The translations under genes and the position numbers were made by a program. The notes below the pieces were generated by a model. That model saw nothing but the letters and a program-made list of their open reading frames with translations. It was not told the origin of the DNA and did not search any database. From positions 310,001-374,000 of the forward strand of contig NZ_JAGGQQ010000008.1 in assembly GCF_018613195.1 (NCBI RefSeq): 64,000 bases of DNA. The letters are read 5' to 3'. Shown piece after piece: positions 1-64,000 of this stretch. Position 1 is the stretch's first letter. Each line of letters opens with the position of its first letter. This DNA comes from Bacillus sp. ISL-45. GTDB lineage: Bacteria > Bacillota > Bacilli > Bacillales > Cytobacillaceae.

Positions 1-1
1 G

Positions 2-499
2 CATAAGTGGAAACGACGGGATCCTGGAATTGTTCCTGCTTTTCTGCTTGGCCGTAAAGGGCCAGGGATCAGCAATGGGTACGGTTTTGGCGAATGGCAT
101 GCCGAGCAGTATTTCCGCAGTCATGGGTATCATGTTTTTACAGATGAGTTCAATTTCCTTTCGCAGAAATCGATGTTTGACCCCTATAACCGAATGATTG
201 CGACCCTTATAGGTCAAGAAAGAATCTCAGCATTTAAGCAGGAAGCGGCCCGGCTGATCGAAGGAAATGTTCTAATTGAAAACCCGGATCTGTTCGTCTA
301 CAACTTGGATTCTATCTTTTTTGCTGAAGTAAAAAAGGAAAGAGACCATCTAAGAGAATCCCAACTGCGCTTTATGTATCTTGCTAAAGAGTACCTTGGA
401 ATTGAGAGTGTCTTAGTTTACCTTTGTGACCGAACCATCGAAGTTGAAGTGGAAGAGATTGAGGAACAGTTTTCAATGAATGAACTTCAAGAGGTATAA
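2..499 (+). CDS. VRR-NUC-like nuclease domain protein (5' truncated by window edge)
   Basis: An open frame runs from the window edge to the TAA at 497-499, giving 165 visible residues; the true start lies outside. The C-terminal half reads as a PD-(D/E)XK fold: an acidic NPDLFVY strand, then FFAEVKKERDHLRESQ, which resembles the E-V-K...D-x-L...Q signature of VRR-NUC and Holliday-junction-resolvase-like nucleases. It ends with a predicted strand (SVLVYLC) and an acidic tail. An internal ATG at 173 is not preferred because coding continues upstream without a stop. The function is inferred only from the motif. The stop is six bases before a family A palindrome that may end transcription. Confidence 0.55.
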   Translation, partial: HKWKRRDPGIVPAFLLGRKGPGISNGYGFGEWHAEQYFRSHGYHVFTDEFNFLSQKSMFDPYNRMIATLIGQERISAFKQEAARLIEGNVLIENPDLFVYNLDSIFFAEVKKERDHLRESQLRFMYLAKEYLGIESVLVYLCDRTIEVEVEEIEEQFSMNELQEV

Positions 500-504
500 A
501 ATCG

Positions 505-543
505 GTGACAGGCACCATCCAATTTATGGATGGTGCCTGTCAC
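505..543. repeat. Family A palindromic repeat, copy 1
   Basis: A 39-base hairpin: GTGACAGGCACC and inner arm ATCCA, a 5-base loop region, then the complement ending GGTGCCTGTCAC. It sits between two co-oriented genes. The same unit recurs at 1545, 3001, 14214 and 20078, with variants at 4019 and 26366. Confidence 0.95.
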
Positions 544-562
544 CTAAAGGGAGAATGCAGGG

Positions 563-1258
563 ATGAATGGGAGAGTTCTGCTGGTGCTTCTGGTTTTTTT
601 GCTGATAATGGGTGGTTGTTCTGGTCAAGTTCATGAGGAGGTTGTGGCCAAAGCTGAGACGAAGAAGAGCAGGGATGTTTACACAGAAATTCAAATCCCT
701 GTCATCAAGGATTTTATGCCAAGGCTTAATTATGTGCCGAGGAGTAATATTCAAACCCATGTTGTGCTCCATTTTATCAGCAATGCGGCAATGAATCCTG
801 AAAATCCATATATATATGAGGATATCCGGGAGATTTTTGTGAATTATGATGTTTCTCCTCACTATATGATTGATCGCGAAGGGAAAATCTATTATTTGTT
901 GCCGGAAACCAGGGCTGCCCGGCATGCCGGCAAAGGCGAGCTGCCAGGGTATCCTGAATATAAAGATGATTTGAATGACTATTCCATCGGGATTGAGCTT
1001 ATGGCGATTGGGACTGAAGCGGAAATGGGAACAATCCTCTCCGGAGAAGCCTATAAAAAAATCCCTCAAGAGCATATTGGTTACACAGATGCCCAATATC
1101 AATCACTGAACCGGCTGCTTGAAGACATCCTGGGCAGGAATAAAAAGATTGGGCGGAATAGAGAGCATATTATTGGGCATGATGAATATGCTCCTGAACG
1201 GAAGGATGATCCCGGAAGCTTGTTTGACTGGTCGAAGATAAATATTGAAGGAGAATAA
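563..1258 (+). CDS. N-acetylmuramoyl-L-alanine amidase, lipoprotein (Amidase_2 family)
   Basis: Predicted zinc amidase that cuts the bond between muramic acid and L-alanine in peptidoglycan, anchored outside the membrane. The N-terminus is a lipoprotein signal with the modified Cys at residue 19 (IMGGC). The Amidase_2/PGRP domain spans about residues 50-230: zinc ligands H70 (VVLHF), H206 (IIGHDEYAP) and D216 (KDDPG), with E145 (GIEL) as the likely catalytic acid. The GHDEYAPERKDDPG-FDW ending closely follows AmpD-type enzymes. The start at 563 has AAAGGGAGA about 8 bases upstream. A 38-aa membrane peptide gene follows after 2 bases, so the two are probably translated together. Confidence 0.88.
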   Translation: MNGRVLLVLLVFLLIMGGCSGQVHEEVVAKAETKKSRDVYTEIQIPVIKDFMPRLNYVPRSNIQTHVVLHFISNAAMNPENPYIYEDIREIFVNYDVSPHYMIDREGKIYYLLPETRAARHAGKGELPGYPEYKDDLNDYSIGIELMAIGTEAEMGTILSGEAYKKIPQEHIGYTDAQYQSLNRLLEDILGRNKKIGRNREHIIGHDEYAPERKDDPGSLFDWSKINIEGE

Positions 1259-1260
1259 AT

Positions 1261-1377
1261 ATGAGGCTCCATCATTTTATTTTTAAAATTGAAACAGTAC
1301 TTACTGCTGGGGTGATAATTTTAGTAGGTGCATTCACTATCTGGCTGATAGCTAAAAGTATGAAGAAAAATGTATAA
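1261..1377 (+). CDS. Small single-pass membrane protein (38 aa)
   Basis: Starts 2 bases after the amidase stop with GAAGGAG as a well-placed ribosome binding site inside the amidase 3' end. The 38-residue product has one hydrophobic helix (about residues 12-31) flanked by basic residues (R2, K9, and KSMKKN at the C-terminus). Family unknown. The tight spacing and good Shine-Dalgarno sequence suggest translation coupled to the amidase and perhaps a membrane partner of it; that role is inference. Confidence 0.6.
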   Translation: MRLHHFIFKIETVLTAGVIILVGAFTIWLIAKSMKKNV

Positions 1378-1410
1378 ATTGGAGTGCACAGTTAATGACC
1401 ATTGCAGGAT

Positions 1411-1544
1411 ATGTTAAAAGAAATCATTAAGGATAGTATTGCCCCTCTATTCAAAGCCAAGGGTTTAAAAAGAGAGGGAATAACTTTGCAAAGGATTGTG
1501 ACGGATTTTCTTTGACGGTGAATATCCAGTCCTCAAGGTATTTA
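1411..1544 (+). pseudogene. Decayed DUF4304-like gene, frameshifted and cut by a repeat
   Basis: The frame from ATG 1411 begins MLKEIIKDSIAPLFKAKG, like the start of DUF4304 proteins. It leaves frame near 1474; restoring one A gives REGNNFAKDCDGFSLTVNIQ, again DUF4304-like. The match stops exactly where family A copy 2 begins at 1545, and the repeat supplies the next stop codon. The remaining two thirds of the gene are absent. The family call rests on recall of the conserved GFKREGNNF pattern. Confidence 0.6.
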
Positions 1545-1583
1545 GTGACAGGCACCTCCCAATAAAAGGGAGGTGCCTGTCAC
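1545..1583. repeat. Family A palindromic repeat, copy 2
   Basis: GTGACAGGCACC with inner arm TCCC, short A-rich loop, and the complementary arm. It abuts the broken DUF4304-like gene and is followed by TTTTTC, so it could also serve as a terminator. Confidence 0.95.
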
Positions 1584-1653
1584 TTTTTCTATATTGGCTT
1601 TTAGAATAATCTGGTAAAATGTATATAGGAAAAAAGTAGGAGGTTCTGTGATA

Positions 1654-3000
1654 ATGAGAGGGGAAATGAGATTCATAGTTTCGATGGTTTTGATGGTAGT
1701 GCTAATAAGTTTTGTTACTGCTGGTCCTGGGTTTGCTAAAACTAAATTTGTAGATGTGAATAGTTCCTATTGGGCGTCGGAGGAAATCAGTTTTTTGGTT
1801 GAAAAGGGTGTGATTGGCGGTTATAAGGACCAAACGTTCCGTCCGGGGGAAAACATTACCCGAGGGCAGGCTGTCATCATGATTGCAAGGGCCTTTAAGC
1901 TGGATGGTTCCAAGTATAAGGATCCTGGGTTGAAGGATGTCGGTAAAACAAGTCCATATTATATGCCGGTAAAAGTTCTGATTGGTGAAGGTATTTTGAC
2001 GGAAGTCATTACAGAAGGCAAGCTGCTGCCTTCCAAGGCTTTGACGCGCGGTGAAATGGCCTCTATTGTAGCGAAGGCATACAAGCTGGAAGGGGCTTAT
2101 AAAGGTCAATTCAAAGATGTGGGCAAAACGCATTTTGCCTATGATGATATCAACTTGCTTGCCGCTAACAATATCACGATTGGTTTTGCTGATAAAACTT
2201 TCAGACCGAATAAACCGTTAACGAGAGTGGAGTTCTCGGTTTTTTTAGCCAGGGCAATAGATGACCGATTTAAGACACCATCTGATGGTCAAGAGACGGT
2301 CAGTCTTCCAAAATTGGATTTGGTAGGGCTGGATACGGAAAACCCATATTATTGGACGACAAATCAAGCGCATATTGCTCTCGGCGGGAAAGGCGGAGTG
2401 TACAGTCAAATTAAAGACTACGTTCAGCCGGGGATGGAGTTCTTGGCATGGAAGGTGTCAGAAAAACCGATTAACCTCGCAGAAATGATTGAAAAGCCTG
2501 GGAGGATCGAGACAATCGGAAGAAATTCAGCCATTATTAACCACATTTCTAGTGAAGAAATTTCTGATCCAAAACGATATGTCACGGTCATTTTCTATGA
2601 CAAGGATAAAAAGCCGTTGGCCTACCAGGAAAATGTGATTACACTCAAACCTGCAATCATCACCCAAACATCAGCAGATAAAATCGATGGCAATGGCATT
2701 TTTAAAGTGGATAATAGCAGAGGGATTTATTTCATCTCCACGAATATCCCTGCAAACTATCAGACACTTGGATCCTATTACTCACTGCACGGCAGTTACT
2801 CAGACTTCACATACAATGATGCCATTTCCGCCAAAGGAGACCGCATCTTTAAAATTAGTGACAGCTTCGGTTTATCGGCAGTTGCCATAGCCAACTTCAA
2901 AGAAACCAATAAAGACGGCAAGTTCTATATTACCCTTGTTATCTATGATCAAAACCTCAAGCCAGTAGCCTATGTAAAGGAAGAGTTGAATTTGAATTAG
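1654..3000 (+). CDS. Secreted SLH-domain protein
   Basis: Exported protein with a signal peptide (about residues 1-28, cleavage near GFA-KTK) and three SLH repeats (about 30-210) that bind the pyruvylated secondary cell-wall polymer and hold the protein in the envelope. The C-terminal 230 residues match no family I recognise; they contain two related beta-rich stretches ending KKPLAYQENVITL and LKPVAYVKEELNL, suggesting a duplicated module. The strong AGGAGG at 1638-1643 is 10 bases from ATG 1654, better than the 4 bases to the in-frame GTG at 1648. The stop codon is immediately followed by a family A repeat. Confidence 0.82.
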   Translation: MRGEMRFIVSMVLMVVLISFVTAGPGFAKTKFVDVNSSYWASEEISFLVEKGVIGGYKDQTFRPGENITRGQAVIMIARAFKLDGSKYKDPGLKDVGKTSPYYMPVKVLIGEGILTEVITEGKLLPSKALTRGEMASIVAKAYKLEGAYKGQFKDVGKTHFAYDDINLLAANNITIGFADKTFRPNKPLTRVEFSVFLARAIDDRFKTPSDGQETVSLPKLDLVGLDTENPYYWTTNQAHIALGGKGGVYSQIKDYVQPGMEFLAWKVSEKPINLAEMIEKPGRIETIGRNSAIINHISSEEISDPKRYVTVIFYDKDKKPLAYQENVITLKPAIITQTSADKIDGNGIFKVDNSRGIYFISTNIPANYQTLGSYYSLHGSYSDFTYNDAISAKGDRIFKISDSFGLSAVAIANFKETNKDGKFYITLVIYDQNLKPVAYVKEELNLN

Positions 3001-3039
3001 GTGACAGGCACCATCCATAAAATGGATGGTGCCTGTCAC
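3001..3039. repeat. Family A palindromic repeat, copy 3
   Basis: A 39-base unit that begins on the base after the stop codon of the SLH protein and ends 9 bases before the start of the next gene. An in-frame GTG at its first base would extend the downstream protein into the repeat; this is judged artefactual. Confidence 0.95.
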
Positions 3040-3048
3040 CTGGAAGGA

Positions 3049-4014
3049 ATGAAAATAGTGAAGCTGATGATGTTTTTGTTTGGTTTGTTGGCGGGGGCTG
3101 CTGGTTTTGGGGTGTTTTATTTTTTTGAGAAGAGAAGGGTTCAAAGGGAACAGCTTGAGGAGGATCAGCGTTTTACTGGTTTGGTAGCGAGTAGGAAGGA
3201 TATTATTTATTATTTTGAAAAGAAACCTGGGTTCCAGTTTCGTTATGTCATGCCGCCTTTGGAGCATTTTTTCGGAGAGGAAATGGCGAAAGAGGCCTTT
3301 GTGGATCCTTCAAAGTTCTTTTATCTCGTACATCCTGACGATTTAGAAATGCTATGGAAGAAAATCAGGGGCGAGATAGATTACAATCAGCCGATCATTT
3401 ACAGGATCAATGACCGGAAAGGCGGCTATACCTGGTATGAAGAATATACGACTCCTGTATATAAGGATGGAGAAATAGTCGCGTTGCAGGGTATACTTCG
3501 AAATATTTCAGAGAAAATCAAGCTTCAGGAGGAACTGGAGTATCGAATCAATCATGATGATCTGACAGGTGTGTATAATAGGGGTTATTTTGAGAAGATG
3601 CTTGAAAAATATGATTCCGAAGAAGATTCATCGGCTGCGGTCATTATGTGCGACCTGGATGATTTGAAACATGTGAATGACCATTTTGGCCATAAGGCAG
3701 GGGATCTGTTAATCAAGGCTGCTGCCAGCATCTTGAATGGTTTTGCTTCTGACCAACTTGTGGTTTCCAGAATGGGGGGAGATGAGTTTGCTCTATTAGC
3801 TGCTGGTTTCAGTCGGGATCATGTAGACAGAATGGTCAAAGAAATCGCTGATCAGGTGAATAGTCATACGATTGAGACGATTGGATTATCTGTCAGCCTT
3901 TCAGTTGGTTATGCTTATTGTGACCACTCTTTATATAAAATGGATAAGCTTTTTAACGAGGCAGACCAAAATATGTACCGGAACAAGAAGAGTAGAAAGC
4001 TCGTGTTGATATGA
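3049..4014 (+). CDS. Membrane-anchored PAS-GGDEF diguanylate cyclase
   Basis: Makes cyclic di-GMP from two GTP. One N-terminal membrane helix (residues 5-25), a PAS_3-type sensor (about 45-155, with the YTWYEEYTTPVY and GILRNISEK strands), then a GGDEF domain (165-320). The catalytic motif RMGGDEF is intact at 241-247, and DLTGVYNR and CDLDDLKHVNDHFGH are conserved. I see no RxxD inhibitory site upstream of the signature, so product inhibition may be absent. The start is uncertain: ATG 3049 lies very close to AAGGA, while GTG 3058 has ideal 9-base spacing. No EAL or HD-GYP part is attached. Converges with the amylopullulanase gene. Confidence 0.88.
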   Translation: MKIVKLMMFLFGLLAGAAGFGVFYFFEKRRVQREQLEEDQRFTGLVASRKDIIYYFEKKPGFQFRYVMPPLEHFFGEEMAKEAFVDPSKFFYLVHPDDLEMLWKKIRGEIDYNQPIIYRINDRKGGYTWYEEYTTPVYKDGEIVALQGILRNISEKIKLQEELEYRINHDDLTGVYNRGYFEKMLEKYDSEEDSSAAVIMCDLDDLKHVNDHFGHKAGDLLIKAAASILNGFASDQLVVSRMGGDEFALLAAGFSRDHVDRMVKEIADQVNSHTIETIGLSVSLSVGYAYCDHSLYKMDKLFNEADQNMYRNKKSRKLVLI

Positions 4015-4018
4015 AAAA

Positions 4019-4057
4019 GTGCCTGGCACCTCCCAATTAAAGGGAGGTGCCAGGCAC
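4019..4057. repeat. Family A variant repeat acting as bidirectional terminator
   Basis: Outer arms here are GTGCCTGGCACC and GGTGCCAGGCAC, so the arms changed together and pairing is kept. A run of A before and TTTGTTTTT after make a convincing bidirectional terminator between the convergent GGDEF and amylopullulanase genes. Confidence 0.9.
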
Positions 4058-4064
4058 TTTGTTT

Positions 4065-7000
4065 TTAATAACTCATCAACTTCGCTTTTTCGAGGAAGTT
4101 TGCAAGGATTTTGGCCATTTCGTTACGCTGTGTGTTGCCTGCAGGTCCGAACTTGTCTTTTGCTTTTCCGTTCATGATTCCTGCCTGGTACACTGCTTCT
4201 ACGTCTGCTTTGGCCCAGTTGCCGATTGATCCTGCGTCTGTGAAGTTTTTAAGTGTCTTCGTTTTATCCAATCCAGATAGGTCGTAGTTGATAAAGTCGA
4301 GTTTCATCGCGCGACCGATCATTGCGGCTGCTTCTGTACGGGTAATCTTTTCGCCAGGAGCGAATGTTCCGTTGCCTTTGCCCTGGATGATTCCGTATTC
4401 GATTGCTGCCATTAATGCGTTGTTGTCGTTGAACCACTCATTGCCTTTTACGTCCTTATAACGGCCGTCGTATTTCTCGCCAGGCAGTCCAAGAGCACGT
4501 ACCAGCAATGCTGTGAATTCTGCGCGAGTCAGCTGCTGTGTGCTGCCGAATGTTCCGTCGCCCTTACCCTTGATGATGTACTTGGATGCAAGAGCTTCGA
4601 TGTACTGTTCAGCCCAGTCCTTGCCATTATTGACATCAGTGAAAGTCACATCATTTTCAACAATTGTATAGGTTGAGTTAGTCAAGGACTTAATCGTTGC
4701 CTTCTTGCCATCGAATAATGTAGGAACTGCACTGAACGTACCATCTTCGTTCAGTTTTACAGCAACTGCTTTGGAAGCGTTGAAGTTGGTGCTGCCAAGG
4801 ATTTCGCGCTCTACATAGGTGCTGAATTCCTTGATTTCTTCTTTCTTGCTTCCGGCTGCTGCTTCAACGGTGAAGTCGATGATCGCAGATTTAATGTTCA
4901 GCTTGTTTTTAGCGTCTGGCTTCACCACGTTCACGGAAACCGTAATCTGAACGTCGCTTGCAGACACACCAAGCTTTTTAGCAAGATCTGCAACATTCAC
5001 TTCTGAAACAGGAAGAGTGTAGCTAGCATCTTCTGTAACAATTTCAACTGTTGCCTGCTTGTTTTTCTTCGCTGCTTCAGTAAATAGGTTTGCAGGAAGC
5101 TGTGCTTTTACTTTTTCGCCAGCTGCCGGCTTTTCAAGCTTAACAGCTACGTTTGTCTTATCAGCAGTAATCGCATTGACGATTTCAGCTACTTTGTTTG
5201 CCGCTACCTTCGTGATGACTTCAATCATGCCTGAAGGGTTCTTTTCCTTCACGACTTCTGCTGCACCTGCAGGAAGCTCGATTGTGTGAGGCTTCTGAGC
5301 TGCTGGTGGGGCAGGAGGGTTCGGGTTTGTCCCGCCGTTGTCAGCAGGAGATTCTGTTGCTTTACGGTCAAGCTTGATTACAATTGTCGTTAATGGATCC
5401 ATTGTTAATTTATCTCTTGATAAGCTGAAGCCGGATTTTTCTGATACAGGTTTCACACCAGCTTCATCGCTGTCGACAAGCACCTTGCCGCCTGTGAAGT
5501 TGTAATCGCCAAGCGTCAGTGTGCGCTCCTGTGTATCAGCGTTCACGAACACATAGTAGTTGCCAGTGTTGTCAGTCGATACGTTTTCGTATGCGATGAC
5601 AAGGTCTGTATCCTGGATTTCAGGGATATCAAGCAATGTTACGTTTTGGTCAACCAATTCCATTTCGCCGAGGCGGAAAGCGTTCGTTGACTTTCTTAAC
5701 TCAATCAAACCTTTAGTGAAGGCTTGTGTTGTTGTGTTCACTGCGTATTCTTCTTTGTTTGTTGCTTTTTGCCAATCGAACATGTTGATTGCGTCGGAAG
5801 AATCATAAGAGTCGTGGATAAAGTATCCGAATGACTTTCCTTGTGCATCCTTCAGTTCGTGGTACTTCTGTTCAGGAACGCCTTCGCCTTTCCACTGCTT
5901 CGTTCTGCCATATTCCTGGCCTGCGTGGAGGAATGCGGTTCCCTGTGATGTTAAAATAATCGAGTTTCCTATGCGGATACGCTTATGGATTTCCAACTCA
6001 TTTTCTGGTACTGCTGGATCCTTCTTGATGGATTGTGCAATGACATCGTGAAGCGGCAGGTTATCGTGCGCTGCGATGTACTGGACCATATCGCCTGGAT
6101 CGTCGTCAGCAGTATTGCCTGGCTGACCTTTGATGTTGTTGAAGATTGTGTTGATGTCTCTTGCTCCGCCTGTGATGAAACGAGGTTCACCTTCAGAACC
6201 GAAGCCTGATTTCAATTCGTTGCGGATTTCGTCAGAGAATACGCCAACGTCATCTGTCTTGTCCATCCAATCCTGGTCTGCACCCATGCCAGCCAGTTCT
6301 GGCTCAGCGATATGGCCTGCGAATGTTCTCCAACCCTCGCCGATGAATAAAGCATCAGGATTCACAGCAGCTGCTGCGTCATATGCGTTTTGAACGGATG
6401 GATAGGTTGCGTCACCCATCATATCGAAGCGCATACCGTCAATCTTGTACTCTTCGAACCAGTATTTCACTGAATCTACCATTAGCTTTTCAGCCATTGT
6501 ATGGCTTGTTGCCAGGTTGTTTCCAAAGCCGCCAAGGAAGTTGCCTTGAGCGTCCTGGAACGCATAGTAATCAGGAACGATATCATTCAGCTGGCTGGCT
6601 TTTGCCATATGAGTGTAAACAACGTCAAGGACAACACCCATTCCAGCATCATGGATTGCATCGATCATTTCTTTAAGTTCTTTTACGCACTGTTCAGGAT
6701 TTGTCGGGTCAAGTGAGTAAGCTCCATCCGGCGAGAAGTAGCTGTGCGGGTCATAGCCCCAGTTGTACTCGTTTCCGCCAGCTGAGTAATTAAGCTCTCT
6801 TTGCCCCATCTTTGTTTCGTCGCCATAATACCAGGCCATTACAGGAAGCAGTTGGACATGTGTTACGCCAAGAGACTTGATGTATTCCAGCTTGTCTTCG
6901 AATGCTTTGTATGAACCCCATCTTGCATTGAGATCACCTTCGATTGAAGGATCTGAAGTAAAGTCACGTACATGAACCTCGTAGATGACTGCATCTTCGC

Positions 7001-10000
7001 GCTTTTCATAGCCATCGATCTTCGCGTGGCTGAATCCTTCAGGATCTGTATCGCTAAGGTCAACGATCGCTGCCTTTCCAACAGTGTCTCCGTCTGGACC
7101 AGCTTCGCCTTCCGTATTCACTGTGAAGGCTGCCATTGATTTTGCATAAGGGTCAAGTACCTGACGAGTCACGCCGTCATTTGTTACATCATACTGGTAA
7201 AAATAACCCTCAAGATCAGTGACGTTTAGGTCTCCAGGAGCTACGTCTGCAGACCAGACTCCTTTGTCACCCTTCGTCAACTCGATGCTGCCAATGTTTT
7301 CAGCTGCGTTATCTTTGTTGAAGAAGTTTGCCACAACCTTGCTTGCTTTTGGAGCCCATAGCTTCAATGTTGCTCCGCCGTTGTTGTAGGTCGCACCAAG
7401 GTCATTTCCTTCATAAGCATACATATCATCAAGCATTCTCCAGCCAGAAGCAGCTGAAACCGTTCTGCCTGCATATGTTACGGATAATGGAAGTTTATCT
7501 AGAGCAAATTGTGCTGTAATTTTTACAGAAGTTGTGCCTGTGATTTCGACGCTGTCGATTGTCACTTCAGCACCGTCTGCATCTGTGATTGCAAGAGCTT
7601 CTGCTAATGCCTCTGGTGTCAGGCCATCTGTTAGCGTGAAGCCTAATAGAATTGTTTTTTCATTGAGAACTTCTGCAGATACAAGACCTGTAGCCTGCTC
7701 CCAGTATGGAGAAACGTAGACATTGTCATCACCTTGTTTTACCCATACGTGATTGTATTTGTCCAGGAGGTTGAACTTTTTGTCCCCGCCATCCTTTTCT
7801 TGCGTTGCCTTGTTTAGGGTTATCATCCCAATTTCTTTTGCGCTTTCTTTCAGCTGGATATCGACATACGCACCATAACGGTCTGTATTTTCGAAGCTTG
7901 GAGCGTCTGCTGTCCAGTTTGAAGGAGGGGATGTAACATCACCCCAGAACCAAAGCCCAAAGTCTTCGTAGTCAGCGTTATCACGTACATAGTGAACGCG
8001 GACTGTGTTGGCTGGAAGGTCAACTGGTTCGTATTTGTAAACCTTGTCATCACCCTGTTTGATAAAAATCTCATTGATTTCCGGCGATGTGATTGTAAAG
8101 CCCTTGTCTCCGCCGTCTTTACCAGCATCACCTTTCGTAATATCCATTACGAGGAAGCCGATGTTCTTTGCGCCTTCTTTAAGCTCTACATCGATATATG
8201 CTCCATAGCTGTCTGTCTTTTCGAACATTGTAGCGCCTGTCGGCCAGTTGGCAGAAGGGGAAGCTACATCGTTCCACAGCCATGCACCAAAGTTTTCATA
8301 GTTATTGTCGTCACGCTTGTAGTGGATCCGTACATGGTTCGCAGGGATTGGTTCAACTGTTCCATCTCCGCCGCCATCCCCAGTACCAGCAGTTGCAGCA
8401 GCCGTAATGGCACCGCCTTCAGCTGTCAGTAAAACAGTACCGCCATCAGCTTTTGCAGGGATTGTTAAAACAACTTCTCCTGTTTCTGAAGCAGTGAAAG
8501 TTTGGCCTGAATAGTGGTCTGTAACGACCGCTCCGGCATCAACTGTCAATTTCACTTCTTTTGCTGTGTCAGCAACGTTCAAGCCAACATATGCAGCTTC
8601 ATTTCCATACGTTCTAGCAAAAACCATGAACTTGTCAGCGTCTGTACCGCCGATTGACTTACGTTCACCTTTAGCGAAAACTTCGGAGTTATCGCTGCGG
8701 AAGTTCAGGATTTTTTTATAGTGTGAAAGGACATTGTTGCCTTCAACCTGATCCCAGGCGAGGTCATAACGGTTGTCGTACTGCGGATAGTTATTTGCTC
8801 CAGTTTGTCCAAGTTCTTCACCGTAGTAAATGACCGGCTGGCCTTTTGCTGTTGCTTGCAGGGAAGCAGCAATTTTAAGCTTGCCAACGTCATTGCCGAC
8901 AGCATGAAGGAATCCATCTTCATCATGGCTGCCAAGGAACTGGCCAAGTGTAGCACTGTTGTCGATTTTTCCGTTACGGGAAATCAGGGCATCGTTGGCT
9001 GCTTTTAGCTGGCCATTTGCGAAGTTCTTCGCGATATTTTTAAAATCAAAGTCGAGAAGGGAGTCCATCATTCCTGATTCAAGGTATCCAGAGTCATTTC
9101 CTGCACTTGCTCCCCAAGTTTCGCCGATCATCTTGTGTTCCGGCATTTTTTCAGTAATTGCGTTCTTGAACGCCATCCAAGTTGTGTCTTCAACGTGCTT
9201 TACAGTGTCTACACGGAAGTAGTCGATTGTGTTGCCTTTTGAAGTTGTAGCTTTGTCGATCCAGTCAGTCTGCCATTGGATGATTGCGTTACGTACTGCA
9301 GGGTCTTCCGTTTTGAAATCTGGAAGGCCTGCCAGTTCACCGCGAACCTCATCGGATCCGACATTGCTGCCCTGACGAAGTAGGCTGCTGAATGCGCTGC
9401 GCTCAGCATCCGTTGGGTAGCCGGCAGGAGGGTTTGTAACCTGGCCATCAATATCTTTCAGGCCATAACCTGTGTGGTTCAATACCACATCGACCATGAT
9501 TTTGATGCCGCGCTCGTGTGCTGCGTCAATCAGGTTATGGAAGTCCTGCATTGAGCCGAAATGAGGGTTCAATTGCCCAAAATTACTAGCCCAATATCCG
9601 TGATAAGCATAGTAAGAGTGGCCTTCCGCATTGTCGTAGCGAACATCGTGCTTGATGTTTTCAACAATTGGGCTGATCCAAATTGTGTTTACGCCTAGTT
9701 CATCAAGGTAATCTAATTTTTGTGTGATCCCTTTGAAGTCACCGCCCTGGTAAGTACCGCGGTCATTTTTAGCATCGTAGTTCTGGTTGTAAGGATCATT
9801 ATTTGTTGTATCACCGTCAAAGAAACGGTCAGTCAGCATGAAGTAAATGATTGACTCATCCCAGTCGAAATCATTTTCGCCGACAGCTTGTCTTGTTTTG
9901 ACTTCTACAGTAGTTGAACCGTTGTAGTAGTTTCCGAAAGAGTCAACAACAGTAAGTGGAATTTCTTTTGATCCCGCAGTTACATTGTCATCCACTGCAA

Positions 10001-10910
10001 TGGTGATTTCTTTTAAGGAAGGGTCGATTTCAAGCTGATTCGATCCGCCAAGTGCCGAAACGTCAGCTGTGATTTTGCTGATTGACAGACCTTCTGTCAG
10101 GCCTTGTACATCAACGGATAATACAGCGTTCTGGTTGTAATCAATCGCAGCTGGTGCGACTGTTCCTGAAACCGTCAGTTCACTCTTTTGGAAGACGATT
10201 TCTGAAGTCGGATTGTATGGGTCCTGAACTTCGGTTGTAGTACCGTCTTTCATGGTTACAGCATAAGTATAAGGAGTTGAGCCATTAGGGATGTTATCGT
10301 AAGCAGCTACGAATCTCTCATTTTCAGACTCATACGTCATTGGAATGGTTTCGTTATTAAACTTCAATTCTACCTTTTCGATCGTGTCCATTGCGTCGTT
10401 AGCAAAAAGCTCTTTGTCGCGATAGAAGAAAGTAGCATTTCCCTGGTCAATTTTAGGGGCAGATCCATCAGGAACGATGCGGATTTGTTCTACACCGCTT
10501 GTGATGAAGGCTTTTGTGATGGAGTCGTTTTGGCTTAGTGGGATAAAACGGTCTCCAAATTCTTTTTCGGCAGTATTCCAATCATAGGTGCTGCGTAATA
10601 CAAAACCCATTTGAGTGGCATTTGTGCCAATTGGGATTTCAGCTACAGCCCTACTGCCCTCTTTAGATGCAAAGTCAATTTGGCCATCGGAACCATCTGT
10701 GTTCCAGACCCAAATGTTCCAATCGCCGAAAGTTTGATCTTCACGAATATACGTGAAGCGAACTTTCCGTTCGTCAGCTGTCACCGAGTCTTCTGTTGTC
10801 GAAGAACCTTCTGCAAATGCTTGAGGAGCAGGCACAAAAGGCAGCCACAGGCTCAGCAGCATGATCGCAGTCATGAAGATCGAGAAATTACGCTGTGTGT
10901 TCTTTCTCAT
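4065..10910 (-). CDS. S-layer-anchored amylopullulanase (alpha-amylase plus type I pullulanase)
   Basis: A 2281-residue secreted starch-degrading enzyme with two catalytic units. Order: signal peptide (1-33); CBM41-like starch-binding domain (48-150); a GH13 alpha-amylase (350-780) with nucleophile D568 (FRVD), acid E597 and D663 (SHDED); two more CBM41-like domains (859-960 and 968-1070); CBM48 (1160-1260); a type I pullulanase (1300-1740) with the signature YNWGYDP at 1382-1388, nucleophile D1496, acid E1525 and D1616; a spacer (1875-2085); and three SLH repeats (2088-2281). It should cut both alpha-1,4 and alpha-1,6 bonds and stay on the cell wall. The layout resembles alkaline amylopullulanases described from alkaliphilic Bacillus. 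AAGGAGG precedes the start; two cre-like sites lie upstream. Confidence 0.93.
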   Translation of the reverse strand: MRKNTQRNFSIFMTAIMLLSLWLPFVPAPQAFAEGSSTTEDSVTADERKVRFTYIREDQTFGDWNIWVWNTDGSDGQIDFASKEGSRAVAEIPIGTNATQMGFVLRSTYDWNTAEKEFGDRFIPLSQNDSITKAFITSGVEQIRIVPDGSAPKIDQGNATFFYRDKELFANDAMDTIEKVELKFNNETIPMTYESENERFVAAYDNIPNGSTPYTYAVTMKDGTTTEVQDPYNPTSEIVFQKSELTVSGTVAPAAIDYNQNAVLSVDVQGLTEGLSISKITADVSALGGSNQLEIDPSLKEITIAVDDNVTAGSKEIPLTVVDSFGNYYNGSTTVEVKTRQAVGENDFDWDESIIYFMLTDRFFDGDTTNNDPYNQNYDAKNDRGTYQGGDFKGITQKLDYLDELGVNTIWISPIVENIKHDVRYDNAEGHSYYAYHGYWASNFGQLNPHFGSMQDFHNLIDAAHERGIKIMVDVVLNHTGYGLKDIDGQVTNPPAGYPTDAERSAFSSLLRQGSNVGSDEVRGELAGLPDFKTEDPAVRNAIIQWQTDWIDKATTSKGNTIDYFRVDTVKHVEDTTWMAFKNAITEKMPEHKMIGETWGASAGNDSGYLESGMMDSLLDFDFKNIAKNFANGQLKAANDALISRNGKIDNSATLGQFLGSHDEDGFLHAVGNDVGKLKIAASLQATAKGQPVIYYGEELGQTGANNYPQYDNRYDLAWDQVEGNNVLSHYKKILNFRSDNSEVFAKGERKSIGGTDADKFMVFARTYGNEAAYVGLNVADTAKEVKLTVDAGAVVTDHYSGQTFTASETGEVVLTIPAKADGGTVLLTAEGGAITAAATAGTGDGGGDGTVEPIPANHVRIHYKRDDNNYENFGAWLWNDVASPSANWPTGATMFEKTDSYGAYIDVELKEGAKNIGFLVMDITKGDAGKDGGDKGFTITSPEINEIFIKQGDDKVYKYEPVDLPANTVRVHYVRDNADYEDFGLWFWGDVTSPPSNWTADAPSFENTDRYGAYVDIQLKESAKEIGMITLNKATQEKDGGDKKFNLLDKYNHVWVKQGDDNVYVSPYWEQATGLVSAEVLNEKTILLGFTLTDGLTPEALAEALAITDADGAEVTIDSVEITGTTSVKITAQFALDKLPLSVTYAGRTVSAASGWRMLDDMYAYEGNDLGATYNNGGATLKLWAPKASKVVANFFNKDNAAENIGSIELTKGDKGVWSADVAPGDLNVTDLEGYFYQYDVTNDGVTRQVLDPYAKSMAAFTVNTEGEAGPDGDTVGKAAIVDLSDTDPEGFSHAKIDGYEKREDAVIYEVHVRDFTSDPSIEGDLNARWGSYKAFEDKLEYIKSLGVTHVQLLPVMAWYYGDETKMGQRELNYSAGGNEYNWGYDPHSYFSPDGAYSLDPTNPEQCVKELKEMIDAIHDAGMGVVLDVVYTHMAKASQLNDIVPDYYAFQDAQGNFLGGFGNNLATSHTMAEKLMVDSVKYWFEEYKIDGMRFDMMGDATYPSVQNAYDAAAAVNPDALFIGEGWRTFAGHIAEPELAGMGADQDWMDKTDDVGVFSDEIRNELKSGFGSEGEPRFITGGARDINTIFNNIKGQPGNTADDDPGDMVQYIAAHDNLPLHDVIAQSIKKDPAVPENELEIHKRIRIGNSIILTSQGTAFLHAGQEYGRTKQWKGEGVPEQKYHELKDAQGKSFGYFIHDSYDSSDAINMFDWQKATNKEEYAVNTTTQAFTKGLIELRKSTNAFRLGEMELVDQNVTLLDIPEIQDTDLVIAYENVSTDNTGNYYVFVNADTQERTLTLGDYNFTGGKVLVDSDEAGVKPVSEKSGFSLSRDKLTMDPLTTIVIKLDRKATESPADNGGTNPNPPAPPAAQKPHTIELPAGAAEVVKEKNPSGMIEVITKVAANKVAEIVNAITADKTNVAVKLEKPAAGEKVKAQLPANLFTEAAKKNKQATVEIVTEDASYTLPVSEVNVADLAKKLGVSASDVQITVSVNVVKPDAKNKLNIKSAIIDFTVEAAAGSKKEEIKEFSTYVEREILGSTNFNASKAVAVKLNEDGTFSAVPTLFDGKKATIKSLTNSTYTIVENDVTFTDVNNGKDWAEQYIEALASKYIIKGKGDGTFGSTQQLTRAEFTALLVRALGLPGEKYDGRYKDVKGNEWFNDNNALMAAIEYGIIQGKGNGTFAPGEKITRTEAAAMIGRAMKLDFINYDLSGLDKTKTLKNFTDAGSIGNWAKADVEAVYQAGIMNGKAKDKFGPAGNTQRNEMAKILANFLEKAKLMSY

Positions 10911-10957
10911 TTACATTTTTCCTCCTTAATTTAAATAATTGTTCAGTAGAGTAGTAG

Positions 10958-10963
10958 ATTATA
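10958..10963 (-). promoter_or_regulatory. -10 box of the amylopullulanase promoter
   Basis: A perfect TATAAT on the minus strand, about 48 bases before the start codon. The matching -35 region (about 10981-10986) is poor and abuts a cre-like operator, as expected for a promoter needing regulation. Confidence 0.6.
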
Positions 10964-10986
10964 AAAATCTAGTACTTTACCACTAG

Positions 10987-11000
10987 TGAAACCGTTTGCA
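10987..11000. promoter_or_regulatory. cre-like / LacI-family operator, proximal
   Basis: TGAAACCGTTTGCA fits the CcpA cre consensus TGNAANCGNWNNCA without mismatch. It lies just upstream of the amylopullulanase -35 region. A MalR-type maltose regulator could also bind it. Confidence 0.75.
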
Positions 11001-11031
11001 CAAGTGAACAAAAAAATTATGCTTCAATGAA

Positions 11032-11045
11032 TGCAAACGCTTGCA
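11032..11045. promoter_or_regulatory. cre-like / LacI-family operator, distal
   Basis: TGCAAACGCTTGCA fits the cre consensus fully and is close to a perfect palindrome. It is 45 bases (about four helical turns) from the proximal site, so cooperative or looped binding is possible. Confidence 0.75.
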
Positions 11046-11168
11046 ACGAGTTTTCCTCTCAATATTACAATAGATTCAAAGAAACTTCAATTCATTAAAG
11101 CAAAAAGAATCTGCTGAATAATCTAAAATGTGAAAGAAACGTGAAGCAATTATGACTTTAACAAACTA

Positions 11169-11213
11169 ACACGCCAGCGCGCCGGGGGTCTGACCCCCGG
11201 CGCGCTGGCGCGT
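11169..11213. repeat. Family B palindromic repeat, copy 1
   Basis: A 45-base hairpin centred on GGGGGTCTGACCCCC with GC-rich outer arms (GCCAGCGCGCC and its complement). It sits 8 bases after the 3' end of the S8 protease gene. Confidence 0.95.
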
Positions 11214-11220
11214 TTATGCT

Positions 11221-14148
11221 TTAGTGTAGTGCTCGGTATAGGACTACGCTTGTTTGGGCTCTTGTTGCTTTGGCGAGCGGGTTGAAGCTTCCGTCTGGGA
11301 GGCCTTTTATGAGTCCTGCTTTGGTTGCTTGATAGATTTCTTGTTTGAAAGTGGTGCTTAGCTGCTTGTCGTCTGTAAATGGTTTAGTCGTTGCTGAGTT
11401 CTCCTGGAGGGCAGCCGGATTTTCGACTCTCAGTGCCCGCACGATCATCGCTGCCATTTCTTGGCGGGTGATGACCCTGTTCGGCTGGAATGTGCCATCG
11501 CCAAGCCCGGATGTAATTCCATGGCGCTGAGCAGCTTCGATAAATCCGGCAGCCCATGTCTGGCTTTCAGGCACGTCCTTGAACGTCCCCGCGTATTCTC
11601 TGGTTGGGATGCTGAGCATTCTTGCGAGCAGCACGACAAACTGAGCGCGGGTGACTTCCTCATTGGGAGAGAACAGGTCGGCCGTTTTGCCCTGAATAAT
11701 CAACCGTGATGCCAGCTGTTCAATCTCGGGTTTAGCCCAATGATTTTTAATATCCAGGAATGTTCGATGATTCTCCAATACAGCAAAAGAGGCTAACTGC
11801 CTTGTCTGCAGCACTAACTTTCCACTGACAATATTTCCGCCTGCAAACTGCCACTCGCTGCCTGCTTTTCTGGCACCGAACATTGCTTTTTCAAGGCCTG
11901 CACTTGGTACAGTTGGAAGATCCAATGCGATTGTCATGGGCTTAACAAAAGTATTGAATTGTCTTTTAGTCACCTGGTCAACCATAACGATTTTTGCAAG
12001 GTCAGTTAATAGGCTGGCACCTTTTGGTGGTGCCGATGTTTCCTTGCTAACAGAGATCTCGGTAAGGTGCTCAAGCCTCAAATCCGCAATATTTTCCTTC
12101 GGCATCAAAATAGATAAGCCATTAAGAGACATGTATAGGTCTTTCTTCATTATTTTTAACTCATTCCAAACATCAGGAGAGAAAATGATTTTCCCTGTGT
12201 TTGATGGTAAAGTCAACTCAATTTTACCGTTGGTTTCAACCAGCTTTTCTTTGGTAACCAATAATTCACCATGATCACCCGGTGTCGGTGCAGTCTCAAC
12301 CGGACTCGGTGCAGGTGCAGTAGGTAACGGGCTGACTGGCTGTTCTTGTGTGCCAGGCACTGATGGAACCTGCCCGCCTGGTTCGCTAGGAGACGGAGAT
12401 TCAACAGGAACTTCGACTACACTAGCCTCTGTAGTGAAAGCAACAGTTTTACCGGGTGATTCATTCCCTGTCTGATCAATTGTCCTGATAAGCACAGAGT
12501 AGGCTGTATTAGGAGTAAGGCCCGTGAGTGTATAAGAAGGAGTTTCGTCCTTCAGCACTGTCTTTATTTTTTCATCGTTAAAATAAAGATTCACCTGGGA
12601 AAAATCATCCTCAACAGGGTTTGTCCACGAAATTATTGCAGAAGTCTCTGTAATACTTTCTGCTCTCATTTCTGTTACTTCAGAGGGTGGGGTCGTATCT
12701 GGTAAAGCCTTTGTTTTTACCAATATGCTGGCACCTTTGGAAAGATTGCCATGTCCGTCAACGGTTTTGGCACTAATATTGTATTCCTTGTCAGGACTCA
12801 AGTCAGTAAATGTGTATGAGTCGGCAGCTATTTCACCTGAAAGAACACCGTCTAGGTAAAGGTTTGTTTTTACAAAATCAGCATCGGCCGGCTTCGTGAA
12901 TGAAACTGTAATAGAATCTGTGGTTGTTGCGGCTGCTTGCAGGTTTATTACGTCACCTGGTGGAATATCATCCAAAGTATTGTAGTCGATGAACCCGTAT
13001 CCATAAAACTCATCACGGCCCTCAGGACCTAAATCCTCTGCATATTTTTGCAATTCGACGCGAAGCTCGCTCGCCGATTTGGAGGGATTCTTTTGCTTCA
13101 ATAGCGCCAGGAATCCTGCGATGTGGGGAGCTGCCTGCGACGTTCCGCTCATCATTCCATAAGTTGAAATGCCTCCATCAACATATGTGCTGGCTATTCC
13201 ACTGCCTGGCGCTGTGAATTCGACCTCGGTACCGGTAGAGGAAAAGCTGGATAGTATCTTTCGGGAGTCAACGGAAGAAACGGCAATCACAGAGTCGTAT
13301 TTAGCGGGATAATTGACCGGACTGCCCACATTATCATTGCCGGCAGCGCCAACTAGTAAAATCCCAGCGTTATATGCTCTGTCAACTGCATCCTGCAGTA
13401 ACTGAACATGGCTCGACAGGCCAAGGGAAAGATTTATAATATCCATATCATTAGCAATCGCCCAATCAATCGCTTCGATGACGTCCAAAATACTTCCCTG
13501 GTCACCGTCCATGACTTTCAGTGAGTACAGACTCGCATTGGGAGCTACTCCGACAAACTCTCTGCCTTCAATCGAAGTCGGTCCACCGATTTTTGCTCCG
13601 ACAATTCCGGCAACATGTGTGCCATGGCCATGATTGTCAAAAGGGGAGGACTCGTCTTTCAGGGTTGCTGGGTCGTCCTCCACGAAGCTGATCCGCTGTA
13701 CCACATTCGGCATTTCGGTATGATAGGCAACACCTGAATCAATGATCGCTACTTTTACTTCCAGGCCGGTAATTCCTTGTGCCCATGCCTTAGGGGCATT
13801 GACTGCTTCTACATTCCATTGTCCAGGGGTGCCCAGCAATTCTACCTGTTGATCGACCTGGTGCTCAATATAGCTGATATCCGGGTCGTTTTTTAAAAAA
13901 TGAATTGCAGAATCGGATAGTACTAGATTAATGGCTCTCAAGGATGTAAATTCATCCTTTACTTCGATCGCCTGATTCAAAACCTTTTCTCGCCCGGCTG
14001 AATTCTTGTAAACTACGACAACTTCCGATTTCTGCATCACCGTATACGGTGGCGACTCTAGCGCAAGTGCAGGAGATACCGACGTAACCATGAGACTTAC
14101 TGCAGCCAACGGAACAACAACTAAACTACGAAACCTTTTCCTATTCAT
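11221..14148 (-). CDS. Subtilisin-like serine protease with FN3 and SLH domains
   Basis: Secreted S8 endopeptidase held on the cell wall. Signal peptide (1-30), an I9-like propeptide (about 35-100), catalytic domain (110-400) with D137 (AIIDSG), H175 (HGHGTHVAG), oxyanion N271 (AAGND) and S337 (MSGTSQAAPH); two fibronectin type III domains (about 395-575); a Pro/Ser-rich linker; a beta-rich spacer; and three SLH repeats (796-975). The spacer plus SLH end resembles those of the other large S8 protease and the amylopullulanase in this window, pointing to a shared anchoring cassette. The triad is complete, so it is probably active. Confidence 0.92.
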   Translation of the reverse strand: MNRKRFRSLVVVPLAAVSLMVTSVSPALALESPPYTVMQKSEVVVVYKNSAGREKVLNQAIEVKDEFTSLRAINLVLSDSAIHFLKNDPDISYIEHQVDQQVELLGTPGQWNVEAVNAPKAWAQGITGLEVKVAIIDSGVAYHTEMPNVVQRISFVEDDPATLKDESSPFDNHGHGTHVAGIVGAKIGGPTSIEGREFVGVAPNASLYSLKVMDGDQGSILDVIEAIDWAIANDMDIINLSLGLSSHVQLLQDAVDRAYNAGILLVGAAGNDNVGSPVNYPAKYDSVIAVSSVDSRKILSSFSSTGTEVEFTAPGSGIASTYVDGGISTYGMMSGTSQAAPHIAGFLALLKQKNPSKSASELRVELQKYAEDLGPEGRDEFYGYGFIDYNTLDDIPPGDVINLQAAATTTDSITVSFTKPADADFVKTNLYLDGVLSGEIAADSYTFTDLSPDKEYNISAKTVDGHGNLSKGASILVKTKALPDTTPPSEVTEMRAESITETSAIISWTNPVEDDFSQVNLYFNDEKIKTVLKDETPSYTLTGLTPNTAYSVLIRTIDQTGNESPGKTVAFTTEASVVEVPVESPSPSEPGGQVPSVPGTQEQPVSPLPTAPAPSPVETAPTPGDHGELLVTKEKLVETNGKIELTLPSNTGKIIFSPDVWNELKIMKKDLYMSLNGLSILMPKENIADLRLEHLTEISVSKETSAPPKGASLLTDLAKIVMVDQVTKRQFNTFVKPMTIALDLPTVPSAGLEKAMFGARKAGSEWQFAGGNIVSGKLVLQTRQLASFAVLENHRTFLDIKNHWAKPEIEQLASRLIIQGKTADLFSPNEEVTRAQFVVLLARMLSIPTREYAGTFKDVPESQTWAAGFIEAAQRHGITSGLGDGTFQPNRVITRQEMAAMIVRALRVENPAALQENSATTKPFTDDKQLSTTFKQEIYQATKAGLIKGLPDGSFNPLAKATRAQTSVVLYRALH

Positions 14149-14213
14149 ACTCTGCCCCTTCTTGTTGAAAACTTGGATGCTATTTATATCGGAAGTATAA
14201 AGGTGGATTTAAA

Positions 14214-14252
14214 GTGACAGGCACCATCCATTTTATGGATGGTGCCTGTCAC
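14214..14252. repeat. Family A palindromic repeat, copy 5
   Basis: Canonical 39-base unit. Its right end overlaps the stop codon of the minus-strand lipoprotein gene (TCA at 14249-14251), so the last bases of the repeat are coding-terminal. Confidence 0.95.
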
Positions 14253-15517
14253 TCTGCTATATTGATTTCAAGTTCCTGCCCCTGGAATCCATACTGGAAA
14301 TTTACAGTCCATGCGCTTGCTTCTGGGTTAAAGGATATGTCTCGGATAATGAGTAATTCGTCGCCGCTTGTTTTTTTAGCCTCCGTCATGGCTTTTCTGA
14401 TTACCTGGGATTCGGACATATTCGCGCCGGCAGGCTTGTATTCTGGCAGGACTGTGACATAGAGTGCGCCTCCCTGGCCTGGGTAGGATTCCATGATCGG
14501 TCCGTCCGCTTCAACTTCGACCCTTTGCCCGATTTTCAACTTTTTGGCGGCCTCAGGGAAAGAGAAGTGGGTAGCGCCAAATTGCAATTCTCCCGTTGCT
14601 TTGTTGTACACACGCCCCTGTGCACTTACCGCAAGCAGACCATCTTTGGATAGTTGCATGATATAATCGCCTTCCTTGGAGGGCTGGTCGGTGAATTCCT
14701 TTTCAGGATAAAAAGTGTCAGGCTCTCCTTCTTTGGGAATCATTCGGCCTCTCTGTTCAAAGACGACTTTTCTTTCCGGTAACTGTTTTATGATTTGATT
14801 TTTCTCTTCTTCTGAAAGGAAGTTGTGGCCAATGACGACTTCTCCAGTGACGGTATCTACATGGGAAGAGTGATTTCCGCTGGTATAACCTGATAATCTA
14901 TGAATTCTTTTTACAGTCTCATATACCTTAGTGGTTAAATCATAGTTCTCCGTTGTTGTGTAAGGAGAATAGAAGATATGGATATACTCTGCTTTAATTT
15001 CTCCGGCATCGACTTTTGTCTGCATTTCTTGAAGGAACTTAGTCAAGCGGTCATCAGCCTTTTTAACACCAATCCAAAAGCCCATTCGTTCACCGTTTTG
15101 ATTGCTGTTTTCTAGAAAAATCACCATATTATCCTCTAGAGCTTTGTATCCGCCATAGAGTCTTTCCAAAGCCTGAGGAGCTATAGTTCCCTCGATAGCT
15201 TGCATAGTAAGTGCTTCCGCTAGTTCTTCAGTCGGTTTACCGAATAAGCCGTCTTTAAAATCCTGACGTTCCTTAGTTTCTTCAATTTTTTTATTGCGTT
15301 CCGGGGTCTCTTTCGCAGTCTGCTTCAATTTCGCAATGATGGCTCTGTTGTTGACAACCTCAATCGTTTTCCAGCCAGATTCATTCGCAGGGAGAGTATT
15401 CTCGACCGGTGTTCCCGCTGCTTTGTCGAACCCATGATTGTCTTTATCTGTCGGCCCGCATCCCGAAATGGTAATTGCGACTCCAAGCAAAGCGGCTGCT
15501 ACATGATGTCTCCTCAT
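14249..15517 (-). CDS. Lipoprotein with C-terminal DUF3221 (YobA-like) domain
   Basis: 422 residues with a lipoprotein signal (modified Cys at residue 20, TISGC). The middle (about 100-250) is alpha/beta and unassigned. A DUF3221-like OB-type domain follows (about 285-350), with KIGQRVEVEADGPIMESYPG matching the family pattern of G-x-x-V-x-V...G-x-I-x-x-SYP. A last section (360-422) may be another beta domain. The biochemical role of DUF3221 is not known to me. AGGAGG lies about 7 bases before the ATG. The gene is monocistronic between repeats, and its stop codon lies inside a family A repeat. Confidence 0.65.
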   Translation of the reverse strand: MRRHHVAAALLGVAITISGCGPTDKDNHGFDKAAGTPVENTLPANESGWKTIEVVNNRAIIAKLKQTAKETPERNKKIEETKERQDFKDGLFGKPTEELAEALTMQAIEGTIAPQALERLYGGYKALEDNMVIFLENSNQNGERMGFWIGVKKADDRLTKFLQEMQTKVDAGEIKAEYIHIFYSPYTTTENYDLTTKVYETVKRIHRLSGYTSGNHSSHVDTVTGEVVIGHNFLSEEEKNQIIKQLPERKVVFEQRGRMIPKEGEPDTFYPEKEFTDQPSKEGDYIMQLSKDGLLAVSAQGRVYNKATGELQFGATHFSFPEAAKKLKIGQRVEVEADGPIMESYPGQGGALYVTVLPEYKPAGANMSESQVIRKAMTEAKKTSGDELLIIRDISFNPEASAWTVNFQYGFQGQELEINIAE

Positions 15518-15583
15518 AATATCCTCCTAATAATTGTTATTAACTTAGACGGACAGCGAAGGGAGAAGTTACAAATTATGCCT

Positions 15584-15640
15584 GCTTTAACCCAGTAACG
15601 CGCCGGGGGTCAGACCCCCGGCGCGTTACTGTGCTAAAGG
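15584..15640. repeat. Family B palindromic repeat, copy 2
   Basis: The perfect core (15594-15630) is AGTAACGCGCC-GGGGGTCAGACCCCC-GGCGCGTTACT. Weaker pairing (CTTTAA...CTAAAG) extends to 15584 and 15640. Confidence 0.95.
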
Positions 15641-15695
15641 GTGGAGTTTTTCGTTCTTATGGCTGGAGGTCTTGATATGCTTGGTTTCTAGGTGT

Positions 15696-15717
15696 TTTAA
15701 TCAAACGTTTGATTAAA
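15696..15717. promoter_or_regulatory. Perfect 22-bp palindrome upstream of galU
   Basis: Half-site TTTAATCAAAC followed by its exact complement, 104 bases before galU. The AT-rich inverted repeat around ACGT looks like a TetR/AcrR-type operator. No TetR gene is in the window, and no -10/-35 pair stands out. Confidence 0.55.
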
Positions 15718-15821
15718 TAAGAATAGCGATTAGAAAATATAATTTTCATAAAGAAATTAGACTGCTAATATAAATTGATAAGATAAAGACCAAAAGAGAT
15801 GATTTCTAAAGGAGGGGGAGT

Positions 15822-16718
15822 ATGAAGAAAAGGGTTCGAAAGGCGATTATCCCTGCTGCTGGTTTGGGTACACGGTTTTTGCCGGCGACGAAAGCAATGC
15901 CGAAGGAGATGCTGCCAATCGTTGATAAGCCGACAATCCAGTATATAGTGGAAGAGGCGGTCGCTTCTGGAATTGAAGATATTATCATTGTTACAGGTAA
16001 AGGCAAGCGTGCGATTGAGGATCATTTTGATTTTTCACCTGAGCTAGAAATGAATCTGGAGCAAAAAGGTAAGCTTGATTTGCTTGAGAAGGTTCGTTAT
16101 CCATCTAATCTGGCGAATATCCACTATATCAGGCAGAAGGAGCCTAAGGGTTTGGGGCATGCTGTTTGGTGTGCCAGGCATTTTATCGGCGATGAACCAT
16201 TTGCGGTCCTGCTTGGGGACGATGTTGTCCAGAGCGAGACACCTTGTTTGGGGCAGTTAATGGAGCAGTATGATAAAACGAGATCAACGATAATTGGGGT
16301 ACAGCCAGTGGAAATGGGTGAGACACATCGATATGGGATTATAGATGGAGCGGAGCTGGAGGACCGGCGTTATGTAGTAGAGACACTCGTGGAAAAACCA
16401 GCGCCAGGCACGGCACCTTCTAACCTGGCGATTATGGGACGATACATCCTTACGCCCGAAATTTTCATGTTCCTTGACCAGATGGAAACCGGGGCAGGCG
16501 GTGAAATCCAGCTGACAGATGCCATCCAAAAGCTCAATCAAATCCAGCGAGTTTTCGCTTATAACTTCGAAGGAAAACGGTACGACGTGGGTGAAAAAAT
16601 TGGCTTTGTAAAGACGACCATTGAATTCGCTCTGAAAGACCCCAACCTTCGCTCAGATATCTTGAAATACCTGGATGTTGTATTGGAAAAAGAACGTAAA
16701 GATAAGAAAAAGTGGTAA
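15822..16718 (+). CDS. galU: UTP-glucose-1-phosphate uridylyltransferase
   Basis: Makes UDP-glucose from UTP and glucose-1-phosphate for teichoic acid glucosylation, glycolipids and polysaccharides. The 298 residues are full length. The nucleotide-binding motif [20 protein letters not shown] is at residues 9-28, and LLGDD plus the VEKP and EIQLTDA motifs follow. The start at 15822 has AAAGGAGGGGG 5-9 bases before it. With galE 3.5 kb downstream it can feed UDP-galactose supply for envelope glycans among the SLH proteins. Also named gtaB in Bacillus. Confidence 0.95.
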
Positions 16719-16729
16719 AGGGTTACATT

Positions 16730-16780
16730 ACCACGTTAAAGGGATGGGGGTCTGACCCCCGTTAGAGTAACGTGTTAAAG
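16730..16780. repeat. Family B palindromic repeat, copy 3 (imperfect)
   Basis: The core TGGGGGTCTGACCCCC is intact, and outer arms (ACGTTAAAGGG against GAGTAACGTGTTAAAG) pair only in part. It lies directly after galU. Confidence 0.85.
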
Positions 16781-16789
16781 TGCTTTGTT

Positions 16790-16845
16790 AAATTCAAAAA
16801 GCGCCATGGCTGCAGATTAATCTGGCCTTGACGCTTTTTGAATTT
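16790..16845. terminator. Bidirectional terminator between galU and the SLH-transglycosylase gene
   Basis: A 14-bp perfect stem (AAATTCAAAAAGCG / CGCTTTTTGAATTT) around a 28-base loop, A/T-rich on both outer sides, between convergent genes. Confidence 0.8.
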
Positions 16846-16846
16846 A

Positions 16847-18295
16847 TTATTCGATTTCTTCCTTTTTCTCTACTGAACGCTGGAGGAATCTTGCAAAATC
16901 TCCTCTTGTCAAGGTTCCGTTTCTGTCAAAGTCTTTAGCAATGGTAATTTTATTATATGCCAGCTTGTTGATATTAGTGTAGTTTGGATCAGTAGTACTT
17001 ACACCTGAATATTTGTAGCCAGGCGTTGGATTTGCTAGATAGTCTTCAAAAGCCCGAATTAGTATACTTGCCATATCAGATCTAGTTAGTGATTTACTTG
17101 GCTGAAATTCACCACCTACACCTTTCATGATTCCATTTGCTTCAGCAATTCTCATATACTCATAGAAAGGATGGTTTGGCAATACGTCTGTTGCTGTTAA
17201 TTTATAATCACTTGAAGGTACCTTTAGATTCAAGGCTTCTACGATTAATTTGGTAGCCTGACCTCTAGTTAATTCAGAATTCGGTTCAAACCTTGTATCA
17301 GAGTAACCATCGATGATATCACGTGCTTGCAGATAAGTTACTACAGGTTGAAGTTCATTCGTAACATCAGTAAAGACATTGACGGTATTGGATGTGATGA
17401 GGTTTGATCCTGCCATAAACCCTTCAAAGCTTTTCCCTTTTATCTCGTAGTATACAAAATGATTATTTGTATTTGAACTTTGGTAAGGGCCACTTACAAT
17501 ATGGAAAGGTGTGTAGTTAGGAAGTGTAGCAAGTACCGTGCCGTCAACACTTTTTCTTATTTTAGCTGAATTGATTGAAGTATAAGTGTAAGCGATGTCT
17601 CCAGCTTTGTAATTTTGGGCAGTCTTTGTGCTGGACGGCCATTTATAACTAACACCCGCCGGGAAAACCATAATATCAGGAGCACCAGGCTTTGTGTAAC
17701 TAATGCTTAATTTTGGTGTGGTTCCAATTGGAAGTAGGCTATAATCCCGGATATATTGAAATACCACTTCCTGGTATGCTTTACTTCCGCTGTAATTTGG
17801 ATCATTACGCTTAGATAGGCCGTTATAGGCCATAATCGCAAAATACCAGTCTTCAATTCTATTTTTGTCATGGTTATTGACTATCGGTAAGTTGCTGTTG
17901 TCCCATTTTCGCAATAAGTGTATAGCACCTTGTTCAATGTTATAGCGTGTGTCGTACATCAATCTTTCTTTATTAACGTTATATTGGATAAATTCTTCAT
18001 TGGAAAAAGTGAGTTGCATTAACCCAATTCCACCATCGGCAGTGATTAGTGGAGTGCCATCATCCTTAAATTGCTGTAACTCTTTATTTTCTTTTAGAGC
18101 GATTGCTTTAAGAATTTCTGCTGGAATTCCATTCTCTATTGCAACTTCTCTCAAAATTTCTAACTTTTCCAATGCGGGCAGTTCTTGTCCCACTTCTGCA
18201 GCCGCCTTAATGCTCGTTAAGTCTTGAGCGTTAATGCTTGGAGCAAAGCCTAAGATTAAAGTTGTCACTACAGCTGCTTTGATTAATTTCTTCAT
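16847..18295 (-). CDS. Secreted lytic-transglycosylase-like protein with SLH anchor
   Basis: 482 residues: signal peptide (1-23), an SLT/lysozyme-like domain (about 45-190), a beta-rich middle (200-305) that may be SH3-like, then three SLH repeats (308-478). Putative catalytic Glu69 lies in AIALKENKE, followed by GGIGLMQL (88-95) and AIMAYNGL, the usual order in Slt-type transglycosylases that cut the MurNAc-GlcNAc bond. It is probably a cell-wall remodelling enzyme held in the envelope. GAGGGATAGAGA precedes the ATG. Chitosanase or other lysozyme-fold activity cannot be excluded. Confidence 0.78.
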   Translation of the reverse strand: MKKLIKAAVVTTLILGFAPSINAQDLTSIKAAAEVGQELPALEKLEILREVAIENGIPAEILKAIALKENKELQQFKDDGTPLITADGGIGLMQLTFSNEEFIQYNVNKERLMYDTRYNIEQGAIHLLRKWDNSNLPIVNNHDKNRIEDWYFAIMAYNGLSKRNDPNYSGSKAYQEVVFQYIRDYSLLPIGTTPKLSISYTKPGAPDIMVFPAGVSYKWPSSTKTAQNYKAGDIAYTYTSINSAKIRKSVDGTVLATLPNYTPFHIVSGPYQSSNTNNHFVYYEIKGKSFEGFMAGSNLITSNTVNVFTDVTNELQPVVTYLQARDIIDGYSDTRFEPNSELTRGQATKLIVEALNLKVPSSDYKLTATDVLPNHPFYEYMRIAEANGIMKGVGGEFQPSKSLTRSDMASILIRAFEDYLANPTPGYKYSGVSTTDPNYTNINKLAYNKITIAKDFDRNGTLTRGDFARFLQRSVEKKEEIE

Positions 18296-18470
18296 TCTCT
18301 ATCCCTCCCAAATAGTAGTTTACCAGAATTTCCAACTATTTACGTATAAAATCAGAGAATAGAAAAATAGTAACAATTAATAAGTTAGAATACTCTTTCG
18401 GTTTTTATTGACTAGGGCTATTTTACTAATTAAGATGAAGGTAGATTAAATAAACATATGGACGGGATAA

Positions 18471-18845
18471 ATGGTGAAAATCGAAAGTGTTGTCTTTAAA
18501 ATTGAAAATCTAATGAGTAAACAACGCTACGGGGCAGCTAGAGAAGTCGTTTTAAAGGAATGGAACCGGATAACTGAACCGAATAACTTTCGTATGCTTG
18601 GCCAGCAATCCAAGGATTTAGTCAAAGTTATTGCAAAAGAAAAAGAAACAAATGAGTTTGCTATGCTGACAAATCAGGACAAGAGAATCTTGAGGTTATT
18701 GAATGAAGCGGTCAGGGATGTAAAACTTCCTTATGCCAAGAAGATTTTCTTTGAACATAAAGATCTTATTGATCAGGCACATGCTCAAAAGTGGCTTACG
18801 GCTGATGCGAGATTTATGTGTTTTGCTTGGCAGAAGGAAGCATAA
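18471..18845 (+). CDS. Conserved-looking hypothetical protein (124 aa)
   Basis: A charged, mostly helical soluble protein with no signal peptide or membrane segment. It has alternating basic and acidic stretches (KRILRLLNEAVRDVKLPYA) and ends with a Trp/Cys-containing segment (KWLTADARFMCFAWQKEA). I do not recognise the family. GGACGGGATAA precedes the ATG at usable spacing, and a clear terminator follows 3 bases after the stop, so it is transcribed as a single gene. Confidence 0.6.
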   Translation: MVKIESVVFKIENLMSKQRYGAAREVVLKEWNRITEPNNFRMLGQQSKDLVKVIAKEKETNEFAMLTNQDKRILRLLNEAVRDVKLPYAKKIFFEHKDLIDQAHAQKWLTADARFMCFAWQKEA

Positions 18846-18847
18846 TG

Positions 18848-18878
18848 AAGGCAGGGATCTTTATTCCCTGCCTTTTTT
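18848..18878 (+). terminator. Rho-independent terminator
   Basis: Stem AAGGCAGGGA / TCCCTGCCTT, 7-base loop, then a T run; directly after the 124-aa gene. Confidence 0.9.
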
Positions 18879-19041
18879 GTATGTTTGGGCCACCAGCTGT
18901 AGGCATCCCCAAATTTGGCACACCCATTCCTCTCACCTCTCACTTTTGATAATCCAAGTATTTTCTTTTAGGTCGAAAGGCATAATAAGTCCCATTCATT
19001 AAAAATTTGAATATCGATAACAATGTCAGACGAAAGAACTG

Positions 19042-19096
19042 CTTCACCGCATTAAACGGGTGGGGGTCTGACCCCCACCCGTTTAATGCGGTGAAG
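19042..19096. repeat. Family B palindromic repeat, copy 4 (near-perfect, 55 bp)
   Basis: Arms CTTCACCGCATTAAACGGG and exact complement around TGGGGGTCTGACCCCCA. This is the longest fully paired copy, and it ends 19 bases before the start codon of the next gene. Confidence 0.97.
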
Positions 19097-19115
19097 TTTA
19101 TGGAGGGTGATTTGA

Positions 19116-19538
19116 ATGGAAGCTCTACTTGGTCTAGTACTATTGCTGGTGATTGCTGGGGGAGTTTATGTGTTGTTTGTTAAGAGGAGAGATACTGTTA
19201 ATCAGGGGGAGCAGCTTGCTGCTGGGATGAATTTTGATCTTGAGAATGTGGGGCCATTTTTGGAGGAGTTGTCGCAGGTTTTCGACCAAGGGTTTACTGA
19301 CGAGCAAATTGCTTTTATCCAATCTGACATCGAGGGAATGAAGGAAGACCATAAACTTAATGAGATTGGGACCTTTCCGGTGACATACAAAGGGGAAACC
19401 GCTGAAATCCGGATAGAAGCTGAAATACATATTGAGGATGATTTGAAGGAAGTAGTATTAACTATGTACAGCCGGCCTGATGTAGTTCGAATAATCGATC
19501 AGGAAATGATGAGATTTATAGAGGAAAGAGGGATGTAG
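19116..19538 (+). CDS. Single-pass membrane protein, unknown function (140 aa)
   Basis: One N-terminal membrane helix (residues 3-22) followed by basic KRR, which places the rest in the cytosol by the positive-inside rule. The soluble part (35-140) is acidic with alternating helices and strands (TFPVTYKGETAEIRIEAEIHI). Family not recognised. GGAGGGTGA lies 7 bases before the ATG. A long family B hairpin ends 19 bases upstream and would form in any read-through transcript near the ribosome binding site. Confidence 0.6.
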   Translation: MEALLGLVLLLVIAGGVYVLFVKRRDTVNQGEQLAAGMNFDLENVGPFLEELSQVFDQGFTDEQIAFIQSDIEGMKEDHKLNEIGTFPVTYKGETAEIRIEAEIHIEDDLKEVVLTMYSRPDVVRIIDQEMMRFIEERGM

Positions 19539-19698
19539 TCTCTATTAAATCATAAGGAGATTCACCTCAATAAAGCACCGACCTAAGAGAGAATATGATA
19601 ATAACGCCCAAAGCACTAGAAATTTTCCAGAACCTAAAAAATGCTGCGGATTATTAAGGGAGAAGGGCTGAATCAGTATATCCGATGAGATAATCTTT

Positions 19699-19740
19699 CG
19701 TGTCTGGTGATTTTCAAATAAAAGGAAGTTATCAGGCACG
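19699..19740. repeat. Degenerate inverted repeat in the 19539-19801 gap
   Basis: CGTGTCTGGTGAT pairs imperfectly with GTTATCAGGCACG and may be an eroded family A copy. The rest of this 263-base gap holds only a 20-codon ORF (19595) of doubtful meaning. Confidence 0.35.
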
Positions 19741-19801
19741 TTTAATTATAGGCAAATTGTGGGTAAATAGAAATTAATATAACAATCGGGAAGAGGTGTT
19801 G

Positions 19802-20071
19802 ATGATGAACAATGATAAAAAGCCTAATTTTTATAAACCAGAAGAATTTATTGACTTGTATCACGACACTGTAAATTTGGAAGATAATACGCAACACCTT
19901 TTAAACCAGGAGAGAACGAGATACACAAAAGGCGCCAACGCTGTCATCAAGAAAGTCCAAAAAGAATTCCTGGAAAAAAAGAGAACAGAAGAAATTGACC
20001 TCGCACTGGAATTGAAGGATAAGGAAAGATTTATGGCTCTTACATCAGATGGATGGGAAGAAGTAATATGA
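19802..20071 (+). CDS. Small IDEAL-domain-like protein (89 aa)
   Basis: A short, charged, helical protein. Its end, EEIDLALELKDKERFMALT, resembles the IDEAL motif (I-D-x-A-L...D...F...L) found at the C-terminus of several small Bacillus proteins; the match is by eye. The start is set at ATG 19802, 3 bases after AAGAGGTG; a second ATG at 19805 is equally possible, and the in-frame GTG at 19796 overlaps the ribosome binding site. A family A repeat follows 6 bases after the stop. Confidence 0.55.
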   Translation: MMNNDKKPNFYKPEEFIDLYHDTVNLEDNTQHLLNQERTRYTKGANAVIKKVQKEFLEKKRTEEIDLALELKDKERFMALTSDGWEEVI

Positions 20072-20077
20072 CATAAA

Positions 20078-20116
20078 GTGACAGGCACCAACCAATTATT
20101 GGGTGGTGCCTGTCAC
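20078..20116. repeat. Family A palindromic repeat, copy 6
   Basis: GTGACAGGCACC outer arms, inner arm variant AACCA; followed by TTTTTTTG, so it can terminate transcription before galE. Confidence 0.95.
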
Positions 20117-20167
20117 TTTTTTTGTAGTAAACTATGAGTACAGATTGAATTAGAAGGAGATAATTGT

Positions 20168-21154
20168 ATGATTTTAGTTGTTGGCGGAGCTGGCTATATT
20201 GGCAGTCATCTTGTTGAGGAATTGGTTAAGTCGCACGAGGTCATTGTGTTGGATAACCTCTCAACTGGGCATGAAAAAGCAGTTGATTCCCGGGCGACTT
20301 TTGTAAAAGGGAATCTTGGAAGTCTGGAAGATCTGGAGGTAGTTTTTAGTGAATATCCTATTAAAGGTGTGATGCATTTTGCGGCGAACAGCCTGGTAGG
20401 AGAATCAGTTGTTGATCCGTTAAAGTACTATGAAAATAATGTGGCTGCAACGCTTAAGCTATTAAAAGTAATGTTGAAGTACGGTGTGAAAAACTTTATT
20501 TTTTCATCGACAGCGGCTACATACGGAATACCGGACGCAGACATGATCAGCGAGGAAAGTCCAACCGTGCCAATCAACCCTTATGGACAATCTAAGCTGA
20601 TGGTGGAAAACATTTTGGCGGATTTCGCTTCTGCCTATGATCTGCGCTATGTCGTTCTTAGGTACTTTAACGCTGCGGGTGCAAGCGAATCAGGAAGAAT
20701 TGGTGAAATGCATGATCCAGAAACGCACTTGATTCCAATTATCCTTCAGCATTTGCTTGGACAGCGCGAGCAAATTTCCGTCTTTGGCGATGACTATGAC
20801 ACACCAGATGGAACCTGCATTCGTGACTATATCCATGTGACCGACCTGGCAAGCGCCCATATTGCGGCATTGGAATCCCTATTAAGCGAAAAGACTAAAA
20901 CGGCCATCTATAATTTGGGTAACGGTCAAGGATATTCTGTTAAAGAAGTAATCAATACTTGTGAAAAAGTGACAGGCCGCAAAGCCAATATTGTCATGTC
21001 TGAAAGAAGAGCCGGTGATCCGGCCCGACTGGTGGCCTCCTCTCAAAAAATTCAGCAGGCACTAGGATGGAAGGCTGAGAGAAATCTGGATAATATTATT
21101 AGCTCCGCGTGGGATTGGCATAAAAGCCAGAAACTGTCAAAAAATGAAGAATAG
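20168..21154 (+). CDS. galE: UDP-glucose 4-epimerase
   Basis: Interconverts UDP-glucose and UDP-galactose. Extended short-chain dehydrogenase fold, full length at 328 residues: NAD-binding GGAGYIG at residues 6-12, catalytic S-S-T (about 122-124) and YGQSK (about 147-151), and the GalE motifs LRYFNAAGA and FGDDYDTPDGTCIRDYIHV. AGAAGGAGA precedes ATG 20168. It stands alone between a family A repeat and a terminator, and could supply UDP-galactose for wall polymers or the S-layer glycan. Confidence 0.95.
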   Translation: MILVVGGAGYIGSHLVEELVKSHEVIVLDNLSTGHEKAVDSRATFVKGNLGSLEDLEVVFSEYPIKGVMHFAANSLVGESVVDPLKYYENNVAATLKLLKVMLKYGVKNFIFSSTAATYGIPDADMISEESPTVPINPYGQSKLMVENILADFASAYDLRYVVLRYFNAAGASESGRIGEMHDPETHLIPIILQHLLGQREQISVFGDDYDTPDGTCIRDYIHVTDLASAHIAALESLLSEKTKTAIYNLGNGQGYSVKEVINTCEKVTGRKANIVMSERRAGDPARLVASSQKIQQALGWKAERNLDNIISSAWDWHKSQKLSKNEE

Positions 21155-21160
21155 TGTGGA

Positions 21161-21206
21161 AGTACCATGGATAAACCAAATATTGGTTAATTCATGGTGC
21201 TTTTTT
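21161..21206 (+). terminator. Rho-independent terminator of galE
   Basis: AGTACCATGGATAAACCA pairs with TGGTTAATTCATGGTGCT with few mismatches, then TTTTTT. Confidence 0.85.
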
Positions 21207-21372
21207 GTCGAAATTATAAAAATCTAATTCTTTTGAAATAGTATTTTAATAAATATTTACTACTAAAGTAATATATGGTATTAATTAAATAATCGGAATC
21301 TTTATAAATTCCAGAATATTAGAGAAAGGAGAATATTTTACAATCTACTAAACTACTTAAGGGGGAAAATAG

Positions 21373-24300
21373 GTGTTAAAAAAAGGTATAGTTAGTGCAC
21401 TTGTAATGTCTCTAGCATTTTCTAACGCAGCTATGGCAGCAGTGCCTGAGCCGGCTGCTAAAGTGAAGACTAAAGTTCAAAGAACTCTGACGAACGCTGT
21501 CGTCGAGTATGCTGACACAGAAAAAGTCCGAGTCATAGTCGAGCTTAAGGACAAACCAACAATTGATTTTGCCCAGACAAAAGGCGTTAAGTACAGCGAG
21601 CTTGATGAAGCGACTAAAGAGAGCTTAGAATCTGCAGCTCTTCAACAGCAGGATGAAGTTGTTTCTCAATTAAGCGCGAAGAAACTCAATATCAACGTCC
21701 TTGAAAATTTCACAACTGTCGTGAACGGATTCAGTGCAGAGGTAGAATACGGGAACATCAAATTCATCAAAAACCTTGAGAATGTAGCGGAAGTTTACAT
21801 AGCTCACGAATATAAGCGACCTGAAACAAAGCCTGAAATGCTTTACAGTAAGGAATTGGTAGAAGCTCAGAAAGCATGGGATGAGTACGGTTATAAGGGC
21901 GAAGGAATGGTTGTTGGTGTCATCGATACTGGTATCGATCCAAAGCACCGCGACATGATCCTTTCAGCTGAAACAGAAGAAGAGCTCACTGCAAATGAAG
22001 TGGAAGCAATTGCAAGTGCAAACGGCTTGAAGGGTAAGTATTATACGGAGAAAGTTCCATACGCATACAACTATATGGATGACAACGATACAATCCTTGA
22101 CCTTGGCAAGGAAGCATCCATGCACGGTATGCACGTTTCTGGAACAGTAGGTGCGAACGGTGATGAAGAAAACGGCGGTTTGAAGGGTGTCGCTCCAGAG
22201 GCGCAAATCCTAGGCTTGAAGGTTTTCGGAAACGATCCTGAAATGCCATCTACCTTCAGTGATATTTATGTAAAAGCAATCGATGATGCGATCAAGCTTG
22301 GCGTTGACGTCATCAACATGAGCTTGGGTTCCACTGCAGGTTTCGTATTGCCGGATGACCCTGAACAAAAGGCTGTTCAAAAAGCAGTGGATAACGGTGT
22401 TATGATGTCGATTTCTGCCGGTAACTCCGCACATTTTGGGAATGGTTGGACTGCTGCAAACCCATCACCTTCCAACCCTGATATTGGTGTTTCAGGTTCA
22501 CCAGGTGTTTCCTACAACTCATTGCAGGTAGCATCTTATGAAAACCAGTTCATGGATCTGGATGCCATCACTGCGAACATTGGGGATGCTGAAAGCAAAT
22601 ATCCATTCTTATCAGCAAGCTCAGTGCATCCTAATGACATTGAAAAGAAAGCCTATGAAGTGGTTTATGCTGGTTTGGGCCGTATGCCTGGTGATTCACC
22701 AACAAGCCCGGAAGCTAATGACTTCGAAGGTTTGGATTTGACTGGTAAAATTGCTTTAATTCAGCGTGGAGAAGCTGCTTTCACTGCCAAAACATTAAAT
22801 GCCCAAGCTGCAGGAGCTGCTGGCGTAATCATTTTCAACAATGCTGATGGCTACGTGAACATGCAGACTGATCCTGCTATAAAAATTCCACAGCTGTTTA
22901 TGCTTAAGACGGATGGTCTAGCATTGAAAACTGCTTTGGATGCAGGTGAAGCTGTAACATTGGAATTTAAGGGTGATGTCACTAAAGCCACGAACCCGGC
23001 AGCTAATAAAATGAGTGATTTCACATCTTGGGGATTAACACCAAACCTTGATTTTAAACCGGAAATCACGGCTCCAGGGGGACAGATTTTATCCACATTC
23101 CAGGACAACAAGTACGGAATGATGAGCGGTACCTCTATGGCCGCCCCGCATGTTGCTGGCGGATCTGCTTTAGTATTGGAGCGTGTTGATTCGGAGTTTG
23201 GTGTTAAGGGGCTTGAGCGAGTTAACCTTGCAAAAAACATTCTTATGAACACAGGGGCTCCTGTTATTGATAAAGGTACTATTAATAGTATGTTTGGATT
23301 GGGTATTCCATATTCCCCAAGACGTCAGGGTGCAGGTTTGATGCAATTGCACGCAGCATTATCAACTCCTGTTGTTGTTGCAGAAAAAACAACTGGAGAA
23401 GCAAAAGTTGCACTGCGGGAAGTTGGAAATAATGTCACTTTTACATTAACAGCTAAAAACTATTCTAATGAGGCTGTTAGCTATGATGTAGGTGTCAATG
23501 TCCAAACTGACCTTGTTCTTTTTGGTGAAATGGGCTATATGCCAAGTGAACTAGAGGCACAGCCACTTGAAGATGTTACTGTAAAGGTTAATGGTACTGA
23601 TTCAGCCGTAGTTGAACTAGCTGCTGGCGAAGAAAAAGAAATCACTGTTGAGATGGATCTATCTGCTGCGAAAGTTTTCACTAGAAATGCTGGCGGATAT
23701 ATTGCAGCAACAGAAATTTTCAAAAACGGCTATTTCGTTGAAGGTTATGTTACTTTAACTGATACTGCCGACACTTATCCTGAACTGACTGTTCCTTATG
23801 TCGGCTTCAATGGGGAATGGGGCAAGGCGCCAATCGTTGATTCTGCCCAGTGGGAAGATGATTCATTCTATGGAATGACTGGGCTTTTGGATGAAAACTA
23901 TAATTTCCTTGGCTATGACTTTTTGAACGAAGAGGTTAATCCAGAATTCATGGCATTCTCTCCAAATGGAGATGGTTCACAGGATAAAGTAATTCCGTTG
24001 GTATCTTTCCTGAGAAATGCTAAGAAAGTAGAATTCAACGTCCTTGATAAGGATGGGAACAAAATCCGTACGCTTCGTACTGAAAATAATGTAAGGAAGA
24101 ACTACTATGACGGCGGAAGAAGTGCTAATTACTCCCTGAATCCTGCCAGAGCATGGGATGGCGTCGCTGACCTTAAAAACGTTGCAGAAGGGGATTACTT
24201 CATTGAAGTCAGAGCTGTTGTAGACTACCCGGGTGCTGAATGGCAGTCATACAAGTACCCTGTCAAGGTAGACGTAACGGCTCCGACAGTTGAGGCAGTA

Positions 24301-26292
24301 TACGACGCTGAAACGAAACAATTGACACTGACAAATGCAGCTGACAATGAAAACGGAAGCGGCCTGGCATACGTGGATGTGTTAATTGATGGTGAATCCG
24401 TATTAGAAGCACCATTGAGCGGTGACGGAACCCATGACCTTGGTTCAATTCCTGCGACATCTTATGTTGACGTTGTGGCTGTTGACTATGCAGGCAACTT
24501 CACAGTTGTGAACGCACAAGATGCAGTAGATGCCGAAATCCCAGATGTACACGTTTTAACTCCAGATGCATTTGGAACGATCAACACGAAAGAAACTGTA
24601 GTTTCTGGATGGGTTGCTGACAATTCTGGAATCCGTGATTTGAAGGTGGCTGGACAAGCTGCAGACCTTGTATACAATGCAGCAGAAAAACGCTATGACT
24701 TCTCATCTAAACTGACATTTGACACTGATGGAGTCAAGAAGTTCGATGTCACAGCGGTTGATGGAAAGAATAACGAAATTTCCTTCCAACGCACATTGTT
24801 TGTGGATTCAACTGCTCCAACTTTGAGAGTCAAGGGAGCTCCTGGAACTGTAGCACCATCGGTTAATAAGCTGCCGGTATCACTCGATGTTGCTGACAAC
24901 TTCGATGAAATCCGTGTATATGTAAATGGAAATGAAGTATTCTACAATGAGTTCGTTGAGCCTTACGCAATGCGTGGATTCAAGAAGACAATTGATGTTG
25001 AACTGGATCTGAAGGATGGCGACAACAACTTCGTGTTTGAAGTAACTGACCTTGCTGGCAATAAAGCGACTGAAAAAGTAACAATCAAAAAGCTTGTTGA
25101 AAGCGGAAATGGCGGCGGCGCTACTCCAGGACCTGCTCCAGCTCCGGTACCAAGCTCTGATTTAGGACAAGTTGATGTTGATAATTCTAAAGGAGAAGCA
25201 ACAGTTGCTGTGGATGAGCAGAAGTTTGCCGCAGCACTTAATGGTTCTTCTGATAAAAATGTAACTTTAGATTTCTCTTCAGTATCAGATAAGGTATCTA
25301 CGGTTAATGCAAAGCTTCCTGCTGCCTCTATTGCCAAAGCAGCAGAAAGCAAGAAGAGCTTGACTCTTAAGACAGGCAGCGAGTCTGTAGACGTACCTGC
25401 GGCAGTTTTAGCTGACCTTGCTAAAGAGAAAGGCAACGTTGTATTCACAATCGGAAAAGCGGCTGTGAAAGCATCGGCAGTACAGGCTCTTGCAGAAGTT
25501 AACCTGTATGTAGTGGTGGAGAAGGACGGAACGAAAACTGCTTATACGAATTTTGATAAGCCAGTTGCTGTTTCGGTGTCTCTAGCAGGCAAAACTGTTA
25601 CGGATAAGAGAAAAGTTGCTGCATACGCTGTAGCTGGCTTAAAGGCAGACTACGAAGGCGGTAAAGTAACTGGAGATACGTTTACATTCAAGACACACCA
25701 AACTGGCAAATTTGCAATCTATGAAAACAGCAAGACATTCAAGGATGTGACAACTCACTGGGCTAAGGATGAGATTGAAGTTTTAGCTTCACGCGAGATC
25801 ATCAAAGGTAAAACGGATGAGCTATTCGCTCACGGCGAAAGCGTCACCCGTGCCCAATTCGCGGTTCTGGTAGCCCGCGCATTGAACCTGCCGACTGCTG
25901 AGTACCAGGGAACATTCAAGGATGTACCTGCTGGCTTAAGCTGGGCGGCTCTTGAAATCGAAGCAGCGAACCGTGCTGGAATCATCTCTGGAATGGGCAA
26001 TGGCAAATTTGCTCCAAATGAGAAGATTACACGCGAACAAATGGCTGCAATGGTCATCAGAGCGATCCAGTACAAGGACGCAAGCCTGCTTGAAGGCGTA
26101 AAAGCACCGGCTTCGTTCAAGGATAGTAATAAAGTCAGCAGCTTCGCGAAAGACTACGTAGCCCAAGCAGCAGCACTTAAGCTAGTAAACGGCTACGCAG
26201 ATCAAACATTCGCACCAAAAGCCGACACAACACGTGCTCAATCAGCGGTCATCCTATACCGCCTGCTTGATGCACTAGACGAAATCAAATAA
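21373..26292 (+). CDS. Large S8 protease with PA, Fn3-like and SLH domains
   Basis: 1639-residue cell-wall-bound protease of the Vpr/C5a-peptidase type. Signal peptide (1-23), I9-like propeptide (50-145), S8 domain (about 165-690) with D185 (VIDTGID), H251 (HGMHVSG) and S588 (MSGTSMAAPHVAG); a PA insertion (about 440-530); an Fn3_5-like domain (670-790); Ig-like repeats with metal-site-like DNxxGSGL stretches (about 930-1240); a Pro-rich linker; a spacer (1260-1450); and three SLH repeats (1455-1635). The start is GTG 21373, 7 bases after AAGGGGG. The triad is complete. It probably degrades environmental protein and may process surface proteins. Confidence 0.92.
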   Translation: MLKKGIVSALVMSLAFSNAAMAAVPEPAAKVKTKVQRTLTNAVVEYADTEKVRVIVELKDKPTIDFAQTKGVKYSELDEATKESLESAALQQQDEVVSQLSAKKLNINVLENFTTVVNGFSAEVEYGNIKFIKNLENVAEVYIAHEYKRPETKPEMLYSKELVEAQKAWDEYGYKGEGMVVGVIDTGIDPKHRDMILSAETEEELTANEVEAIASANGLKGKYYTEKVPYAYNYMDDNDTILDLGKEASMHGMHVSGTVGANGDEENGGLKGVAPEAQILGLKVFGNDPEMPSTFSDIYVKAIDDAIKLGVDVINMSLGSTAGFVLPDDPEQKAVQKAVDNGVMMSISAGNSAHFGNGWTAANPSPSNPDIGVSGSPGVSYNSLQVASYENQFMDLDAITANIGDAESKYPFLSASSVHPNDIEKKAYEVVYAGLGRMPGDSPTSPEANDFEGLDLTGKIALIQRGEAAFTAKTLNAQAAGAAGVIIFNNADGYVNMQTDPAIKIPQLFMLKTDGLALKTALDAGEAVTLEFKGDVTKATNPAANKMSDFTSWGLTPNLDFKPEITAPGGQILSTFQDNKYGMMSGTSMAAPHVAGGSALVLERVDSEFGVKGLERVNLAKNILMNTGAPVIDKGTINSMFGLGIPYSPRRQGAGLMQLHAALSTPVVVAEKTTGEAKVALREVGNNVTFTLTAKNYSNEAVSYDVGVNVQTDLVLFGEMGYMPSELEAQPLEDVTVKVNGTDSAVVELAAGEEKEITVEMDLSAAKVFTRNAGGYIAATEIFKNGYFVEGYVTLTDTADTYPELTVPYVGFNGEWGKAPIVDSAQWEDDSFYGMTGLLDENYNFLGYDFLNEEVNPEFMAFSPNGDGSQDKVIPLVSFLRNAKKVEFNVLDKDGNKIRTLRTENNVRKNYYDGGRSANYSLNPARAWDGVADLKNVAEGDYFIEVRAVVDYPGAEWQSYKYPVKVDVTAPTVEAVYDAETKQLTLTNAADNENGSGLAYVDVLIDGESVLEAPLSGDGTHDLGSIPATSYVDVVAVDYAGNFTVVNAQDAVDAEIPDVHVLTPDAFGTINTKETVVSGWVADNSGIRDLKVAGQAADLVYNAAEKRYDFSSKLTFDTDGVKKFDVTAVDGKNNEISFQRTLFVDSTAPTLRVKGAPGTVAPSVNKLPVSLDVADNFDEIRVYVNGNEVFYNEFVEPYAMRGFKKTIDVELDLKDGDNNFVFEVTDLAGNKATEKVTIKKLVESGNGGGATPGPAPAPVPSSDLGQVDVDNSKGEATVAVDEQKFAAALNGSSDKNVTLDFSSVSDKVSTVNAKLPAASIAKAAESKKSLTLKTGSESVDVPAAVLADLAKEKGNVVFTIGKAAVKASAVQALAEVNLYVVVEKDGTKTAYTNFDKPVAVSVSLAGKTVTDKRKVAAYAVAGLKADYEGGKVTGDTFTFKTHQTGKFAIYENSKTFKDVTTHWAKDEIEVLASREIIKGKTDELFAHGESVTRAQFAVLVARALNLPTAEYQGTFKDVPAGLSWAALEIEAANRAGIISGMGNGKFAPNEKITREQMAAMVIRAIQYKDASLLEGVKAPASFKDSNKVSSFAKDYVAQAAALKLVNGYADQTFAPKADTTRAQSAVILYRLLDALDEIK

Positions 26293-26298
26293 ATACAG

Positions 26299-26352
26299 CT
26301 TCAACACACCACCGCACTGGGGGTCAGACCCCCAGTACTGTAAAGTAGTGAA
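26299..26352. repeat. Family B palindromic repeat, copy 5
   Basis: Core ACTGGGGGTCAGACCCCCAGT with looser outer arms (CTTCAACACACCACCGC against TAAAGTAGTGAAG). First of three repeats in the 311-base gap 26293-26603. Confidence 0.93.
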
Positions 26353-26365
26353 GTAATAGAAACAG

Positions 26366-26400
26366 GACAGGCACCCTCCGAAATCGGATGGTGCCTGTTT
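26366..26400. repeat. Family A repeat, copy 7 (diverged)
   Basis: GACAGGCACCCTCCG with the partner CGGATGGTGCCTGTTT; outer bases have changed, inner pairing mostly kept. Confidence 0.85.
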
Positions 26401-26430
26401 CAATGTAAGGACAGTTCAAACATGTTGTAC

Positions 26431-26479
26431 AGCGTCAAAGCGGTGGGGGTCAGACTCCCGACAAGGTAATGCAGTAAAG
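26431..26479. repeat. Family B repeat, copy 6 (degraded)
   Basis: Core reads GGGGGTCAGACTCCC with a broken pair, and the arms no longer match well. The remaining 120 bases before the next gene show nothing clear. Confidence 0.75.
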
Positions 26480-26603
26480 TGAATTGTGTTATTTTCTGCA
26501 ACTCTGAAACGTCTGTCTTAATTAGTGCGTCTATGTATTGTATAGAGGTGAGTCCTTACTTTACGCTGGCCCGTCCATTAATAAGTGAGAGGTGTTCTGA
26601 CAA

Positions 26604-27200
26604 ATGAAGAAAATGCTTACATTATTATGCCTCATATCGGCTGTTGGAATAATTCTAGTGACGTTTGCTGGTTTGGCAGCTCCCCCTCCGACGGAAGTAG
26701 AGGAGAGAAAAAAAGAAGCACCTTTTCAACTGATCGGGACTGTCACCGCTGATGAAAAATTCAAGGATACATCCCGGGATAAAGAATACCCGCAGCAAAT
26801 TCGGAGAATGAGTTTAAGAGTGGATCGCTTGATTAGGGGATCTAATGAAGTGAAAGAAAAGACGGATATAGAAGTGTTTTACTGGTACATACCGTCCTGG
26901 CAGTCTAATGAATACACCGGAGGAGAAAGGATGGATATTGCAGTAGGTGATGTTATAGAAGTTTGGCTGACTGATGGAGAGCATGGATTGGAACCGGCAT
27001 TAGGCGGCAATACAGTCGAACATATTAAGTATGCAGAAATTCGTAAGGAACCAGTGCCTGAACCTTTCTTGCATCAGATACAACGAAAGTTTTCCTTTTA
27101 TTTAGCGGAATATATAGAAGTATTTGTCTTGTTAATTCTTTCATTAATTTTGTTAATAATCTATTTTTCGGCACGTAAATCAGCAAAAAAAGCTCAATAA
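26604..27200 (+). CDS. Membrane protein with extracytoplasmic beta domain, unknown (198 aa)
   Basis: N-terminal signal anchor (residues 5-26), a beta-rich outside domain (38-150) with FQLIGTVTADEKF and MDIAVGDVIEVWL strands, and a C-terminal membrane helix (about 168-190) followed by basic KSAKKAQ. The FxLIGxV...GD.IEVWL pattern looks OB-like and resembles the 185-aa secreted protein at 34256-34813 in layout. No family is recognised. GAGAGGTG lies about 11 bases before the ATG. No partner gene is adjacent. Confidence 0.6.
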   Translation: MKKMLTLLCLISAVGIILVTFAGLAAPPPTEVEERKKEAPFQLIGTVTADEKFKDTSRDKEYPQQIRRMSLRVDRLIRGSNEVKEKTDIEVFYWYIPSWQSNEYTGGERMDIAVGDVIEVWLTDGEHGLEPALGGNTVEHIKYAEIRKEPVPEPFLHQIQRKFSFYLAEYIEVFVLLILSLILLIIYFSARKSAKKAQ

Positions 27201-27275
27201 AAGATATAAAAACACTTATCAATAATTATGGTACTTTTTGCACATCTATCACTGACTCTAATACCTTCGAAAATC

Positions 27276-27329
27276 CTTTAACGCAGTACATCGGTGGGGG
27301 TCTGACCCCCACCGATGCGCCGCGTTAAT
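27276..27329. repeat. Family B palindromic repeat, copy 7
   Basis: Core ATCGGTGGGGGTCTGAC and complement perfect; outer arms CTTTAACGC / GCGTTAA partly paired. It lies 65 bases upstream of the cpdB-like promoter. Confidence 0.93.
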
Positions 27330-27393
27330 TTGTTAAATTCTAGCATGTAATTAGTCCTATTTGTTAAATATTTATTAATATAGAAAAAATCTC

Positions 27394-27422
27394 TTAACTT
27401 TTAGTTTCTGGTAGGCTACAAT
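27394..27422 (+). promoter_or_regulatory. Sigma-A-type promoter of the CpdB-like gene
   Basis: TTAACT (-35), 17-base spacer, TACAAT (-10); predicted transcription start near 27429. Confidence 0.6.
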
Positions 27423-27428
27423 AGCTTT

Positions 27429-27442
27429 TGCAAGCGATTACA
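27429..27442. promoter_or_regulatory. cre site at the predicted start of transcription
   Basis: TGCAAGCGATTACA fits TGNAANCGNWNNCA fully and covers the predicted +1. A site there normally means CcpA repression, so this surface nucleotidase is likely under carbon control. Confidence 0.7.
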
Positions 27443-27461
27443 TTATTTAGGGGGAAATACC

Positions 27462-29981
27462 TTGAAAAAGATGAAGAAACTAGCTGCAACGGCTATAGCG
27501 CTTGGTCTAATCATACCTCAAGCGACACCAATGGTTTCATATGCAGAGGTTATGGATCAAGACATAGTTAAGCTTCGCATTCTCGAAACGACTGACTTGC
27601 ACTCCAACATGATGAACTACGATTACTATCAAGATAAAGAAGTATTAAACTTCGGTTTTGCCAAAACAGCAACATTGATCAAGAAAGCGAAAGAGGAATC
27701 TCCGAACAGCTTGCTGTTTGATAACGGTGACCTCATTCAAGGAAGCCCAATGGGCGATTACATTGCAAAGGTAAATAAATTGGAAAATGGTGAAGTTCAC
27801 CCAGTATATAAAGCCATGAATCTATTGGGCTACGACGCAGGTAATCTGGGAAACCATGAATTCAACTATGGACTCGATTTCCTTGACCGAACGTTAAAAG
27901 GCGCGGAATTCCCTTATGTTAATGCTAACGTCTACATTGATGATGCTACTGATGATAAAAATGCATTCACACCTTATGTTATTTTAGATAAAGAAGTAGT
28001 TGACGGTGATGGCGAGAAACATACGATTAAGGTTGGTGTAATCGGGTTCGTTCCTCCACAAATCACTCAGTGGGATGCAGCGCGAATCGGCGGACAAGTC
28101 ATCGCTAAGGATATCATTGAAACAGCGAACAAATTCGTTCCAGAAATGAAAGCAAAAGGTGCAGAACTGATCGTTGCGATTCCTCACTCTGGAATCGATG
28201 TCAATGCAAATGGAAAGAACGAAGAGAATGCTACTTACAACTTGAGCAAGGTTGAAGGAATTGATGCTATTCTTTTCGGACATTCTCATGCTACATTCCC
28301 AAGCAGCAAGTATGAAGGCTTAGCAGGCGCTGATCTGGAAAAAGGAACGCTGAACGGGGTTGCGACTGTTCAGGCAGGTATGTGGGGAGATAACCTGGGC
28401 CTGATTGACATGACTCTTGAAAAAGATGCTGCTGGTAAGTGGACAATTACTGACACTAAGAGCTCAACCCGCCAAATTTTCACTAAAGATTCTACAGGAA
28501 CACATTCAAATGCAGAAGTGCATCAAGGTGTTGTTGATGCAGTTCTGCATGATCATGAAGCTACAAAGAATTATATGAAAGGTGCACTTGGTAAAGCAAC
28601 TGCTCCAATCAACAGCTATTTCTCACAAATTAAAGACAACGAAGCCATTCAGGTATTGAATGAAGCTCAAAAATGGTACACAGAAAATGCAATCCAAGGA
28701 ACTGAATTTGAAAAGCTTCCAGTTCTTTCAGCAGCTGCACCATTCAAAGCTGGTACTCGTGACAATCCAAATTACTATACAAATATCCCTCAGGGAACTT
28801 TGCAAATTAAAAACGCTGCAGACTTATACTTGTATGATAACAACACCTTACATGCAGTAGTTGTAACCGGTGCGCAGCTTAAAGAATGGCTAGAAATGAC
28901 TACTGGCCAGTTCAACCAGATTAAAACTGATACTGCAGACGAACAAATTCTTGTTAATGGCGAATACCGTTCTTACAACTTTGATGTAATTGATGGTGTT
29001 ACTTACGAAATCGATGTAACAAAGCCGGCTAAGTATGATGCAAAAGGAAAGGTAGTTAACGCTGATTCTAGCCGTATTGTTAATCTGCAATTCCAGGGAA
29101 AAGCAATTGACCCAGCACAAAAATTCGTAGTTGCAACAAACGACTACCGTGCATCTGGAACTTTCCCGGGAGTACAAGGTTCTGAGATTATAGTAAAATC
29201 TCCAGAATCAAGCAGGGAAGTAGTATCCGCTTATGTTCTTGAAAAGAAGGTCATTGACCCGACTCCAGATATGAACTGGTCATTCAAGACAATTGAGGAA
29301 GATGTAAATGTATACTTCTTATCCTCGCCAGAAGGGCAAAAGTTTGTAAGGCCAACTGATAACTATAAGTATGTGGCTACTCAGGAAGACGGTTTTGCCA
29401 AGTATTCTATCGATATGAGTACCAAAGCTACTGTCCCTGCAGAAACACCACAAAGATTCAAAGATGTTAATAAAGATCACTGGGCGTTTGATTTTATCGC
29501 TCAATTAACTGAGATGGGCATCATCAAAGGCAAGTCAGCTGATAAATTTGATCCAAGCGGAAATGTAACAAGAGGAGAATTTGTATCGCTGTTGGCTAGA
29601 ACTTTGAAGCTTGAAGCTGCTAAAGAGCATCCGTTCAAGGATGTTGGAGGCGTACTTGAAGCTGATATAGCAGCTGCTTACAAAGCAGGTATCACAGCTG
29701 GCATGACGAAAGACAAGTTCGATCCAAACGCACAAATCAACCGTGAGCAAATGGCTACAATGCTTGTCCGTGCTTACGAATTCAAGACAGGCAAAAAATA
29801 TGACACTACATCACCAGCTAAATTCACTGATGTCAGCAAAGTCTCCAACTTCGCTAAAGAATCAGTCAACGAAGTAAACCAATTAGGCTTCATGGTAGGC
29901 ATCGGGGGCAAATTCGAGCCAAAGAACAAAGCCACAAGAGCACAAGCAGCAAAAGTCGTATCACTGCTGCTTAACAAATAA
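27462..29981 (+). CDS. 2',3'-cyclic-nucleotide 2'-phosphodiesterase / nucleotidase with SLH anchor (CpdB/YfkN type)
   Basis: Wall-bound enzyme that should strip phosphate from extracellular nucleotides. Signal peptide (1-28); metallophosphatase domain (35-330) with metal-ligand motifs TTDLHS (D45, H47), DNGDLIQG, GNHEFNYG, AIPHSGID and FGHSHA; 5'-nucleotidase C-terminal domain (about 370-610); three SLH repeats (about 660-835). TTDLHSNMMNYDYYQ is the CpdB version of the first motif, where the substrate is a cyclic nucleotide. The start is TTG 27462, 7 bases from AGGGGG; ATG 27471 is too far. The SLH tail is an addition relative to enterobacterial CpdB. A cre covers the transcription start. 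Confidence 0.9.
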   Translation: MKKMKKLAATAIALGLIIPQATPMVSYAEVMDQDIVKLRILETTDLHSNMMNYDYYQDKEVLNFGFAKTATLIKKAKEESPNSLLFDNGDLIQGSPMGDYIAKVNKLENGEVHPVYKAMNLLGYDAGNLGNHEFNYGLDFLDRTLKGAEFPYVNANVYIDDATDDKNAFTPYVILDKEVVDGDGEKHTIKVGVIGFVPPQITQWDAARIGGQVIAKDIIETANKFVPEMKAKGAELIVAIPHSGIDVNANGKNEENATYNLSKVEGIDAILFGHSHATFPSSKYEGLAGADLEKGTLNGVATVQAGMWGDNLGLIDMTLEKDAAGKWTITDTKSSTRQIFTKDSTGTHSNAEVHQGVVDAVLHDHEATKNYMKGALGKATAPINSYFSQIKDNEAIQVLNEAQKWYTENAIQGTEFEKLPVLSAAAPFKAGTRDNPNYYTNIPQGTLQIKNAADLYLYDNNTLHAVVVTGAQLKEWLEMTTGQFNQIKTDTADEQILVNGEYRSYNFDVIDGVTYEIDVTKPAKYDAKGKVVNADSSRIVNLQFQGKAIDPAQKFVVATNDYRASGTFPGVQGSEIIVKSPESSREVVSAYVLEKKVIDPTPDMNWSFKTIEEDVNVYFLSSPEGQKFVRPTDNYKYVATQEDGFAKYSIDMSTKATVPAETPQRFKDVNKDHWAFDFIAQLTEMGIIKGKSADKFDPSGNVTRGEFVSLLARTLKLEAAKEHPFKDVGGVLEADIAAAYKAGITAGMTKDKFDPNAQINREQMATMLVRAYEFKTGKKYDTTSPAKFTDVSKVSNFAKESVNEVNQLGFMVGIGGKFEPKNKATRAQAAKVVSLLLNK

Positions 29982-30003
29982 TTAGCATAAGTGATATATT
30001 CAT

Positions 30004-30042
30004 AGAAAAAAGAAAGCCCTCCATCTAAGGAGGGCTTTCTTT
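30004..30042 (+). terminator. Rho-independent terminator
   Basis: AGAAAGCCCTCC / GGAGGGCTTTCT with a 6-base loop and flanking A and T runs, after the nucleotidase gene. Confidence 0.9.
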
Positions 30043-30046
30043 ATCC

Positions 30047-30092
30047 CTTTAAAGCATCGGGGGTCTGACCCCCGGTGCGTTAGTGCGTTAAA
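30047..30092. repeat. Family B palindromic repeat, copy 8
   Basis: CTTTAAAGCATCGGGGGTC and partner ending GTTAAAG, with a looser right arm. It lies directly after the terminator. Confidence 0.92.
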
Positions 30093-30138
30093 GTTTGTTA
30101 ATTACCAAAACAAAAACCCTCTTCAAAAAAGGGGGTTC

Positions 30139-31974
30139 CTATACAACAAATTCTTTTTCTGCTTTTGTATTTATATCGTACTGCTGAATGATCATTTCGA
30201 TAAACTGCTCTGCGTAATAGGCATCAAACTGTTCGCCAGCGCATGAGCGTATTTCCTCAATTGCTTCGGCAAAGCTTTTCGTTTTCTGGTAAGGACGCTC
30301 CGTTGTCATCGCATCAAAAGAATCAATAATGCATAGCATCCTGGCAAGCTTTGGTATGCTTTCTCCTTTTAGACCGTGAGGGTAGCCTTTTCCGTCGTAG
30401 CGCTCATGATGCAGCTCTACCAGCGGGATTAGTTCTTGAAGCTCCTTATTGGTAGAAATGATTTCTTTTCCCCAGATTACATGCTTTTTGACCATTTCCC
30501 ATTCGTGAGGGTCGAGCTTTCCCTTTTTGTTGATGACATCCCTCGGTATTTCCAGCTTACCAATATCGTGGACAAGGGCGCCCAGCGTAAAAATACGGCG
30601 TTCATGATCCGAAAGCTCAATTTTTCTGGCAAAATCAACTGAATACTGAAAAACCCTTTTGCTGTGGCGGTACGTATAAATATCCTTAGATAAGAAAATT
30701 TTTAACTGCTGCTCTGCCTCTTCGAATTGTTTTTCAAAGGAATGAGAAGAATCTAGTTGCTGATCGGTTTTATCATAGATATGGACCATGTTTTTACCCT
30801 GTGCTTTAGAAAAATAAAGTGCCTGATCTGCCTTATTTAAAAGTTCAGCAATATTATAGGTCTCTCTTTCAAATTCAGCAATTCCAGCAGAAAAGGATAG
30901 GCAGCCATAAGGAAGGATTTCAACACCATTTAACGCTGTATCATTAATGGTTTTCCTCACCTTATCAAGGAAAGTAAATGCCTCTTCCTTCGTTATATTC
31001 GGCATAAGGACAGCAAATTCTTCACCGCCGTATCGAGCAACCAGGAATTCCTGTTTTTTTGAATGCTGGCGAAGCAGCGTGCCGAATTCTTTTAACAGTC
31101 TGTCACCCTGGATATGTCCGAACAGGTCATTGTATTTTTTAAAATCATCAAGGTCGATCAGCGCAACGCTGAGAGGCTTGTAGTTTTCCTTAAGTGATAT
31201 AACTTCCTTTTCGAGTTGTTCCTTAAAATAGCCATGATTATATAGTCCGGTCAAGTAGTCATGCTTTGCTTTCTGTGAAACCACCTGGAGATTCTGAAAA
31301 TGCTGGTTAAAGGCAACTGACAGCAGAAGTGCAATCGAGACGAATAAGAAAAGCCCGAAAATATTCTCATGCTGCATTAAGATTGCTAGCACCAGCGAAA
31401 GGAGGAAAATAATGAAATAGCTAACCTTGAAAGTCCTATCTCTAAGAAAACCACCGAAAACATTCAACAGACTTTCTTTTTGCGCTAGGAAAAAATAAGT
31501 GCTGACAAGAGTGGTATTCAAAATGAAATAGACCGTTAAAGCGGCAATATAAGGGATGATATTTGATGAATTAATATCGCCGACTTCTCCGCCAAACAAA
31601 AGGAATGCGTAGTAGGCTGAAATAATCATGATGGAATAGATAGAGAAGTTGAACACATGCTTCCACCATTTAATTTTCCACTGAATGACTGTAAAAATAA
31701 GGGCGAACATGAATAAGATATCAAGTGTGTCACCCAATCCATACAGGAATATAGCTGCAAGGAAAATGGCGGAATCCATAGAGATGGAGTTGCCATCTGG
31801 CGGCAGAGGAATAGGGTACTTATCAACAAGCAGAACTGCACCAATAAGTGCATATATTAATACAGTCTTTGAGCTAGCGTCAAAATGTACCTGATGGAGA
31901 GCGACGAAGCCGAAAATACCAATCAAGGAAATTAATATTAAATAGAGATTTGAAGCGTTTGTTATTTTCTGCAT
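30139..31974 (-). CDS. Membrane GGDEF / HD-GYP dual-domain c-di-GMP protein
   Basis: About 611 residues: seven or so N-terminal membrane helices (10-225), a GGDEF domain (about 235-405) with intact signature (YGGEEF) and DYLTGLYNHGYF, then an HD-GYP domain (425-605) with HD at about 469-470 (LVHDIGKLEIP) and HHERYDGKGYP. It may both make and break c-di-GMP; HD-GYP enzymes hydrolyse it to pGpG or GMP. Both signatures look active. The ATG at 31974 has weak GTGAGTG-like support; an in-frame GTG at 31983 is the alternative. A DUF5317 gene and a 28-aa peptide gene lie just upstream on the same strand, so all three may be cotranscribed. Confidence 0.88.
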   Translation of the reverse strand: MQKITNASNLYLILISLIGIFGFVALHQVHFDASSKTVLIYALIGAVLLVDKYPIPLPPDGNSISMDSAIFLAAIFLYGLGDTLDILFMFALIFTVIQWKIKWWKHVFNFSIYSIMIISAYYAFLLFGGEVGDINSSNIIPYIAALTVYFILNTTLVSTYFFLAQKESLLNVFGGFLRDRTFKVSYFIIFLLSLVLAILMQHENIFGLFLFVSIALLLSVAFNQHFQNLQVVSQKAKHDYLTGLYNHGYFKEQLEKEVISLKENYKPLSVALIDLDDFKKYNDLFGHIQGDRLLKEFGTLLRQHSKKQEFLVARYGGEEFAVLMPNITKEEAFTFLDKVRKTINDTALNGVEILPYGCLSFSAGIAEFERETYNIAELLNKADQALYFSKAQGKNMVHIYDKTDQQLDSSHSFEKQFEEAEQQLKIFLSKDIYTYRHSKRVFQYSVDFARKIELSDHERRIFTLGALVHDIGKLEIPRDVINKKGKLDPHEWEMVKKHVIWGKEIISTNKELQELIPLVELHHERYDGKGYPHGLKGESIPKLARMLCIIDSFDAMTTERPYQKTKSFAEAIEEIRSCAGEQFDAYYAEQFIEMIIQQYDINTKAEKEFVV

Positions 31975-32046
31975 TTTAATCACTCACATATATTAATTAG
32001 AAAGGAGAAGGAGGACATTAAACCCATCTTCCCCCGCTTTTTTACA

Positions 32047-32133
32047 TTAGATAAGTCTAAAACCAGATGTCAAAGCAATAATTAAAGAACCAAGGATAAT
32101 TGCGTTAAGTACGATACCTTTTGTATTTTTCAA
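32047..32133 (-). CDS. Hydrophobic 28-aa peptide, translationally coupled to the DUF5317 gene
   Basis: The sequence TTGA joins the TGA stop of the upstream gene to this TTG start. GGAGGTG, 7 bases before, lies inside the last codons of the upstream gene. The product is K/N-rich at the start (MKNTKG), then one hydrophobic helix (IVLNAIILGSLIIALTSG) and ends FRLI. Such spacing is rarely accidental. Function unknown; a small membrane subunit is a reasonable guess. Confidence 0.55.
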   Translation of the reverse strand: MKNTKGIVLNAIILGSLIIALTSGFRLI

Positions 32134-32726
32134 CTTGTTTCACCTCCTTTCAATTGAAAGGAGACGTCGTCTTTCGGTTTATTATTTAAATGGCCAAGCA
32201 TTAAATGCTGGATGAATATGAAAATGCCGATATTCATTAAAACATCGCCAATGCTGATTACCTGGTTTTTCGGATATGGATCAGTAAGAGGGATAATGTC
32301 TCCCAGAAAGCCCAGGTTTGTGGAACTTGTCAGCACGGCATGCTTCGCGTATAGCTCTGTTTTAATTGCTTCAATATACGCTGGATCCAGTATGACAGCA
32401 GCTTCCATTGAAACGGGCATCCGGCCGCCGTTAACAGCCATAACTAGAAAATTTAAGAATACGCCTATAAAGATAAGCACAACCCCTTTATAGTGCCGAT
32501 TCATTGCCAAAAAGAACAACCCTGCAATATATACAAGCATAAATACTAGGCCGCTTGCCTGGCCAAGTGCTGGAATTTCATTCTGAAGTGAAAAAACGGC
32601 AATCTGGACGAGCAAAAGAAGTGGAAACACCCAGCCGAATTTTAACTTTAGAGTTGCAAGAGATTTAAGGCTGCCTTTACGAAGATATCCGACAATAACT
32701 GCTAAAATAATACCATCAAAAACCAT
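32130..32726 (-). CDS. DUF5317 family membrane protein
   Basis: 198 residues with about five hydrophobic helices (2-16, 30-45, 57-77, 80-98 and a C-terminal one near 163-180). The conserved-looking NGGRMPVS motif (about residue 109-116) and an acidic loop lie outside the helices; this pattern is what I recall for DUF5317. It probably resides in the cytoplasmic membrane. It stands upstream of a 28-aa peptide gene and a GGDEF/HD-GYP gene, suggesting a link to c-di-GMP signalling, but no activity is known. Confidence 0.7.
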   Translation of the reverse strand: MVFDGIILAVIVGYLRKGSLKSLATLKLKFGWVFPLLLLVQIAVFSLQNEIPALGQASGLVFMLVYIAGLFFLAMNRHYKGVVLIFIGVFLNFLVMAVNGGRMPVSMEAAVILDPAYIEAIKTELYAKHAVLTSSTNLGFLGDIIPLTDPYPKNQVISIGDVLMNIGIFIFIQHLMLGHLNNKPKDDVSFQLKGGETS

Positions 32727-32921
32727 AGTATATGCTCCTGTTTAGTTTAATTGGAATAAGAAGAAAAATATAACAATTCACTCATTTTTTTAGTATATCA
32801 ATATCTGAATTTAATAGAAAGAGTCTTTTTACACGATGAATTTCAATCGTCTTACAATTTTGTGTTTGTGTTGGATATTTATCAGTTATTATTTCGTTAA
32901 AATTACATGAGTTTGAGTCCG

Positions 32922-32952
32922 AAAAAAAACACGCTGTAATATGACAACGTGT
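32922..32952 (-). terminator. Terminator of the PapR-like peptide gene
   Basis: On the minus strand ACACG-T-TGT pairs with ACA-G-CGTGT, followed by eight T. It lies 70 bases past the stop of the short gene, supporting a separate transcript. The rest of the 296-base gap to 32726 is AT-rich, with only a possible promoter for the DUF5317 gene. Confidence 0.75.
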
Positions 32953-33022
32953 AAAATGAGTTTCTTTCCAAATAAACTTTTACAAATATTTCATTTTAAG
33001 TATATTATTAACTTAGGTGTTT

Positions 33023-33154
33023 TTAGTGTTCGAATGGCAGGTCAACAGTTGGCGTTGGTGCTTCTGCATGTGCGGAAGTTTGAGCGACAGGTACAGCGAA
33101 TGACATAATACCTAGAATAGCGATTCCGAATAAAATTTTAGATAGTTTTTTCAT
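33023..33154 (-). CDS. PapR-like signalling pre-peptide ending in DLPFEH
   Basis: 43 residues from ATG 33154, 7 bases from a strong AGGAGGG; the preceding ATG 33157 is only 4 bases away. Basic start (MKKLSK), a hydrophobic export segment (about 7-23), an Ala-rich cleavage region (SAHA-EA), then TPTVDLPFEH at the C-terminus. PapR, the signal of PlcR in the Bacillus cereus group, is about 48 residues, is exported and cut, and its active C-terminal peptide is ADLPFEF. The match of the end, size, export signal and divergent PlcR-like gene together support a pheromone precursor. In B. cereus papR lies downstream of plcR on the same strand; here it is divergent. Confidence 0.78.
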   Translation of the reverse strand: MKKLSKILFGIAILGIMSFAVPVAQTSAHAEAPTPTVDLPFEH

Positions 33155-33272
33155 CATAATCCCTCCTGAGAAAAATATACCATGTTATTAAATTATAGGT
33201 ATTTTTACTTACAAGCGATTATTAGGGTATTTTGTTGGGATTTTCCGATAGAAACCCCTTTTATCGACAACG

Positions 33273-33292
33273 AATATTCTTATAGGAATATT
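33273..33292. promoter_or_regulatory. Near-perfect 20-bp palindrome before the plcR-like gene
   Basis: AATATTCTTATAGGAATATT, 18 of 20 positions symmetric, ends 25 bases before the start codon. The right part, CTTATAGGAATATTTAAA, recurs as CTTATGAGAATATTTAAA before the metalloprotease gene. It has the size of a PlcR box but not the B. cereus sequence. Candidate autoregulatory site. Confidence 0.55.
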
Positions 33293-33317
33293 TAAAGATA
33301 GGATAGGAGATTTACAT

Positions 33318-34196
33318 ATGACAGAATTTAATTTTAAAAATCTAGGTGAATCGATACATTCCATAAGAGTCAAACTTGGAATCAGTCAAAAGGACCTTGC
33401 CAGCGGAATTTGCAGTCAATCGCAGATCAGTAAGATTGAAACAGGAGAAATTAGTCCCTATATCCATACTCTAGTGAATATTTCTGAAAGATTGGGTATA
33501 AACACCAACCACTTCATTAATCAAATTTCCAAAGAACATTATGAGTTTGTCACCCAGTCGAAATATAGAGTACGTGAGCATATTAAAAAGAAGGACTATA
33601 GGGAAGTAAAAAGGATAATCAGTAAACTCGAGAAGCATCCATCTTTTCAAAATATTGAGGAACGACAATTCATTTCCTGGCATAAAGGGGTGTGTATTTA
33701 TTATCTGGATCATGATTTTGAAAGAGCCATTCAAGCGTTGAAGGCTGCCCTGGATTTAAAGGATTCCATCCAGGCGACTGAGCAGGATATCCAGATCATC
33801 AATAGTACAGGAATTATTTATGGGGAAAAAGGAGAGTGGGAAGCGGCGAAGGAATTATTTTTGAAAGCTCAGGAAATTTATAATAAGGCTTTATATCCGA
33901 TGGATTTTTCAATCTTGATCAGGGTTTACTATAATTTAAGTAAAATTTATTACAGACTCGCTGATGGTCATAGTGCTTTGTCTGTAGCGGACAAAGGGAT
34001 TTCTTTGGCACTTGAGAATGATTCGAATTACTTGCTGGGTGAGCTTCTATATCAAAAAGGGTTTATTTTTGCTGAGCGGGGCGATGTGACACAGGGTATT
34101 TATTTCCTGCAGCAGGCAGGTGCGATTTTTAATCTTCAGGAAAAGGAAGGTTATATACAATTGGTGCAGGACAAACTGGCGATGTTCCGGCAATGA
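33318..34196 (+). CDS. PlcR-like RRNPP quorum-sensing regulator
   Basis: 292 residues, close to the 285 of B. cereus PlcR. HTH_3 DNA-binding domain (8-62) with LGESIHSIRVKLGISQKDLA, then TPR-type helical repeats (about 75-290) of the kind that bind a re-imported peptide. The first 55 residues align by eye with PlcR (KLGSEIKKIRV...LTQKQL; ICHQSEVSRIESG against ICSQSQISKIETG). A PapR-like peptide gene is divergent 160 bases away, which argues for PlcR rather than a lone Xre regulator. Start ATG 33318 follows AGGATAGGAG. A secreted metalloprotease unit downstream on the other strand is a likely target. Confidence 0.85.
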   Translation: MTEFNFKNLGESIHSIRVKLGISQKDLASGICSQSQISKIETGEISPYIHTLVNISERLGINTNHFINQISKEHYEFVTQSKYRVREHIKKKDYREVKRIISKLEKHPSFQNIEERQFISWHKGVCIYYLDHDFERAIQALKAALDLKDSIQATEQDIQIINSTGIIYGEKGEWEAAKELFLKAQEIYNKALYPMDFSILIRVYYNLSKIYYRLADGHSALSVADKGISLALENDSNYLLGELLYQKGFIFAERGDVTQGIYFLQQAGAIFNLQEKEGYIQLVQDKLAMFRQ

Positions 34197-34214
34197 AGCG
34201 CCGGGCTAGCCGAT

Positions 34215-34245
34215 AAAAAAAGGTGTAGAATTGTATCTACACCTT
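34215..34245. terminator. Bidirectional terminator between convergent genes
   Basis: AAGGTGTAGA / TCTACACCTT around ATTGTA, with six A on the left that become T on the minus-strand transcript. Confidence 0.85.
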
Positions 34246-34255
34246 TGAGCTCAAA

Positions 34256-34813
34256 TTATTTTTTATCCTTTAAATCTTCTGGAATAACCTGATTCTTGTA
34301 TGCTTCCTTGAAGGCCTTCATAATTTCAGATTTTTTAGCTTCGCTATCGATTTTGAGATCGCCGTAAGCTGGGACTACAGTATGCCAGTTTTCAGATTCT
34401 AAGTATCTTGTTGCGAATAAATATGTTTCACCCGGTACAAGAAGCTGATCGTCTTCAATCAGAAGAAGTTCTGTTTCGCCTTCTTCATTTTCCAGGTAAC
34501 CACCTTGTTGATTGACAAGAACCTCACCAGACAATTTTCCTTTTACCGTTGAGATGACTTCAACTGTAAACTGTGTCTCCGGACCCCCATCAAGTGATTT
34601 TGTTCCAGCTTGTTCGATGACTTTTCCAACGAAAACATTATCAGTTGCTCCTACAAGTTTTCTTTTATCTGAAAAATCATCAATGAAATTTGCATGTGCT
34701 TCCCTTACAACAACGTTATCTGCACTTGCTTGTTGGTTATTTATATAATTTGCACCCAAAAACCCGCCTGTAATGACGGCTGCTAAAGTTAGTGAGAAAG
34801 TAATCTTTTTCAT
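34256..34813 (-). CDS. Secreted protein of unknown function (185 aa)
   Basis: Signal peptide (1-31, cleavage near ASA-DN). The mature part is beta-rich: VFVGKVIEQ, TQFTVEVISTVKGKLSGEVLVNQQGG and a VPGETYLFATRYL strand, OB-like in order, with an acidic loop (ENEEGETE) and a Lys-rich helical tail. No family is recognised. It starts 21 bases after the metalloprotease stop with AAAGGAGG, so the two form an operon and this may be a partner, inhibitor or co-secreted effector of the protease (inference). Confidence 0.65.
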   Translation of the reverse strand: MKKITFSLTLAAVITGGFLGANYINNQQASADNVVVREAHANFIDDFSDKRKLVGATDNVFVGKVIEQAGTKSLDGGPETQFTVEVISTVKGKLSGEVLVNQQGGYLENEEGETELLLIEDDQLLVPGETYLFATRYLESENWHTVVPAYGDLKIDSEAKKSEIMKAFKEAYKNQVIPEDLKDKK

Positions 34814-34834
34814 GGTAGCGATTCCTCCTTTAAA

Positions 34835-35335
34835 TTAATAGCCCCAAAGGGAATGATAGTCAGATTTGTCATGCGAGCCTAAGCTGGTCTTGGAGGTGAC
34901 ATATTTGTGCATAATTTGATCAGAATAACTATGTGCTAGTCCCAATGCATGTCCAAGCTCATGTGTGAAGACATTCTGCCTCTTAGCCGTTGTATAACCA
35001 TTTAGATAATAGTTATTCAGCTGGATTCTGTCTGCGCCTGATAAATTGCTGTATAATCCCGCCCAGGTTACATCTGAGCGATTAGCATCCTTGAAGGATA
35101 GGTCCTCAACGGTAGTAGATGTATCACCTAGGATATTGATTGGATTGATCCCGTTCCAGGTAGAGATCGCAGCGCTCCTGGCGGTTGTCCATTTTGTTGT
35201 TCCATGGTAAGTACCCCAGCGGATTTCCTTGCCGTCGACTGAATCGTAGCCCAGAAAATGGGCTGACGCACCTGAAGGAAGGAGCATGAGTCCCAAAGCC
35301 CCGACAATGATTCCTTTTTTAATGAATTTTTTCAT
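34835..35335 (-). CDS. Secreted matrixin-type zinc metalloprotease
   Basis: 166 residues: signal peptide (1-25, cleavage after ASA), then a small metzincin domain with the zinc motif HELGHALGLAHS (H125, E126, H129, H135) and a downstream Met-turn (IMH, M142). That is the HExxHxxGxxH motif of matrixins and astacin-type enzymes; the size is near the minimum. The start at 35335 follows AAGGTGGGAT; an upstream in-frame ATG at 35413 would overrun the signal peptide. No propeptide with a Cys switch is seen. A 16-bp palindrome and a motif shared with the plcR-like promoter lie upstream. Confidence 0.85.
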   Translation of the reverse strand: MKKFIKKGIIVGALGLMLLPSGASAHFLGYDSVDGKEIRWGTYHGTTKWTTARSAAISTWNGINPINILGDTSTTVEDLSFKDANRSDVTWAGLYSNLSGADRIQLNNYYLNGYTTAKRQNVFTHELGHALGLAHSYSDQIMHKYVTSKTSLGSHDKSDYHSLWGY

Positions 35336-35401
35336 TTTGTATCCCACCTTATAATCATTTATATACACGATCATATCTATTGCATTTGGAAAACTAGTTC
35401 T

Positions 35402-35417
35402 AAGGTTGGCCAACCTT
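35402..35417. promoter_or_regulatory. Perfect 16-bp palindrome upstream of the metalloprotease gene
   Basis: AAGGTTGGCCAACCTT. A -10-like TATACT lies just upstream in the transcription direction, so the palindrome would fall in the first transcribed bases. Candidate operator; no other copy seen in the window. Confidence 0.5.
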
Positions 35418-35451
35418 TAATAGGAGTATAGCAGGATAAAAAGTTAAATAG

Positions 35452-35469
35452 TTTAAATATTCTCATAAG
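35452..35469 (-). promoter_or_regulatory. Motif shared with the plcR-like promoter
   Basis: Minus strand CTTATGAGAATATTTAAA, matching 16 of 18 bases of the sequence before the plcR-like gene. It lies about 117 bases before the metalloprotease start. Confidence 0.4.
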
Positions 35470-35569
35470 TGTTCAAGAGAATGAAAAAGGGAGAAAATGA
35501 AAGATAAATAAAGAGAAAACACGAAAAAGCCGGAGAAATAACGATGCAAAACAAGAAGAAAATAAATAG

Positions 35570-35624
35570 CTTCACCACAGCACAGCACTGGGGGTCAGAC
35601 CCCCAGTGATTTAAAGCGGTAAAG
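35570..35624. repeat. Family B palindromic repeat, copy 9
   Basis: Core CACTGGGGGTCAGACCCCCAGTG, outer arms CTTCACC... and ...GGTAAAG loosely paired. It lies in the 342-base gap between the metalloprotease and 45-aa genes with the palindrome and terminator listed here. Confidence 0.93.
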
Positions 35625-35636
35625 TGATTTTGAAAC

Positions 35637-35670
35637 AAAAAGACCCTGGAATGTAAATCCAGGATCTTTT
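35637..35670 (-). terminator. Terminator of the 45-aa protein gene
   Basis: Minus strand AAAGATCCTGGA pairs with TCCAGGGTCTTTTT, then T-rich sequence. Confidence 0.75.
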
Positions 35671-35677
35671 GGCAATC

Positions 35678-35815
35678 TTATATTTGGTTTGCCAAGATAG
35701 TTATGAGTGCGCTTAATACTACTGAGAAGAATAGGAGGGAAGTGTACATTATAACTTTGTTTCTTCGCTTCTTTCTTTGTTTCTCCTCTGGTGTAAGCCA
35801 ATAGTAAGTAGACAT
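35678..35815 (-). CDS. Small membrane protein under a c-di-GMP-I riboswitch (45 aa)
   Basis: Starts at ATG 35815 after AAAAGGAG. It has an N-terminal polar part (STYYWLTPEEKQRKKRRNK) and one membrane helix (about 21-42, IMYTSLLFFSVVLSALITILA). No family is recognised. A c-di-GMP-I aptamer ends 15 bases before the start codon and a terminator follows, so it forms a one-gene unit. Direct riboswitch control makes it a candidate effector in the sessile/motile switch; that role is inferred. Confidence 0.75.
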   Translation of the reverse strand: MSTYYWLTPEEKQRKKRRNKVIMYTSLLFFSVVLSALITILANQI

Positions 35816-35829
35816 CAAAATACTCCTTT

Positions 35830-35912
35830 TCTCTTTGATGGCAGCTGGCTGGCCTTGCCTTAGACAGAGGCCCCTATAGCTTTGCGTCATCACCTTTCAG
35901 TGATTTTGCCTA
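35830..35912 (-). ncRNA. c-di-GMP-I (GEMM-I) riboswitch
   Basis: On the minus strand: GGCAAAATCAC, GAAA tetraloop, GGTGATGACGCAAAGC, then TATAGGG and a second hairpin, closing with GGCCAGCCAGCTGCC, which pairs back to the 5' GGCA. These are the conserved GACGCAAAGC and CCAGC...GCC elements of the class I aptamer. The aptamer ends about 4 bases before the ribosome binding site, suggesting control of translation. Confidence 0.9.
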
Positions 35913-35965
35913 TACTTATATCGGATATATTAAGATAATTGTTAATAGTAATTCCTGATAAATAG

Positions 35966-36436
35966 CTATTTAGAATTATAGTCCCACAATATAGCCCATT
36001 CACCTTTGTGCTTTACAACATAAACTTCCTGTTGGAAGTTGAACTTTCCGTATTTACCTGCATACTTCTGAGTAACAACCATTTTGTAACCACTACCAAA
36101 GGTCTCCTGTCCATCTTCAGGTTTCCATTTATCAAATTCAACAGGCTTACTGATCTCATACGAAAAAGTATCTGCCCCAAAATGGCCAATAAAAACGTGA
36201 GCGCGATCCTGGATGAATGATGACTTCGTAAACCTCTCCTTCATATATGGATGGAAAAGTTCCCATGAATCTGAGAAATTACCTTTTTGTTCATGCTGAT
36301 AAAATTTTTCAACAATATCTTCAGCTTGAGTTGGGGAATTAAATAAAAAGAATTTCAAGTAAATTAATAATAAAGCAACTAGGAGAATACCAATTAGTAT
36401 GGGAAGCATGGGCAGCTGGTTTCGCCTCTTCCTCAT
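35966..36436 (-). CDS. Membrane-anchored NTF2-like-fold protein (unknown, 156 aa)
   Basis: Basic N-terminus (MRKRRNQ), one membrane helix (about 12-30), then a soluble outside domain: EDIVEKFYQHEQKGNFSDSWELFHPYMKERF is typical of the first helices of NTF2-like or DUF4878-type domains, and the sheet ends VYVVKHKGEWAILWDYNSK. The ligand is unknown. AAGGGGTGGTGA precedes ATG 36436; an in-frame GTG 9 bases earlier is the alternative. It lies between two oppositely directed c-di-GMP riboswitches but carries none itself. Confidence 0.6.
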   Translation of the reverse strand: MRKRRNQLPMLPILIGILLVALLLIYLKFFLFNSPTQAEDIVEKFYQHEQKGNFSDSWELFHPYMKERFTKSSFIQDRAHVFIGHFGADTFSYEISKPVEFDKWKPEDGQETFGSGYKMVVTQKYAGKYGKFNFQQEVYVVKHKGEWAILWDYNSK

Positions 36437-36623
36437 TTTCACCACCCCTTAATAAGGATAATTATGTTCAATTATGGGGTTTTATTCTGTCCAAAGAGTT
36501 TTTAAAGGGAGGGAAGGGGGAATATAAATTAGTAGTGACAAAAGCTTTAATAGGACTTTAGACCCTAACTAAATGTGTTTAATTTTGGTAATTTCAGAAT
36601 AGAAAACACACATAAAACGTACG

Positions 36624-36706
36624 ATAAGGGCAAAACCATTGAAAAATGGTGACGCAAAACTACAGGGACTAAAGTTATGACTTTGTGACTATGTCAGCCA
36701 GTTTCC
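36624..36706 (+). ncRNA. c-di-GMP-I (GEMM-I) riboswitch, second copy
   Basis: GGGCAAAACCATT, GAAAAATGGTGACGCAAAAC, TACAGGGACTAAAG hairpin, then ATGTCAGCCAGTTTCC: the same order of elements as the copy at 35830-35912, with GCAAAAC for GCAAAGC. CTCCT at 36716-36720 can pair with the AGGAGG at 36741-36746, a plausible Shine-Dalgarno-masking expression platform. Confidence 0.85.
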
Positions 36707-36753
36707 GAACACGAACTCCTGCGGATTTATGTGGCAAAAAAGGAGGAAAAAAT

Positions 36754-36918
36754 GTGTTGAAATCTGTATTTAAGTTAAAATACCGTTTTCATTTATTATT
36801 GCAAAAGTATAATGAAGTTTTAATGGAAGATGCCGTATGCAAAGAGCTTAAGTCCAGGCTACAGCAAAGGGCAGTATATCATAAACAGCGGGCGATTTTT
36901 ATAGAGTTTAAAATGTGA
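36754..36918 (+). CDS. Small basic protein under a c-di-GMP-I riboswitch (54 aa)
   Basis: GTG start at 36754, 7 bases after a strong AGGAGG; the ATG two bases earlier is out of frame and stops at once. The product is basic and helical (KLKYRFHLLLQKYNEVLMEDAVCKE...), with no signal peptide and one Cys. A downstream hairpin terminates the unit. Family unknown. Its only visible clue is riboswitch control by c-di-GMP. Confidence 0.7.
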   Translation: MLKSVFKLKYRFHLLLQKYNEVLMEDAVCKELKSRLQQRAVYHKQRAIFIEFKM

Positions 36919-36945
36919 AGAGCAGACATATTGTCTGCTCTTTTG
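36919..36945 (+). terminator. Rho-independent terminator
   Basis: AGAGCAGACA / TGTCTGCTCT then TTTTG, directly after the 54-aa gene. Confidence 0.9.
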
Positions 36946-36958
36946 TAGTTAGTGCAGG

Positions 36959-37087
36959 TTAATTGGTCATTCTTTTTCGTGGTTTGTTCCAAAATTTAAT
37001 ATATGTATGGCCTTCCTTGCACTTGAAAACCTTTATCCCGATCAGCTTGAGTGGCGTATAGACTTCCTTCATCTGAAGTAAAGGCAT
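36959..37087 (-). CDS. Hypothetical 42-aa protein
   Basis: ATG 37087 preceded by GGGAGGAG at good spacing; the frame is open for 42 codons on the minus strand. The product is basic, has one Cys and ends FWNKPRKRMTN. No relatives are recognised. Convergent with the 54-aa gene, whose terminator may serve both. The good ribosome binding site is the main support. Confidence 0.45.
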   Translation of the reverse strand: MPLLQMKEVYTPLKLIGIKVFKCKEGHTYIKFWNKPRKRMTN

Positions 37088-37380
37088 ATTTATTAACTCC
37101 TCCCAAATAGTGTTAATTAAATTCTATACGAAAAGTTAAAGAGTTTGTACAAAATGTTCTCGATAAGAAACGACGGCATTCGGGAAAATGGTCGTATATA
37201 ATTTCTGGTTGATACATGAAATTGACAGGTAAAACGAACGGTTATTTGGTTCATTTGTATGTTGCTGGCACTTAGAACTATTAAGTTTTTCCTGATGACT
37301 TGAACTGTTGAATTCGAGATAAAGAACAACCATGGAAGTTATATACAAGAGGTAATAACATGAACACTAACGGAGTAAAG

Positions 37381-37466
37381 CTTTAACCCACCGGGGGACA
37401 GACCCCCAAGGCAGTAACGCGGTGAAGTTCCGGGGGTCTGACCCCCAGTGAGGTAAAGGGTTGAAG
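37381..37466. repeat. Two adjacent family B repeats, copies 10 and 11
   Basis: CCGGGGGACAGACCCCC (core with one changed pair) at 37391-37407, and CCGGGGGTCTGACCCCC at 37430-37446, each with CTTTAA- and GTGAAG-like flanks. This is the only tandem pair in the window. Otherwise the 434-base gap 37088-37521 holds only the NlpC/P60 terminator. Confidence 0.9.
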
Positions 37467-37489
37467 TGTAATTATATTTGAAATACAAA

Positions 37490-37515
37490 AAAAGGTGGCT
37501 AATCAGCCACCTTTC
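37490..37515 (-). terminator. Terminator of the NlpC/P60 gene
   Basis: AAAGGTGGCT / AGCCACCTTT with a 4-base loop; on the minus strand followed by a T run. Confidence 0.9.
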
Positions 37516-37521
37516 AATTAA

Positions 37522-38193
37522 TTATAGTCTTTTAGCGCCAATGAATCTTGGCTTCCAATATGAGTTATTGATGCTGGCGATTGATACGCCGTAAGAAGTT
37601 GCAGCGTGGATCATCTGGCCATTTCCAATGTAAATCGCAACATGTGTGACTTTCTGGCCGCCGCCAGTTGCGTAGAATAGTAGATCTCCAGGCTGGTATG
37701 AGGTTACTTTAGTTCCTACATTATACATTTCTCCTGCAGTACGTGGCAGTTTGTTGTATCCAGCATTTTTGAAAGCGTAAGTTACCAGGCCGGAACAATC
37801 AAAACCGCTAGGAGTTGTTCCTCCCCAAACATATCTGACACCCATTTGGCTTTTAGCTATTGAAATAGCTTTTGATTTATAATCAGTGCTTACTGTAGAA
37901 GCTTTTGTTACAGTGCTTCCAGGAGCAATATATTTTGTGCTTACATAACCGATTTTCCCGCTGTAAGAAATTCTAGCCCATCCATTACCCTGGCTCGTTA
38001 CCGTTACATTGTAGCCTTTTGGCAGTTTAGTATAAATCTTACCAGATAGTGATGGTTGATTTCTAACATTTAAATAGCCGGAACTTACATTAATATGATA
38101 AGCTGTTCCAGCAGCTGAAGCTTGATCCATGGACGGAGTGGCAGTGGCAAGTAGTGAGATGAGCATCGTAGAAGCTATAATTCTCTTAAACAA
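37522..38193 (-). CDS. Secreted SH3-NlpC/P60 peptidoglycan endopeptidase
   Basis: 223 residues: signal peptide (1-28), bacterial SH3 domain (34-92, LNVRNQPSLSGKI...), NlpC/P60 domain (105-223) with Cys133 (FDCSGLV), His184 (VTHVAIYIGN) and His196 (MIHAAT). Such enzymes cut the D-Glu to diaminopimelate bond in wall peptides. The start is TTG 38193 with GGGGGT about 10 bases before it; the first ATG (residue 10) would destroy the signal peptide. A promoter is visible upstream and a terminator follows. Confidence 0.92.
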   Translation of the reverse strand: MFKRIIASTMLISLLATATPSMDQASAAGTAYHINVSSGYLNVRNQPSLSGKIYTKLPKGYNVTVTSQGNGWARISYSGKIGYVSTKYIAPGSTVTKASTVSTDYKSKAISIAKSQMGVRYVWGGTTPSGFDCSGLVTYAFKNAGYNKLPRTAGEMYNVGTKVTSYQPGDLLFYATGGGQKVTHVAIYIGNGQMIHAATSYGVSIASINNSYWKPRFIGAKRL

Positions 38194-38227
38194 AGTTGTT
38201 TACCCCCGTTTGCTAGATGTTAAACAT

Positions 38228-38256
38228 AGTATATATCGAAAGGGGTTACAGACCAA
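38228..38256 (-). promoter_or_regulatory. Possible promoter of the NlpC/P60 gene
   Basis: Minus strand TTGGTC, 17-base spacer, TATACT. The rest of the 377-base gap 38194-38570 is AT-rich; a half family A repeat is at 38501. Confidence 0.45.
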
Positions 38257-38500
38257 TAACAGGAAAATTACGTTTATATTACAAAAAGCGACATTTTACG
38301 TTAATAGATGATAAATTACCCATGTTTTTTCAATAAATATCCTACAATGGTGATATTTTCCAAAAAAAGATACCTCGTAATTAACTCATCAATATAAAAA
38401 TCAGCAATAAAGTTGGTTTGATGAGACAATTCTTTCCCATTTGAAAAGAAGAGCAATAACTATTCTTGCAATTCAGGAGGATGATATAATAAAAAAAGAC

Positions 38501-38513
38501 AAAGGGAGGTGCC
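38501..38513. repeat. Half family A repeat upstream of the RAYT gene
   Basis: AAAGGGAGGTGCC equals the right half of the TCCC subtype of family A (copies at 1545 and 4019), without its left arm. Confidence 0.45.
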
Positions 38514-38570
38514 GATTCAATCAAACTTAATATCTATTAAAAGTCAAAATATTATAAAGGAGCTGTCACT

Positions 38571-39137
38571 ATGTCCCGTAAACCGCGCATATGGTATCCA
38601 GGAGCCGTCTACCACATTACAGACCGGGGAAATAGGAAAATGCCTATCTTCAGTGATGATAAGGATCGCTTCAAATTTATGGATTTACTAGAGGAAACCC
38701 GAATATCTCACGCATTCACCCTTCACGCTTATTGCCTCATGACCACCCACTATCATCTTCTGTTGGAAACCATCAACCACCATCCGCAAGAGATTATGAA
38801 ATTGCTTAACTCCCGATATGGAATCTACTTTAATAAGCGTCATGATTTGGTCGGGCATGTCTTTCAAGGCCGTTATAAATCTGAGTTGATTGACACCGAT
38901 GAATATTTTTTGAATGCCAGCCGCTACATTCACCTCAACCCTTATGAAGGGAATATTGTCCAGAATCCTGCTGAGTACAAATGGAGCAGTTACCAGGCTT
39001 ACATTTCAAACAGGAAAAATCCGCATATCACCACACATCGAATCTTATCCTACTTCCCGGATCCGCCAAAAGAACACTATAAAAAGGTTATAGACCATGA
39101 AATATCCTTAAAACAAAACCCTGAAGCCATTATGTAA
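38571..39137 (+). CDS. REP-associated tyrosine transposase (RAYT, Y1_Tnp family)
   Basis: 188-residue single-domain HUH nuclease related to IS200/IS605 TnpA. The start RKPRIWYPGAVYHITDRGNRK is the usual RAYT opening. The HUH motif is H60-Y-H62 (LMTTHYHLLLE), and the nucleophile Tyr should be in the helix EYFLNASRYIHLNP (Y112 or Y119). Known RAYTs cut and join single-stranded REP hairpins and are held responsible for REP spread; they are not flanked by classical IS ends. A family B hairpin lies 12 bases after the stop and a half family A copy 58 bases before the start. AAAGGAG precedes the ATG. All motifs look intact. Confidence 0.9.
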   Translation: MSRKPRIWYPGAVYHITDRGNRKMPIFSDDKDRFKFMDLLEETRISHAFTLHAYCLMTTHYHLLLETINHHPQEIMKLLNSRYGIYFNKRHDLVGHVFQGRYKSELIDTDEYFLNASRYIHLNPYEGNIVQNPAEYKWSSYQAYISNRKNPHITTHRILSYFPDPPKEHYKKVIDHEISLKQNPEAIM

Positions 39138-39149
39138 GAAGTCCATTCG

Positions 39150-39204
39150 CTTCACCACACCACCGCGCCGGGGGTCTGACCCCCAATGCGGTGGTGCGGT
39201 AAAG
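39150..39204. repeat. Family B palindromic repeat, copy 12, abutting the RAYT gene
   Basis: CTTCACCACACCACCGC outer arm, core GGGGGTCTGACCCCC, right arm GCGGTGGTGCGGTAAAG. The last family B copy in the window; none is seen from here to the right end. Confidence 0.93.
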
Positions 39205-39310
39205 GGCTTTCTATTCTTAATGATTTTCCTTTTTGCTGGCAGTATAATAGATGGTAGATGGAGTGTTCGATTGGCTGTTTTCGCAGTTTAAGAGAATGGG
39301 GGGTCTTTTG

Positions 39311-40540
39311 ATGGTTCTGAATGCGCGGAGTGTTGGGATCTTGATAAGGCTTGTTGATTCCCATTCGTATGTTTCTGCGAAGGAGCTGGCGCGGAAGATG
39401 GGGGTTTCGAGAAGGACTATCTTCAGTTATGTCGAAAATATCAATCTATGGCTGGAAGACCATCAACTAGCTGCTGTCCAATATTACCCTTCTGTGGGCT
39501 TTTACTTTGAACATGCTGGCAAGGCCCTTATTAAAGAGAGGCTTGGGGAGATTAACCTCGACAGACAATATAAAAATTCCCGCGGTGAGAGGGTGGCCTG
39601 GATCGGTGTTCTTCTGCTGACCAGGGAGCAAACCATATTCCCAAATGACCTCACCGAAAAATTCTCATTGAGCAAGAGTACCATCCAACGCGACCTGAAA
39701 CTGCTGTCTGAAACTCTTTTGCCCTTCAGGCTGAAATTGGTTTTCAGCAGACAAGAAGGATATTCCATTTCAGGAGATGAACAAAACAAACGGAAGGTCC
39801 TAATCCACTTTTTATCAAAATTACACCCTCACAGAGAAACTCACTGGATCATCCAAAACACACAATCAACCCGAGAGTGGCGCAGTGACCTGGTTGCACC
39901 GCCGCATGCCTTGAGAATCCACCAAATCATATTAGATTCACAAAAATACCTTAATGTCCGCTATCCGGCAGATGTAATCGAATTATTAAGCATACAGTTA
40001 CTGCTTTTACTATCAAGATATAAGCAGGGGAAAGTCATCACCCTCGACCCCGTCGAAAAGGTTGTGGTTAAGCCTTCCCCAGAATTCCAGGCATCAAGCT
40101 TTATAGGTGAAAAGGTGAAAGAAACGTTCGGCGTCGAAATTCCAGATGATGAGCTGTGCTATATCACCATTTGCCTGATGGCCGCCAAGAATCAGCACCC
40201 GCTCGCAAACAGCAGTGAAGAGGACATGGATATTCTTAAGAGTGTCATCCACGAAATGGTCGATCGGTTCCAAGAGGAAGCTGATGTACAGTTTAAAACC
40301 AGGGAGGCGCTGGAACAAAGTTTATTTTTTCATATAAAATCAGCCTACTATCGCATTGTCCATGGGCAAATGTATGATAATCCGCTTTCCGGCATGATCC
40401 AGATTAACTATGCCGATTTGTTCCAGAAAACAAAGAAGGTCATTTCCCACCTTGAGGACGTGATCGGAGATGAAATTCCGGACGATGAATTAGCATTGAT
40501 TACCATGCATTTCGGCGGCTGGATCGAAAAAGAATCTTAA
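39311..40540 (+). CDS. PRD-domain transcriptional regulator lacking PTS EII domains
   Basis: 409 residues: an HTH_11-type domain (3-60, YVSAKELARKMGVSRRTIFSYVENIN), a second HTH (about 95-150, FSLSKSTIQRDLKLLSE), then PRD1 (about 200-300, with IPDDELCYITICLMAAK) and PRD2 (315-409, with IPDDELALITMHFGGW). PRDs are phosphorylated by HPr or EII proteins in sugar-regulated activators such as MtlR and MtlR-like BglG relatives. The usual C-terminal EIIB and EIIA domains are missing: the protein ends at the close of PRD2. No PTS gene is adjacent, so the target is unknown. GGGGGG is 7 bases before ATG 39311. Confidence 0.82.
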   Translation: MVLNARSVGILIRLVDSHSYVSAKELARKMGVSRRTIFSYVENINLWLEDHQLAAVQYYPSVGFYFEHAGKALIKERLGEINLDRQYKNSRGERVAWIGVLLLTREQTIFPNDLTEKFSLSKSTIQRDLKLLSETLLPFRLKLVFSRQEGYSISGDEQNKRKVLIHFLSKLHPHRETHWIIQNTQSTREWRSDLVAPPHALRIHQIILDSQKYLNVRYPADVIELLSIQLLLLLSRYKQGKVITLDPVEKVVVKPSPEFQASSFIGEKVKETFGVEIPDDELCYITICLMAAKNQHPLANSSEEDMDILKSVIHEMVDRFQEEADVQFKTREALEQSLFFHIKSAYYRIVHGQMYDNPLSGMIQINYADLFQKTKKVISHLEDVIGDEIPDDELALITMHFGGWIEKES

Positions 40541-40728
40541 CTGGTACTTCGATTTGCTTTTCTCCAAGCACATCCAAAAAATCGGTCTCAGGTCTTAGAC
40601 AACATTACATTACTAGACTGTTAATGACAGGGGAGTTTATGGGTAATATGAAAGTATGGAAAAAGTGAAACAATGACCCTATGTCATTCGTATACATAGG
40701 AAGGATTCCATGAAGGAGTGTATTTTCG

Positions 40729-41388
40729 ATGAACCCGATTCTTTCAGTAATTATCCGTACACTTATAGCCATGCCTTCGACAGGATTTATATGGCTTTTA
40801 AGTTATGCTGGTTTTGATCAAACATTTGGAATGGCTTCGCTCATTGCCATCGGAGCGGGAGGACTTGTTTATTTCGGACTCGGCAGTATCATGAAGAGCC
40901 GATTTTTAAAAAAACACGGCCTGACCCGAAAAGAATATCATTATATAAAGAAGAATCTGGACGAGGCGAAGCAGAAAATCAATCGCCTGCAAAAGGTACA
41001 GTTTTCAATCCGCCACATCAGGTCGCTGAAGCAGCGGATGGAGCTGGTCAGGATGGTCCGGAATATTTATAGCCTGACCCGGAAGGAACCGAAGCGATTT
41101 TATCAGGCGGAGCAGTTTTATTTTTCACACCTGGATTCTGTACTTGAACTCACTGAGAAGTACGCATTTCTATCCGCTCAGTCAAAAACGAACCGTGAGA
41201 TGCAGTACACACTGGATGATACGCAAAGGACATTGAATGAAATGACAGGAGCAGTGGAAAAGGATCTCTATCAAGTCCTGTCAGATGACTATGACCATTT
41301 GAATTTTGAGATAGATGTAGCTAAACACAGGCTTAATTCAGTGAAAGAGCCTAAGTATCTTGATGGAAACTGGAGGACGAAAAAATGA
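40729..41388 (+). CDS. xpaC: XpaC-like membrane protein
   Basis: Two N-terminal membrane helices (about 5-25 and 34-52) and a long charged, coiled-coil-rich C-terminal part (75-219). It resembles B. subtilis XpaC, named for 5-bromo-4-chloroindolyl phosphate hydrolysis, whose true role is unclear. The stop overlaps the start of a TelA-family gene by 4 bases, reproducing the xpaC-yaaN pair of B. subtilis, which is the best support for the call. GAAGGAG lies 12 bases before the ATG. Confidence 0.8.
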
Positions 41389-42560
41389 AAGAGAAGGATA
41401 TCGATTTATTGAAAAACAGCGGCAGTCTTATGGATGATATGTTAGCCAACCCTTTTGGCGATCAAGGTGAATTAGTTTTGAAGGCAGTGGAGAAGGATCC
41501 GGAAAGCAAGCCGGTAAAATTGATTGATGTGATTCCTGAAGAAAACCGGGCAAAGGCTTACCAGCTGGCAGAGCAGATCGACCCGAAAAATCATCAGGCA
41601 ATGATCACCTATGGAACACAGGCGCAAGGAAAGCTGTTATCTTTTTCGCATTCGATGCTTGAACATGTCCAAAAAAAGGACGTCGGTGAAATCGGGGACA
41701 TTATCAGTGATCTGATGAAGCAGCTGAACCATGTCAGCCCTGATGAATTAAGTGTAGAGAAACCATCCTTCTTTTCAAAGGTATTTGGGAGGGTGTCAGG
41801 CTCCATTCAAGAAGTGCTTTCCAAGTACCAGAAGACCGGTGCCCAGATCGACCGGATCAGCGTGAAATTGGACCGCAGCAAGAATGTGCTGCTTTCCGAT
41901 ATTGGCATGCTGGAAAAATTGTATGAAACAAACAAGGAATATTTCAATGCCTTAAATATTTATATCGCGGCCGGTGAAATAAAGCTGGAAGAGCTTCATG
42001 ATAAAACGATTCCAGTTTTGAAAAAGGCGGCGGAGGAAACGAACGATCAGATGAAGTACCAGGAAGTGAACGATATGATCCAGTTCGCTGACCGTCTTGA
42101 TAAAAGGCTGCATGATTTAAAATTAAGCAGGGAGATCACGATCCAGAGTGCACCGCAAATTCGCCTGATCCAAAATACCAACCAGGCACTGGTTGAAAAA
42201 ATCCAGTCTTCGATTGTCACGGCCATTCCACTCTGGAAAAATCAGGTGGCGATCGCGTTGACGCTCATCCGTCAGCGACATGCTGTGGAAGCACAAAAGA
42301 AGGTCTCCAAGACGACCAACGAGCTGCTGCTTAAAAACGCCGAAATGCTGAAAACGAATACGATTGAGACGGCCAGGGAAAATGAACGGGGCCTCGTCGA
42401 TATTGAAACATTGAAAAAGACTCAGGAAAACTTGATTTCCACCCTTGAAGAAACGTTGAGAATCCAGGAAGAAGGCCGAACCAAGCGCCGTCTGGCCGAA
42501 CAAGATCTTGCGGCGATGGAAAATGAGTTAAGAGTAAAGCTTCTGGAGTTAAAAGACTAA
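41385..42560 (+). CDS. yaaN: TelA/YaaN family toxic-anion-resistance protein
   Basis: 391 residues, cytosolic, almost wholly helical with coiled coils. TelA family features include [27 protein letters not shown] (about 160-190) and [18 protein letters not shown] (about 283-300). TelA relatives are linked to tellurite and cell-envelope-antimicrobial tolerance by unknown means. Translation is coupled to the XpaC-like gene through ATGA. The last 12 codons are the first unit of a 37-bp tandem repeat that continues for three more copies beyond the stop. Confidence 0.87.
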
Positions 42561-42673
42561 TAAGTTAAAGGTAAAGCTTCTTGAGCTAAAAGACTAATAA
42601 GTTAAAGGTAATGCTTCTGGAGTTAAAAGACTAATAAGTTAAGGGTAAAGCTTTCTGAGTTAAAAGACTAATA
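42526..42673. repeat. Four 37-bp tandem repeats spanning the yaaN stop codon
   Basis: Units start at 42526, 42563, 42600 and 42637, each about 37 bases, of the form AGTTAARRGTAAAGCTTCTG...AGACTAATA, differing by 1-5 bases. The first unit encodes the last residues of the protein and the stop; the other three are noncoding copies. Confidence 0.95.
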
Positions 42674-42680
42674 CCTGCAA

Positions 42681-42713
42681 ATTAGGACCGTTGCTGCTGA
42701 GCACGGTCCTAAT
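42681..42713 (+). terminator. Rho-independent terminator of xpaC-yaaN
   Basis: ATTAGGACCGT / ACGGTCCTAAT stem with a small loop, then TTATTTTTG. Confidence 0.85.
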
Positions 42714-42847
42714 TTATTTTTGTGCAATTTTGCTACAAGCTCCACCCGAATTGAATTTCGTAAAACGGCTCTTTATCAATGCTTTCAGGCTTTATGAATA
42801 GAATTACTAAAATGAATCTATCTATAATTTCCTCACTTTTGAACCAT

Positions 42848-43339
42848 CTAATCTACAACCTCGATCAATTGCTCTTTTAACTTCCTTTTAGCTCCATTTC
42901 TCCACTGCTTGACCGCGGACAGTGAGACATTTTCCTTTTCGGCGATTTCTCTGATGGAGAGGAAATCCATGCAGGTGTAGACGACCCACTTTGTTTCTTT
43001 TTCGGTGAGGCCCTGGCAATAGCTGAGCAGGAATTCAAGTTCAAGCGGTTGGTCTGCGTTCGTCTCCTCGACGGTTTCCCAGTATTCCTCTTTTTGATGG
43101 ATGCTCCGTTCTGCTAACCGGTTGTTTCGGTTCATTTCATTCAGGATTTGTCCTTTTATATACGAATAGGCGTAATTGGTGAACTCGCCTTTTTCTGGAT
43201 TAAAGGCTTCTGCAGCTTCCCAAAGCCCGACCAGTCCGATGTGATAGTAGTCTTTTTTATTTTTATAGATATTCAGCGATGAGATAATTTTATGGATCAT
43301 CGGTTCATATTGTTTTGCCAGTTGTTCAAAGCCTTCCAT
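42848..43339 (-). CDS. Small sigma-70-family sigma factor (SigH-of-Staphylococcus-like)
   Basis: 163 residues from ATG 43339 (AAAGGATT upstream). Region 2 covers about 5-70 (YEPMIHKIISSLNIYKNKKDYYHIGLVGLWEAAEAF; FTNYAYSYIKGQILNEM) and region 4 about 110-155 with an HTH (LSIREIAEKENVSLSAVKQW). No region 3 and no anti-sigma gene nearby. The size and region 2 resemble the alternative sigma factors that act with ComK in staphylococcal competence; here comK is divergent 670 bases away. Specificity cannot be told from sequence. An in-frame extension to 43414 is open but lacks a ribosome binding site. Confidence 0.78.
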   Translation of the reverse strand: MEGFEQLAKQYEPMIHKIISSLNIYKNKKDYYHIGLVGLWEAAEAFNPEKGEFTNYAYSYIKGQILNEMNRNNRLAERSIHQKEEYWETVEETNADQPLELEFLLSYCQGLTEKETKWVVYTCMDFLSIREIAEKENVSLSAVKQWRNGAKRKLKEQLIEVVD

Positions 43340-43464
43340 TTTGCAATCCTTTCGGGATCGCGCGCGTTCATTGTATTCCCGGGTAGCTTTACCATACTCC
43401 CGGATATGGATCATGCACCAATCGCAAAAATTGAATTTTGGAAGGCAAAATAGCCTAAAAATAC

Positions 43465-43500
43465 GAAAAAAGGCCTCAAAATTGAATTTTCAAGGCCTTT
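43465..43500 (-). terminator. Terminator-like hairpin upstream of the sigma factor gene
   Basis: Minus strand AAAGGCCT / AGGCCTTT stem followed by six T. It lies 126 bases before the sigma start, so it may be an attenuator or end an antisense RNA. Confidence 0.6.
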
Positions 43501-43669
43501 CCACAGAAGATATGTTAATTAGGTGCCATTAATGTTTACGGTTCCGAAGTAATTGTGAAATTTTTTAGACAACTCTTGATAAATATTTTTCCAGTATTGG
43601 GTCGGCCAGTTTATAATATCGGCATAGGAGTAAGGCTGCCAAAACTATCAATCATGGGCCGATAAACGC

Positions 43670-43695
43670 AAAAAACGGACCTGAAAGCAGGTCCG
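43670..43695 (-). terminator. Terminator hairpin in the sigma-comK gap
   Basis: CGGACCTG / CAGGTCCG with a 4-base loop, and TTTTTT on the minus strand. Between 43601 and 43666 further pairing is possible (TCGGCC with GGGCCGA; AGTTT with AAACT). Confidence 0.65.
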
Positions 43696-43777
43696 CAGAA
43701 AATTATATTATACTAATAAAATGAATTTTTAGCAATATTCCATAAGAACTAGGTTGAAATTCAGCTAAAAATACAGA

Positions 43778-43807
43778 TTTACATTTAAATGCCATTATCA
43801 ATATAAT
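43778..43807 (+). promoter_or_regulatory. Sigma-A-type promoter of the leader RNA before comK
   Basis: TTTACA, 18-base spacer, TATAAT; predicted start near 43814. An AAAA-N5-TTTT half ComK box is at 43718-43730 and a weaker one at 43768-43780. Confidence 0.55.
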
Positions 43808-43813
43808 GATACC

Positions 43814-43978
43814 TATAGGGGTTTTATCCAACACCAAGAACATGAACACACGTGCCCTGTTAACAGGACAGGAGGTTATGACGTGAATTTTACATTAAAA
43901 AGTCCCCAGGAATAAGTCGTGCGGACGATCCTGAGGACAGTGTGTTGGGTATACCAACTCTGTTAGTATACCTTTTTT
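43814..43978 (+). ncRNA. Structured leader or small RNA upstream of comK
   Basis: About 165 bases ending in a clear terminator (GGTATAC, 11-base loop, GTATACC, TTTTTT). Inside: CCAACAC (43828) can pair with GTGTTGG (about 43942), GTCCCCAGGA with TCCTGAGGAC, and GTTGG with the CCAAC inside the terminator loop, giving alternative folds. AGGAGG followed by GTG at about 43883 opens a 10-codon ORF (MNFTLKSPQE), a possible leader peptide. No known RNA family is recognised. Confidence 0.6.
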
Positions 43979-44011
43979 GTCAAAGAATGCAATACATAGG
44001 AGGACTAATGA

Positions 44012-44563
44012 GTGAGCCTATTAAATGATTATAGAATTAATCAGGAAACAGTGTTGCTGACAGGAGAGTATGATGAAAACGGGAAGCTGTGTACAAGAGT
44101 GATTGAAGGCGAGAACACTTTTCTTGTTAATTTGAGGCCGATAGAAGTGATTGACAAGACCATGCTTGATCTCGGGTCTGATTTTCATGCTGGCCGGAAA
44201 AGTGCGAGGGAAATACTGGGCGATATCAATATGTGCCCGATTAAGATCAACTGTCATCTGGGGATCTGGCTATTTCCGACCAAGTCTTATAATGATGACT
44301 TTTGCATCTGGTTTTCCCTTAAGCATGTTCAAAAAACGAAACCCCTTGGAATCCGTAAAACCGAAGTCTATTTAAGTCATAATCATACATTTATAGTCAA
44401 TATGAAGCACTCCACCTTCAATGACCGGAAGCAAAAAGCAAAGGACCTGCGCGATGAAATGCTGAAAAACTCTCAAGGCAAGCTGACTTTATATGTCGAG
44501 CTGAAAAAGGGTCTCGTCATTTTTGAAGGGGAAGGAATCAATAGATATAGAATAAAGAAGTAA
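44012..44563 (+). CDS. comK: Competence transcription factor ComK
   Basis: Master activator of DNA uptake genes in Bacillus; binds AAAA-N5-TTTT boxes. The 183 residues are close to the 192 of B. subtilis. Conserved features seen: Y-x-I/V-N near the start, NGKLCTRVIEGENTFLVNLRPIEVIDKT, GSDFHAGRK, PIKINCHLGIWLFPT (about 76-90), and a basic C-terminal section. The start is GTG 44012, 9 bases from AGGAGG. An ATG at 44008 with tighter spacing opens an out-of-frame 6-codon ORF that overlaps it. Divergent from a small sigma factor; a terminated RNA lies in between. Could be one of two ComK paralogues. Confidence 0.87.
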   Translation: MSLLNDYRINQETVLLTGEYDENGKLCTRVIEGENTFLVNLRPIEVIDKTMLDLGSDFHAGRKSAREILGDINMCPIKINCHLGIWLFPTKSYNDDFCIWFSLKHVQKTKPLGIRKTEVYLSHNHTFIVNMKHSTFNDRKQKAKDLRDEMLKNSQGKLTLYVELKKGLVIFEGEGINRYRIKK

Positions 44564-44766
44564 TATGGTTAAGGCATCTCCTCGTTCTGAGCGGCGTTTT
44601 TACTAAAGTCTATTAATTACAAGATAATTGTAATGGACTTAATCGTGCTGTTTGGCAAATAGATCTCAGCTCGGGTTCGATCTGAACGAAATGATTACAG
44701 ATGAGATAAATAGAAAGATAATACGCACTATTAAAAAATTAAAAACCAAAAATATGAGACAAACTG

Positions 44767-44795
44767 TTGACAGCGCTTTCAGATTTAAGTATACT
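44767..44795 (+). promoter_or_regulatory. glpFK promoter
   Basis: TTGACA, 17-base spacer, TATACT: near-consensus sigma-A promoter, overlapped by the cre box at 44768-44781. The rest of the 380-base gap 44564-44943 before it holds nothing clear. Confidence 0.88.
44768..44781. promoter_or_regulatory. cre overlapping the glpFK -35
   Basis: TGACAGCGCTTTCA, one mismatch to TGNAANCGNWNNCA, placed as in the B. subtilis glpFK promoter. Implies CcpA repression. Confidence 0.75.
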
Positions 44796-44819
44796 CCAAT
44801 TACAAGTTAAGAATGTGAC

Positions 44820-44888
44820 GGAGATTGGGAGATTCACACTGAAATACCTATGCTTTTTTAGGTATGCTGTGTGAATCTCCTTTTTTTT
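44820..44888 (+). promoter_or_regulatory. GlpP-type antitermination leader of glpFK
   Basis: Direct repeat GGAGA-TTG-GGAGA, then terminator stem GGAGATTCACAC / GTGTGAATCTCC with an inner ATACCT/AGGTAT stem and eight T. In B. subtilis GlpP with glycerol-3-phosphate allows read-through. Confidence 0.85.
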
Positions 44889-44943
44889 GCATCTTCTTAG
44901 CTGTATATACATCTTATTGATATACACGAAAGGGGAATTGTTT

Positions 44944-45768
44944 ATGTCAGCTTTTATGGGAGAAGTAATTGGCACGATGATCTTGATTGTCTTCGGTGCC
45001 GGGATTGGCGCTGGCTCATCGCTGAAGAATTCTTATGCGAAGGACGCTGGATGGATTGTTATTACGATTGCTTGGGGACTTGCCGTTACAATGGGGGTTT
45101 TTGCAGTTGGTTCAATAAGCGGGGCACACCTTAACCCTGCGGTTACACTGGCACTTGCGATTGATGGCTCATTCCCGTGGGCAGATGTACCAGGCTATAT
45201 GCTGGCACAGATGATTGGGGCATTCATTGGAGCAACACTAGTATTCTTTCACTATCTTCCACACTGGAAGGCAACGGATGATCCTGGCACAAAATTGGGC
45301 GTTTTCTCTACAGGCCCGGCAATCTCAAACACCTTTTCAAACTTATTCAGTGAAGTTTTCGGCACTTTTATTCTTGTTTTAGGATTATTGTTCATCGGAG
45401 CGAATCAGTTTACTGAGGGATTAAACCCTATCGCAGTTGGTCTGTTGATTGTAGTAATTGGTATGTCACTTGGCGGTACAACAGGATATGCGATTAACCC
45501 TGCGCGTGACCTTGGGCCGCGTGTCGCTCACTTCCTGCTGCCGATTCCAGGCAAAGGCGGATCGAACTGGGGATATTCATGGATTCCGGTTGTTGGACCG
45601 CTGTTAGGTGGTTCACTGGGAGCTGTTGCATACAAAGCTCTTTTCACAGGAGCTATCACAGGGACTTTTTGGCTGGTAATTGGTATAGTAGCAGTAGTTC
45701 TGGCATTAGCTTATACAGTAGGAAAAAAACAAGCAGGACAATTAAATCCATCTAATATTGGAGCATAA
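44944..45768 (+). CDS. glpF: Glycerol uptake facilitator
   Basis: Aquaglyceroporin that lets glycerol diffuse into the cell. 274 residues, six membrane helices, and the two NPA-type pore motifs: AHLNPAVTLALAID (about 62-75) and YAINPARDLGPR (about 180-191), with the Asp after NPAR typical of glycerol channels. Start ATG 44944 follows AAAGGGGA; earlier in-frame codons lie inside the leader. First gene of glpFK behind a GlpP-type leader and a cre. Confidence 0.95.
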   Translation: MSAFMGEVIGTMILIVFGAGIGAGSSLKNSYAKDAGWIVITIAWGLAVTMGVFAVGSISGAHLNPAVTLALAIDGSFPWADVPGYMLAQMIGAFIGATLVFFHYLPHWKATDDPGTKLGVFSTGPAISNTFSNLFSEVFGTFILVLGLLFIGANQFTEGLNPIAVGLLIVVIGMSLGGTTGYAINPARDLGPRVAHFLLPIPGKGGSNWGYSWIPVVGPLLGGSLGAVAYKALFTGAITGTFWLVIGIVAVVLALAYTVGKKQAGQLNPSNIGA

Positions 45769-45804
45769 TTAAGATAAATGCAGGTTGGAGCATAAAGGGT
45801 TAAA

Positions 45805-45817
45805 TTGAAAGCGTTTA
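45805..45817. promoter_or_regulatory. cre-like site between glpF and glpK
   Basis: TTGAAAGCGTTTA fits the refined cre form WTGAAARCGYTTW, 25 bases before glpK; could act as a CcpA roadblock. Confidence 0.55.
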
Positions 45818-45826
45818 AGAAGCTAA

Positions 45827-47332
<1,506 letters not shown>

Positions 47333-47385
47333 ATATCATTCCACAGTTTAATTTGATACAATGATAACAAGTTAATAAAACGGCA

Positions 47386-47448
47386 GGAGATCTGGAGAGA
47401 CCGCGAAGCATTACCGTTCATTAGGTAATGTTTTTCGTGGTCTCTTTT
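47386..47448 (+). promoter_or_regulatory. GlpP-type antitermination leader of glpD
   Basis: GGAGA-TCT-GGAGA repeat, stem GAGACC-G-CGAA / TTCG-T-GGTCTC with inner ATTACC/GGTAAT, then TTTT. A -10 TACAAT is at 47357-47362. Confidence 0.85.
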
Positions 47449-47471
47449 CCTGTTTTGGGGAGGAAAACAAC

Positions 47472-49123
47472 ATGTTCACGAATACAAAACGCAATGATAT
47501 TATCTCCAATCTGAAAAACAATAAATTTGATTTACTAGTAATCGGCGGCGGCATTACAGGTGCGGGAATTGCTCTTGACGCTACTACGAGAGGGTTAAGC
47601 ACCGCCGTACTTGAAATGCAGGATTTCGCGGCAGGTACGTCCAGCCGTTCTACAAAGCTTGTTCATGGGGGCCTTCGTTATTTGAAGCAGCTTGATGTCA
47701 AAGTTGTGGCTGAAGTTGGAAAGGAAAGGGCGATTGTTTATGAAAATGGGCCGCATGTAACGACTCCTGAGTGGATGCTGCTTCCGTTTCACAAGGGCGG
47801 AACCTTCGGCAGCTTTACAACTTCGATCGGACTGCGTGTCTATGACTTTTTGGCGGGTGTAAAAAAGTCCGAACGGAGAACGATGTTTTCCAAGGATGAA
47901 ACATTGCGAAGAGAGCCGCTTATTAAAAAGGAAGGTTTAAAGGGTGGCGGATATTACGTCGAATACCGTACGGATGATGCGCGTCTGACAATCGAGGTCA
48001 TGAAGGCAGCGGTTGAAAAAGGAGCAACAGCTCTGAACTATTCCAGGGTCGAGAATCTTCTCTATGAAAATGGCAAGATTGTTGGCGTCATCGTCAATGA
48101 TCAACTATCAGGGAAAAAATACGAGGTTTATGCGAAAAAGATCATCAATGCGACTGGTCCGTGGGTTGATAACATCCGTGAAAAAGACGGCTCAAAAAAA
48201 GGCAAGAGTTTGATTTTGTCAAAGGGTGTACACATTGTTATCGATCAGTCCCGATTCCCGCTCAAGCAGGCAGTCTATTTCGATACGCCTGATAAAAGAA
48301 TGGTGTTCGCGATTCCGCGCAATGGCAAAGCCTATGTTGGCACGACAGACACGTTTTATGATGATGACAAAGCGGACCCAAAAATGACTCAGGCAGATAT
48401 GGATTATTTGATCAATGCGATTAATTACATGTTCCCGGAGGTAAAAGCAAAGCCGGAGGATGTTGAGTCCAGCTGGGCCGGGATCCGTCCATTGATTCAT
48501 GAAGAAGGCAAAGATCCATCCGAAATTTCCCGTAAAGATGAAATTTGGGAGTCGGATTCAGGCTTGATTACGATTGCCGGCGGTAAATTGACGGGCTACC
48601 GCAAGATGGCGGAAACGATTGTTGACCTTGTGGCCGGAAAATTTGAATCGTCAGAAGGCCGGAAACTCAAGTCTAGCCAAACGATGCATTTGCCGATTTC
48701 TGGAGGAGATTTTGGAGGATCAGAAAAGTTCCCGCAGTTTATCGAGGCAGCAGCGCATCAGGGGGGGAAGCTGGTCTATCTAAAGAGAATGCAAAACACA
48801 TTGCATCGTTTTATGGCTCAAACGCTCAAATTGTGTTTGACCTGGTCAATGAGCGAAAGGCAGAGGCTGAGAAATTCAATTTGCCACTCGTCACCTTTGC
48901 AAAATTGGTTTATGGAATCGAACACGAGATGGTTGCCACGCTTGTTGATTTCTATTTCAGAAGAACGGGAGATTTGCTGTTTGACATCAACTCTGTTTAT
49001 AAAACAAGAAAAGCTGTCAGCAATTATATGGCGGATCGCTTTAACTGGTCAGAAGCTGAAAAAGCTAGATTTGAAGCAGAACTTGATCAAGAGATTAATA
49101 AGGCGACCACCCCGGCTGTTTAA
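47472..49123 (+). pseudogene. glpD: Glycerol-3-phosphate dehydrogenase, frameshifted at a G7 run
   Basis: FAD-linked enzyme that oxidises glycerol-3-phosphate to dihydroxyacetone phosphate at the membrane. The N-terminal 430 residues are intact: FAD motif [18 protein letters not shown] (19-36), [16 protein letters not shown], and [21 protein letters not shown]. At GGGGGGG (48761-48767) the frame shifts. Adding one G restores [21 protein letters not shown] and then the normal C-terminal helical domain to the stop at 49123, about 551 residues in all. Unshifted, translation runs into an unrelated tail to 49157. This may be a sequencing error, a recent mutation, or slippage at the tract. AGGAGG-like GGGGAGG precedes the ATG. 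Confidence 0.85.
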
Positions 49124-49218
49124 TAGTAGATTAAATAATATGTCATCTAGTGGTTAGGTTGGGATAAAGAGAAGAAAACTTCTTCGACTATAAGCCAGAA
49201 CCGGCGTTTATTTCCTAA

Positions 49219-49249
49219 GAGAGCAGCTTTAATTAGCTGTTCTTTATTT
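49219..49249 (+). terminator. Rho-independent terminator after glpD
   Basis: AGAGCAGCT / AGCTGTTCT with a 5-base loop, then TTATTTT. Confidence 0.75.
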
Positions 49250-49355
49250 TGATGCAGGGCGTGAGAATCATGATTGTTATGGTTGGAAAAAGAAGTGTGT
49301 AAATTTTTAAAAAATACTGATTGATTTTTGAAAGGGGTTTCATTTATACTGTTAC

Positions 49356-49380
49356 TAAACCGGTTTACTAAATCGGTTTA
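49356..49380. promoter_or_regulatory. Tandem LacI-family operators before the kdgR-like gene
   Basis: TAAACCGGTTTA and TAAATCGGTTTA, one base apart, each palindromic around CCGG or TCGG; 25 bases before the regulator start. Probable autoregulatory sites for the whole operon. Confidence 0.8.
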
Positions 49381-49405
49381 GAGGATTCACAAAGAAGGGA
49401 TTCCT

Positions 49406-50446
49406 ATGAAAAAAGTAACCATGCAGGATGTTGCTGAAAAGGCGGGCGTTTCGAAAAGCACGGTTTCTCAGTACATAAATAACCGTTATGAGTTCATGGC
49501 GGAGCCGACAAGGATCCGCATTCAGGAAGCGATCCGCGAGCTTGGGTATATCCCGAATTTCGTCGCGAAGAGCTTGAAGCAAAAAAAGTCATCAACCATT
49601 GGCGTGATTGTGGCGAATATTCTTCACACATTTTCAACGGAGATTATCCGGGCGATTGAAGATGCGTGCGAAGAAAGCCAGTTTCATATGTTTGTCTGCA
49701 ATGCAGATGAGAACCCGGAGAAGGAACGGGCATATATCAGCATGCTGCTCGCGAAGCAGGTGGATGGTCTGATTATCTTCCCGACGGCTGATAATATGTG
49801 TTTGTATGAAGAGCTGAAACGGTCGAATTTTCCGGTTGTCTTCGTTGACAGAAAAGTGGAGCAGCCGATTTATCCGACTTTGATGCTGAACAATGAGAGA
49901 GCAGCAGAAATTGCTGTAAGGGAGCTTCTAAAGAAGGGCCATAATAAAATCGGTGCTGTATCGATGTCCATCACCCAGAAGGTTTCACCAAGGGTGGAGC
50001 GTCTTACCGGTTTCAAGAAAACGCTTACCGAAAACGGTATCACTCCTAATGAAAACTGGATAACAACTGCTGAACGGAGGGAAATCGGGCCGGCGCTTGA
50101 AAAGCTTTGGGAGCAGGAAGAAAGGCCGAAAGCGTTTTTTGCCACAAATGATCTTTCTCTGATTGAACTGCTCAAGTTTTTGAGGAAAAAGAAGCTTCAA
50201 ATCGGTAAAGATGTAAGCGTTATCGCGGTCGATGACTCTGATTTCCTTGAAATCGCAGCCACACCGATTTCGGCAATCAAGCAGCCAACCTTCCAAATCG
50301 GCAAGGATGCAGCCGAAATGCTGTTCAACCTGATTTCTGAGGAGAGAATAGAAGATTCATATGATATAAGAAGGTACGACCCCGTATTGGTAGAACGGGA
50401 GTCAGTGCAAGTGTTGGGAGAGAAGAATAATGCCAGATCGGTATAA
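49406..50446 (+). CDS. kdgR: LacI-family regulator of uronate catabolism (KdgR-like)
   Basis: 346 residues: HTH (5-25, TMQDVAEKAGVSKSTVSQYIN) plus hinge helix, then the periplasmic-binding-protein-like effector domain (62-335). KdgR of Bacillus represses the kdg genes and is relieved by 2-keto-3-deoxygluconate or its phosphate. The gene sits first in a long operon with kdgK, eda and uxuA, which supports the call. The tandem operators upstream imply autorepression. Its stop lies 17 bases inside the next gene. Confidence 0.82.
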   Translation: MKKVTMQDVAEKAGVSKSTVSQYINNRYEFMAEPTRIRIQEAIRELGYIPNFVAKSLKQKKSSTIGVIVANILHTFSTEIIRAIEDACEESQFHMFVCNADENPEKERAYISMLLAKQVDGLIIFPTADNMCLYEELKRSNFPVVFVDRKVEQPIYPTLMLNNERAAEIAVRELLKKGHNKIGAVSMSITQKVSPRVERLTGFKKTLTENGITPNENWITTAERREIGPALEKLWEQEERPKAFFATNDLSLIELLKFLRKKKLQIGKDVSVIAVDDSDFLEIAATPISAIKQPTFQIGKDAAEMLFNLISEERIEDSYDIRRYDPVLVERESVQVLGEKNNARSV

Positions 50447-51386
50447 AGTTATGACCATCGGAGATGCAATGATTACATTCAATCCATCTGTGCAAGGCCC
50501 CCTGCGCTTTGTGGAAAGCTTTAATAGAAAAGTAGGCGGAGCGGAGCTGAATTTTGCGATTGGCTGTGCCCGGCTTGGCCTGGATAGCAAGTGGGTCAGC
50601 AGGCTTGGCAAGGACGAGTTCGGCAGGGTAATTTACAACTTCACTCGAGGAGAAGGTGTCGATGTCTCTGAAGTGGAGCTGGTGGAGGGCTATCCGACCT
50701 CGCTTAATTTTAAGGAAATCAATGGTGATGGTTCGGGAAAGACCTTTTACTACCGATATCATTCACCGATTACAACCTTGACTCCTGAAAAGGTTAAGGA
50801 AGAATGGCTTGAAGACGTCGACCTGCTGCATCTGACTGGTGTGTTCATGGCCATTGACCCGAACAATGTGAAGGTTGTTAAAAGGCTGGTTGAACTAGCC
50901 AAAGACAAAGGTATTCCAGTCTCATTCGATCCAAATATCAGGTTGAAGCTTTGGACAATTGAAGAAGCACGCAAAGCTTACAACGAAATTTTCCCTTATG
51001 TCGATATCCTCCTCACTGGCCTGGATGAAATCCGCCTGATCAATGGCAAGGATTCGACGGAGGACCTTGGAGAGTTTGCAAATCAATATGGAATCAAAGA
51101 CCTGGTGATTAAAGATGGAGCAAATGGCTCCAAGCTTTATCGTAATGGAACTTGGATCGAAGCCCCTGGCTTCAGCGTAAATCCAATTGATACGGTAGGA
51201 GCTGGCGATGGCTTTGATTCAGGTTATGTATACGGATGGCTCAATGGCCTCAATCCTGAACAGCTTCTCCGTTTTGCAAATGGAGTCGGCGCCCTTGTCA
51301 CCACGGTATCAGGTGATAATGAAGGTCTTCCTTATTTTGAAGAAGTAAGCGCTTTTATAAACAATGAATCTATCATTGAGCGTTGA
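50430..51386 (+). CDS. kdgK: 2-keto-3-deoxygluconate kinase (PfkB family)
   Basis: Phosphorylates 2-keto-3-deoxygluconate to KDPG with ATP. 318 residues of ribokinase fold: GGAELNFAIGCARLG (35-49) and the PfkB signature DTVGAGDGFDSGYVYG (about 252-267) with the catalytic Asp. Overlaps the regulator by 17 bases and is followed by the SIS gene after 11 bases. With the eda gene it forms the lower part of the uronate route. Confidence 0.88.
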   Translation: MPDRYKVMTIGDAMITFNPSVQGPLRFVESFNRKVGGAELNFAIGCARLGLDSKWVSRLGKDEFGRVIYNFTRGEGVDVSEVELVEGYPTSLNFKEINGDGSGKTFYYRYHSPITTLTPEKVKEEWLEDVDLLHLTGVFMAIDPNNVKVVKRLVELAKDKGIPVSFDPNIRLKLWTIEEARKAYNEIFPYVDILLTGLDEIRLINGKDSTEDLGEFANQYGIKDLVIKDGANGSKLYRNGTWIEAPGFSVNPIDTVGAGDGFDSGYVYGWLNGLNPEQLLRFANGVGALVTTVSGDNEGLPYFEEVSAFINNESIIER

Positions 51387-51397
51387 CGGGAGGGACC

Positions 51398-51943
51398 ATG
51401 AATACAATTTCAACTATTTTAAAAGAAATGCTGACAGTCTGTATGGATGTGAATTCTGAAGAGTACGATTCCTTCGTTCAACTGCTAAAGGAAGACGGGC
51501 GTTTCTTTTTCACAGGAGAAGGGCGGTCAGGCTTTGTAGCAAAGGCCATCGCCATGAGGCTGATGCACAGCGGAAAGACGGTCTATGTTGTCGGGGAAAC
51601 AACAACTCCGGCAATCCAGGAGAAAGATATTTTAGTGGTACTTTCAGGGTCTGGAAAAACCGCTCAGGCGCTGAATATATCTGAAAGCGCCCGCCGCGCT
51701 GGTGCAGCAGTATTCATGATTACGACAAATGATGAAGCGCTTCAGCTTCCATTCATATCAGGTGGGATGAGAATTCCGGCCGCAACTAAATATCGTTTTG
51801 CGGGTGAACCGGAAACAATCCAGCCGCTTGGAAACCAGTTCGACCAGGCAGCCCATCTTATTATGGATGCAGCAATCATTGACAGCCTGGCAGCAGGAAA
51901 GACGAACGAAGAATTGAGAAAGAAGCATTCCAATCTGGAATAG
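51398..51943 (+). CDS. hxlB: SIS-domain isomerase, 6-phospho-3-hexuloisomerase-like
   Basis: 181 residues, one SIS domain. GEGRSGFVAKAIAMRLMHSG (about 35-54) and VLSGSGKTAQ (about 84-93) are the PHI/HxlB type; PHI converts D-arabino-3-hexulose-6-phosphate to fructose-6-phosphate. The start is ATG 51398 after GGGAGGG; an upstream TTG at 51383 overlaps kdgK. In formaldehyde-detoxifying bacilli hxlB lies beside hxlA; here the hxlA-like gene is 7.5 kb away at the other end of the same operon. A role in isomerising a uronate-derived sugar phosphate is an alternative. Confidence 0.75.
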   Translation: MNTISTILKEMLTVCMDVNSEEYDSFVQLLKEDGRFFFTGEGRSGFVAKAIAMRLMHSGKTVYVVGETTTPAIQEKDILVVLSGSGKTAQALNISESARRAGAAVFMITTNDEALQLPFISGGMRIPAATKYRFAGEPETIQPLGNQFDQAAHLIMDAAIIDSLAAGKTNEELRKKHSNLE

Positions 51944-51955
51944 GGGGGAGAAGGA

Positions 51956-52966
51956 ATGTCAACAGTAACCATTCCGCATCAAGAAGCGAAAGAATTAGCA
52001 GTGAAAAAACTTACCGAGGCCGGACTGAACAAGGAGCATGCAGAGAAAGTAGCAGAAATCCTTGTACACGCGGACCTTCGAAACGTTAACTCACAGGGTG
52101 TTTTGCGCACAGAACATTATGTGAACCGTCTTAATGCCGGGGGAATCAACCCCAACGCGAATATCCAATTCAATAAAACTGGCCCTGTAACAGGCGTAGT
52201 CGACGGTGATGATGGTTTCGGCCATGTGATCGCGGATGTTTCGATGAAACAGGCGATCGATATGGCAAAGGAAAATGGCATCGGGATGGTGACTGCGATC
52301 AACAGCAGCCATTGCGGCGCACTGAGCTACTTTGTCCAGGAAGCTGCTGAGCAAAACCTAATTGGGATCGCAATGACACACACGGATAAAATCGTCGTTC
52401 CGTTTGGCGGCAAGGAAGCTTTCCTCGGGACGAATCCAATCGCCTATGGAGTGCCCGCCAAAACAAGCAAACCGTTTATTCTGGATATGGCGACATCAAA
52501 TGTAGCGCTTGGTAAAATCCTTCAGTACAAAGAAGAAGGCAAGGAGATCCCTCCTGGCTGGGGAGTCGACGGAAACGGGGAAACCGTTACAGATCCAGCC
52601 AAAGTAGTGGCACTTCAAACATTCGGAGGCCCTAAGGGTTACGGGCTGTCAATGATTGTCGATATCTTCTCAGGATTGCTTGCAGGAGCAGCGTTCGGGC
52701 CACATATCTCCAAGATGTACGGCGACCTGGATAAGAAACGCAAGCTTGGCCATTACTTCTGTGCTATCAATCCGGCGTTCTTTACGGATGCCGATGCATT
52801 CCTGGAAAACATGGACCAGATGATGGCTGAAATTCGTCAGGCTCCGCCTGCGCCAGGATTCTCGCAAGTATTCGTTCCAGGCGAGATCGAGCAGATGAAT
52901 GAAGAAAGAAACCTTGAAAATGGCATTACCATTGCTTCTACTGTGCATCAATATTTAACAAAATAA
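51956..52966 (+). CDS. Ldh-family NAD(P)-dependent oxidoreductase
   Basis: 336 residues of the malate/L-sulfolactate/ureidoglycolate/2,3-diketogulonate dehydrogenase family, a fold unlike the classical Rossmann lactate dehydrogenases. Conserved stretches: [19 protein letters not shown] (about 33-51), [12 protein letters not shown] (118-129), [19 protein letters not shown] and [12 protein letters not shown] (223-234). In this operon it could reduce or oxidise a keto-uronate or aldonate; the substrate is not readable. GGGGGGAGAAGG precedes the ATG. Confidence 0.8.
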
Positions 52967-52997
52967 ATCATTGAAAACAAAGGGGAGGAAATTTTTC

Positions 52998-54002
52998 ATG
53001 AAGAAAGCAAAATTTTTATCAGGTATTTTAGCTGCATCACTTCTTTTAACTGCATGTGGATCAGGGGATTCTGAAAAAGCTGGAGGGGAAAGCAAAGGGG
53101 AAGTAATCAAGTGGAAGTTCGGCCACCTGGCTGATGAGAATCACATCTGGCACAAAACAGCGCAAAAGTTCGAGGAGCTTGTTGAGGAAAAAACGGATGG
53201 CAGCATTGATATCACTATCTATCCTAACAACTCCCTTGGCGGAGAAACAGATACCATCAATGCCATCCAATCTGGAACTGCAGATATGGTAATCTCCGGT
53301 GAGACTCTGCAAAACTGGGCACCTAAAGCTGCTTTAATGGCTGTTCCATATGCATTCCGTGATTTAGACCATGTAAAAACAGTGGTAGAAGGAGAAATCG
53401 GTGAGGAAATCGAAGCAGAAATCAATGAAAAAGCTGGTTTAACACCTTTGTACTATCACACTCGCGCACCACGTAACCTTACATCCAACAAAGAAATCAA
53501 GTCACCTGAAGATCTAAAAGGCTTCAGCATGCGTGTACCGAACGTTCCATTGTTCCTGAAAGTATGGGAAGCTGCAGGCGCTAAGCCACAGGTAATGGAC
53601 TTTAATGAAGTGTTTACTGGTCTTCAGCAAGGTGTAATCGATGGTCAGGAAAACCCAGTTGATTTGATTAAGAGTGCTGCATTCTATGAAGTTCAAGACT
53701 ATGTGAACCGTACAGAACATGTATATTCATGGATCTATATCCTGGTTGGAAATAAGCAGTTCGACGGACTGAATGACGAGCAGAAGAAAGCAGTTACTGA
53801 AGCTGCTGCGGAAGCACAAAAATACGGTGCAGAGTTGTATGACAAAGAAATCACTCAAATTGAAAAAGATCTTCAAGAAGAAGGCATGAAGTTTGTAGAT
53901 GTTGATCAGGATGCATTCCGTGAAGCAATGATTCCTGCAATCAAAGCAAACCTTAAGCCGGAACAATTCGAACTTTACGAAAAGATTCTTGACACTAAGT
54001 AA
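52998..54002 (+). CDS. dctP: TRAP transporter solute-binding lipoprotein (DctP family)
   Basis: 334 residues, lipoprotein signal with Cys20 (LLTAC). DctP fold with KWKFGHLADENHIWHKTAQKF and the conserved Arg region AIQSGTADM...YYHTRAPRNLTSNKEIKSPEDLKGFSMRVPNVPLF, then FTGLQQGVIDGQENP. The Arg in MRVP usually binds the carboxylate of the ligand. With the genes around it, a hexuronate ligand is likely. Start ATG 52998 follows AGGGGAGG. Confidence 0.9.
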   Translation: MKKAKFLSGILAASLLLTACGSGDSEKAGGESKGEVIKWKFGHLADENHIWHKTAQKFEELVEEKTDGSIDITIYPNNSLGGETDTINAIQSGTADMVISGETLQNWAPKAALMAVPYAFRDLDHVKTVVEGEIGEEIEAEINEKAGLTPLYYHTRAPRNLTSNKEIKSPEDLKGFSMRVPNVPLFLKVWEAAGAKPQVMDFNEVFTGLQQGVIDGQENPVDLIKSAAFYEVQDYVNRTEHVYSWIYILVGNKQFDGLNDEQKKAVTEAAAEAQKYGAELYDKEITQIEKDLQEEGMKFVDVDQDAFREAMIPAIKANLKPEQFELYEKILDTK

Positions 54003-54009
54003 TCCTGAT

Positions 54010-54045
54010 AAGGCACTGTCCGGCCGCCATAGCCGGCTGTGCCTT
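54010..54045 (+). promoter_or_regulatory. Intercistronic hairpin between dctP and dctQ
   Basis: AAGGCAC...CCGGC pairs with GCCGG...GTGCCTT, a strong stem without a long T run. It probably protects the dctP message and leads to more binding protein than membrane subunit. Confidence 0.65.
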
Positions 54046-54067
54046 TCCTTTAGAAAGGAATGAAACT

Positions 54068-54559
54068 ATGAAAATTCGTAAATGGCTGGATATGCTGCTG
54101 TCTTTTTTAACGGTAGTCAGCTTTGCGGGAGTCATTATAGTCGTGACGATCCAAATCATGTCCAGATACCTTCCTTATAATGCAATCTGGACCGAAGAAC
54201 TGACACGATATTTATTCATTTATGCCATTTGCTTTGGAGCTCCGCTAGCTTTGCTTCGCGGGGAGTTCATTAACGTGGATATGATTCTTGCGAAAATGTC
54301 CCATCATTTCAGGAGATTTTATGAGATAGGGATTTACCTTCTCTTGCTCCTTCTGTTTGCTGTCATGATCATGACAGGGTATGACTTTACGCTGATAGGT
54401 ACTCAAACGTCTGCAACAATGCCATTTACAATGTCGGTAGTCCATGCAGCGATCCTGATCATGTCTGTGCTTCTGGCATTATATTCTATCGTTAAAATTG
54501 TTAGGTTGATTCGTAACCAAGAAGACTTCAAGTCAGACATCGATGGAGGAGAGCTATAA
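54068..54559 (+). CDS. dctQ: TRAP transporter small membrane subunit (DctQ family)
   Basis: 163 residues with four membrane helices (about 10-32, 45-62, 85-108, 125-147). The WTEELTRYLFIYAICFGAPLALLRGEFINVDMI section (about 41-73) is the DctQ family hallmark. It couples the binding protein to the large subunit. It overlaps the next gene by one base. AGAAAGGAATGAAACT precedes the ATG. Confidence 0.9.
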   Translation: MKIRKWLDMLLSFLTVVSFAGVIIVVTIQIMSRYLPYNAIWTEELTRYLFIYAICFGAPLALLRGEFINVDMILAKMSHHFRRFYEIGIYLLLLLLFAVMIMTGYDFTLIGTQTSATMPFTMSVVHAAILIMSVLLALYSIVKIVRLIRNQEDFKSDIDGGEL

Positions 54560-55830
54560 TGGCGGCCATTTTGTTCATTTCATTCATTTTACTTATATTT
54601 TTAGGCGTGCCGGTTGCTTTTAGTCTCGGTTTGTCTTCCTTGTTCTATTTGATTGTTGCGGATATTCCTCTTACCATCATTCCTCAAAAAATGTTTGCGG
54701 GATTGAATTCCTTTGTGTTGCTTTGTATTCCAGGATTTATCCTTGCAGGCAACCTGATGAACGCGGGCGGAATTACAGATCGAATTATCAAGTTTGCCAA
54801 TAACCTTTTCGGACATATCCGCGGCGGATTGGGATTGGCGAATGTTGGCTCTTCTATGGGTTTTGCGGGAATCTCCGGAACTGCACTTGCTGATACAGCA
54901 AGTATCGGTGCCATCCTGATTCCTGCGATGAAAAAGGAAGGATATGGAGCAGGGTTTTCGGCGGCAGTTACCGCTTCTTCATCCACAGTTGGCCCGATCA
55001 TCCCTCCGTCCCTGCCGATGATTATTGTCGGTACACTGGCATCCGTTTCTATTGGTGACTTATTTTTAGCAGGGGCCCTTCCAGGACTGATGCTTGGAAT
55101 CGGGTTGATGATCCCAACTTATATCATTTCTGTTAAGCGCAACTATCCAAAAGGGGAAAGAAAATCTCTAAAAGTGATTTTCCAGAGCTTCATGGGTTCC
55201 TTCTGGGCGTTATTCATGACGATCATCATTTTATGGGGTATTCTTGGCGGTTACTTTACACCAACTGAAGCTTCCATTATTGCTGTATTATATGCACTTG
55301 TTATCGGGATTTTCGTCTACAAGGAATTGCCGATTAAAAAGATTCCTGGCATCATGTTATCTTCCATGACAACTACTGCTTCCATTATGCTGCTCGTAGG
55401 GTTTGCGAACCTGTTTGGCTGGATCATGGTCAGTGAACAAATTCCTCAGATGGTTGCAGATGTGATCCTAGGAATCTCTGAAAATCCTATTGTCGTAATC
55501 TTACTGATCAACCTTCTGCTTTTGTTCGTTGGAACGTTCATGGAAACGATCGCAGCGCTTGTCATTTTGTTCCCTGTATTGATGCCTGTTGCTGCCCAGG
55601 TAGGAATGGATCCAGTCCAGTTCGGCGTCATGATGGTTCTAAACCTGGTGATCGGTCTGGTTACTCCTCCAGTAGGAGTGTGTCTGTTTGTAGCATCCCA
55701 GATTGGAAAAGTTCCAATCGGAAAGGCAGCAAGAGAGCTTGTACCATTCATCGGAGTAAGCCTTGCTATCTTGATGCTGGTGGCATTTGTCCCACAGGTA
55801 TCACTGTATTTACCAAGTTTATTTGAATAG
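54559..55830 (+). CDS. dctM: TRAP transporter large membrane subunit (DctM family)
   Basis: 423 residues, about twelve membrane helices. Family motifs: GIPAF-like IPGFILAGNLMNAGGI (about 54-69), FAGISGTALADTASIGAILIPAM (about 101-123), SSTVGPIIPPSLPMII (about 139-154) and the mirror NLVIGLVTPPVGVCLF (about 361-376). Sodium-driven uptake of the ligand captured by DctP. ATG overlaps the dctQ stop (TAATG). Confidence 0.93.
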   Translation: MAAILFISFILLIFLGVPVAFSLGLSSLFYLIVADIPLTIIPQKMFAGLNSFVLLCIPGFILAGNLMNAGGITDRIIKFANNLFGHIRGGLGLANVGSSMGFAGISGTALADTASIGAILIPAMKKEGYGAGFSAAVTASSSTVGPIIPPSLPMIIVGTLASVSIGDLFLAGALPGLMLGIGLMIPTYIISVKRNYPKGERKSLKVIFQSFMGSFWALFMTIIILWGILGGYFTPTEASIIAVLYALVIGIFVYKELPIKKIPGIMLSSMTTTASIMLLVGFANLFGWIMVSEQIPQMVADVILGISENPIVVILLINLLLLFVGTFMETIAALVILFPVLMPVAAQVGMDPVQFGVMMVLNLVIGLVTPPVGVCLFVASQIGKVPIGKAARELVPFIGVSLAILMLVAFVPQVSLYLPSLFE

Positions 55831-55842
55831 GTGGTTTTAAAG

Positions 55843-56862
55843 ATGAAGGCAGTACAAATTCCTCGAGCGATGGAGCTCGTAATTCAAGATTTAGAACAGC
55901 CCACAATTAAAAAACCCGAAGATGTTCTTGTAAAAGTGAAGCGGGTTGGTATTTGCGGATCTGATATGCATATCTACCATGGCACGAATCCACTTGCTAC
56001 TTATCCAAGAATTCCCGGCCATGAGGTTGCCGGGGAAGTGGTCGAAGTGGGATCTGCTGTAGTAAATGTAAAACCGGGGGATCATGTTGTTGTCGAGCCG
56101 ATCCGCTACTGCGGGGAGTGCTATGCATGCCGCAAAGGACGCCCGAATGTGTGTAAATCATTGTCCGTTTTTGGTGTTCACGAAGATGGCGGAATGCGCG
56201 AATCCTTTGTACTGCCTGAAAAGCAGCTTCACGTAGTCGATCCATCCCTTGATTGGGATGAAGCTGTTTTAGCAGAGCCATTCACGATTGGGGCCCAGGC
56301 TGTTTGGCGAGGCGGGGTAGAAGAAGGAGATACGGTATTAATTCAGGGCTCAGGCCCGATTGGAATCTGTATTTTAAAAATGGCAAAGCTTCAAGGTGCA
56401 AATGTGATCATGACAGATCTCGAAGAGGAGAGATTGGCCTTCGCGAAAGAAAATGGCGCTGATGTAGTTATCAATGCTCGTGAAGTATCTGTTGAAGAAA
56501 AGGTGATGGAGCTTACGGATGGTGAGGGTCCTAATGTCGTGATTGATGCAGTTTGCCTTCCTTCGACAGTCGAGTTGGGTGTGAACATTGTCTCTCCAGC
56601 AGGAACAGTTGTGGTGCTCGGCTTTGACGAACGACCATCCCAGATTCCTCAGCTTCCGATTACGAAAAAAGAAGTAACGATTGTTGGTTCCCGTTTGCAG
56701 ACAAACCAGTTCGGAAAAGTGGTCTCATTGCTCAAAGAAAGAAAATTGAAGGGGAACGGATTTATTACACATCAGTTTCCACTTGAGAAAGTGAAAGAAG
56801 CTTTCACATTTGTAGAAGAGAATCCGGGTGAAGTACGAAAAGCAGTTATTGTTTTTGAATAG
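55843..56862 (+). CDS. Zinc-dependent medium-chain alcohol/polyol dehydrogenase
   Basis: 339 residues. Catalytic zinc ligands C38 (GICGSD), H60 and E61 (GHEVAG); structural zinc Cys at 90, 93, 96 and 104; Rossmann motif GSGPIG (about 168-173). It resembles sorbitol, L-idonate, threonine and L-galactonate dehydrogenases; the position in a uronate operon favours an aldonate/keto-uronate oxidoreductase. AGGTGG is 9 bases before ATG 55843; an in-frame GTG at 55831 overlaps it. Confidence 0.82.
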
Positions 56863-56873
56863 GGAGCGATTGG

Positions 56874-57509
56874 ATGAATTTGAAAATAGAAGCATTAAAG
56901 CAATTGGCTGAATCTAAAGTTGTCGCTGTTGTCCGCGGGGGTACGGCTGAAGAAGCGGTTCAAATTTCCGAGGCGGCAATTGAAGGTGGCTTCCGGGCAA
57001 TTGAACTTACCTATACAACACCGGACGTGGCAAAGGTGTTCGAAGCACTCGCAGGAAAGGATGCTATTTTAGGGGCAGGAACGGTCCTGGACCCGGAAAC
57101 AGCACGCCATGCCATTTTAAGCGGAGCAAAATTCGTGGTCAGCCCGAATTTCAACAAAGAAATCGCTGTATTGTGCAACCGGTACTCTATTGCCTATCTG
57201 CCAGGCTGCATGACTATTACCGAAATCGTTACGGCGATTGAAAGCGGCTGTGACATCGTGAAGCTGTTCCCGGCAAACCGTTTTGACCCATCTTTCATTG
57301 GAGCGGTCAACGGGCCTCTTCCTCAGGTTCGTATCATGCCAACGGGCGGTGTCAACCTTGATAATGTTAAGGATTGGCTGGGAGCTGGCGCAGTCGCAGC
57401 CGGAATTGGCAGTGACCTGAACAAGGCATACCGTTCAGCGGGAAAAGAAGCTGTCACGGAGCTCTGCCATAAGTATATTGAAGCAGTAACTGGAGGGGAT
57501 GCATCATGA
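56874..57509 (+). CDS. eda: KDPG / 4-hydroxy-2-oxoglutarate aldolase
   Basis: Splits 2-keto-3-deoxy-6-phosphogluconate to pyruvate and glyceraldehyde-3-phosphate. 211 residues, class I aldolase barrel: VVAVVRGG (16-23), FRAIELTYTTP with catalytic Glu (about 39-49), GAGTVLD, SPNFNKEI, YLPGCMTITEI and DIVKLFPANRF, whose Lys forms the Schiff base. Its stop overlaps the uxuA start (ATGA). Confidence 0.93.
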   Translation: MNLKIEALKQLAESKVVAVVRGGTAEEAVQISEAAIEGGFRAIELTYTTPDVAKVFEALAGKDAILGAGTVLDPETARHAILSGAKFVVSPNFNKEIAVLCNRYSIAYLPGCMTITEIVTAIESGCDIVKLFPANRFDPSFIGAVNGPLPQVRIMPTGGVNLDNVKDWLGAGAVAAGIGSDLNKAYRSAGKEAVTELCHKYIEAVTGGDAS

Positions 57510-58567
57510 ATATAACATTTCGCTGGTATGGCCGTGATAATGATACGGTCACTCTCGATCATATAAAACAAATTCCCGATGTAAAAGGCATCGTATGGGC
57601 TCTGCACCAAAAGCCGGTCGGTGAAGTTTGGGAAAAAGAAGAAGTCAAGGCGGAAATGGATTATATTCAATCGTTTGGTTTCCATGGCGATGTGGTTGAA
57701 AGTGTCAATATCCATGAAGCGATTAAACTTGCGAATGAAGACCGTGACCGCTATATCGAAAATTACAAGCAGACAATCAGGAATCTGGGGGAAGTTGGCG
57801 TCAAGGTCATTTGCTACAATTTCATGCCGATCTTTGATTGGACGCGTACCGAAATGTTCAAGGAGCTTCCTGATGGCTCGACTGCTTTATTTTTCGAAAA
57901 AGCGAAAGTGGAAAACCAGGATCCTCAGGAGTTGATCGATACCGTTTCTTCAGCATCTGATTTAACACTTCCAGGCTGGGAGCCGGAAAAAATGGCGCGG
58001 ATCAAGGAATTATTTGCGGCGTATGAAAATGTTACAGAGGAAGACCTCTGGGAAAACCTTGGCTATTTCCTGAATGAAATCCTTCCGGTTGCTGAGGAGG
58101 CTGGAATCAAAATGGCCATCCACCCGGATGATCCGCCCTGGACTATTTTTGGACTGCCGCGCATCATGACTGGAAGAGAGAGTCTGCGGAGACTTCTATC
58201 AGTCTCTGATTCTCCATCAAACGGGATTACCTTCTGTACAGGTTCACTCGGGGCCAGTCCTAAGAATGATATGGTCGCACTTGCCGCAGAGTTTGCACAT
58301 AATTCACCGTTTGCGCACATACGGAATGTGAAAATCTTTGAAAATGGCGACTTTATTGAAACATCCCATTTAACAACAGATGGTTCCATCAATATCAAAG
58401 GGGTAGTGAAAGAGCTATCTGATATCCAGTACGATGGATATGTCCGTCCGGACCACGGCAGACACCTTTGGGGCGAGGTCTGCAGGCCGGGTTATGGTCT
58501 ATACGACAGGGCGCTTGGCATCATGTATCTTCATGGGTTATGGGATGCATACCAGGCTACAAAATAG
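57506..58567 (+). CDS. uxuA: Mannonate dehydratase
   Basis: Converts D-mannonate to 2-keto-3-deoxygluconate. 353 residues, full length; begins MNITFRWYGRDNDTVTL, and contains the metal-site motifs MAIHPDDPPWTIFGLPRI (about 206-223), TFCTGSLGASPKNDM (about 242-256), IRNVK and VRPDHGRHLWGE (about 313-324). Translation coupled to eda. A mannonate step marks the glucuronate (not galacturonate/altronate) branch. Confidence 0.95.
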   Translation: MNITFRWYGRDNDTVTLDHIKQIPDVKGIVWALHQKPVGEVWEKEEVKAEMDYIQSFGFHGDVVESVNIHEAIKLANEDRDRYIENYKQTIRNLGEVGVKVICYNFMPIFDWTRTEMFKELPDGSTALFFEKAKVENQDPQELIDTVSSASDLTLPGWEPEKMARIKELFAAYENVTEEDLWENLGYFLNEILPVAEEAGIKMAIHPDDPPWTIFGLPRIMTGRESLRRLLSVSDSPSNGITFCTGSLGASPKNDMVALAAEFAHNSPFAHIRNVKIFENGDFIETSHLTTDGSINIKGVVKELSDIQYDGYVRPDHGRHLWGEVCRPGYGLYDRALGIMYLHGLWDAYQATK

Positions 58568-58578
58568 GAGGGAATAGG

Positions 58579-59415
58579 ATGTTTCCAATCCATGAAAACT
58601 TGAAAGGTAAAACCTCGGTGATTACCGGAGGAAGCGGAGTGCTTTGCTCCGAAATGGCAATGGAGCTGTCAAGACATGGCGTGAATGTGGCGATCCTGAA
58701 CCGTACAGAGGAAAAAGGGGCAGCCATCGCGAACAAAATAAACTCAGCTGGCGGCTCAGCAATCGCTGTTGCTGCAGATGTGCTTGACGAGAAGTCACTT
58801 GAAGCGGCAAAAGCTACCGTTGTCGAGGCGTTTGGACGTGTGGATATCTTGATCAATGGAGCAGGCGGAAATCATCCTGACGCGATTACAGCAGTGGAGA
58901 CATATGAAGAAGAATCAACAGAAACATCCTTTTTTGATATGGATGCCCGCGGGTTCTCCAAGGTTTTTGACACTAATTTCATCGGAACTTTTTTAACGTG
59001 CCAGGTGTTTGGCAAGGAACTTCTGAAGCAGGAGGCTCCTGTCATCATCAATGTTTCATCGATGAGCGCTTATTCACCGATGACAAAAGTTCCTGCATAT
59101 AGCGCGGCTAAATCGGCGATCAATAACTTCACTATGTGGATGGCGGTCCATTTTGCCGAGACAGGACTGCGTGTCAATGCCATTGCGCCAGGATTCTTCC
59201 TGACTGCGCAAAACCGCAACTTGCTGCTGAATGAAGATGGAACGCATACAGACCGCTCCAAGAAGATCATTGCGCATACGCCAATGAAGCGCTTCGGACA
59301 GCCGAAGGACTTGTTAGGTGCATTACTGTGGCTGACAGATGAAGAGTACTCCGGATTTGTGACCGGTGTTACCGTGCCGGTCGATGGCGGATTCATGGCT
59401 TATTCAGGGGTTTAA
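58579..59415 (+). CDS. SDR-family D-mannonate oxidoreductase (fructuronate reductase-like)
   Basis: 278 residues of the short-chain dehydrogenase fold: TGGSGVLCSEMA (about 16-27) as nucleotide-binding loop, NGAGGNHP, NVSSMSAYSP with catalytic Ser, and YSAAK (Tyr/Lys). It resembles B. subtilis YjmF/UxuB-type SDR mannonate dehydrogenases rather than the long-chain UxuB of E. coli. It would reduce D-fructuronate to D-mannonate for UxuA. Start ATG 58579 follows GGAGGGAATAGG, 11 bases after uxuA. Confidence 0.85.
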   Translation: MFPIHENLKGKTSVITGGSGVLCSEMAMELSRHGVNVAILNRTEEKGAAIANKINSAGGSAIAVAADVLDEKSLEAAKATVVEAFGRVDILINGAGGNHPDAITAVETYEEESTETSFFDMDARGFSKVFDTNFIGTFLTCQVFGKELLKQEAPVIINVSSMSAYSPMTKVPAYSAAKSAINNFTMWMAVHFAETGLRVNAIAPGFFLTAQNRNLLLNEDGTHTDRSKKIIAHTPMKRFGQPKDLLGALLWLTDEEYSGFVTGVTVPVDGGFMAYSGV

Positions 59416-59435
59416 GTTAATAATGATTTTTCACA

Positions 59436-59472
59436 ACATCCACAGAGCAACTTCTGTGGGTGTTTGCTTTTT
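59436..59472 (+). terminator. Terminator-like hairpin before the hxlA-like gene
   Basis: ACATCCACAGA / TCTGTGGGTGT with a 6-base loop then TTGCTTTTT. Some transcripts probably stop here, so the last gene may be expressed less or separately. Confidence 0.75.
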
Positions 59473-59489
59473 AAAGGGAGGGAACAGCA

Positions 59490-60107
59490 TTGAAAATTCA
59501 GCTTGCACTTGATCGGCTTACAAGGGAACAGTGCTTTTCTATTTTGGAAGAAACGTATGACTACATTGATTGGATAGAGATAGGCACTGGTGTCATCAAA
59601 GAATTTGGGATGGCAATTGTTCGAGAGATTAGAGAGACCTATCATCATAAAATGATTGTCGCCGATATGAAAACATGTGATGCGGGGCGGCATGAAGCAA
59701 AGCAGGCTTTTGAAGCAGGTGCAGATATTATCACGGTAATGGCATTTTCACATAACAACACAATCGCGGAGACACTAGAGACAGCTCAGCTTTTTGAAAA
59801 AAGGGTCATGATCGATTTACTTAGTGTCCAAACCAGGGAACGAGTCGAAGAACTTCATGAACTTGGAGTCAACTTGTTTTGTCTCCATATAGGAAAGGAC
59901 ATGCAGCAGGAGGGTGTATTGGCAGACCGTTCACTATACCAACTGATTGAGGGACTTGAAAATGTCGAAGTGGCAATAGCAGGGGGTATATCGGAGAAGA
60001 CAATTGGAGGGCTCCAAGCCTTAGATATTGCTATTGTGGGAAGCGCAATTACAGGAAGCAGCAATCCAAGAGAAACAAGCAAGGCAATTAAAAGACAAGC
60101 AGGATAG
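59490..60107 (+). CDS. hxlA: 3-hexulose-6-phosphate synthase / 3-keto-L-gulonate-6-P decarboxylase family protein
   Basis: 205 residues, OMP-decarboxylase-type barrel: QLALDRLT (3-10), IEIGTGVIKEFG (about 29-40), VADMKTCDAGRHEA (about 57-70) with the D-x-K-x-x-D core, FEAGADIITV, LHIGKD and VAIAGGIS. HPS joins formaldehyde and ribulose-5-phosphate; the relative KGPDC decarboxylates 3-keto-L-gulonate-6-phosphate. KTCDAG is nearer HPS. The SIS gene in the same operon is the natural partner for HPS. The start is TTG 59490, 6 bases after AAAGGGAGGG. A hairpin separates it from the preceding gene. Confidence 0.75.
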   Translation: MKIQLALDRLTREQCFSILEETYDYIDWIEIGTGVIKEFGMAIVREIRETYHHKMIVADMKTCDAGRHEAKQAFEAGADIITVMAFSHNNTIAETLETAQLFEKRVMIDLLSVQTRERVEELHELGVNLFCLHIGKDMQQEGVLADRSLYQLIEGLENVEVAIAGGISEKTIGGLQALDIAIVGSAITGSSNPRETSKAIKRQAG

Positions 60108-60126
60108 TATTTTAAGAGGAAAAATG

Positions 60127-60165
60127 AGCCCAGTAACAGAATGATTTTGTTGCTGGGCTTATTTG
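60127..60165 (+). terminator. Rho-independent terminator of the uronate operon
   Basis: AGCCCAGTAACA / TGTTGCTGGGCT stem, then TATTTGTATTTTT. Confidence 0.88.
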
Positions 60166-60234
60166 TATTTTTGAATTCACTCTCGACCGAAGGGATGTAA
60201 AACATTTAGCTTAAACTAATGTTATTCTCTGGCA

Positions 60235-61107
60235 TTAGATACTTTCAAAAACTTCTTTATTTACCTTCTTTGATGGGGCTGGCCTTTTTTCAGGATAATC
60301 CGTAAACACTCCATCCGCTCCGATTTCATAAGCCTGCTGAATGTCTTCGTCTTTATTGACGGTAAAAAGGTGGACACCCAATCCATGATGATGGGCTTTT
60401 TTAATATAATCTTTATCCACCTCCCCAAAATTGGCTCCGATTCCTGATGCATATTTTTTCAGCGACCGTAGCTCCCGGTCTGTCATTTGAGCCTTATCAG
60501 AATATCTGTAAAGCTGGACCAGCGGAATTGCCGGTTCCAGCTTGTGGATTTTCTTCAGGCTTTTGCTGTGAAAAGATTGAATGATGACTTTCGATTCAGA
60601 CTGAACCAGCGAATACTTCCTCAGCAGATTGATTAATTTCTCTTCCATCCTTGGGGATTTGGTTTCGATGTAGTAATTTGCGGTTCTCCCATATCGCTGA
60701 AAGATTTCCTCAAGTGTAGGGATCTCGACATTTTCGTAGGTAGGGTCGGCGAGTTGCGGATACTGCTCATTGAACCACGAACCGGCTTCCAGCGCCTTGA
60801 TTTTTTCCAGAGTTAGCCCCTTTGCCAGCCCCGAGCCATTTGTCGTCCGGTCTAACTCCGGATCATGCAGGGCAATCAATTCACCGTCTTTTGTCATCTG
60901 CAAATCGATTTCGATATAATCGGCCTCCGAATCCACTGCCAGATCATATGCTGGCAATGTATGTTCAGGCGCGTAGGCCGATGCTCCTCTATGAGCGATG
61001 ATGATGAAATCTTCCGTTAAAACAAAAGCAGGCTCAGCTTTGCGATCCTCGCAACCGGCACTTGCCAGCAACATAAAGCAGAAGATAAATAGCCATATAT
61101 TTCTCAT
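60235..61107 (-). CDS. glpQ: Glycerophosphodiester phosphodiesterase, lipoprotein
   Basis: Hydrolyses glycerophosphodiesters, and in Bacillus also teichoic acid, to glycerol-3-phosphate outside the cell. 290 residues; lipoprotein signal with Cys19 (LASAGC). GDPD domain with IAHRGASAYAPEHT (H39, R40), IEIDLQMTKDGELIALHDP (E66, D68, H81) and the CxW/FTVN-like LFTVNKDEDI. Divergent from the ugp transporter that would import its product. The lipid anchor differs from the free secreted GlpQ of B. subtilis. Confidence 0.92.
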   Translation of the reverse strand: MRNIWLFIFCFMLLASAGCEDRKAEPAFVLTEDFIIIAHRGASAYAPEHTLPAYDLAVDSEADYIEIDLQMTKDGELIALHDPELDRTTNGSGLAKGLTLEKIKALEAGSWFNEQYPQLADPTYENVEIPTLEEIFQRYGRTANYYIETKSPRMEEKLINLLRKYSLVQSESKVIIQSFHSKSLKKIHKLEPAIPLVQLYRYSDKAQMTDRELRSLKKYASGIGANFGEVDKDYIKKAHHHGLGVHLFTVNKDEDIQQAYEIGADGVFTDYPEKRPAPSKKVNKEVFESI

Positions 61108-61212
61108 GATTCCCTCACTTTTTGTGAAATGTAATTTTCTAACATACTAGCAAAATAAAAAACATATACTCTCAATATATATTGCAAACTTTACAAGTTA
61201 ATACTTTGTGAC

Positions 61213-61273
61213 GGAGACCAGGAGACCACATCTACTGCCTGAATGGATAGGCATTATTTGTGGTCTCTTTTTT
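61213..61273 (+). promoter_or_regulatory. GlpP-type antitermination leader of ugpCAE
   Basis: GGAGA-CCA-GGAGA repeat, stem GGAGACCACAT / ATTTGTGGTCTC around an inner GCCT/AGGC stem, then TTTTTT. Same design as the glpFK and glpD leaders. Confidence 0.82.
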
Positions 61274-61307
61274 CAGGAAAAGGATTTTTAGAGAAAGGGT
61301 GGAGAGC

Positions 61308-62441
61308 ATGAAAAAGGTAGAATTGGTTGGTGTTTCGAAATCATATGATAAAAAAACAGAAGTCATTTCAGATATTACAGTCACGATCGAGCCTGGAGAG
61401 TTCTTCGTCCTTGTCGGTCCTTCCGGCTGCGGGAAAAGTACGATGCTGCGGATGATCGCCGGCCTGGAGGAAATCACGGGCGGAATCCTGAAAATCGGTG
61501 ATGTGGAGGCGAACTGGCTGCCGCCAAGCAAAAGGGATATCTCGATGGTTTTCCAGAACTATGCTCTATATCCCCATTTGACGGTCGAAGAGAACATCAT
61601 TTTCGGGCTCCATGTAAAAAAAGTCCCGAAAACGGAGCGGAAAAAACGTTGTGAGGATGTCGCGGAAATGCTGGGATTGACACCGTACCTGAAAAGGAAG
61701 CCTCGTGAGCTGTCCGGGGGCCAGAGACAGCGGGTCGCCCTGGCACGGGCGATCGTCAACCAGGCCCCGATTTGCCTGATGGATGAGCCGCTATCCAATC
61801 TGGACGCGAAATTGCGCGCGCATATGCGGTCGGAAATCCGCCAAATCCAGAGGCGGCTTGGCATCACGATGATTTATGTCACCCATGACCAAGTCGAGGC
61901 GATGACAATGGGGGACAGGATCATGATTCTCCATGACGGAAAAATCCAGCAGATTGGCAAACCGATCGATATCTACAATAATCCCGCCAATCCTTTTGTT
62001 GCGACATTCATTGGCTCCCCGCCGATGAATATTGGCGAAGGGAAGGTAAATCAAGAAAAGAACGAGGTTGTGTTCAGTGAGGATGCAAAACTAGCCATCC
62101 CAGTAGAGGATCGTCATTTATTAAAAACAGACCGGATTATTGTCGGCATTCGACCTGAGCATCTGAAGGCAGCGACGAAGGAGACGAAGGCGGAGAATAA
62201 GGTCTATGTAAAAACGACCAATGTTGAGGTGCTCGGCAATGAAACAATTTTTTCCTTTGACATGGGAGGAAGGGAATGGATGGCGAAATGGACTGGCCAG
62301 TGGCGGATTGACGTCGGGGATGTGGTTCCTGTTGTCATCGGATATGATTCGGTCTGCCTGTTTGACAGCGATACAGAAAAAATCATCAAGATTCCTTCTG
62401 ACATCGAGAACCATGTGTTTGATAAAGAGGTGTTCATATGA
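61308..62441 (+). CDS. ugpC: Glycerol-3-phosphate ABC transporter ATP-binding protein
   Basis: 377 residues. Walker A GPSGCGKST (about 37-45), Q-loop VFQNYALYPH, signature LSGGQRQRVALARAI (about 134-148), Walker B ICLMDEPLSNLD, H-loop VTHDQVEA, then a TOBE/MalK-type regulatory domain (about 240-370). MalK-like importers share this design; the leader and glpQ next door favour G3P. Start ATG 61308 follows AAAGGGTGGAG; upstream in-frame codons lie in the terminator. Overlaps ugpA by 4 bases. Confidence 0.9.
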   Translation: MKKVELVGVSKSYDKKTEVISDITVTIEPGEFFVLVGPSGCGKSTMLRMIAGLEEITGGILKIGDVEANWLPPSKRDISMVFQNYALYPHLTVEENIIFGLHVKKVPKTERKKRCEDVAEMLGLTPYLKRKPRELSGGQRQRVALARAIVNQAPICLMDEPLSNLDAKLRAHMRSEIRQIQRRLGITMIYVTHDQVEAMTMGDRIMILHDGKIQQIGKPIDIYNNPANPFVATFIGSPPMNIGEGKVNQEKNEVVFSEDAKLAIPVEDRHLLKTDRIIVGIRPEHLKAATKETKAENKVYVKTTNVEVLGNETIFSFDMGGREWMAKWTGQWRIDVGDVVPVVIGYDSVCLFDSDTEKIIKIPSDIENHVFDKEVFI

Positions 62442-63346
62442 AAGCAGACGATCCTCCAAAACTGGGTTTTTGGAGAAAATCGCTCAATGCCCGCACAGCC
62501 CTTTTATACCTGTTTCCGTCAATCCTCCTGTTTGCAGTGTTCATTTTTTACCCGATGTTCCGGACGATTTACCTTAGCTTTTTCCTGACCGACCAGCAGG
62601 GTGCCGCTGCATTGTTTGTCGGCTTTGAAAATTACGCTTATCTTTTCGAGTCGAAGGAATTCCGCAATAGTATCAAGGCGACGGTGCTGTTTGTCCTGTA
62701 TACCGTTCCGACAGGGGTGATCATCGCGCTGTTCCTGGCGCTGATTGCCAATGAGAAGCTGAAAGGAATCGGCTTCTTCCGGACGGTCTATTCCTCGACA
62801 ATGGGCATTTCGGTTGCTGCTTCCTCTGTCGTCTGGCTGTTCCTGTTCCACCCCAGCATCGGCATGTTCAACCGGCTGCTGAATGTCATGAATTTGCCAG
62901 GTGTCCAGTGGCTGCTCGATCCGGATTGGGCCCTCGTGTCGATTTCAATCTCGACGATCTGGATGAATATCGGCTTCTCTTTTCTGATCCTGCTCGGCGG
63001 GCTGCAGAACATTGATGAATATTTATATGAAAGTGCCAGGATCGACGGTGCCGGATACTGGTATCAGCTGCGCAGGATCACGATTCCGATGCTGTCGCCG
63101 ACATTGTTTTTCATCATCACGATATCTCTGATCAATGCATTCCAGACATTTGGTCAGGTCGACATTTTAACGAAGGGCGGCCCTTCCCAGGCAACCAATC
63201 TGATCGTTTATTCTATTTACCGGGAAGCATTCGTCAACTATCAGTTCGGGACGGCAAGCGCCCAGGCAGTATTTCTATTTATCTGTATTTTAATCGTGAC
63301 GATTCTGCAATTTAAGCTCGGAGAAAAGAAGGTGCACTATCAATGA
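62438..63346 (+). CDS. ugpA: Glycerol-3-phosphate ABC transporter permease
   Basis: 302 residues, six membrane helices (from about 22-44), MalF/UgpA type. The EAA loop that contacts the ATPase is YLYESARIDGAGYWYQLRRITIPML (about 194-218). Starts within the ugpC stop (ATGA) and overlaps ugpE by the same pattern. Confidence 0.92.
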   Translation: MKADDPPKLGFWRKSLNARTALLYLFPSILLFAVFIFYPMFRTIYLSFFLTDQQGAAALFVGFENYAYLFESKEFRNSIKATVLFVLYTVPTGVIIALFLALIANEKLKGIGFFRTVYSSTMGISVAASSVVWLFLFHPSIGMFNRLLNVMNLPGVQWLLDPDWALVSISISTIWMNIGFSFLILLGGLQNIDEYLYESARIDGAGYWYQLRRITIPMLSPTLFFIITISLINAFQTFGQVDILTKGGPSQATNLIVYSIYREAFVNYQFGTASAQAVFLFICILIVTILQFKLGEKKVHYQ

Positions 63347-64000
63347 TGATGTCGACACCGAAAAAAATCCTGTTTTATGTTTTGCTGGTGATTTCGGCCT
63401 TCCTGGTCTTTTTTCCGGTACTATACGCCTTCATGATCAGCTTTATGTCTGGCGGGGAAATCCTCCAGGGAAAGTTTTTTCCTGAATCGATTCATTTTGA
63501 TAACTATGTAAAAGTGTTCGACCGGCTGCCGTTGATGAACTACCTGATCAATAGCTTCGTCGTGTCGTTCGCCGTTATGCTGGGCCAGCTGGTTGTCTGC
63601 AGTCTGGCGGCATATGCCTTTGTTTTCATTCCTTTTAAGGGAAGGGATTTCATCTTCTTCCTTTTTATCTCGACGATGATGATTCCCTGGGAAGCAACGA
63701 TGATCCCTAACTTTTTTACCATCCAAAAGCTTGACTGGATGAACACATATCAAGGGTTGACCGTGCCATTTTTCGCTTTGGCCTTCGGGACCTTTCTGCT
63801 GCGGCAGCACTTCAAGACGATACCCAAGGAGCTGCATGAAGCAGCAGAAGTCGCGGGGCTCGGGAAGTTCGCTTTCTTTTGGAGAGTGATCCTTCCTGTG
63901 TCAAAAACAAGCCTAGTCACGCTGGGTGCCTACGGATTCCTGACGACATGGAATATGTATTTATGGCCATTGCTCGTCACAAGCACGGACCAGGTAAGGA
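63343..64000 (+). CDS. ugpE: Glycerol-3-phosphate ABC transporter permease (3' end beyond window)
   Basis: 219 codons visible from ATG 63343 to the window edge, open throughout. MalG/UgpE-type permease with the EAA loop ELHEAAEVAGLGKFAFFWRVILP (about 165-187) and membrane helices at about 10-32, 74-95, 107-125 and 140-155. Three ATG codons in a row make the exact start uncertain. A solute-binding ugpB gene is expected just downstream. Confidence 0.9.
   Translation, partial: MMMSTPKKILFYVLLVISAFLVFFPVLYAFMISFMSGGEILQGKFFPESIHFDNYVKVFDRLPLMNYLINSFVVSFAVMLGQLVVCSLAAYAFVFIPFKGRDFIFFLFISTMMIPWEATMIPNFFTIQKLDWMNTYQGLTVPFFALAFGTFLLRQHFKTIPKELHEAAEVAGLGKFAFFWRVILPVSKTSLVTLGAYGFLTTWNMYLWPLLVTSTDQVR

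Follow-up and report, generated by a model that had tools for sequence, protein, structure and literature searches.

The window analysed here, a 64-kb stretch of DNA, contains two divergent genes, with start codons 160 bp apart, that probably code for a PlcR-type receptor and its pheromone precursor. The features of the locus and of its immediate neighbourhood are as follows.

32929..32952, minus strand: terminator-like hairpin after the peptide gene (9-bp stem, loop of 6, T-run; fold z-score -2.3)
33023..33157, minus strand: putative pre-pheromone gene, 44 aa, signal-like N-terminus, ending in VDLPFEH; sequence MMKKLSKILFGIAILGIMSFAVPVAQTSAHAEAPTPTVDLPFEH
33162..33167, minus strand: peptide-gene ribosome binding site, AGGAGG
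33174..33197, minus strand: putative -10-like elements of the peptide gene, deduced from upstream sequences (TATAAT at 33192-33197 and ATGGTATATT at 33174-33183)
33273-33292: extended palindrome AATATTCTTATAGGAATATT, the sole inverted repeat above the script threshold in the divergent region
33275..33290, no strand: 16-bp palindrome TATTC-TTATAG-GAATA, an inverted repeat proposed as operator of the pheromone gene
33305..33309, plus strand: receptor-gene ribosome binding site, AGGAG
33318..34196, plus strand: receptor gene, 292 aa, Xre-type HTH plus RNPP_C/TPR domain, PlcR-like
34219..34246: terminator-like hairpin between the convergent genes for the receptor and a secreted protein, listed on the minus strand, with the stem also readable on the plus strand
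34256..34813, minus strand: neighbouring gene, 185-aa protein with a signal-like N-terminus and no family above cut-off
34835..35335, minus strand: neighbouring matrixin-type metalloprotease gene, start MKKFIKKG (PF00413, 30.4 bits, cut-off 24)

The gene for the 185-aa protein occupies the same place in the sister genome G080, which has about 90 % nucleotide identity. Elsewhere in the window, a 28-aa hydrophobic ORF (32047-32133, minus strand) directly follows the DUF5317 gene.

The Regulator Is a PlcR-Type Receptor

The ORF of the receptor gene is intact in the window, and its product matches the Pfam families RNPP_C (PF18768, 82.4 bits, cut-off 26.5) and HTH_3 (41.9 bits, cut-off 23). Its top match in the PDB is PlcR (2qfc, E = 3.8e-20), with an identity of 27–28 %, and PlcR was also the top match of its AF2 model (pLDDT 93.6) in both Foldseek and VIA, this structural second look speaking to the families in its listing. 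In its HTH plus TPR fold, the receptor is closer to PlcR than to other solved relatives, Rgg, ComR, NprR, Rap, and PrgX among them, which bears out the regulator of PlcR size and HTH-TPR layout described in the initial annotation. An unrelated Xre clade, which that annotation had named as a possible objection, was rejected; by sequence and by predicted fold, the receptor is nearest to PlcR. Rap-Phr was likewise rejected: Rap proteins are recognized by a three-helix bundle without HTH, whereas the receptor contains HTH_3, and its Rap matches are far below PlcR. NCBIfam returned for the receptor only HTH or TPR models, all under cut-off and none for PlcR, and a pattern-based scan of named genomes gave one TPR match, judged unrelated. 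A phage search with the receptor retrieved seven distant records, from Enterococcus, Listeria or unassigned. The PF18768 match and the AF2 model both identify the RNPP-type TPR peptide-binding domain expected of the RRNPPA superfamily, and the adjacent small gene provides the expected exported propeptide, with export suggested by its signal-like N-terminus. Sequence and model support the assignment of the receptor to the PlcR type within this superfamily.

The Divergent Gene Ends in a Probable PapR-Like Pheromone

A pre-peptide of 43–44 aa with an export signal and the end DLPFEH had been annotated, with its own ribosome binding site and terminator; the ORF is confirmed, with 44 aa, and both AGGAGG and a terminator-like hairpin accompany it. 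In 200 order-1 Markov shuffles, a 64-kb sequence contained on average 0.02 ORFs of 30–60 aa ending in P[FY]E[HFY], and none ending in [DE]LP[FY]E[HFYN] appeared; thus, an end of the DLPFEH type is more than chance. Additionally, the peptide gene differs from that of G080 by six synonymous and no nonsynonymous changes, as expected of a translated gene under selection. Its element ATGGTATATT resembles the ATGnTATATT/ATAGT of other close loci.

In the B. cereus group, PapR IV is SDLPFEH, according to the available text of two papers (PMC8140105, PMC10017872), and the last six residues of the window peptide are therefore equal to a known pheromone end of that group. The active PapR had been given in the initial annotation as ADLPFEF, which is correct for one B. 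cereus pherotype but not as the sole form. The absence of other B. cereus hallmarks from the window, also claimed there, holds for the full PlcR box, TATGnAnnnnTnCATA, which has no match in the 64 kb, and for the Pfam PapR profile (PF05968), which matched neither the window peptide nor any other sequence in the same genome. Over 397 genomes of the order, a sample that probably contained no B. cereus-group genome, PF05968 gave weak matches (E ≤ 1) in 122 and none above cut-off. The window peptide had no match among named plasmids.

A Conserved Palindrome in the Probable Pheromone Promoter

Both arms of the palindrome are intact in the window, and its core, TATTC-N6-GAATA, is present in the five other close loci, once in each except for L038, which has two copies. 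The gap between the box and the peptide start is 117, 121, 119, 117, 120, and 118 bp in L001, L035, L036, L037, L038, and L039, respectively, values that depend on the start codon chosen and can shift by up to 6 bp (alternative ATGs lie 3 and 6 bp further in, in the window and in L039), whereas the distance to the receptor gene varies among the close loci. In L038, moreover, the peptide gene is situated beyond the end of the receptor gene, and the box is located with the peptide gene. From the constant gap to the peptide, the variable one to the receptor and the arrangement in L038, the palindrome seems to belong to the pheromone promoter.

The palindrome shares with the PlcR box its 16-bp length and the TAT...ATA ends, but lacks the G4 found to be essential in the latter (available text of PMC2464732). 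A relaxed PlcR target, ATGhAwwwwTdCAT, matches the window only at 35322-35335, over the matrixin start codon and within the CDS, probably by chance.

Distribution and Gene Order

Among 193 genomes of this family, 99 contain a receptor match at E ≤ 1e-20, and the matches extend over 18 of 25 genera, delineating a large PlcR-like lineage in which a divergent pheromone gene is frequent and which has its own operator. The loci fetched yielded 99 distinct receptors (128 raw matches minus repeats and proteins of less than 230 aa), with the split receptor of G080 outside these counts. Close orthologues occur in five of the 21 genus genomes, the window's included, and in G094, from another genus; identity to the window receptor is 63 % in G088, 59 % in G075, 54 % in G081 and 52 % in G094, and the two pieces of the G080 receptor are 96 and 93 % identical.

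We assigned a plausible pheromone gene to 48 of the 99 receptors: 24 are divergent, 23 are downstream on the same strand and one is downstream on the opposite strand, with 51 receptors lacking a peptide by the search rules applied. In this count, a script prefix list removed the matches of six small ORFs considered implausible, the peptides of L096, L115, and L119 were added by hand, L013 was re-entered by hand, and L029 was left out, the nearby peptide belonging to its neighbour. A survey from 2022 places the pheromone gene of Bacillales RRNPPA systems immediately downstream in its available text, and upstream or downstream in a figure legend (PMC9765709). With 24 of 48 being divergent, this order is common in the lineage, departing from the downstream statement of the survey, and the divergent arrangement noted initially in the window is a feature shared with its relatives.

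Divergent precursors mostly carry a single C-terminal pheromone (with ends LPFEH, LPYEH, LPYEN, ELPSMH, ELPSVH, ELPTIF, ELPTVY, ELPSEY, and DLPNQH), and downstream precursors frequently contain tandem copies (ADLPSQHS, AGIPSEHS); the genome of the window holds both kinds. A quick tree placed receptors whose peptides are downstream and receptors with divergent peptides of the ELP type in separate groups. The peptide ends in DLPFEH in the window, G080, G088, and G075, and in LPYEH in G081 and G094; a loss of the PFE end among relatives, envisaged at the outset as evidence against the pair, is not what we found, since an end of this type is kept in the close group.

Genus g22 has PlcR-like receptor genes in tandem (L067, L071, L076, L077, and L106), beside which the search rules applied found no pheromone gene; these receptors are possible eavesdroppers.

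A Pocket Residue Tracks the Type of Peptide

Residues Pro4, Glu6, and Phe7 of PapR are crucial, and Glu6 contacts PlcR Lys89, Gln237, and Tyr275 (available text of PMC6568020). The corresponding residues of the window receptor are Lys92, Glu242, and Tyr279, that is, Lys and Tyr are kept and Gln237 is replaced by Glu. PlcR Lys87 is also kept, as are Asn159, Asn201, and Lys204 (Asn162, Asn206, and Lys209 in the window receptor), and we take these last three to line the peptide pocket, partly by analogy with the docking of PlcRa (PMC3519770, available text).

Among the 48 receptors with a peptide, Lys occupies column 89 in all seven with an [FY]E peptide and in none of the 41 others, which have Leu, Val, Ile, Ser, Met, Arg, or Trp. 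Eleven GIPSEH peptides and one LPSEY peptide contain Glu without a preceding aromatic residue, and their receptors have Trp or Met in this column. It was the best separating column in a first count of 49 receptors that included L029; Asn in column 159 (7/7 versus 3/41) and Lys in column 204 (7/7 versus 2/41) also distinguish [FY]E receptors from the others, and the third Glu6 contact, Gln237 in PlcR, is Glu in all seven. The co-variation is consistent with the PlcR-PapR structure without amounting to statistical proof, because Lys89 changes only twice on the tree, leaving one or two independent contrasts, with one pair on well-supported branches (L029 was still included in this test). The [FY]E receptors plus L066 do not form one clade (p-AU 0.02 for a group chosen after seeing the tree). 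Lys89 is also present in six receptors without peptide (L011, L066, L067, L071, L077, and L106), which are outside the 7/7 count, and the B. arachidis receptor has the box and the Lys, with no peptide found. This joint variation of receptor and peptide, at a site already characterized in the PlcR-PapR structure, offers a natural series for the study of pheromone specificity.

Possible Targets in the Window Genome and in Relatives

There is no second exact box in the 64 kb, and two matches with one mismatch, at 31515 and 31623, are inside an ORF. The whole genome contains 17 TATTC-N6-GAATA sites (four with the reversed pattern as control), and 12 of the 16 other than the operator are inside ORFs; five other genomes with a close orthologue have 10–14 sites, and four genus genomes without it have 5–11. 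The box is thus hardly enriched genome-wide, with its other sites mostly in ORFs, and no dispersed regulon is visible. Searches of the same genome with TATWMYTNTAGGMATATTT (two mismatches) gave 14 matches versus 13 for the reversed-pattern control, and those with AATATTCYTATARGAATATT (three mismatches) gave seven places versus four. From its sequence, the pheromone gene is the only target supported in this genome. One of the seven AATATTCYTATARGAATATT places, a palindrome with three mismatches about 100 bp before a gene for a 244-aa secreted-looking protein (L212, G000:C3:185215-185234), is at best a weak candidate for a second target.

In some relatives, additional boxes precede other genes. 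The second box of L038 (in G081) is situated 70 bp upstream of a gene for lactococcin-972 (Pfam, 31.7 bits, cut-off 22), followed by a gene for a 739-aa DUF1430 membrane protein with a bact_immun_7tm match just under cut-off. Lactococcin-972 (PF09683) was found in one of the 21 genus genomes, G081, and the genome of the window yielded neither this family nor the membrane protein associated with it (TIGR01654). The G094 pair also adjoins a lactococcin-972-type operon, whose export ABC protein matches TIGR03608 (262.5, cut-off 254.85) and whose precursor reaches only 15.6 bits, under cut-off; this operon has no box within one mismatch. In G088, a box with one mismatch precedes an aminotransferase operon.

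A 24-bp profile of the receptor-proximal element gave a further place scoring over 15 in 10 of 17 distant loci (an additional match of 15.5 in L181, away from its receptor, was left uncounted), whereas mononucleotide shuffles of three loci gave a background of 0.13 matches above 12.5 in every 14 kb. Nine of these places are 118–128 bp before a gene of 89–119 aa, homologous-looking by eye, and the tenth is 159 bp before the precursor gene of an FDLD class I lanthipeptide (20.8, cut-off 20), accompanied by LanB and LanC. We infer that the second boxes of relatives act on the neighbouring genes. The small genes (L168 7195-7512, L169 8067-8393, L170 5932-6273, and those of L171, L172, L174, L175, L176, and L178) lie beside ELP-type pairs, and three of the nine were scanned, yielding no family above cut-off.

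Members of the lineage occur beside antibacterial-peptide genes in several species, with the operator in front in two. These data could reflect a portable quorum-sensing cassette, composed of receptor, LP(F/Y)E pheromone and operator, that moves between species and settles beside different exported weapons (lactococcin-972, a lanthipeptide and possibly others), with a pheromone end kept near enough to PapR of pherotype IV for one species to be able to hear another; we consider this broader idea tentative, with the odds somewhat against it. Because of the operator and its spacing, the circuits lend themselves to direct testing, and their targets may be legible in the sequence.

Two other loci of related content were observed. 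Plasmid pBpOF4-01 of Alkalihalophilus pseudofirmus OF4 (L204 4303-5882) carries a PlcR-like receptor gene with a divergent peptide ORF ending in DLPYIHT, which is missing from the incomplete PLSDB gene table; the pair adjoins a TOMM cluster with YcaO/SagB genes, and the locus has no box scoring over 12.5. In G075, the DLPFEH pair adjoins genes for two related proteins of 236 and 246 aa (L036 6868-8348) with signal-like N-termini and Cys-rich hydrophobic C-termini, bacteriocin-like by eye, with no Pfam or NCBIfam match above cut-off.

A Probable Autoinducing Circuit and Its Alternatives

PlcR-PapR is a virulence switch of the B. cereus group. The window pair resembles it in having an HTH-TPR receptor of similar length and fold, a precursor of about 45 aa, and a C-terminal DLPFE plus a last residue, as in SDLPFEH of pherotype IV. 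It differs in its palindrome, in the replacement of Gln237, in lacking both a Pfam PapR match and a regulon visible across the genome, and in a receptor identity of only 27–28 %, as well as in its divergent peptide gene, papR being immediately downstream of plcR in the available text of PMC9765709. The pair is probably an autoinducing system of the PlcR type, formed by a DLPFEH pheromone, its receptor and the palindrome in positive feedback, and it is real and likely working. Feedback is proposed here by analogy, since PlcR controls the expression of its own peptide in B. cereus (available text of PMC2464732). In this reading, the 44-aa peptide would leave the cell, lose its signal peptide by cleavage, be shortened to a C-terminal 6–7-mer ending in DLPFEH and be re-imported. 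The mature peptide would bind the TPR pocket of the receptor, involving Lys92 (Lys89 in PlcR), and the loaded receptor would bind TATTC-N6-GAATA, some 119 bp ahead of the pheromone gene, and thereby raise pheromone production. The palindrome is only 27 bp away from the start of the receptor gene and could adjust the expression of the receptor as well, and in some relatives further boxes would put lactococcin-972, class I lanthipeptide or small genes under the same control. The matrixin gene would be a candidate target by co-inheritance only. Several observations count against this reading: Glu replaces PlcR Gln237, few changes underlie the Lys89 association, the box is hardly enriched, the B. 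arachidis receptor yielded no peptide, the lactococcin-type operon of G094 lacks a box within one mismatch, the gap to the peptide depends on the start codon chosen, and NCBIfam models for the receptor stay under cut-off.

The initial annotation had suggested a pheromone circuit controlling surface proteases outside the group where PlcR was defined. The PlcR-type pair is supported, but control of proteases is not. Two of the 21 genus genomes contain the matrixin gene, and it is in these two that the pair occupies this site, an overlap that points to joint inheritance but goes no further; the matrixin searches were run with 34838-35344, which overruns the gene start by three codons. No box with zero or one mismatch precedes the matrixin operon (the best copy within 400 bp has two mismatches), for which we rejected protease control as the main output; furthermore, a terminator-like hairpin separates the convergent genes, and in G080 the matrixin gene remains, 98 % identical, beside a receptor gene interrupted by a transposase gene. 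That the secreted matrixin is the main output of the pair is, consequently, unlikely. Somewhat less probable still is a receptor of PlcR type that represses the pheromone promoter until relieved by the peptide, as occurs in some Rgg and PrgX systems. The box, so close to the receptor start, can overlap the receptor promoter, and the element of distant relatives contains a TATAA(T/C) -10-like hexamer; however, the box is upstream of the -10-like elements of the pheromone gene, in an activator-like position, and the nearest relative, PlcR, is an activator controlling the expression of its own peptide (available text of PMC2464732). We give little credence to the idea that the system is decaying or orphaned and serves no function today in the strain of the window: the patchy presence of the pair in the genus, the interrupted receptor of G080 and the lack of a second target found in the window's genome would fit it, but the receptor ORF and both palindrome arms are intact, and the peptide gene shows synonymous change only. 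Finally, a Phr-type peptide for a Rap phosphatase encoded elsewhere, unrelated to the adjacent regulator, is very improbable. In its favour, the NCBIfam model Phr_nterm (TIGR04429) matches the peptides from the window (26.7 bits, cut-off 25) and G088 (28.7); against it, this match is confined to the signal part and is not seen in the peptides of G075 and G094, the pair and box are co-conserved in two genera, the C-terminus is PapR-like, and the pocket residue of the receptor tracks the peptide type.

The pair, probably autoinducing, is best read as a variant of the PlcR-type system outside the group where PlcR was defined. A parallel in gene order is PlcRa-PapRa of B. cereus, a PlcR paralogue with papRa upstream of the receptor gene, as in the window, and the PapR-related pheromone CSIPYEY; unlike the window pair, it has a 93-aa precursor with an internal pheromone, plcRa is not autoregulated and, in the available text, its authors found no palindrome (PMC3519770). 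RRNPP_detector yielded numerous pairs and 196 adjacent biosynthetic clusters, with Bacillaceae accounting for 25 of these clusters; as with the present loci, its candidates are adjacent receptor-propeptide pairs, some beside RiPP clusters and Bacillaceae included, but its available text mentions no operator, and it may already list some of the present pairs (PMC10075063). A search of the main text of open-licence papers retrieved none on the operator, the divergent PlcR-like lineage or the receptor-peptide co-variation.

The Sister Genome and a Second System

In G080 (L037 5549-8265), the receptor gene is split by a gene for a 425-aa transposase, which we take to be IS110-like, and the pheromone gene and box are intact; from its sequence, this strain is apparently a signal maker without an intact receptor. 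The genome of the window contains a second PlcR-like receptor (L004 4335-5577, in G000:C21), 32 % identical to the first, also with an LP-type pheromone. Unlike the window pair, it has Arg in column 89 and a downstream peptide gene on the same strand, with tandem ADLPSQHS units in an array that a stretch of N breaks up in the record. Receptors of this group mostly give low scores for the promoter element, and eight related loci contain two to six copies.
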